A model generated the notes under the pieces. That model was not told the origin of the DNA. It ran no database searches and saw only the letters and a program-made list of their open reading frames with translations. A program made the translations under genes and the position numbers. From Pavlovales sp. CCMP2436 (Eukaryota; Haptophyta; Pavlovophyceae; Pavlovales), in the NCBI GenBank assembly GCA_026770615.1, contig MU631407.1, forward strand, positions 102,047 to 132,927: DNA of 30,881 bases, read 5' to 3'. The stretch's first letter is position 1. Every line of letters starts with the position of its first letter. Shown piece by piece: positions 1-30,881 of this stretch.

Positions 1-73
1 AATAAATCATGAATCATAAATCATGAATCATAAATCATCATCATCCTCATCATCATCATCATCATCATATATC

Positions 74-110
<37 letters not shown>
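1..110. repeat. ATC/AATCAT and TA microsatellites
   Basis: The window opens with AATCATAAATCATG-type words, then a CAT triplet run, then a TA dinucleotide run up to about position 108. No coding signal is seen from here to about 900 apart from dispersed repeats. Confidence 0.9.
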
Positions 111-112
<2 letters not shown>

Positions 113-203
113 ATGATGACCCTTCTACCGCCTCTGTCGCAGTCTCTGTGTCCAGGTGGCTAATACATATACGAATTACGGGAGAAAAAAAAGAAGAGAA
201 ACA

Positions 204-291
204 GAGGATTCACTTGCAAAAGTGACGTCATTATGAACCAACGACGATGAGAGGACCCGAGCCGAATAAATTCTTTTCCTGGTATGGATTC
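204..291 (+). repeat. Dispersed repeat family R2, copy a
   Basis: Contains the family core GATTCACTTGCAAAAGTGAC, then a GACGATGAGAGG-like stretch and a GAATAAATT tail. The same order of words occurs at 5106-5215 and 15890-15988 (inverted), at 24335-24455, and more weakly at 27912-27985. It has no ORF and no clear tRNA-like promoter boxes, so I call it an unclassified short interspersed repeat. Confidence 0.65.
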
Positions 292-437
292 AAGCTGGCG
301 TCTGACTACCCTGGAACAAATTATATAATAACAGGGCACCTCGGTCGCTGACCTCTCCCTCTGGCTGCTGTTCCCGCGCTACGATGGCGCACGCTCTCGC
401 CAGGCGGTGATCAAGAAAGAGCTCTGAAATGAAGTAT

Positions 438-534
438 TGTAGGGGGACTCCGGCTGGTGGTGTGGGCGGTTTTCGACAAGTTAATCTGATCTTAGAGTCA
501 GCGCTACGACGCAGGCTCCGACGCGCTACGCCGA
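438..534 (+). repeat. Dispersed repeat family R3, copy A
   Basis: Begins with a TAGGGGG / CTGGCTGGTGG-like edge and ends with GCAGGCTCCGACGCGCTACG. The copy at 14250-14333 matches it in the same orientation. Partial copies on the other strand are at 3840-3885 and 24006-24062. Function unknown. Confidence 0.6.
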
Positions 535-910
535 ACTCTGAAATAATACATTATGTTATTCCGTCCGCGGTATCGTCGGTTCATGATGGAGACGTCACTC
601 CTAGTCCTACGTCCTAGCCCTAGGATAAGTCGGTAAGGATCTTGAGCAACGGCCACACATCTTTCTACTTTCCGCTCGTAATCCGACTGCCATTTGGTGC
701 CAACCTTTAAAAGTGAGTAGAGGCACGTGCAGAGAGGCCGCACCTGAGGAGACGGGCAGTGTGTAGGCATCCTCGTACGGATACTACTCGCCGCAGCGTC
801 CACACAGTATCCTAATCGCCGCCGCAGCTCCTCGGTTAGATGACCTACTCACAGTTCATAGATGACGATCCGTCAAGGATCCGTCCAGGCTGCCGGGTCA
901 GAAGCGGGTG

Positions 911-2292
911 ATGGGCGGGGCCAGCGCGGCTACGCTCACAGCTGCCTTCGTGCTCGGCGGTGCGTTCCTCGCTATGAGTGTCGCGCAGCTCCGAGAGCTA
1001 TGCAAGGCGCGTGACGCCAACGAGCATGCAACGCAGGCCGCGCAGGCTGCTGCACAGGCGGAGGCAGCGCAGCTCCGCGCGGAGCTCAGCAGGGCGCGTG
1101 TCGCCAACGCACAGGCGATGCGCGGGGCCTCTCAGGCGGCAAATGCCACACAGGCGACACAAGCTGCTTTACAGGCGAAAGCAGCGCAGCTCTACACGGA
1201 GCTATGCGAGGCGCGTGGTACCACTGCGCGGGCGACGCAGGCCGCGCAAACCGCGTGGACCGCGCAGGCTGCTGCACAGGCGGAGGAGGGGCAGCTAAGT
1301 GCGCAACTGCGCAATGAGCGTGCCACTTACGCGCAGCAGGCGGCGCGCGACGTCTTTCAGGCAACACAGGCTGCGCAAGCCGCGGAGGCTATTGCGCAGG
1401 CAGAGGCTGCGCAGCTGCGCGCGGCTCAGCAAGGCGCGTGACACCAACGCACAGGCAACGCGCGACGCCTCTCGGGCGGCGCATGAGCCGGTTTGGCAGT
1501 GCTTCACTGACGGCTGGACGTCGTACGACAGCCGCATCGCGCAGGCGCTCGAGAAGGCGTACCAGTCGCACGCGCAGGGCGCCGCGCCAGTGCGCTTCTA
1601 CCTGAGTGTGAACCGTGCGATAGTCCCCTACCACGTCGACTTGTCAAGCATGGTGCAAATGCGGCTTGACCACATCACCGCCGTGCGCCCGATCCGGCGG
1701 CAGCTGCATCCCCGCGCGCAGTGGGCGGCCGCGCCGTTTGACGGGCCGGCCAAGTGGAGCATGCCACCCGCGACGGTGTGGGGAGTATCAGGCCTCTCGC
1801 TTCAAGTCGCCGGCGCAGGCTCGCTCCGGACGCGCGAGTCCCTCGAGCTCAACATCGCACTTGGTCACGTGGCACGCATGTGCGGTGCGGGCCAGATGAC
1901 GCTGCCTGTACGCGTGGACGTTTGTGAGGCGACTGCATCCGTGCGCGTGCGCTTCGAAGCGGCCAGAACCCGCCTGGGGGGCGGCAACGAAGAGTGGGTG
2001 TTTCACGGGACCGCCGACAACACCATCGGCCAGATCTTCCAGCAGGGCTTCATGGTGGGCGGCGACGGCGGCGTGCCTGTCGTGAACGGCAACGCAAACG
2101 GGCCCAGCGTTTACTCGGACACACTCCTACCTACTGCGCTCGGCTACGCTAGGGGCAAGAAGGTCATTCTCGCACGCGCACTGCCTGGCCGCATTGACAA
2201 GAGACGACAAACAGTGTGACTCGTGGAGCGCCGAAGCCAGGATGAGCAGCTGGCGCATCTTCCACTCTGGTGACCAACTATTGCCAGTGTAG
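911..2292 (+). pseudogene. Coiled-coil / WWE / PARP ADP-ribosyltransferase, frame-disrupted
   Basis: PARP-type enzymes transfer ADP-ribose from NAD+ to proteins, and WWE domains commonly bind ADP-ribose chains. The product starts at ATG 911 with a hydrophobic stretch (about residues 5-24), possibly a signal anchor. Four to five degenerate Ala/Gln/Arg-rich repeats of 28-40 residues follow (themes AQLRAELSRAR and ATQAAQAA), probably an alpha-helical coiled coil. Next comes a WWE-like domain (about 1494-1710: WQCF, W..Y, LEKAYQ, VDLSSMVQMRLDH, VRPIRR). The PARP catalytic core (about 2000-2290) has HGTADNTIGQIFQQGF with the NAD-binding His, then a VYSD segment supplying Tyr, and ends near WRIFHSGDQLLP. 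The frame must change near 1424, where a repeat unit lacks about two bases, and again between about 2190 and 2206. The last frame meets TAG at 2290-2292, close to the expected C-terminus. No introns are apparent. It is either a pseudogene or an intact gene with assembly errors. The third catalytic residue could not be placed. Confidence 0.75.
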
Positions 2293-2700
2293 TACTGCAT
2301 TTCGCTTGAGCCGAAAGGTGGCGGTTGGCCGAGCCGCAAAGTCGCCTGCCTGCGAGAAGGGCCCAGGCTCGTCAACTGGTTGCCTCGCCCACTCATACCA
2401 TGCATGCAGAATCACCATAAAAACATTGCTGACTGACTGACAGTCCCCTTGGCGCATGTCGCAATGATTGTTGATGGCATGTAGCATGCAACTACACGCA
2501 GCTCCCCTAATAACAGACTAATATATTTTTACTGATAATATGAATTCAAGCTGTCGTACTAGCTTTAAGTAAAGTTATATGTGCATACATTCACCCGTAA
2601 ATTCATATCAAGTTCGAATTTATATAACATTTACCACCCCCTTCATTAATATTTCGATCATAAATGCCTCTGAATCGTACCACTACATTAGTACACATTT
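2293..2700. other. No gene recognised
   Basis: This stretch becomes AT-rich after about 2500. It holds only short shadow ORFs on both strands and is probably 3' flank of the PARP-like gene. Confidence 0.5.
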
Positions 2701-2762
2701 GAAGTAGCTTGCGACTGGAGCACTCCTCCAGCCGGCTGATCAGTGATCCCCTCGGCAGCCAA

Positions 2763-3008
2763 ATGCAACGGCTGACAAGGCTGACATGCACTTCACGCGG
2801 CAGCTGCGTCCGCGCTACTGGCTCCAACGCCCTCCTTGCCAACGTCAGCGCCGCCGCCCGCCGGCTCATCGTAGCCGCCAGCGCCGCCGGCGTCGCCCTT
2901 GCCGAGCTTGGCCGAGATGAGTGGTGGAAGTCGGGGAGAATCTTGAGCTCTGGGAGGGATACAATTACGAGTAGATGCATGCTGGCGAACGATGTGGGAG
3001 AAAAATGA
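2763..3008 (+). CDS. Doubtful hypothetical ORF, possibly an exon remnant
   Basis: A GC-rich island in AT-rich surroundings is open from ATG 2763 for 81 codons. Its middle (ALLANVSAAARRLIVAASAA) could form a helix, followed by LAELGRDEWWKSG. I recognise no family. The overlapping ORF on the other strand is Cys/Ser/Arg-rich and less protein-like. It may be a detached exon or chance. Confidence 0.15.
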   Translation: MQRLTRLTCTSRGSCVRATGSNALLANVSAAARRLIVAASAAGVALAELGRDEWWKSGRILSSGRDTITSRCMLANDVGEK

Positions 3009-3540
3009 AGAAAAAGAACCCCCTCCCTCCCCCCTCCACTAAAACAAAAACAAAAACAAGAATAGGGAGGCGACTGGCGGTGCAGGCAGCAGCCTCTCGC
3101 CCTGAAATAACAACAAAACATGATGATGATAATTCATTCGCTGATTGATGATGACGATGAAAATTATATAAACATGATAGTGATCAAAAAAAGTTAAAGA
3201 AATTTCACGAAAATTCTGCAGCTTCCACATCGCCTCCACCTCCGCGGCAGGCAACAGCCACTCACTTACAACAACAACAACAACAAAAGTAATATAACAA
3301 TAAAGACAATAACTATATATAATAATGGAAAACTTTAAGTGTAATGGACTTTTCCGGGAGATGAACAATATTTGATCTAGTTCGTTACCCTACGTCATTG
3401 AAGCGCTACGACGTCTCAGGCCTCCTGTGCCAAATCCACACCTGACTGTAATTGCAAAATTATATCTACTTATTTATATACCGTTGCCATGCAAAGTCAC
3501 TCTGCACTCCTAGGCAGCCAATATAGGCAGACAAATTGGA
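3009..3540. other. Non-coding low-complexity stretch
   Basis: Contains C/T-rich and A-rich runs, including (ACAAAA)n near 3041-3060 and (ACA)n near 3268-3290. No credible gene was seen. Confidence 0.55.
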
Positions 3541-3595
3541 CTCAGTGGAGACCTGTCAGGGGACGGACGTATTTCTATATATTTACACAGACTCG
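3541..3595 (+). repeat. Short dispersed repeat R4, copy 1
   Basis: Shares GTGGAGACCTGTCAGGG, then GGACGTATTTCTA and an ATATTT tail, with 12474-12528. The complement of its first part recurs at 29840-29860. Confidence 0.6.
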
Positions 3596-3839
3596 TGCGC
3601 CTGAGCTTGCTGGCCCCGGTCACTCACCACCCTGGCACCAGCACGGGCACGCAACACAGCAATGACCAGTGCATTGCATGTATGCAAATCATATCCGCTA
3701 CCCGTCCGCCCGCCCACGCGCACGGCACCGCGTCGCGCAGGCCGCGGCACCACGGCACAACCACCGGCGCCCGTATCAGCCCGTATCTAGCGCCACCCGA
3801 CGCCGTTACAGCCGTTGGGCCAATTAGGTTAGTTAGGCC

Positions 3840-3885
3840 ACTGACTTGAACTTGAAACACCGCCAGCCAGAACCCCCCTAACCCG
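3840..3885 (-). repeat. Dispersed repeat R3, partial copy D
   Basis: Contains ACTTGAACTTGAAA followed by CACCGCCAGCCAGAACC, the complement of the edge seen at 14250-14290. The GC-rich stretch before it (3595-3835) has no recognisable gene. Confidence 0.55.
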
Positions 3886-4125
3886 CTTCATTAATATATA
3901 TATATATTTACTTTTTTTTATCCACCCCCCCACCCTCCACCGGGCATTATTATATTTTAGGCCTTTGCGCGTGAGTTTTGAACGGTCCGCTGTACTGCTG
4001 CGAAGCCCTGCTCTTATTATTAACGCTCTTAATATTAACAATAGTAAATTAAAATTAAAATATGGACACACACGCACGCAGCTGACCCCGTAGACATACG
4101 CAGCTACGCGTGACCTCGGACGATG

Positions 4126-4400
4126 TAGTCTACCGCCGCCCACACCTGCCATACGCTAGCGAGGCACGCAAGTGGCGCACTTGCGTGCTGCACCCGTCGC
4201 CGCGCTCAAACGATGAGGTTCAACTGATCAGCGCTGGGTTCAGTACCAGGCATAACCCGGGCGCGAAAACGGAGCCTCGCTCAGCTGAGCTTGGCGGTTG
4301 CGAAGGCCGTCGCCGCCTCGACGCACCTGGCCATTTCCGTGGCGTCGCGCGACGCGCCCTATAAATTAAATAGAATAATTAGTATTGGTATTGGTATATA
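4126..4400 (-). repeat. Duplicated 3' end of the alanyl-tRNA synthetase gene
   Basis: About 270 bp are highly similar to 16597-16885 in the same orientation: the terminal exon, some of the preceding intron and the downstream 3' region, including the shared run GATCAGCGCTGGGTTCAGTA. Similarity well outside the coding part shows a genomic segmental copy, not a processed one. Confidence 0.85.
4281..4358 (-). pseudogene. Orphan terminal exon of alanyl-tRNA synthetase (second copy)
   Basis: Reads GASRDATEMARCVEAATAFA, then TAKLS and a TGA stop at 4281-4283, preceded by a TAG acceptor at 4359-4361. Against the exon at 16756-16833 it has only two amino-acid changes (K to R and N to E). The exon that should precede it (KGGG motif) was not found on this strand up to about 5000, so this copy is detached. 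The frame is undamaged, which suggests a recent duplication. Confidence 0.8.
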
Positions 4401-5105
4401 TAAATTACTCCCCGCACTATCAACGTTGATGGTGCCATCGGCGGGCACACACTACAGATGAAGGCCTTCCAGGGTTACAATGAGTTTTTTTTAATTCCGT
4501 TTAATTTTAATTTAAGATCCAGTAAGCGAAAGTTGGACCCCCGCAGAACTGAACTTCGCAGTACCCAGCGTTACGTAAGGGGTCGCGCTCGAGGAGGTGC
4601 GCAGGCACCGTATGCATCCTCGCGCCAGGACCTGCGTGGGAGCTCCACAGCGATATTTTTCTGACAGAGCTAGAATATGTCGGCAACAAGAACGGCAAGC
4701 CACCCCCCGTCGATCATTAGAACCTTTCTACGTTTTTTTTTAATTACTAACGAGCGAATTATTAGTTCGGGGCTGCACGCGTTCGGAGAGCAGGACGAGC
4801 GCGACTGCTCGTTGCTGGGCTGCAGTGCCCCACCGCCTAGAATGTCCAGCGCATAAGTTATCAGGGGTCGTAATACCTCCCAAATAAAACAGGGGATTGG
4901 GATTGGGATTGGGAGCTGCGCATCTGCGGCGGTGCTGAGTACAATATGCCTTCGACGAGAAACTTATTCTCGAGAGAATTAATTTTTACAGTTTCAAAAC
5001 TAAATAAACTTAGCTTCGATCAAGCAATCAGGAGGCGCGGCCGGGGCAAGAAGGGACTTTGTGCTGCTTGCTCCTGATTGAGCTGCCCACCCCTTCATTG
5101 TTGAC
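4401..5105. other. No gene; short repeats
   Basis: Holds a TATTGG repeat at 4383-4397, a GATTGG run near 4893-4912, and unique DNA of mixed composition. Small ORFs on both strands look like chance. Confidence 0.5.
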
Positions 5106-5215
5106 ATATATAATTTATTCCTCTCATCGTCGTCATTTTATAACGACGTCACTTTTGCAAGTGAATCCGCCGTTCCAGCAGGTCTTCAGCTGCGCCTGTG
5201 CTTCTTGACTACCAC
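5106..5215 (-). repeat. Dispersed repeat R2, copy b
   Basis: Inverted relative to copy a: AATTTATTCCTCTCATCGTC, then ATAACGACGTCACTTTTGCA and AGTGAATCCGCCG. The far edge CAGCTGCGCCTGTGC matches the same edge of the 24335 copy. It is therefore an uninterrupted version of the site where the MITE at 15989 is inserted. Confidence 0.65.
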
Positions 5216-5700
5216 TGAAAAGAATTACATCGCTGAGTTGCCGGACGCGCCGATGTCCTTGCCACATTGTCGCTGCCGCCGCCGTCTTCCATGTGACATC
5301 GTTTCGTGGAAGGCCGCTATTGTAGGGGTTTAGCTCGGAGCTCGGAGTAGCACTATGTATTGCATTTTTATCATCCGATTTCAGTTCGAAATTTGAAAAT
5401 TACCGCTACTACGGGTATCTGGTCTGTCGGCCCAGGGCTGCGCTGGATCCAGCCCGTCGTCTTTCGACCACGGGTCTGTCGAGACGCGTATCCCTACTCA
5501 GTATCGCGGCGCGCTGCTTCAACCATCCTATTATAATATAACATATAGGAACGTTTGGTAAAGATCGCGATTGCCTCTGCAATAAGCCGGTTTATTGCGC
5601 AGCAATAACAGGGTTTATTGTGTGGCTGGCGAGCCGGACCGGCGTGCTACCGGACTCGCAAGTTGCGATCAACTCAAAATTGCAGTTATTGAAATTTTGC
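5216..5700. other. No gene recognised
   Basis: Mixed-composition DNA with a short inverted GCAATAA / TTATTGC motif near 5578-5622. No long ORF and no domain motif are seen. Confidence 0.45.
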
Positions 5701-5724
5701 GCAGGGATTTGCAAATTCACTGAA

Positions 5725-6520
5725 TTCACCTATCCCTGAACGAATGCGCCTAATTCGCTTAATTCGCCTAATATCCAGTGGGACCTCGGAGCTCTGGACG
5801 AATTCGCCGAATTCGCGAATTCAGAGCGAACCTTGACTGAACTGACGAATTTCGAGAATATCTAGTATTTCGCGATTTTCGGGACTTTTCGCCTCGAAAA
5901 AAAAACGCTCAGCTGCGCCAGCACATATGAAGGGTTCGACGTCTTTTCGTCGGCCCCCTCTTTTCGTGAGGATGTCGGCGCGCGGGAACGCCGCGACGAG
6001 CGGAGCACTGCCGCTCGCCACGGAGGCGGGAGCGGGGCGGCGGGGCGGCGGCCAGGCCCGCGGCAGTGTCGGCTCGCGGCGCATCGTCGTTGGGCGCATC
6101 GGCATCAAGCGGATCGGCGCGGGCGGGCTGCGGGGCACGCTGCGCATCACCCTCGCGCTGCGCGGGGACGGGACGGCGACGGCGGTGCGGACGGACATTC
6201 GGCTGCAGGTGCTCGAGGCACATGCTGTCGAGACGCGCACGTTGCTGGCGCACCTCACGCAGCTCATGGGCAAGGTGGCAGCCCGCCAGGTCGCGGGGGC
6301 ACCACCGGTGATGCAGTCCATACAACATTTGCTGGGCACGGTGTGCTGCCGCAATCTTTTGTTTGCGAGAATTCGCGAATATTCGCCGAATTAAAGTAAT
6401 ATTTATCGCATTTGCTTGCGAACAAATTCGCGAATACAATGTATTGTACGTTCGTTCACTTGGAGATCCTGACCAACTGACTGAATTTCGCGAATTCGCG
6501 AACGGAAAAATTCGCAGCCT
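5725..6520. repeat. AATTCGC-word cluster around a GC-rich island
   Basis: The word AATTCGC or its complement GCGAATT occurs about ten times in two blocks: 5725-5880 (with GAATTCGCCGAATTCGCGAA) and 6365-6520 (with AATTTCGCGAATTCGCGAAC). The blocks flank a GC-rich core at about 5930-6350. Several words form palindromes. The origin is unknown; it may be one composite repeat element. Confidence 0.5.
5927..6394 (+). CDS. Doubtful hypothetical ORF in the GC-rich island
   Basis: Open from ATG 5927 for 155 codons. It has an Arg/Gly-rich first half and a more protein-like second half (LQVLEAHAVETRTLL, then AHLTQLMGKVA) that could be helical. I do not recognise it. The - strand is also open across the island, as expected for high GC, and its Arg/Pro/Ala-rich reading is less convincing. 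The ORF could be an isolated exon. Confidence 0.25.
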   Translation: MKGSTSFRRPPLFVRMSARGNAATSGALPLATEAGAGRRGGGQARGSVGSRRIVVGRIGIKRIGAGGLRGTLRITLALRGDGTATAVRTDIRLQVLEAHAVETRTLLAHLTQLMGKVAARQVAGAPPVMQSIQHLLGTVCCRNLLFARIREYSPN

Positions 6521-6539
6521 GTTTTCAAAAATGAAATTT

Positions 6540-7030
6540 CTGCCTCCGAGCTGCCTTTGAAAATTTTGAAAAGAGAACAGGCTGATAAAATTCGATAATG
6601 TGCAATTTTGATTTCTTTATGCGAGCTCCGTCCAGTTCGGAATCGCACCGCTTGGGTTCTGAGTTTCAGCCTCTGAGCTGCTCTTCACCCTGACTTGAAG
6701 TCAGGATGTCTGCGAGAGAAAAGGCGTTGGCTGCGAAGGCCCGGGAATTATCGTGCTATGATCCCGCGGGTAATTCTGGTGTGCCAGTTCCGTAATAATA
6801 AATCTCGCTTCCGACAATCGGAAATCCATGTGTATGCTAATCATGAAATTTCATGAATTCCCCCCCCCCCCCAATGCATGAATGGATGCATGCATTCTGA
6901 ATAACAGTTATTCATTTAATACATTCAAGAATGACCTGAAGCTCATGTAGATCGTGTATTTATAAATACAGCTTTGCCAAAAACATGCAAAAGTCAGAGG
7001 GGTGCACGCGTAAGCAAGATTTGATCCAAG
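6540..7030. other. No gene recognised
   Basis: AT-rich DNA with a C run at about 6860-6872 and a TGCATGAATGGATGCATGCA palindromic stretch just after it. A - strand ORF at 6908-7183 overlaps the inverted repeat and has no recognisable domain. Confidence 0.45.
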
Positions 7031-7033
7031 TAG

Positions 7034-7286
7034 AACTTTGAAGATACCCCTAGATGCAGAATTGAGCGGGGAACAGCTTCGGTAGTGCGCCTCAACACCT
7101 GATTCTAACAGGAAGTACAAGAAAACGGCCTCCAAAGCTGAGGGCCGTATTTTCAGCATACGAGTCACATATGGTCTCTTCACTTTGGAGTCCGTTTTCT
7201 TGTACTTCCTGTTAGAATCAGGTGTTGAGGCGCATTACCGAAGCTGTTCCCCGCTCAATTCTGCGTCTAGAGGTATCTTCAAAGTT
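7034..7286. repeat. Long inverted repeat, 104-bp arms, 45-bp spacer
   Basis: The left arm (7034-7137, starting AACTTTGAAGATACC) and right arm (7183-7286, ending GGTATCTTCAAAGTT) are near-perfect reverse complements with a few mismatches; the spacer is 7138-7182. Transcribed, it would fold into a long hairpin. The right arm ends 28 bp before the ASNSD1-like start codon, so it lies in the promoter or 5' UTR. Both arms read outward as the same open frame (core SGVEAHYRSCSPLNSASRG), a by-product of symmetry or a remnant of a coding source. Confidence 0.92.
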
Positions 7287-7314
7287 TGGTGACTTTTACG
7301 AACCCGGCTCGCTG

Positions 7315-7958
7315 ATGTGCGGCATCGGCGTGGTCCTAACCGGCGCGCCCGTCCGCTGGGCGCCCGCTGCGGTCCCGGCTTCGCCCCGCCCCTCGCGCAG
7401 CACGCCCCCGCCGAGCTGACCGCCCCCGTCTCGGTGGCGCACCTGCGCCCGCGCGGCCCCAACGGCGCGCAGCAGCTCTCGCTCTCGCCCACGGGCGGCG
7501 GCGGCTACTTGGGCGCCGCGATCCACCTGACCGCTTCGGTGCTAGTCATCCGGGGCGAGGCGCCCGTGCTGCAGCCTCTCGTCTCCGCTACGAGCGGCGA
7601 CGTGCTCGCGTGGAACGGAGAGGTGTTTGTCCCCAGCTGCGCCCCACCGGACGTTTGCTGGCATATAACCTGGTGCTCGCTTCAGCCCAGCTCTTTCGTC
7701 CTCTCTCCCGCCGGCCCGTCCCTTGACCCCCCTCCCCCGTCTGCGCGTCAGGTGTTTGGCGGCCTGGACGAGTGCACGCGCCCGGACGAGGCCGACTCAC
7801 ACGCGCTCTTGCGCGCACTCGAGTGCGCCTCCTCTCCCGGCCTGGTCCTCGCGCAGCTGCGCGGACCGTGGGCGCTCGTCTACTGGCGAGCAAGCGAAAG
7901 TGCGCTCTACTTCGGACGCGATACGGTTGGAAGGCGCAGCCTACTGGTCGCACGCACG
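7315..7958 (+). CDS. ASNSD1-like N-terminal glutaminase-type domain (partial, frame-disrupted)
   Basis: The protein starts MCGIGVVLTG: Cys2 is where class II glutamine amidotransferases carry their N-terminal nucleophile after Met removal. Motifs then follow in the order of asparagine-synthetase-domain-containing protein 1: LRPRGPNGAQQLSLS, SVLVIRGEAPVLQPLV, WNGEVFGG, LRGPWALVYW and FGRDTVGRRSLL. A 129-nt intron (7623-7751, donor GTGTTT, acceptor GTCAG) splits WNGE from VFGG; its length is a multiple of three, so retention keeps the frame. The coding frame changes between MCGIG (stop at 7419) and RGPN, implying a one-base indel near 7360-7400 or an assembly error. After ..RRSLLVART the sequence reaches GTGCGG, a possible donor at 7959. 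I could not find the C-terminal synthetase half with its SGGxDS ATP-binding motif. The gene is either truncated here or its remaining exons are not visible to me. Confidence 0.72.
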
Positions 7959-7979
7959 GTGCGGGAGTTGTAGCCCGCA

Positions 7980-9480
7980 CACACACACCCTCGTGAGGAT
8001 CTTATCTAGGATACTAAACATTATTTACGCTTTTTACTCCCCGCCCCCCTCCCACTAATACTGATACGTAGCCGAGGGGGCTCGCACTCTGTTCCGTCGC
8101 GCTGCCGCTCGCTCAGCTGTGCATGCAGGACGAGGGAGGTGCGGACGTGGAGAGTGCGGTCAAGGGTGAGGGTGGCATGGGTGCGGGCGGGGGCGTGGGC
8201 AAGGGTGGAGGGCGCGCTGAGCCGGCGGGGGCGTGGGCGAGGGTGGAGGGCGCGCTGAGCCGGGTTTTCCGAAAGAGCGGGAATTGCTTTCGGACTGGCA
8301 GGAACTCCCACCGCTCCCCGCAGGTGCGTGTAAATACCTATAAAAACGTCCGGCCCCGTAATCGGTCTCCCAGTCTCACAGTGGTGCAGCAATAACACAC
8401 TGTTAGCCTAGGACTATTCCCGAGGACATGGATAGCGTCCTCGTCTTAGGTGCGCCCAGGGCGCTGTCCCATATGTACCCGCTCTACTTCCCGCCTTTAC
8501 CCACCCTATGCGTCGCCTCTGCAAACGCCCCAGTAAGCCCCCCCCCCAACCACCCCACCCCACCCACCCACCCACCCACACACACGTACACACACACACA
8601 CGTACACGTACACACACACGTACACACACACAAACACAAACACACACACGCACAAACACACACACGCACGCACGCACGCACGCACACACGCACACACCAC
8701 ACACAGCCCCTCCCCCCCATCTTTCCCTCCCCCCCCCCCACACACGCACCTTTCTCGCGCGCGCATACATAAATGAATGGATAAAATGAATAAATAAATA
8801 AATGCAGGCGGTGTCTGGCGAGTGTCGCTCGAACCGGACCCCCCCTGACTAGAGTCAGACTCTCCTGGACAGCTAGGGGTAGGGCACGAGGCAGGCCCCT
8901 CTCCCGGACTAGCGCTCGAGCCTCCCGGACTCCCGGACTCTGGTTCTTCTCCCGGACTCTTCCGACACCCTTTCGGACTCGAGCCGGACTCTGGCTTTTC
9001 CATCGGACTCTCTCCCGGACTAGGACTCGCGAAGCAGGGCGGGGCAGGGAGAGAGGAGAGCGGGGGTGTAGCGGGCGAGCGGATGAGCTTCGTGGTTCGC
9101 GCCATGCTTGCACCTCTGCATGACGCTGCTCTGTGCACAATCAGGTACATACAGAAAATGGTAAAAATGGTAAAAATGGCAAACAAAAAGAGAGTAACAA
9201 ATGATGATACAAAAAACGCTAACCCTTTTTCTACGTGGTGGTGCGTGCTGTGCTTGCACCTAAACATGACGCTGCTCTGCGCATAATCAGGTACATACAA
9301 AAAACAGATAAACATGTATACATATAATATATACATATACATATATATATAAATATATAAGGGTAAAAAGGTGTTAAAAAGAGTAAAAGAGGGTAAATCA
9401 AAGGGTAAATCAAATGGTTTCAAAAAGGGGTTAAAAAAATACAGGAACCCTTTTTCGTTTACACCTGCCGCAGTACCAAC
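7980..9480. repeat. Simple-sequence and tandem-repeat region
   Basis: Contents include two 38-bp tandem units at about 8190-8266 (core GGGTGGAGGGCGCGCTGAGC); a long CA/CACG run at about 8575-8700 bordered by C runs; a TCCCGGACTC-type degenerate tandem at about 8840-9035; and an AT/TA run near 9318-9358. A 373-codon - strand ORF over this stretch is a low-complexity artefact. No real exon was identified. Confidence 0.7.
9091..9300 (+). repeat. Direct duplication of a 65-bp unit
   Basis: Positions 9091-9155 and 9235-9300 share GTGGTTCGCGCC / GTGGTGCGTGCT, then CTTGCACCT, ATGACGCTGCTCTG and ATCAGGTACATACA. Both read as VVRA.LAP.HDAAL in one frame, and both end in a sequence resembling a splice donor. 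Origin unknown. Confidence 0.7.
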
Positions 9481-9531
9481 CTGAACTGGGCTTGTGCAAC
9501 CCCCGTGCCCTACTTTTTCCACGCAACAGCT

Positions 9532-9651
9532 CGGGGCAAGTAGCGGCCGACGCTCTCTTTGTCGCCCTGTCCGAGGCGGTTCGCCTACGCGTGCACATGG
9601 TCGGGCCGAGCGGCCGCAACTGCGCACACCGGGCGATGGGAGCCGATTCAG
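9532..9651 (+). other. Possible single exon
   Basis: After an acceptor-like CAACAG at 9526-9531 the sequence reads SGQVAADALFVALSEAVRLR, then VHMVGPSGRN, and ends before a TCAG/GTGCTT donor at about 9651. It lies downstream of the ASNSD1-like gene and faintly resembles the helix before the synthetase domain, but no SGGxDS motif follows. It could equally be an isolated exon. Confidence 0.25.
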
Positions 9652-9739
9652 GTGCTTAAAAAAAAAAAAACTTTTATCGTCCCCTGACTTGCAGCCCGAA
9701 GACGTACGGGCATGGCATAAGAAAGTCAGCGCATCGGTC

Positions 9740-10200
9740 GTCTGGAACGGCCAGCGCAGAGAGTGTAACGGCCAGCGCAGAGAGTGTACAGAAGGGATAG
9801 AACGGCGACGGAGTCGGTGACGGTAACGGTAACGGGCTCGGCGAGGGCGTTAAATGCGGGGGTGGGCAGAGCGCGGACACCCCCCCTACCCTACCCTACC
9901 CTACCCTACCCCCCCCTCCCCCCCTCCACACACACACACGACTCAACCCCCCCCCCAGTTGTTTGGCTCGGCGAGAATGTGAAATAAAATAATATTAGAA
10001 TGACGTGCGCTGTATGCGCAGCTTGCCGAACCCTATCTCCTTCCCCCGGCCACGATTCCCAACAAGGGGTCTCTAGCCGGCCGGACAGGGTGACTTAAGA
10101 ATACTCCTCTTAAATGATTATCTTTTTTTGGGGGTGGGAAATGCGGGGGTGGGCAGAGCGCAAACATGCTTGCTGCGCGGACCCCCCCCCCCCCCACACA
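9740..10200. repeat. Tandem and duplicated simple repeats
   Basis: Includes a 21-bp tandem pair (AACGGCCAGCGCAGAGAGTG) at about 9749-9790, a TACCC run at about 9887-9912, and a duplicated block AATGCGGGGGTGGGCAGAGC at 9852 and 10139, each followed by C-rich/CACACA DNA. No gene is seen up to 10440. Confidence 0.7.
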
Positions 10201-10439
10201 GCTCAACCGAAGTGCAGCCGCGTCATTTGTTCCACAATCTCAATCTGTTCCACTGTGTCACCTCGTCTCATGCACATCTTCTCGCAGCTCAACCCAGCGC
10301 TCCTCGTGTCGATTGAGTCTGCTGCGCTCTTGCCCTCTTGCTCGGCGTCGACTTGTTCTCCATCCCTCACTTGCTTCTCTCGAAGTCCAGAAGTCGAGGG
10401 GCGAGACACGCGGCCTGAATCAGCGGCCCGGGAGCTCCG

Positions 10440-13400
10440 ATGGCACAAAACGCGGCGCTCATTCGCCCGAACCCCGCGCGCCCGGCGCCGGTCGAGGTCG
10501 TTGCGAGCTGGTACGGCTACACCAGCTCGAACGCGCTCACTGCATACGAGGTGCTCAACATCTCGCTCGATGCGGTGTCTTCCGAGCCGAGCATCGCAAC
10601 GCTCATCCAGGTGCAGTACCAGACGCTCAGCCGCTGCTTCCAACCCGACCTGTTCTCCGCCACGGGGCTCTGCTTTTCGCGCTGCAAGGAGATCATGCAG
10701 AAGCTCAATGAGGCAAACGAGACCGTCCGCGACGCTACCAGGCGGCGAGACTACAACATATCCATCGACCTCGACGTGCAACACGGCGATGGATCCTATG
10801 GAATGCCTGGCAGCATCAACGTGGCTCTGCTGCAGGGCGCCTACGGTCAGGTCCTCGTGGCGATATCTAAGCTCGGCGACATGGAGTTGAAGTTGCCATC
10901 GATTGTCGTCGTGGGCTACGAATCAGACGGTCCGTGTGGGCACGCTCGCTCGCATGCTATTCTCTTGCAAAATCTCTTGGTCTATTTCGCCACTCATCCC
11001 CCCCCCCNNNNNNNNNNCCCCCCCCTCCATGAAGGCAAGAGCTCGACGCTGGAGCGCCTCGCCATGCGCTCAGCCTTCCCGTGCGGGGTGGAATTCACGA
11101 CCTGAATGCCCATCCACATGAGACTTCGCTTCCGGAGGCACGAGGTAACACTAATAACGTATGCATGGGCAGCAGCGCTTTGGATATAATATATATATAC
11201 ATACATATATACATATTAAAATATATATTAAAAAGCTCATAAAGGCAGCTTCGAGCTCATCAGCGACCAACGCCTGCAGTGGAATTTTTTCCTTTTCTAT
11301 TTGCCATCTCCGCCCTCCGCCCTCTCCCTAACTTCGTCTGCTGTCGGGAATAACAGACCTTACCATAGCAGCGCCGCGTGCGTAGACTTATGTCTATTGA
11401 ATCGCCTGGCCCTATGTAACGTCCGTCACTACCCCTTGTCACTTCCGCCCTGCCCTGTATAGAATGTGGTCGTTGTGAAGCACATCAGAACCGGTGACGA
11501 CGGCCAGCGCGAGGTGCTGCTGACGCACCTGATAGATGTCGTTGATGCCGATCATATCGGTTTGATGATACAGCGAATCATCCTCGAGGCGCACCCGAAT
11601 GAGGACGGGCGGCAGGTTTTCGCCAACGAGCTGATCGAGATCGAGATCCGGGCGCCCAATGGTGAGCTCGCCTCTATCGCGCTCTGCTCGCGAGCGAGCG
11701 CAGTCTGTGCGTGTGCGCTGGCCCGTGCAGGTCCTAAATGGTCTGCACTGCACATACTTCCCATACCCTCCAAACCTAGTACCGGACCTCGACCTCGTGG
11801 ACCTACCTGGCGTCGTCGCCGCTCCGCTGGCAGGTAATACGCTTACTTTATTTCTTCCATTCAAAGCTTGTCGTTAGCTTAACTATACATCTACCCCGTT
11901 TTTAGTACGCCCGCAAGTGCCATCTATATCCCGTCGCTGCCTTTTATAACGCCCACGAGCCGGTCTGCCTGCTGCTGTTTCCCGCCCGCTAAGCATTATT
12001 ATGCATGTCAGTTAAAAGTAGGTTTATATATATGTGTGTGTCTGCATATCTAAATTACACGTAACACCCGTTATTACCATGCATGTATAACCCTAATCAC
12101 CACCGTATAGTCCACCGGGCGACGGCGGACCTGGTACGCTCATACATCCGCAACGAGAACTGCCTCGTGCTATGCATTCTCCCGTCGGGGGTTGCTACAC
12201 TGCGTGGCTCGCCCATCCTGACAATCATGGATGAGGTGGCGACGAGCTCGCCCACGCTCTGGGAGCGCACAATTGTCATCCTGACGAAGGTGATGTTTGT
12301 CCCACAGCCGAAATTGTATTAACTCATACGCATTTTCGGGGGGGAGGAGTGGGTGGCGACCTCAATTTTGTGCTGAATTAGTTAAACCCATGTCCGAATC
12401 AGCAACTTACGGCAGGGACGGTATCCGTGTGCTCTGCAAAGGTCCCTTGATCCGAGTGTTTCTCAACGCTTGGGTCCGGTGGAGACCTGTCAGGGAATGG
12501 ACGTATTTCTAGATATTTTCACACTCAACTGTACCGTATCCCCCTATCAATATCAAGGTCAGCACGGGCAATAAGAATCCGTGACGTTAAAAACTTGAGC
12601 CACGTTTTTTGTGCGCTTCAATATAGTACTTTAAGCCAATGTAAAGCATTGTTTGTATGCAATTTGCTAAGTAGCTGAGTCTCAACCCCAATTTGCCATT
12701 ATACTTGTTGCCCGCAACCCCCTTTAAAAAGGTCGACACGGGCGACCGCGCGCGACTCGCGAACCGCCTCCGCCCGGGCGCAGGCGAGCTGGCGGGCATT
12801 CTGGCGCGGCAGATCGTGCCCGTGATCAACCGCTCAGTGGGGGACCCACGGAGCATCATCGACGCACTCGAGGACGAGCGGCGCTGCTTCCGCGACTGGT
12901 ATTGTTCTTGTTATTCTTTTTGTGTGCGTCTTCATATTACTATTACGATATCCATGGTATTTGTTATTGTAATATTAACATTGTAATAGCAGTTATTATT
13001 AGATATAGATATATGCTGCTGGCTCTACATCAGGAGGCTACCTTCGGTGGCTTGCCCCATGAGCGCACGACCGCGGCGAATCAGCAGACTGGCTGACAGC
13101 GCCCACCCACTCAACCCACCCACCCTTCATCACCCCCAATTCTTACCAGGTGCGCCGACTCCCAAAGCACATTCAACCGGGCCGACATGGGGGTTGACGG
13201 CATGCTCTCGCACCTAGAGCGCATCTTCATTTTGAAGCGCAAGCCGCGCGCAGCAAGGTCTCGGCCGGGCATCATTCCCGGAGACTTGGGCATGCGGTGG
13301 ACGCATGCCCGCGGCGCGCTACTACGCGCGCCCCCTTCTGCGCGCGAGCCGCGCGCAGCGAGGCCCCGGGCAAGCTCGACGCTTCCCGGATGTGCTGCCG

Positions 13401-15773
13401 ACGCGCAAGCCGCGCGCAGCAAGGTCTCGGCCGGGCATCATTCCCGGAGACCTGGGCATGCGGTGGACGCATGCCCGAGGCGCGCTGCAACGCGCGCCCC
13501 CTCCTGCGCGCAAGCCGCGCGCAGCGAGGTCCTGGGCAAGCTCGCCGCTTCCCGGATGTGCTGCCGACGCGCAAGCCGCGCGCAGCAATGTCTCGGCCGG
13601 GCATCATTCCCCGAGACCTGGGCATGCGGTGAACGCATGCCAGCGGCGCGCTGCTACGCGCGCCCCCTCCTGCGCGCAAGCCGCGCGCAGCGAGGTCCCG
13701 GGCAAGCTCGCCGCTTCCCGGATGTGCTGCCGACGCGCAAGCCGCGCGCAGCAATGTCTCGGCCGGGCATCATTCCCCGAGACCTGGGCATGCGGTGAAC
13801 GCATGCAGCGTGTGGGTTCCGCAACAGGTGGCTAAGGTATGTATGCAACCTCGTGTTTCCGCATTTCTTGTCATAACTATTTTCAATGTGCCTTTCTCAA
13901 TGTTCGCGTCCCTCTGTAATTACCACGTCAGCATAGCACACTTCTAGCTACCCAGAAATGTACAATAAAAACCGCAAGCGAGGAAGAATACCTAGCGTGA
14001 GTCTTCCTTGCCTACAAATTTGTTTACAATATGTGTCCGGACACACAGCGGGCGTAAGACTACGAACACTGCCACTTCTACCGCTGTGATCGCAGCCCAC
14101 GCCCGGATGCCTTCTTCATCGTCTGCGCCTGGGCGCCTGCCATTTTGTGCGCCCGTATTACCTTATATATTACTGATCGGGATTTAAGCTACTGACTGTT
14201 TTGAACATTGTGGTGGTCTGAGCACTGCGTCGCCTATTATATTAATGTAGGGGGGTTCGGGCTAGCGGTACATTTCAAGTTCAAGTCAGGCTGATCTTAG
14301 CGCTCCGACGCAGGCTCCTACGCGCTACGCCGAAGTGGGGAGCTGGTGAAGTGGTGGATGTTTCGGGCCTATTACATATTTTTAGCGTGTGTATTATTAG
14401 CGGCTCAGCATGGTTCAACAGGTGGTGTTACATATATGCCTTTGACACACCGCAACCATGCGTGATACCCGTCACAGCCCTATGCCTATCCTCTGCAGCT
14501 GAGTGAGCGGGCGGGGCGCGTGGTGACGGAGCTCAAGGGACTCGGGCAGGACCCCGCCGAGCTCAGCGCGGATGTGCTGGTGCGCGCGGTGGCCGAGGCG
14601 GCGCGCTGCGCCATGCTCCGGGTGATCATCAGCAACCAGATAGCAGAGCAGGGGGGAGAGGGGGGAATGTTCAGCCGAGCTCCGTCTAGCGTACCACTCG
14701 CTGAGCGCTGGGACTAGGTCGACAGCTGTGACTACGCCCACAGAAAGGGCGCCGGAGCAGGTCGCTGGCTAACATACGATCGCGCCCAGTTCGTTGCGGA
14801 GTGCCGGAAGATGTGCGAGAAGAAGTTCGTCGGTGTACCGCAATTCCTCGACCAGAGATCCGGATCTGGGACTCGTTTCGTCGACACCCGCCCTCTGAAA
14901 AAAGAATGGGCCACGAGCTACTTTCTTGACAATGATCTCGCACCGGGCATCGCGGGGCTCGTCCGTGGCGCTCTCGGCGATGCGTTCTCCGAGTTCGTAG
15001 GCTTTGACGAGCACGCGCTGGTCCTCCGGCGCTTTGGAAGCCTCAAGGAGCAGCTCATAGGCCGCGTCGACTCTGCGCTGGAGCAAGATACGGCGCGCCT
15101 GCGTGAGCTCCTGCGCCACCGCGCCGAGCTGGTCTGCGCGTTGAATGTCCATGGGAAACCACCGGACCCTGGTCTGCGCGGTGAGTATCCGGACCTGGCG
15201 GTGAAGCACTTCATTGTGCAGGTGTGAGTTAAATATTTCCCCTGTTCTTCTGTATGCCGTATGTAACTTGGTTCACCTATTACGAGGGGAGTAGATATTA
15301 TATCTACTCCCCTGCTACTACTCAATGTTAACATTATTCAGCAGTGTTTATATACCATTTTTTTTTTTTTTAGCTGTGTAAAATTTACGCAAAGTTAGGA
15401 TGATCATTGCCTTGAAAATAGAGCCCGTCATACCACTCACGACTAAAGAGAACACTACTGATCCGGCCTGCTGTACCCCGCCCGCTAAGCAGTATGTATA
15501 ATTTGTATGTGTTTGTTTGCGCAGCACGTCCTTTTCCCCTTCGTCCAGCTGGGGGACAGCCACATCCTCTTCAGCCGCAGTGGCTTGCTGCAGCCCACCG
15601 AGGAGGACGCGGAAACCGCGAGGATGCGGCTTGAGCTTTCGAAGCAGAAGGACAACATCGCCCGGGCGATCTGTGTGCTCGAGGAGGTGCGCACCCATGC
15701 ATTTCAGGACATTGGGGATGGGGGGAGGGGGGCTTTGCTTTGCTTTGCTTTGCTAAATGATTGGTGGTTTTGA
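10440..15773 (+). CDS. J-like domain / dynamin-family GTPase fusion, with two in-frame stops
   Basis: Dynamins are large GTPases that remodel membranes. My model has exons 10440-10929, 11035-11144, 11463-11661, 11780-11833, 12111-12289, 12732-12898, 13150 to a donor I could not fix (about 13260 or beyond), 14499-15221 and 15525-15773; splice phases agree except at the unfixed join. Residues 35-107 resemble a J domain (AYEVLN, then helix II with QPD at 68-70 in place of HPD, then LNEANETVRDATRRRDYN). A linker (LLQGAYGQVLVAISKL, MELKLPSIVVVG) leads into the GTPase: P-loop GYESDGKSS (159-167, split by an intron), switch VPDLDLVDLPG (267-277), and TKVD (343-346) across an exon join. The stalk is encoded from LSERAGRVVTELKGLG onward, and a GED-like C-terminus at 15525-15686 reads LQPTEEDAETARMRLELSKQ. 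TGA at 11103-11105 falls where dynamins have Arg in the TR(C/M)P region, and TAG is at 14715-14717. Both may be real lesions or assembly errors. The 3' end at 15773 is the simplest reading. Confidence 0.82.
11008..11017. other. Assembly gap (10 N)
   Basis: Ten Ns sit between C runs inside the intron that splits the dynamin P-loop codon. The true gap size is unknown. Confidence 0.95.
12474..12528 (+). repeat. Short dispersed repeat R4, copy 2
   Basis: Lies in a dynamin intron and matches 3541-3595: GTCCGGTGGAGACCTGTCAG, then ATGGACGTATTTCTAGATAT. The complement of its start is at 29840-29860. Confidence 0.6.
12554..12724 (+). mobile_element. 166-bp MITE family, degenerate copy 1
   Basis: Keeps the family order: left end with GGGCAATAAGAA, then a TTTTTTGTGC stretch, GCATTGTTTGTATG, AATTTGCTAAG and a right end with TTGCCCGCAACCCCC. 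Both termini are eroded. It lies in a dynamin intron, and its right end is about 7 bp from the AG acceptor of the exon starting at 12732. Confidence 0.75.
13245..13806 (+). repeat. 166-bp GC-rich tandem array, about 3.4 copies
   Basis: Units start at 13245, 13411, 13577 and 13743, exactly 166 bp apart, each with CGCGCGCAGCAA(G/T)GTCTCG. Every unit holds self-complementary words: GGGCATGCGGTGGACGCATG with CCC, GGCGCGCTACTACGCGCGCC, and CTGCGCGCAAGCCGCGCGCA. The array begins inside or right at the end of the dynamin exon at 13150, so exon sequence may have been included in the amplification. It is open in several frames simply because it is GC-rich; 166 is not a multiple of three. Confidence 0.93.
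13860..14240. other. Dynamin intron, no feature recognised
   Basis: AT-richer DNA between the tandem array and the exon at 14499. A GGTGGCTAAG/GTATGT word at 13826-13841 looks like a tiny exon, but its phase does not fit. Confidence 0.4.
14250..14333 (+). repeat. Dispersed repeat R3, copy B
   Basis: Reads TAGGGGGGTTCGGGCTAGCG, then TTTCAAGTTCAAGTCAGGCT, GATCTTAGCGCTCCGACGCA and GGCTCCTACGCGCTACGCCG. It lies in a dynamin intron and gives the fullest view of the family. Confidence 0.65.
15726..15752 (+). repeat. CTTTG pentanucleotide run
   Basis: GGGGGAGGGGGG followed by repeated CTTTG directly after the dynamin GED-like segment, within the presumed last codons. The final residues of that protein model are therefore doubtful. 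Confidence 0.8.
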
Positions 15774-15889
15774 TTGTTCTCGCGTTTGTCGCTTGTTATT
15801 ATATTGTTGCATTGCAGTTGTCCTTTGTTGTATTTCTTTGCTAATATTTTATACGCAGAATATGCGTAATAATACTTGTCGATGTGTAA

Positions 15890-15988
15890 CAAATTTCGCT
15901 CATTCGACCTCTCATCGACTCCGATTCATAACGACGTCGCTTTGGTAAGTGAATCCGCCGTGCCCGCAGGTACCTCCAACTACGCCTA
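15890..15988 (-). repeat. Dispersed repeat R2, copy c (interrupted by a MITE)
   Basis: Matches the complement of 24335-24455: ATAACGACGTCGCT, GTGAATCCGCCGTGCCCGCA and GGTACCTCCAACTACGCC. The repeat resumes after the MITE at 16155 with TATGCGCTGAAGGCCCACCA, so the MITE is nested inside it. Confidence 0.75.
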
Positions 15989-16154
15989 CAGGGGTTCATG
16001 GGGAATAAGAAAGTATTACGTTAAGAAACTGAGCCTTGTTTTTTGTGCCCTTCGATAGTAATTTAAACAAAATTTAACTATTGCGTATATTCAGTTTGCT
16101 AAGAAACTGAGCCTCAGTTTCAAAATCGCCCTTCTTAATGCTCGCGACCCCCTG
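15989..16154 (+). mobile_element. 166-bp MITE, copy 2
   Basis: Flanked by TA on both sides (15987-15988 and 16155-16156). Its ends are CAGGGG and CCCCTG, with inner inverted words GGAATAAGAA / TTCTTAATGC. Two direct TAAGAAACTGAGCCT words lie inside. No coding capacity. It interrupts an R2 repeat whose uninterrupted relatives are at 5106 and 24335. Confidence 0.88.
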
Positions 16155-16179
16155 TATGCGCTGAAGGCCCACCACTGAT

Positions 16180-16590
16180 AAAATTCACTTTGTTGTGGGG
16201 AACATAGGTGCGCACCCAGGCCGCCAGTCGTGGCGCAGCATTATTGAGCGCCACTATGCTGGAACTGTCCGGCTAGGCGCCTGCACATCGAAGCGACAGG
16301 AATGAGTGGAGATGAAGCGTGTCCACCTCTACGCGCACTTGTTTGGCCTGCATCTCGCTTGTCCCTCGTGGGGGTACTTCGCGTACAGTGTTTGCGTGTG
16401 CATGTGTGCGTGTGTGAGTGGGGATGGGGAAGGGTGGAGCCTATAGCCTCGGCTACGACTCACGCCTTGACCTCACTCATCCGCAAACACTGTGTGTTAA
16501 TAAATAAATAGTGAGAACTTATTAGTTGGGAACTAGTTACGAATACTCTAGTTTATATAATTTATTTAAAGATCCCTCTGAGAAAGTATG
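16180..16590. other. Intergenic, no gene recognised
   Basis: Contains a TGTGTG-rich stretch at about 16390-16420 and a TTAATAAATAAATAG stretch near 16497. No protein-like ORF is seen. Confidence 0.45.
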
Positions 16591-16596
16591 AACCGG

Positions 16597-16885
16597 GTAC
16601 TACCGCCCACGCCCGCCACACGCTTGCGAGGCACGCAAGCGGCGCACTGCTGCGCGCTGCAACCGCCGCCATGCTCAAACACTGAGCGGTTCGCAACTGA
16701 TCAGCGCTGGGTTCAGTACCCGAAATTAATCCGGGGGCGAAAAACGGAGCCTCGCTCAGCTGAGCTTGGCGGTTGCGAAGGCCGTCGCCGCATTGACGCA
16801 CTTGGCCATCTCCGTGGCGTCGCGCGACGCGCCCTACAAGTATAATCAGAATAAAAAGTATTCGCAATAAAATTGGTATTAGTAA
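16597..16885 (-). repeat. AlaRS 3' end segment, resident copy of the duplication
   Basis: Counterpart of 4126-4400. It is continuous with the upstream AlaRS exons, so I take it as the original copy. Besides the exon it includes the 3' flank and some intron. Confidence 0.85.
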
Positions 16886-19800
16886 CTATCGGATGAGTGT
16901 TATTGTTGTTGCTGGTGATTTATTTTGGTATCTTATTTGGATTTGTATATAAGTATCAGTTTATTACCTGCGCCCGTTGCGCGTTGCCGCCGCCCTTGCC
17001 GCCGGCCGGCGCGATGGCGTCAACCATCCATTCCTTGGCCGACAGCGCGGGGTCGGACGAGAGCGCCACTACGGCGAGCGCGGCCTTGCTCGCGGCGAAC
17101 AGCAGCAGCGCCTGCGTTATGATGATATCGCGCAGGAGAATATTAAGTTAAAAAAAGTCACAAAAAATCAGCTTTACGGTGGAATACCGCGTGACGTCGC
17201 ATGTAGGAACCAAGCGTAAGAATTAGCATTATTAGTTTCATAACTTTTCTTGTATTTTATACTAATGCTACAGTCTCGAATTCAATTTTAGCACGATTTT
17301 GCCGTTTCGTTTTTTCTGGTCGTTATACAGGCATTGGCTCAGGTCACCCCCGGACAGCTCTCAAGTGGGCGAAGACCATTCAACCGGGTTGCGAGGATTC
17401 CTGAAGGGTTATGCCAAAATTTGAAGTGTTTATTGATCGGTCTCGACGAGCTCTATTTTAAATATATTTCAAAATCTCTTTAAGTCTTCATAAGCGGGCT
17501 AAGGATCAATAACTAACGCGCGCCGATTTTAAACATGTTTTGAACCGTTTTTAAAACCCTTCCATCGCTCTGGATCGGTCCAGACTCGCAGCATCCGCCC
17601 GCCGCGATGTCGCTCCGCTGGCCGGAGCCGCTCGAAGTGCTCGTCGGCACAAGCGTTGATGACCTCCTGGTGCGCTTGCGCAAGGTGGACAATGTCTTCT
17701 CTGCGGAGACGGGGGGGCGCGCAGGCGCGCGCGAGTACGTCCAGGTGTCGCTCGGCTGCTGCAGGGCGGTGGACCCAACGAAGCGGATGCAGCTCAAGTG
17801 CAATACCTCGACTTCGCGTCCGTTGCTGCAGCATACGATCGTGCAGCTCGTTAACGAGCTGCTCGCAACGCACCGCTGCCGGGCGCAGCTCGAGCCCGAG
17901 CCTGCGCCGCCCGAGCCGGTGCCGCCCGAACTGCTGCCGCGCTTGTCGCGCGCGCGCTCGGAGCCGGTCGGGCCTCCGCCGCTGTCGCGGGCGCGCACCG
18001 AGGATGACGCAGGCGACATCTGGAAGACGTGGGATGTGCGTGATTTCAAGCGGCAAGAACAAACGTGGCGAGCGCGCGATGATGTGCCGATCGATGCAGG
18101 CAACGTTGGCGACGTGTGCGACGCGCGGCAGCGCAGAGTTGGGCTTAACCACTTGCGCACGGGTGTGCTCGCATCGCTGCATTACCACGCCGCCGGCTCG
18201 GCTGAGCGCGTTGTCGATCTCATAGTCGGTGCTGTGACGTCGTTCGGCGTCGGCGAGCGAGTCCTCGAGAGGCTCGAGGCGCTCGTGCCCGAGCGCGCGG
18301 CTAGTGGAGACGACGCGGCGGAGACTGCGCTCTACATGGTGTCGCGGGCGCGCGAGGCCCTCTCCGAGCTCAAGGAGTGCCAGACGGAGGCGCAGCGCGG
18401 CGAGTACTACGCCGCGCTCTGCAAACTCTCGCCAGAGGCGGTGGTCGAGCGAGAGACTGGAGGCATGGGGCGGCGGGTGAAGGCTGCGCTCGGCCTGCAC
18501 CGATCGAACGCAGTGTTCGACGAATGCCGAAAGATCCGCGCAGCTTTTGACGCCTCGGTCCGGCGCAAGGGGGAGCCGATCGCTTTGAGCGATAGCGTGC
18601 TAACGCGGAGCTCCACAGTCGCGGGTGTGGTGCGCGAGCCACGCCCCGATTCCTCTTGCACTGTCGAGTACACGGCGGAGGGCGTGAGCACGCTGATTGC
18701 GTACAAGCACGCTGGCCCCCCGACAAAGGGTGTGCGCTCTGCTGCCGCGCCGATCGGCGCGCCCGCCGAGGAAGCCACAGTGGCCGGGACGTCTGGACGG
18801 GCTGCTGGGGTCAGTGGGACTCGTCAGTTCGCGGCCCTCCGGCGACCACCTATTCGGCTAGCGCCTTCTACGCGCGCCGAGCGGAAAGACAAGCTTTCCG
18901 CTGCTGACGTGGCCAAAGTACACGCCTTCTTCTACGACAACGGTGCCTCAGCCCGTGCACGCGCGACCGCGTGAGAAGGCGCGTCGGCCTCAACCTTTGG
19001 CAAGTCGCGCAGGCGCTGGTCGCGATGCAGACTATGGACGCAATCTTCTCGCAGTTCCAGACCGAGAACGTCCTCTGCGGCACGGCGCTCAGCTAATTCA
19101 ACCTTTAAAAAGCTCGCGCCGTGGAACCTCCGGCGCATCAAATGCGAGACATGTTTGTGCCGTACTTGCGAACAGTACAAATGCTATCACGACGCAATGG
19201 ACACGGTGCCCGCCATCTTCTCCCTCCCAGACGCAACGCCCGCCGCATCGCCCGCTGCGGAAGCGCCTGCAGCAGCAAACGCATCACCCGCTGTGGGAGC
19301 GCCCGCCGCAGCACCTGCATCGCTCGCGGCTGATGCGCCAGCTGCCTCGCTTGGCAATGCTTGCTCAGACTACTCGAGCAAAGTCAGCCGCCTGCTCGAA
19401 TTCTGCAGGCTCGAGTCCAAGCGCGAACAGGTAATCTCCTTTGTGTGTGTGTTCAGTGTGTGTTGGAGGAGGGGGCGGGGGGGGGGGGGGGGGGTTCTGA
19501 CTCTGTTATGCTATACTATACTTTTATGTGCAGTATCTACGGTGTGGATTATTTATTACATTATATGCTTTTCGAATAACTACGATAGCTATGTCTTCTT
19601 CGTCGTCGTCTTCTTCTTCTATATTGCGATTGTTCTTAACTTGTTATTTGTATATATTCTAATTGTTATCTTGATTTTATATTTGATCGGGCCGACTCCC
19701 TCGTGTGCGGCGGGTGCGTTGCGGAGGCGGCCGAGGCCTGCGTCAACAACACGTGTTCGAGCAGCGGGTTTGGGGCACTTTGGAGCAGCCCGGTCGATGG

Positions 19801-22800
19801 GCTGCGGGCGCAAATCGTAGACAGCGACGGCCACATGCGCGCAGATGCGGCTCCCGAGTGGTCCACGCAGATCAAGTGGGACAGGTACACGAGCATCTCG
19901 TCCGAAGCGCCCGCCGCGCCATGGGACGGGGACGGTGACGCGGACCCAACTCCGTCGGGGGACAAGGAGCCTATGCGCCAATAGAGAACGGCCACACTCG
20001 TGGATTTCTTCGACGAATTTGAACAGCTGCCGGCGCGCAAGTTCGTTGAGCACAGACGGATCCTCTCGGAGCTCAAGCGCGGATCCAAGCAGCTCCACGA
20101 GCTACTTGCGCCAGGCTGGCTCATCCTAGACGTCGACTGGTCCGAGAACTACACCCTCGTCGGCCAACGCGAGATCCAGTCTGAGTACTGGACCACCAAG
20201 CGGTTCAGTCTGTTTATTGCAATCATGCGCTTCCTCTCCACGGCCGCGTGGATCGAGCGCTCGGGCCTCATCAAGGTGTGTGAGGAGGTAGGCGCCGCCA
20301 CGCGCCACCACCGCACGCCGCCGCCGCACGCCGCCGCCTCACGCCGCCGCCGCGCGCCGCCGTCGCGTGTCGCCAGGTAGATCGTGGCTGTCTGCTCTGA
20401 CTGCTACCCACCCTGCCGACCCCGAGGGCATGCATTTCGTCGAGTGGGACCCTGTGGCTGCCGGCAACGACCCCGACGCCCGCTTTGTCCTTAACTCGAC
20501 CGAGGTGCGCGCCGTCAACGTGAAGCTCAACGTGGTCCCGCCCGTTGGTCGGCCGCTTGTCGTCAGTCGGGCGCGCCGGTCGGGCGTGCAGCCGCGCGCG
20601 CCCGAGGCGCCGACGATCTGGGAGCTCCCCCGCAAAGCTCACGGCGAGATCCTCGCCACTCTGTGGTGATGGACGCTGCTTGTGAGCACCTTGCACGCGG
20701 CGCGAGTTCCGTCACGCACGTTGATTTAAGCTCCGCAGTAGTCGCATGTAATTTTAACACTTTTTCATATGTAATTTTAATAGTGCAAGTTAGTTAACGG
20801 GATTTGAGTATCTCGGAAAAAAGAAGTGGAAAGCCAATTTTTTAGTAATGTTCAGGAGATCCTGCCCACTTTTCGCGTTTGGCTTCGCGAATTAGGTTGA
20901 ATGGTCTTCCCCTGTCCGGGGGTGACCTGAGCCATAGCCTACACACCGGTTTATTTTTTTCGGACGTTGTTCAAAAGTTGGTATGTTGCCTTGTCAAGGT
21001 GTTAGCTGGGCTGTGTCCGAAGCGCAGATCGTGAATCAATGGCCTCCCGCGATCCTGAGCGGTCCACCGAGTCGTACTTTTAGCAGATTTTAAAAAATTG
21101 TACTTCATTTTTTAGTACTTAGCACAGAGCCAATAAGTGGGTACAGCTGGTGTGCGATGGGCCTGGGCGGCGCAATTGGCTTGTCCGGACCAGCAGGACT
21201 CGCACCGAGCTTTCGAGAAAGAACAGACTCCAAGGGCAGCGCGACAGCGCGGGCCCAGGCTGTCAGTCTTTTTAATATTGTTTAACTCATTCACTCGCAG
21301 ATTCTCGCAGCCTCACCAGGGCAAGCTCAGTCTTCGGGCTCGTGCCGGCCCACCATTATCCAGCGCAGCGCCAGCGCGCCAGGGAGGAGGCTGCTGCTTC
21401 TTCTTCTCGGGTAACCCAAAACCTGTTTGGGAATGGAGACGTGGCGGTCCCCTCGCGGCGTCATTTCGGCATAGACCCTCCCTTGGCTGTCAGCCATGGG
21501 CGGCCTAGCTGCTTCATCTCTTTGACCGGCAGAGCGCGTGCAATGCACCACTCCGCCTTTATCTGATTCTCTTAGTCTTCATCTCTTTAGTGTCCTACCT
21601 CTCTTTTGAATCTCGGTCGAGTCACCGTAGTGCGGGTAATTCTGCTATAAGTACGCTTGCCGTACTAATACATTTGTTCTGCAAGGCATATAGTGTTGTA
21701 CTTCAAGCTGGGCCGCATTACTCAGCTGCGGGCGCTGCTGTAGTAGGGGCTGACCTCTGCCAGGGCCCTACGCGTTCAGAGCATAGCTCACCTGCCCGCA
21801 CGCGCGGCCAGACTCGGCGATCGTGCGGTACGTCGAGCAACGTTTCGCCTTTGCTATCTCGCACTGCGCGACGCCGCACGCGTACACGGTCGCGCACAGC
21901 TCGAGCCGAGCGTCAACTGTGACAGAGCATCTTTATCGACGACTGCCAATGGTATATGTGAGCAGCAGAGGCTGAACTGAGGCGGGCGGATAGAGGGATG
22001 GAAGGGCGACACAGCCCTGGTGACTACGCGCCCATCACCAAGCCTTGTGCACCCCGCTGAGCACGACAACTCACGCGACAGCGCGCGAGACAGCGCGTTC
22101 CTGCTAAAAACGAAGAACTGCTAAAAATGAAGTCGAGACTGTTTTTTCTTATACTACTGGACTCGAGCGGAATAAATTATAAAACTACTACAGGGGATCG
22201 CGGGCAATAAGAAACCGTCTTATTAAGAAACTGAGCCTCTTTTTTTTGCATTGTTAGTATGTAATTTAAGCAACTTTAAGCATTGTTTGTATGAGTTTGC
22301 TAAGAAACTCAGCCTCAGCCTCAAAAAGCGCCGTTCTTATTGCCCGCGATCCCCTGTACTACTACGATGATGATGATGATGATGATGATGATAACTACTA
22401 GTATTACCATCCTTATTTTTTTCCATCTACGACTTACTTGAAGAAAAAAGGGGGCAGCAGACGGTGGGTGGCGGTTTCAGGTCGCGTGAACGCCCAGGCA
22501 AATTACCTAGGCGTTCACGCGCAAATTCATCTCATTATTACACGGGGGGGGTTGCACAAATGACCCCGGCGCGTGCAGACTGCACACGGTAACCTTGCGT
22601 CCGTGCGCAGTGGGGAGGGAGAGGTGGTGGGTTTAAATCCGAATTAGTGGCGCGATTCCGCACTGGGGAGGGGGAAAAGCTGTGGGCGGGACGAGGAGAT
22701 AGAAACTGTTCGCCCCTGCGGGTTATGTGTCGATAGAGCTCTGTTGTCGAATAGAGCCCTCCTCAACGGTCGGAGCCCATCTCGTGTGCCTCTCGTGTGC

Positions 22801-23147
22801 CTCTGGGGTTGACAACATACTAAAGGTAACTAACATTTCCGATCCTCAGCGTTCGGAAGCGAAAAGAAAGTCATGGTTCCCGAAGTGGTACACAAAAGTA
22901 AGTTGCATATTCGGGGATGGGGCGGCATACTAAAGGTAACTCGCCATTCCCTAATCTGCAACTGACTTTTGTGTACCACCTCGGGTTCGTGAGTTGATCC
23001 GGAGGATTTTCAACGGAATTTTTCGCAATTTCCCCCCTGACTGGCCACTAATTCGGATTTCGACCCTGGTGCTTTATGTACCGTGTTGGGCGCGGCCTCC
23101 TTGAAGGCGAGGCTCGCCGCGTCGGCCGCCTTGGCGTCCGCAGACAG
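16756..23147 (-). CDS. Alanyl-tRNA synthetase, C-terminal three exons (5' part not found)
   Basis: AlaRS charges tRNA-Ala with alanine. Visible here is the end of its C-Ala domain, in order of translation. Exon 23082-23147 encodes LSADAKAADAASLAFKEAAP then NT. Exon 16968-17111 encodes ALLLFAASKAALAVVALSSD, ALSAKEWMVDAIAP and AGGKGGGNAQRAQ. Exon 16756-16833 encodes GASRDATEMAKCVNAATAFA then TAKLS and TGA. All three joins are phase 0 with GT donors and AG acceptors. The KEW.....(G)GKGGG..AQ pattern and the closing helix A..FA..KL are hallmarks of eukaryotic AlaRS C-termini. The first intron (17112-23081, about 5.97 kb) is swollen by a DNA transposon, a MITE and an inverted-repeat element. I found no upstream AlaRS exons between 23147 and the eIF4A gene on the same strand. 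The gene is therefore truncated, or continues in exons I cannot recognise. An extra copy of the last exon is at 4281-4358. Confidence 0.83.
17607..20669 (+). pseudogene. Transposase-like gene of the 3.61-kb element, decayed
   Basis: The first ORF (ATG 17607, stop 18972-18974) has an N-terminal domain (LRWPEPLEVLVGTSVDDLLV), a Pro/Glu/Arg-rich linker, and a helical segment ending KLSAADVAKVHAFFYDNGAS. The sequence continues in another frame as RDRVRRRVGLNLWQVAQALV (about 18960-19090), then in a third frame as FKKLAPWNLRRIKCETCLCR with a Cys-rich TCEQYKCYHDAM. Each join needs a one-base indel. A likely intron is 19431-19726. The next part ends at an in-frame TAG (19982-19984), then continues LVDFFDEFEQLPARKF and LAPGWLILDVDWSENYTLVG, EIQSEYWTTKRFSLFIAIM. 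The LDVDWSENY motif followed by EIQS.YW....LF is typical of transposon proteins in which this Asp probably starts the DDE catalytic triad. After 20275 the reading breaks up in a GCC-rich stretch, and a last ORF (20367-20669) resumes with GMHFVEWDP. I could not place the other catalytic acids. This copy cannot make a full protein. Confidence 0.72.
19475..19620. repeat. G run and TTC-rich stretch inside the transposon intron
   Basis: A G homopolymer at about 19478-19496 and a TCTTCTTCGTCGTCG run near 19594-19620 lie within the presumed intron of the transposase gene. Confidence 0.7.
20944..22158. other. AlaRS intron sequence with weak ORFs
   Basis: Flanks the transposon on its right. Apart from a doubtful - strand ORF at 21327-21551 I see no gene. 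The GC-rich stretch 21700-22080 gives only Ser/Arg/Thr-rich shadow ORFs. Confidence 0.4.
21327..21551 (-). CDS. Doubtful hypothetical ORF
   Basis: Reads ADSQGRVYAEMTPRGDRHVS, then IPKQVLGYPRRRSSS, and ends in HEPED. The mixture of charged and aliphatic residues is more natural than on the other strand. I cannot name it. It lies in the AlaRS intron beside the transposon and may be a remnant of another mobile element. Confidence 0.22.
   Translation of the reverse strand: MVHCTRSAGQRDEAARPPMADSQGRVYAEMTPRGDRHVSIPKQVLGYPRRRSSSLLPGALALRWIMVGRHEPED
22191..22356 (+). mobile_element. 166-bp MITE, copy 3 (best preserved)
   Basis: Flanked by TA on both sides (22189-22190 and 22357-22358). The terminal inverted repeats are near perfect: CAGGGGATCGCGGGCAATAA and its complement at the right end. 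Direct internal words AAGAAACTGAGCCTC / AAGAAACTCAGCCTC follow the ends. Just to the left is the tail of an R2 repeat (22158-22188, GAGCGGAATAAATTATAA). An ATG triplet run follows at 22366-22392. Confidence 0.93.
22483..22521. repeat. Perfect 12-bp stem hairpin
   Basis: CGCGTGAACGCC at 22483-22494 and its complement at 22510-22521, with a 15-nt loop. No gene boundary adjoins it; it lies in the AlaRS intron. Confidence 0.8.
22635..23060. mobile_element. 426-bp element with 17-bp terminal inverted repeats
   Basis: AAATCCGAATTAGTGGC at 22635-22651 pairs perfectly with 23044-23060. Inside is a second inverted pair around GTGGTACACAAAAGT (about 22885-22901 and 22967-22981), and a direct pair CATACTAAAGGTAACT at 22817 and 22927. 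No target duplication is convincing. It ends about 21 bp from the splice donor of the AlaRS exon at 23082. Confidence 0.65.
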
Positions 23148-23149
23148 CT

Positions 23150-23700
23150 GGCGATAATGATTGATTCATTTTGTCAACAATAAATTAGAATTACCTTGTG
23201 TAAGGCTACTAATTCCTGACCGGATCATCTGAATCCGCGCACAGCTGGCTGTTATTATGATTTATTTCGTAATCAATAAATGATTCAGTCATAAATAAAT
23301 CATTCTAAATGATTTATTCAGTACCGAGTGAAGATATATATTAATGAATATATACATAGGCGGCTCAGCAGTGCTCCACAGGCATCCGCAGGAGGTGCTC
23401 ACTCACGGGCTTAGACGACATCAGAAACCAGTCGTATGAATGAATGTATAATGAATGAGAAATGAGTAGTTATTGAACTATCGAAGAACTTGCCGGGGTT
23501 GGGATTGAAAGTCAGAGTCCAGGTTGTCCGATAAAGATCTGAACGTAGCTTGGGGCGTTAGTTATACAATAAACCGATAAATAGTAGCTGGATAGAAAGT
23601 TAAATGACCCATCCTTGCCATCGCTGGACCTTCCCGTATGTTTTATTCCCGTATGTTTATTAGCTGCGTCCGGATTTTTATCGGACAGGGGTCGAGGTAG
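23150..23700. other. AT-rich non-coding DNA with local duplications
   Basis: A perfect hairpin AATAAATCATT / AATGATTTATT (23294-23304 and 23308-23318, 3-nt loop) is present. ACAGCTGGC followed by ATGATT-type DNA is repeated at about 23145-23190 and 23241-23285, which duplicates the AlaRS acceptor neighbourhood. No gene is seen. Confidence 0.55.
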
Positions 23701-23711
23701 GTTAGGGACTA

Positions 23712-23877
23712 CAGGGGGTCGCGGGCAATGAAAAATTGCAACGTTATGAAATCGAGCCTCATTTTTTGTGCCATTTTATAGTAGCTTAAGCACAATTTAA
23801 CCATTATTTGTATGTAATTTGCTAAGAAACTGAGCCTTCAGTCTCAGATTCGCCCTTCTTATTGCCCGCGACCCCTG
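23712..23877 (+). mobile_element. 166-bp MITE, copy 4
   Basis: Left end CAGGGGGTCGCGGGCAATGA after TA (23710-23711); right end TTCTTATTGCCCGCGACCCC then TG. The internal order matches the other copies. The right-hand TA is not intact (AGTA). It has exactly the same length as copies 2 and 3. Confidence 0.88.
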
Positions 23878-24005
23878 AGTAAATATCTAGAAGTACGTCA
23901 GGTCGCTGCGACCTCTCAGACCGGCTCGAATCTCAGCAGACAGGCAGGCCTACTACCGCCAGCAGCCACAATTTATATCCCCCGATGTAATTACCAGAGC
24001 ATGCG

Positions 24006-24062
24006 TTGGAGCGCTAAGATTGCAGCTTGATTTGTCACACCGCCAGCCAGAACCACCCTACA
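24006..24062 (-). repeat. Dispersed repeat R3, copy C
   Basis: Contains GAGCGCTAAGATTGCAGC, then CACCGCCAGCCAGAACC, the complement of the 14250 copy. It directly precedes the orphan exon below. Confidence 0.55.
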
Positions 24063-24078
24063 TTTGTTGTCGCAGACA

Positions 24079-24267
24079 CTGCAGGTTTTGCTGCCGGCGC
24101 TGCCGCTGCACGTTCTCTTTCAAGCCGCGAGCGAGTCTATCCCAGAGTTCATCACCAGGGTAATCAGTCCACTGGCGAACTGGGTAGGCAAACCCGGCAA
24201 ACACTCGAGATCGAGTGATGAGAACAGCAGTGGTGACGACGACGGGAAAAGAAACCGGCGGGCCTGA
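24079..24267 (+). CDS. Orphan terminal exon, unrecognised protein
   Basis: After a TTGTCGCAG acceptor (ends 24078) the sequence reads TLQVLLPALPLHVLFQAASE, SIPEFITRVISPLANWVGK, then an acidic/basic tail with SGDDDGKRNRRA and TGA. Hydrophobic periodicity followed by a charged tail looks like a genuine protein C-terminus. No upstream + strand exon was recognised within several kilobases; the R3 repeat lies directly before it. Family unknown. Confidence 0.4.
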   Translation: MQVLLPALPLHVLFQAASESIPEFITRVISPLANWVGKPGKHSRSSDENSSGDDDGKRNRRA

Positions 24268-24334
24268 CGCGGTGACGACAACTTTGGCGAGGACTCTGGC
24301 ACCTTCGGCAACTCAACGATATAATTTTTGTCAG

Positions 24335-24455
24335 TGATGGGCCTTCAGCGCACAAGCGCAGCTGGAGGTACCTGCGGGCACGGCGGATTCACTCGCGAGA
24401 GTGACTTCGTTATGAACCGACGATAACGGGTCTCGAGCGGAATAAATTATAACAA
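24335..24455 (+). repeat. Dispersed repeat R2, copy d (uninterrupted)
   Basis: Contains GGGCCTTCAGCGCACAAGCG, CAGCTGGAGGTACCTGCGGG, CACGGCGGATTCACTCGCGA and GAGCGGAATAAATTAT. This is the most complete copy and preserves the pre-insertion state of the site occupied by a MITE at 15989. Confidence 0.75.
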
Positions 24456-24700
24456 AAATATACATGCCGACTAAGGCACGCAGCAGGCAATGGGCGACGA
24501 AGCGCTCAGACCAGCACAACAGTCAGAACAGTCAGACGCCAGCTTGAACCCCTATCATAAATATAAAAAAAAAAATTATATATATATTACATATTAGTCC
24601 AAAGTAGCGACTATGTGCACCGCTAATACAGTTCGCAGATCTGGAATGTTTTTTTTGCTCGCTGCGGCGCGCTGCGGACGCGCCTTGGTCGTAGTAGTCC
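24456..24700. other. No gene recognised
   Basis: Contains an A run followed by TATATA DNA at about 24566-24590. No coding signal is seen. Confidence 0.45.
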
Positions 24701-24703
24701 TCG

Positions 24704-25180
24704 TCACCTGCCCCCTCCTCCTTGTCTCCGTCGCCGTCCTCGTCGTCGCCGCCTGCCTGCGCTGCTACGAGGTCGAGGAACGCGCATCGACTTGACCACG
24801 ACGGCCGCGCGCTCGTTTTTGCGTGGCTCGCCGTTCTGCTTCAGCGAGAAGGCCGACGTACCCGACGGGAGCGCAGCCGCCGCAGGCGCGGCAACGTTGG
24901 CAGCCGTCGCGCGCTTCCGGTTAGCTCTCATCTTGGCCATGCGCTGCTTGGACGTCTCCCGGTTGCGCACGGTGACGATGTCGGCCTCGACCTCGTTGTG
25001 CACGTTGTCAAGGTTGACGACAATATTGTCGACGGCGTCATCGTCGACGACCTCCTCGTCGAGCACTCTCGACGCATACTTGCCCATGCCAACGGCCTGG
25101 CGCGCCTGGCAAGCAGCGGCTAGCTCAAGCTGCCTGCTGCCACCCTTCTGCCTGCGCCCGAGCCCTTGGCGGCGTGGCAT
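24704..25180 (-). CDS. Hypothetical protein with a very basic C-terminus
   Basis: From ATG 25180 it encodes 158 residues: MPRRQGLGRRQKGGSRQLEL, an acidic segment LDEEVVDDDAVDNIVVNLDN, EVEADIVTVRNRETSKQRMA then KMRANRKRATAAN, and an Arg/Gly-rich end. The frame stays open upstream to about 25357 through a hydrophobic stretch (LGPLLLALGLLHAAASG), so the true start may be upstream or in another exon. The charge pattern is plausible for a nucleic-acid-associated protein, but I recognise no family. The + strand reading is Ser/Thr-rich and looks like a shadow. Confidence 0.38.
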   Translation of the reverse strand: MPRRQGLGRRQKGGSRQLELAAACQARQAVGMGKYASRVLDEEVVDDDAVDNIVVNLDNVHNEVEADIVTVRNRETSKQRMAKMRANRKRATAANVAAPAAAALPSGTSAFSLKQNGEPRKNERAAVVVKSMRVPRPRSSAGRRRRRGRRRRQGGGGR

Positions 25181-25439
25181 ACTCTGGTCGTAGGAGAAGG
25201 CCCCCTCGTGCGCACCGATGACGGCGAGTTTTGCGACCGAAGTTGGCCTGCTACACGCGCCGCTCGCCGCTGCGTGTAGGAGGCCCAGAGCGAGAAGCAA
25301 GGGGCCCAAACTGCTTACGCGCGGGGAAGCCTCTTGCGGCGTTACCACGGTCGGCACTGGGAAAGCTGAGAACTGTTATGGATCATATTTTTATTGCGGT
25401 GCACATCAGTCTTAGCGGGGAGGACGGTATCCGAGGGCT

Positions 25440-26087
25440 CGGGAGCTAGTCCCAGGTTTTTTTACCTGGGGGACCGCGAACGGGACCGGACGTTTTTTTA
25501 GATATTTACGCACATCGTCAAACATAAAATTATACGCCACAATTAAGACGCTTATTATCGACATTATTAATTATATTCATTGCAACTAGTTACCTTAAGT
25601 TTTGCAGGCTATATTGCCATTAGCAATTTAATCTATGACTATAACTAACTACTCTAGCATTAAAACGTTTTTTTTTTTTTTTTTTTTAGATAGTTATAAT
25701 CCCTTTTAATACAAATCATTATATTCATTTCGTCCGTTGATCATACTGTCAGAACTAAGTAATAATAATAACAGGCGCCAGTCGGGTTGTCGGCTCATCA
25801 CTATGCTGTGGTGTCTGTATTTATGATAAAAAAGTTCGCCGTGCCCTGAGCGACGGCATCGGCCCGTGGCCGAGGCCGGTAGGCGGTAGCACTGGCGTGC
25901 CTTGCTGGTCGAGAGTCTCCGTGGGAACTGGCTGCGCGGTATAGCTGCGCGCGCGCGGGCCGGATGCAGGGCCAGGGCCGCTGTTTTGTGCGGCGCGGCT
26001 TGGAGGACCTGGTCGGAGCGCTGTGAGAGCATCGGGCAGAGCTGTGCGGCTCGGGCGGGGGGCGTTGTGCGTGTGTGCGACTCTCAC
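25440..26087. other. Intergenic 3' flank of eIF4A
   Basis: An AT-rich stretch with a T run of about 18 at 25670-25687, then the GC-rich presumed 3' UTR of eIF4A. No independent gene is seen. Confidence 0.5.
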
Positions 26088-27788
26088 TTAGATCAGCTCC
26101 GCAACCTGAGCGGGCAGCGAGGACAGGGGCGGGGTGCGGGCCGCGTGAGCACGCAAGCGCGGGTGGCAGAGGTCGCGGAGGGGCGAGGCATAAAAAAGAA
26201 AAAAAAGAAGAAAAAAAAAGAGAGAGACTCACGTTCATAGGCATCTCCTCGATGTTGGTGTTGTAGAACTGCTCGATCTCGCGCAGCGTGCGCACGTCGT
26301 CCTGGGTCATGAAGTTGATGGCGACACCCTTGCGCCCGAAACGGCCGGAGCGACCGATGCGGTGGATGTAGTTCTCGCGGTTGGTGGGGAGGTCGTAGTT
26401 GATGACGAGAGACACCTGCTGCACGTCGATGCCACGGGCGAGCAGATCGGTGGTGATGAGCACGCGGCTTGAGCCCGAGCGGAACTCGCGCATGATGAGC
26501 TCGCGCTCTTTCTGGTCCATGTCGGCGTGCATGCTCGAGCACGTGAAGTCGCGCGAGTGCATGCGCTCGGTGAGCCATTCGACCTTCCGGCGCGTGTTGG
26601 TGAATATGATTGCTTGCGTGATGGTGAGCGTCTCGTACAGGTCGCAGAGCGTCTCGAGCTTCCAGTCCTCACGCTCGAGCATCACGAAGAACTGCGGCAA
26701 GCAAGGAGGGGGGGTCAGGTAGGTAAATCACACACAAGCCTCGGCGTTCCCATCGTAATATACAGCGGCACCGGGTATATTTAAACAACAACGGGCAGTG
26801 GCGCTGAGCTGGCTGCAGGCAAGCGAAGCAACCGGTCGGCCAGCCAGTCAGAATAGGCAGGAAGGCGGCTGGGCGCACCTGCTTGATGCCGTCGAGCGTG
26901 AGCTCGTCGCGCTTGACGAGGATGCGCACAGGGTCGCGCATGAACTTGCTGGTGAGCTCGAGCACCTCCTGCGGCATCGTGGCCGAGAAGAGGCCGACCT
27001 TGACGTCCTGCGGCAGCTTCTGGAAGACGTCGTAGATCTGGTCCTTAAAGCCGCGCGAGAGCATCTCGTCGGCCTCGTCGAGGACGAAGAACTTGATGCC
27101 CGATGGGTTGAGCGCGCGCCGGTTGATCATGTCGAAGACACGGCCCGGCGTGCCGACGACAACCTGCACGCCCGATTCGAGCCGGCCGATGTCGGCGCGC
27201 ACGTTAGTGCCACCGATGCACGCGTGGCACGAGACCCCCAGGTAGTCGCCGAGCGACATGACAACCTTGACGATCTGCGAAGCGAGCTCACGCGTGGGCG
27301 CGAGCAGCAGTGCCTGGCAGTACCTCGCGCCGACGTCAATGTTGTTCAGCACGGCGATCGTAAACGTAGCCGTCTTGCCAGTGCCGGACTGCGCCTGCGC
27401 GATCGTGTCGCGCGCGCCCATCAGGGGCACGATGGCGCGCTGCTGGATGGCAGAGGGCTTCTCGAAACCATAGGCGTAGATGCCACGGAGGAGGTCCTCC
27501 CTGCGCGCGCGCGGGCGGGGCGGTGGGGGAAACGGGGGCCAATCTTGTCAGCTCGTGCGCCTTCCACGCGTGCGCCACGAACAAGCGCGGCTCGAGGGCC
27601 GCCCCGGCCCAGATTCCCCGCAAAATACAGCATGCGTGCGCGCGCGCGCACCGGAGGCCCATGTCGTCGAAGTTGTCATAGACCTCGTGCCAGTTGGTCT
27701 CGATCATGTCGTCCTCGATGTTAACGGTGCCGCCCGGCCCGCTTCCCTCCTGCTCCTCCGGCTTGCGATCCTCATCGTTCTCTCCCAT
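26088..27788 (-). CDS. eIF4A: Eukaryotic translation initiation factor 4A (DEAD-box RNA helicase)
   Basis: eIF4A is the ATP-dependent RNA helicase of the eIF4F complex; it unwinds mRNA 5' UTRs in the cytoplasm. Four exons in coding order: 27652-27788, 26879-27500, 26233-26691 and 26088-26105. The introns have donors GTGCGC, GTGCGC and GTGAGT, and AG acceptors. The last exon encodes only VAELI and TAA. The predicted protein is 411 residues, close to the usual 400-415. All helicase motifs are present: [12 protein letters not shown] (Q motif), AQSGTGKT (I), PTRELA (Ia), GG and TPGR (Ib), DEAD (II), SAT (III), [13 protein letters not shown] (IV), ARGID (V) and [13 protein letters not shown] (VI), ending in [14 protein letters not shown]. 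An acidic start ([15 protein letters not shown]) precedes the core. The gene looks intact and is divergent from the FRAG1-like gene. Confidence 0.97.
26175..26230 (+). repeat. A/G-rich run in the last eIF4A intron
   Basis: AAAAAAGAAGAAAAAAAAAG-type DNA, which on the coding strand is a T/C-rich tract close to the GTGAGT donor at 26227-26232. Confidence 0.7.
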
Positions 27789-27911
27789 GCTCTGTTGGGG
27801 GGTTGCTGTGGGTTCGCGGGACTCCGTGGAGGTGTCGACGTGAGCCGGTAGAGTCTTGAAATGCTTTAAAAACCGATTTTTAAACATTTAAAATTTCCGA
27901 GCAAAGCGCTC

Positions 27912-27985
27912 TGTGATTCACCCGAGATTCCAGCGCTGAAAGATTCACCACCGACGACGATGAGAGCTATAAGCGGAATATATCA
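27912..27985 (+). repeat. Dispersed repeat R2, degenerate copy e
   Basis: GATTCACC, ACGACGATGAGAGCTATAAG and CGGAATATAT follow the order of the R2 family but with many changes. Confidence 0.4.
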
Positions 27986-28049
27986 CATTTATAGGCATGG
28001 TGGCGAACGTGATCCCAGGCAATGCGCGAGGTTGGTGCTCGTTCGTCAC

Positions 28050-28204
28050 CCGGCTCTTAGAAAGCCCCGCAGGGCCCCCGGGGGCCCCGCCGGAGGCGCC
28101 TATGTGACTAACATATAACTAACTTGTCACATAGCCCGGGGGCCCACGGGGCCCCACGGATACCGCGGATAATCCCCGTACGTTACGCCATTTCTAAGAG
28201 CCGG
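28050..28204. mobile_element. 155-bp snapback element with 14-bp terminal inverted repeats
   Basis: CCGGCTCTTAGAAA at 28050-28063 pairs perfectly with 28191-28204. Inside, CTATGTGAC and GTCACATAG are inverted around an AT-rich centre, and GGGCCCCCGGGGGCCCC-like palindromes lie on both sides. The whole unit could fold into a long imperfect hairpin. No ORF. A target duplication is not evident. It lies between the divergent eIF4A and FRAG1-like genes. Confidence 0.78.
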
Positions 28205-28920
28205 CCCTGGTTCCGTTTGCCGCGGGCCAGGAGGTATGGGGGCGGAGCCCAGGAAGAAGAGAATAAAAGCCTGCAGGTGTAGGTGTCCAATTGGAGGCAG
28301 GGCATGGTGAGCAGGACAGGGGTGGCATCTTGCTGGAAAAAGGGGAGCAAGGCAGAAGCGTCTGAAGCGCGAGTGGGCTGGATGATGGGAGCACAGCTAG
28401 CTGTGTCGGCGGGCGGCGGCCCTACTAAAAAGCGTTTAATTTTGGACTTTAGAGATAAGAAGGGAGCAAAGGGCAGAGGAGCAGGGTGGCCAATGGAAGG
28501 GAACACAGGGAGCAGGAATCGTTGCACAACAAAATGCATACTTTTAAAAAGCGCGCGCTCGCAAGGGAGGCAGGGCGAGCAAGGAGGCAGGACGACTTGA
28601 ACGCATTAAAATACGGACCTTAAGCGAGGAGAAGGGAGCACAGGGCAGGGGACTGGGTGCAGGGCGAGCAAGGGAGCCAAAAAAAAATGCAGTTTAAAAT
28701 TGCGAGCAACTTTCAGGCGACTGCTCGGCACTGCTTACCTGGCAGGCAGGGAACGGGGGGAGCAGGGAGGGGCACGGGCAGGAGCAGGAGAAAGCTGGGA
28801 ATAGGACGGGCGGAAGCAGCGCCTTCTTCCACCCCTCCTTCGCGCGCTTAAGCAGCAGGACGGGCAGGGCAGGCGGGCGGGAGCCAGGGCGGGAGCAGCG
28901 CCCCCCCCCTCGGGCGCTCC
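28205..28920 (+). repeat. Purine-rich, GCAGGG/GAGCA-rich 5' flank
   Basis: The + strand is strongly A/G-biased, with many GGGAGCA, GGCAGGG and GCGAGCAAGG words, and leads up to the FRAG1-like start. ORFs here are low in complexity on both strands. It may be a degenerate tandem repeat and contains the presumed promoter. Confidence 0.5.
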
Positions 28921-28927
28921 GCGCGCG

Positions 28928-29746
28928 ATGGACGACGTCCCGCCGCTGGACATGAGCTCGCCGCTGACCCGGCTCCGCGGCGACCGTGTGCTGATTTGCT
29001 GCCTCGCCTCGACGGTGCTCACCTTTGGCGTCACGTACGCGCTCTCGGCCACCGTCGACACGCGCAAGATGCGCAGCCCCTACTTCTTCCTCAGCGAGAG
29101 CATCGACTACGCGCCCTCGTCGTGCTTCGGCTCCTTTCTGCTCTCGCCCGCGTGCGCACTCATGGCGTGCGTAACTCTCCTCCGCAAGGAACAGCTCGCG
29201 CCCGTGACGCCGCCGCAGCGCTTCTGGTGGCTTGGGCCGCTCGGCGCGCTCGGCGGGCACGGCGTTGCCAGCTTCCAAGTTCACAACGCGCCGATCGTGC
29301 ACTTCACCTTTGCAGGCATGTTCTTCGGTGCGATGACGCTATACCTGATCTGCAGCGTCTGGCACGAGCGTGCGCACTCAGTGCCGACTAGATCCGAATT
29401 ATGCGCGACGCTTCGGCTGATCACGGCCATTCTCGCACCGCTTCTTGTGATCGCAGCGACCGCATTGACGCCCTTCATGGCGGCGACCATCGCCGCGGGC
29501 GAGCACTTCGACATTGAGAATGACAGTGACATTCCCACCGGCAAGCGCATCAGCGAGTACATTGCTCTGCTTGCGGCGATTGAAATATGCATCTACCTGA
29601 ACCTCACGACCTTCTTCGCCTCGCTGCTGCCGGAGCTGCGCTCGGTGCACTTGGGCTTCAAGGTGATGCGGATCGAGAGCAACATCACCATTGGTGATGG
29701 CACGCTGAACGAGCCCTTCATCAACTACGTGTCCAACATCAGTTGA
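28928..29746 (+). CDS. FRAG1/DRAM/SFK1-type six-transmembrane protein
   Basis: A single-exon gene of 272 codons from ATG 28928 to TGA 29744-29746. Six hydrophobic segments are visible at about residues 21-41, 66-88, 99-117, 125-147, 163-190 and 214-236, for example VLICCLASTVLTFGVTYALS and FTFAGMFFGAMTLYLICSVW. The short N-terminus, a first loop with YFFLSESIDYAPSS, HFTFAG in the middle and the C-terminal tail agree with the FRAG1/DRAM/SFK1 superfamily. Members act in GPI-anchor remodelling, autophagy or plasma-membrane lipid organisation; which role applies here cannot be told. The N-terminus MDDVPPLDMSS has no cleavable signal. The gene appears intact and divergent from eIF4A, with a 1.14-kb repeat-rich gap between them. 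Confidence 0.75.
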   Translation: MDDVPPLDMSSPLTRLRGDRVLICCLASTVLTFGVTYALSATVDTRKMRSPYFFLSESIDYAPSSCFGSFLLSPACALMACVTLLRKEQLAPVTPPQRFWWLGPLGALGGHGVASFQVHNAPIVHFTFAGMFFGAMTLYLICSVWHERAHSVPTRSELCATLRLITAILAPLLVIAATALTPFMAATIAAGEHFDIENDSDIPTGKRISEYIALLAAIEICIYLNLTTFFASLLPELRSVHLGFKVMRIESNITIGDGTLNEPFINYVSNIS

Positions 29747-29749
29747 TGA

Positions 29750-30100
29750 GAGAGGCTTCGTGCCTTAGTCTTGCGCCGTGCGCGCAGTCCATCAGTCGTT
29801 TCATAATGTTTAAATATAGTACGTGCGTGCCTTAAAACTGACAGGTCTCCACCGGACCCAAAGGCCATAGCACCACGACCGCGGACCTTACATAAAATAT
29901 TTTTTGACAAATGGCCGTTATATGTATATTGATTTGATCATATTATTAAGTTAGTTCTTAACGAAGTTAGTGAACTAGTAGTCATTATAGTATTGTTTCC
30001 TTAGAAAACGGCGGGAAATGATGAATGAAGTTAGTGAAACTGATCTGTCAAATACTACGGAAAATTCAAATTGCCCAATTCCTTGATCGGGCATTTGGCA
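29750..30100. other. 3' flank, AT-rich, no gene
   Basis: Contains the complement of the start of the R4 repeat at 29840-29860 (GACAGGTCTCCACCGGACCC). Otherwise AT-rich with no ORF of note. Confidence 0.5.
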
Positions 30101-30224
30101 GCCGTCATTATTGAAGCGCGTGTAACTATTTATTGTTCACATATATGTATAGCTCATATTCGCCAAGAAGTTGAGTATATCGATCGCTAGATTCGCCCGT
30201 CTTGTTGCAGCCCGCGACCCCCTG
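30100..30224 (+). mobile_element. 166-bp MITE family, degenerate copy 5 (right part)
   Basis: Retains GATTCGCCCGTCTTGTTGCA, then GCCCGCGACCCCCTG at the right end, and a weak ACTATTTATTGTT to GCCAAGAAGTTGAG interior. The left terminus cannot be recognised. Its right end is 5 bp from the stop codon of the - strand gene at 30230, so it would lie in that gene's 3' UTR. Confidence 0.6.
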
Positions 30225-30229
30225 CAGGA

Positions 30230-30677
30230 CTAAAGATCGTTGCGCATGTGCTGCGGCGTCATTGAGCCCATCGTGCCAAACTGAGGCAACCCGAGCCCGC
30301 CGAAGCCATAAGTCTGAGCGGGCGGCGAGCTACCCAACTCGCCCCCGTCTTGCACGGCCACGCGCTTGCACTCCTCGAAGCGCTTCCGGATGTGCGTCTG
30401 GCACAACGCAGGTTTGGGTAGGGGTTAGATTTAGGGCTGGCACAAGTGGTGGTGGTGGTGGGGGGGGGGGAGAGGGGCATTGACCTCGGTGTGTGTGTGT
30501 GTGTGTGTCTGTGCGTCTGGCAATAGCGCAGATTAGAATGAGTTGTTAGGGTCAGGGTAAGGGGCTTGGCCGAGAGATCGTTATATGTAGATAGATATAT
30601 GTATGTCTATGTATGCATATGTACGTATGAATATATATACATGTATACTATATACATACACACACACACACATATAC

Positions 30678-30724
<47 letters not shown>

Positions 30725-30861
30725 ATATATATATATACATGTATTCAAAGGCAAGTGCGTACCTCGAGGTCGTCGGGCGAGAAGGACATTGAGCAGTTGG
30801 TGAAGCTGTCCGCCAGCGAGTGGCTGTCGTTCAACGAGCCGAGCCGGCCGGTCTGGAAAGT
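30230..30861 (-). CDS. Last two exons of an unrecognised gene (5' part outside the window)
   Basis: Exon 30763-30861 encodes [20 protein letters not shown], then [13 protein letters not shown]. Exon 30230-30397 encodes [40 protein letters not shown], then [15 protein letters not shown] and TAG. The join is phase 0, with a GTACGC donor and a GTGCCAG acceptor; a C-rich tract and CAG precede the first exon. Both exons read as natural protein: Ser/Asp-rich, a helical RKRFEECKR segment, then a Gly/Pro/Met-rich tail. I cannot assign a family. The intron (30398-30762) holds GT and TA microsatellites. Confidence 0.6.
30455..30745. repeat. GGT/G, GT and TA microsatellites
   Basis: (GGT)n and a G run at about 30447-30470, (GT)n at 30489-30508, a CA run near 30656-30671, and TA runs at about 30678-30740, all inside an intron. 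Confidence 0.9.
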
Positions 30862-30881
30862 CTGGGGGGGGGGGGGGGAAA

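What the first reader, a model, noticed from the sequence alone, without database searches (positions are those of the whole stretch)
17330..20939. A complete 3.61-kb DNA transposon of unassigned type nested in an alanyl-tRNA synthetase intron
The sequence shows matching 28-bp terminal inverted repeats (two mismatches), a second inverted block GAAGACCATTCAACC just inside both ends, and TACA directly outside both ends. One transposase-like gene fills the interior, and the flanking AlaRS exons (23082-23147 and 16968-17111) join in phase across it. GGC termini with a 4-bp TACA duplication do not match any superfamily I can name with confidence, so this may be an undescribed lineage.
Basis: partly seen in the sequence, partly recalled or inferred. 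Interest (0 to 1): 0.82.

Follow-up and report, generated by a model that had tools for sequence, protein, structure and literature searches.

The report
Broken copy of an unnamed transposon
The stretch is a real jumping gene with intact ends but a broken engine: a shortened copy of a transposon family in a marine alga, whose transposase is shared by other plankton and matched no named protein family in the libraries searched here.

Summary
Window 17330-20939 is a DNA transposon with 28-bp TIRs (two mismatches) and a 4-bp TSD. Its 119-Mb host genome (unnamed; probably Pavlovales sp. CCMP2436) has 407 TIR-end matches, reversed control 0. Of 25 pairings of ends, 14 show an exact 4-bp repeat, all different sequences, so TACA is no target motif. 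Two copies have paralogous empty sites.

The 3.61-kb form is an internally deleted derivative: full-length copies are about 4.78 kb, and the missing ~1.2 kb encodes 385 residues with two of three predicted catalytic aspartates. Seven fetched loci share that junction. The window copy also has two frameshifts, a stop and a lost splice acceptor.

The transposase has a predicted RNase H fold, a DDD triad and a Tudor/SH3-like insert. Homologues occur in haptophytes, a diatom and metagenomes; no significant Pfam, NCBIfam, PHROGs or PDB-sequence match was found. It works most like Sola (DDD, 4-bp TSD); membership could not be tested.

The parts
17326..17329 (.). left copy of the 4-bp target-site duplication, TACA
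   Evidence: sequence; 4-bp length confirmed on other copies
17330..17357 (+). 5' terminal inverted repeat, 28 bp
   Evidence: the repeat finder pair I1; end consensus of 68 ends
17371..17385 (+). 5' subterminal block GAAGACCATTCAACC, at +42 (candidate transposase-binding site; role inferred)
   Evidence: pair I4; same position in 34 of 38 5' ends
17607..19430 (+). exon 1 of the transposase gene: N-terminal region and CxCxxC motif; two frameshifts in this copy
   Evidence: frames, P0011 alignment, comparison of copies; exon end inferred from the P0011 transcript product
19431..19690 (+). intron 1; acceptor AG lost in this copy
   Evidence: P0011 alignment; GG here against AG in the other 15 of 16 copies shown
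19691..20287 (+). exon 2: second Cys cluster, one in-frame stop, and first catalytic strand DVDWSEN with predicted D1 codon at 20135-20137
   Evidence: D1 from model and alignment
20288..20408 (+). start of intron 2 up to the deletion junction (about 20406-20409); its acceptor and the ~1.2-kb catalytic exon part with D2 and D3 are missing
   Evidence: anchor distances 19 nt here against 1200-1228 nt in six and 1021 nt in one other locus; P0011 residues 476-860 absent
20409..20669 (+). remnant of the last exon (C-terminal tail, to the stop codon)
20895..20909 (-). 3' subterminal block, at +31 from the 3' end
   Evidence: pair I4; start at +31 in 14 of 27 3' ends, no full match in 12
20912..20939 (-). 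3' terminal inverted repeat, 28 bp
   Evidence: pair I1
20940..20943 (.). right copy of the 4-bp target-site duplication, TACA
   Evidence: sequence
16968..17111 (-). host exon resembling the end of the AlaRS C-terminal domain
   Evidence: joined with 23082-23147; alone no match
23082..23147 (-). host exon upstream of the intron that holds the element

Best explanation
A non-autonomous, internally deleted member of a cut-and-paste DNA transposon family of a haptophyte alga. Shown from sequence: 28-bp TIRs with subterminal blocks, a 4-bp TSD of varied sequence, paralogous empty sites, full-length relatives of about 4.78 kb, and a ~1.2-kb deletion shared by seven fetched loci that removes two of the three predicted catalytic aspartates. 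Predicted by modelling: the full-length family encodes a DDD transposase with an RNase H fold and a Tudor/SH3-like insert. Inferred: this enzyme binds TIR and subterminal blocks at both ends, cuts the element out, and joins it to target strands 4 bp apart, gap filling giving the TSD; one copy suffered the deletion, and its descendants were spread in trans by transposase from full-length copies; the window copy landed antisense in an intron and has since decayed.
Against: 9 distinct elements have no exact 4-bp repeat at their ends (two do if an indel in the end is read through, by eye). Movement in trans and transposase activity are not tested. Foldseek alone gave no match at E <= 0.001. No single fetched copy was shown to have the whole gene intact.
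Confidence: 0.93

Rival explanations
1. The family belongs to the known Sola superfamily as a divergent branch beside Sola1, Sola2 and Sola3. This concerns its classification and not its mechanism.
For: Sola is described as DDD transposase with 4-bp TSD (passages of PMC10741241 and PMC3627910); both are seen or predicted here. One homologue, P0024, has a sub-threshold DUF7869 match (E 0.038) over the D2 segment; that DUF7869 is related to Sola is only my guess.
Against: No Sola sequence was available, so no similarity is shown. DUF7869 was seen in 1 of 31 scanned members of A3 and not among the 25 families shown of 33 for the 62 members of A5.
Confidence: 0.3
2. The family belongs to another described superfamily whose TSD can be 4 bp (Ginger, piggyBac, Academ, Kolobok), too diverged for the profiles used.
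For: Ginger (4-6 bp), piggyBac (4 bp) and AcademX (3-4 bp) make such TSDs; the core resembles retroviral integrase in fold.
Against: Ends are GGC..GCC, not TG..CA (Ginger) or CC..GG (piggyBac); the TSD is not one fixed sequence; no integrase or transposase family of Pfam appears among the listed matches. Academ and Kolobok sequences were not compared.
Confidence: 0.08
3. The 3.61-kb unit is itself the complete autonomous element, and the longer copies carry a secondary insertion.
For: Several copies of the short form exist with identical structure.
Against: The 1.2-kb segment continues the same reading frame in L019 (open over 457 residues), is present in the P0011 transcript product and in distant homologues, and carries D2 and D3, which are conserved in 62 of 62 rows.
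Confidence: 0.01

Closest known systems
Sola superfamily (Sola1-3)
   Same: 4-bp TSD, and DDD triad (predicted here); described sizes of 2-9 kb fit (PMC10741241 passage)
   Different: No sequence relation shown. Sola2 examples have AT-rich 4-bp TSDs, while here CAGG and TGGG also occur. Tudor/SH3-like insert not known to me for Sola (recalled, no call).
Tc1/mariner (Mos1, Metnase) and retroviral integrases
   Different: Tc1/mariner has a TA TSD; no sequence match in Pfam or PDB; third acid is D; inserted barrel between strands 2 and 3
Non-autonomous deletion derivatives of DNA transposons (Ds type, recalled)
   Same: Intact ends, internal deletion, many copies, beside full-length relatives
   Different: Nothing unusual except the transposase family behind it
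KDZ / Zisupton transposons (also known from algae and fungi)
   Same: Cysteine clusters upstream of the catalytic domain (by eye; the resemblance is recalled)
   Different: Zisupton makes 8-bp TSDs (PMC12730594 passage); no KDZ or CxC Pfam family among the listed matches

Membership tests
Cut-and-paste (TIR) DNA transposon | terminal inverted repeats and a fixed-length TSD | tested here: met
Cut-and-paste (TIR) DNA transposon | DDE/D transposase with RNase H fold in the family | tested here: met
   predicted models and conserved aspartates; activity not tested
Sola | 4-bp TSD | tested here: met
   14 of 25 end pairings exact, two empty-site cases
Sola | DDD catalytic triad | tested here: met
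   61 of 61, 62 of 62 and 62 of 62 rows with D; rows were chosen by me
Sola | transposase sequence converges with Sola in iterated search (Repbase rule, PMC4455052) | not testable with these tools
   no Sola sequence at hand; PF25273 genome search did not complete (first)
Tc1/mariner | 2-bp TA TSD | tested here: not met
   4-bp TSD; rule from PMC10741241 passage
piggyBac | TTAA target and CC..GG ends | tested here: not met
   14 different 4-bp sequences, none TTAA; ends GGC..GCC; rules from PMC7351741 abstract and PMC10045372 passage
Ginger | TG..CA ends and integrase-type transposase | tested here: not met
   ends GGC..GCC; no rve match among listed Pfam hits; rule
hAT and Zisupton | 8-bp TSD | tested here: not met
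   4-bp TSD; rules from passages
EnSpm/CACTA-Mirage-Chapaev-Transib | C(2)C and H(3-4)H between second D and last acid | tested here: not met
   no cysteine in the 42-residue D2-D3 interval of P0011; rule from PMC12730594 passage
Academ, Kolobok, Novosib | sequence relation of the transposase | not testable with these tools
   no reference sequences at hand

The most novel reading that the evidence does not exclude
The transposase family behind this element is an undescribed superfamily of eukaryotic DNA transposons: DDD catalysis with a D2-D3 spacing of about 42 residues, a Tudor/SH3-like domain inserted into the catalytic fold between strands 2 and 3 (possibly a chromatin reader), a 4-bp TSD, and a wide presence in marine plankton (haptophytes, a diatom, metagenomes).
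Probability: 0.45. Interest if true: 0.72.

Novelty: new variant of a known kind. Interest (0 to 1): 0.5.

Why it matters
Transposon libraries cover plankton poorly. This transposase family gave 282 protein hits at E <= 1, and none of the members scanned here had a significant Pfam match, so naming it would re-label hypothetical proteins and unknown repeats in algal genomes and metagenomes. The Tudor/SH3-like insert in the catalytic fold suggests a testable link between transposition and chromatin. The window copy itself is an ordinary but clear case of a deletion derivative that spread after its deletion.

Tried and rejected
Led nowhere: Pfam, NCBIfam and PHROGs scans gave only scattered sub-threshold matches; the one that recurred most was PknG_rubred, in 4 of 62 members, best E 0.043. 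PDB sequence searches with two pieces of the element's protein and with profile A6 (best E 0.16, ribosomal protein). Viral-contig scans with A4 and P0011 and a genome-contig scan with A4 confirmed no relative. The BFVD fold search had nothing at E <= 0.001.

Papers. Listings only: DUF7869, 0 papers; too broad to use. Passages only: PMC10045372, PMC3627910, PMC10741241, PMC5963040, PMC3706591, PMC12730594, PMC4455052, PMC9756366. Bao 2009 and Yuan & Wessler 2011 are not held; what I know of them is recalled. None of the passages seen describes this element; I did not read any paper whole, so I claim no proof of absence from print.

Rejected: a TACA-specific target; the 3.6-kb form as the autonomous element. 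L030 looked like an empty-site case, but its flanks match separate places. Of 15 flank comparisons asked for, 4 spanned the junction and 11 did not.

Selections to tell: fetched the 39 best places and the window locus, not a random sample. The 62 rows of A5 were my choice from 146 held proteins; 59 of them hold all three motif strings, against 82 of 146 overall, so conservation counts lean towards intact members. One search listed 120 of 282 hits. The N-terminal dN/dS figure uses only pairs with dS above 0.02.
Full report
Ends and host. The window is contig C101 of a 119-Mb, 703-contig genome. The close protein hits, at 90-97% identity over parts of the query, are from Pavlovales sp. CCMP2436, a haptophyte. 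That strain is the likely host but this is not certain: its published assembly is 165.4 Mb in 2,243 scaffolds (PMC9756366 passage).

Copies. A whole-element search scored 40 of 236 candidates and gave 95 matches. The first 22 bases of the end consensus occur 407 times with up to 2 mismatches, against 0 for the reversed control. Of 68 ends in the 40 fetched stretches, 38 are of the 5' type, 27 of the 3' type and 3 of neither. Both types start GGCTATGGCTCAGGTCACCCCC. The GAAGACCATTCAACC block (up to 4 substitutions) starts at +42 in 34 of 38 5' ends and at +31 in 14 of 27 3' ends; 12 of 27 have no full match. The 11-bp offset is about one helical turn; that it matters is inference.

Target-site duplication. 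Pairings of ends 0.8-6 kb apart gave 25 pairs, of which 14 have an exact 4-bp repeat. Of the other 11, two are alternative pairings within a locus and nine are distinct elements without a match. Two of these nine (L027, L037) give a 4-bp repeat if the end is read through a small indel (by eye); L009 and L039 share three bases in shifted register. The 14 sequences all differ, with A or T in 13 of 14 at each of the first two positions. I joined the flanks of 19 elements, leaving out one TSD copy, and searched them against the fetched stretches and the window. Two have paralogous empty sites: L016 (ATGC) against L027, 93% over 300 columns, and L036 (AACA) against L011, window 22628-23066, and L040, where the four bases read AACG. 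So the unit ends at GGC..GCC and the duplication is 4 bp.

The 3.61-kb form is a deletion derivative. In L010, L014, L019, L032, L042 and L046 the two sides of window position ~20408 lie about 1.2 kb apart. With two anchor sequences the distance is 19 nt in seven loci (L009, L012, L013, L015, L016, L038, and L048, the window's own locus) and 1021-1228 nt in seven others (the six above and L037); two bases of microhomology lie at the junction. L014, with both ends and an ATCA TSD, is 4778 bp. The missing piece encodes residues 476-860 of P0011, a 982-aa MMETSP transcript product (species not named) that is 89% identical to the window copy over residues 267-475. A shared junction at loci with different TSDs means that one deletion arose and its descendants then spread; L016, one of them, has an empty site. 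A second deletion class appears in 13 loci whose similarity to the catalytic part begins near residue 173 of the query (L023-L031, L033, L036, L040, L041). The window copy has further lesions: two frameshifts and a lost splice acceptor seen in no other copy shown, and a premature stop also present in L019 and L046, with a different stop in L032.

The transposase. The catalytic part of L019 found 10 proteins, a first alignment 33, a second 282 at E <= 1, of which 120 were listed. Named sources are Pavlovales sp. CCMP2436, Chrysochromulina tobinii, Prymnesium polylepis and Thalassiosira oceanica; most listed hits are unnamed metagenome proteins. The strings DxxEN, SDN/G..FK and GHGKGxxDG all occur in 82 of 146 held proteins; the D2-D3 spacing is 41-45 residues in 71 of 81 measured, 42 in P0011. 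In a chosen set of 62 rows the three aspartates are kept in 61 of 61, 62 of 62 and 62 of 62. Between copies dN/dS has a median of 0.55 in the catalytic exon (192 pairs, 0.27-2.61) and 0.79 in the N-terminal ORF (330 pairs), as expected for a selected source gene with decaying copies.

Known or new. No significant match was found in Pfam, NCBIfam, PHROGs or PDB sequences. The nearest described combination is Sola: DDD and 4-bp TSD. Repbase draws superfamily borders by PSI-BLAST convergence (PMC4455052), and I had no Sola sequence. A sub-threshold DUF7869 match in P0024 (E 0.038) covers the segment with D2, but the genome search planned with that family did not complete. So it works like Sola, with membership unresolved. 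I recall animal proteins with similar motifs; no call supports this.

Host site. The two exon peptides join in phase 0 into a stretch that resembles the C-terminal domain of human AlaRS (E 0.0098) and DHHA1 (E 6.8e-5, below its cut-off). The intron would be 17112-23081, with the element antisense in it. E. coli AlaRS finds no catalytic-domain exon in the window, and a DEAD-box helicase lies at about 25.8-27.4 kb on the same strand, so whether this AlaRS gene is whole is open.

Noticed in passing
window 22628-23066: A copy of a dispersed repeat, inside the same intron, that is the empty-site paralogue of the L036 insertion (77% to the joined flanks; also in L011 and L040).
   Followed up: partly
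L016:3795-4429 and L040:4468-4932: Short elements of 635 and 465 bp with related GGCTAT ends and 4-bp TSDs GTTG and CATT (read by eye): MITE-like relatives of the same system.
   Followed up: no
L023-L031, L033, L036, L040, L041: A second deletion class of the same transposon family that lacks the region around D1 to D3.
   Followed up: partly
window 25801-27430, minus strand: DEAD-box helicase exons (Pfam DEAD E 5.4e-41, Helicase_C E 3.1e-34).
   Followed up: no
window 13237-13806: Tandem array, period 166, 3.4 copies, 96% matches.
   Followed up: no
window 1299-2219, 7317-7973 and 28928-29746, plus strand: ORFs with a WWE domain, a weak glutamine amidotransferase match, and a Frag1/DRAM/Sfk1 match.
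   Followed up: no
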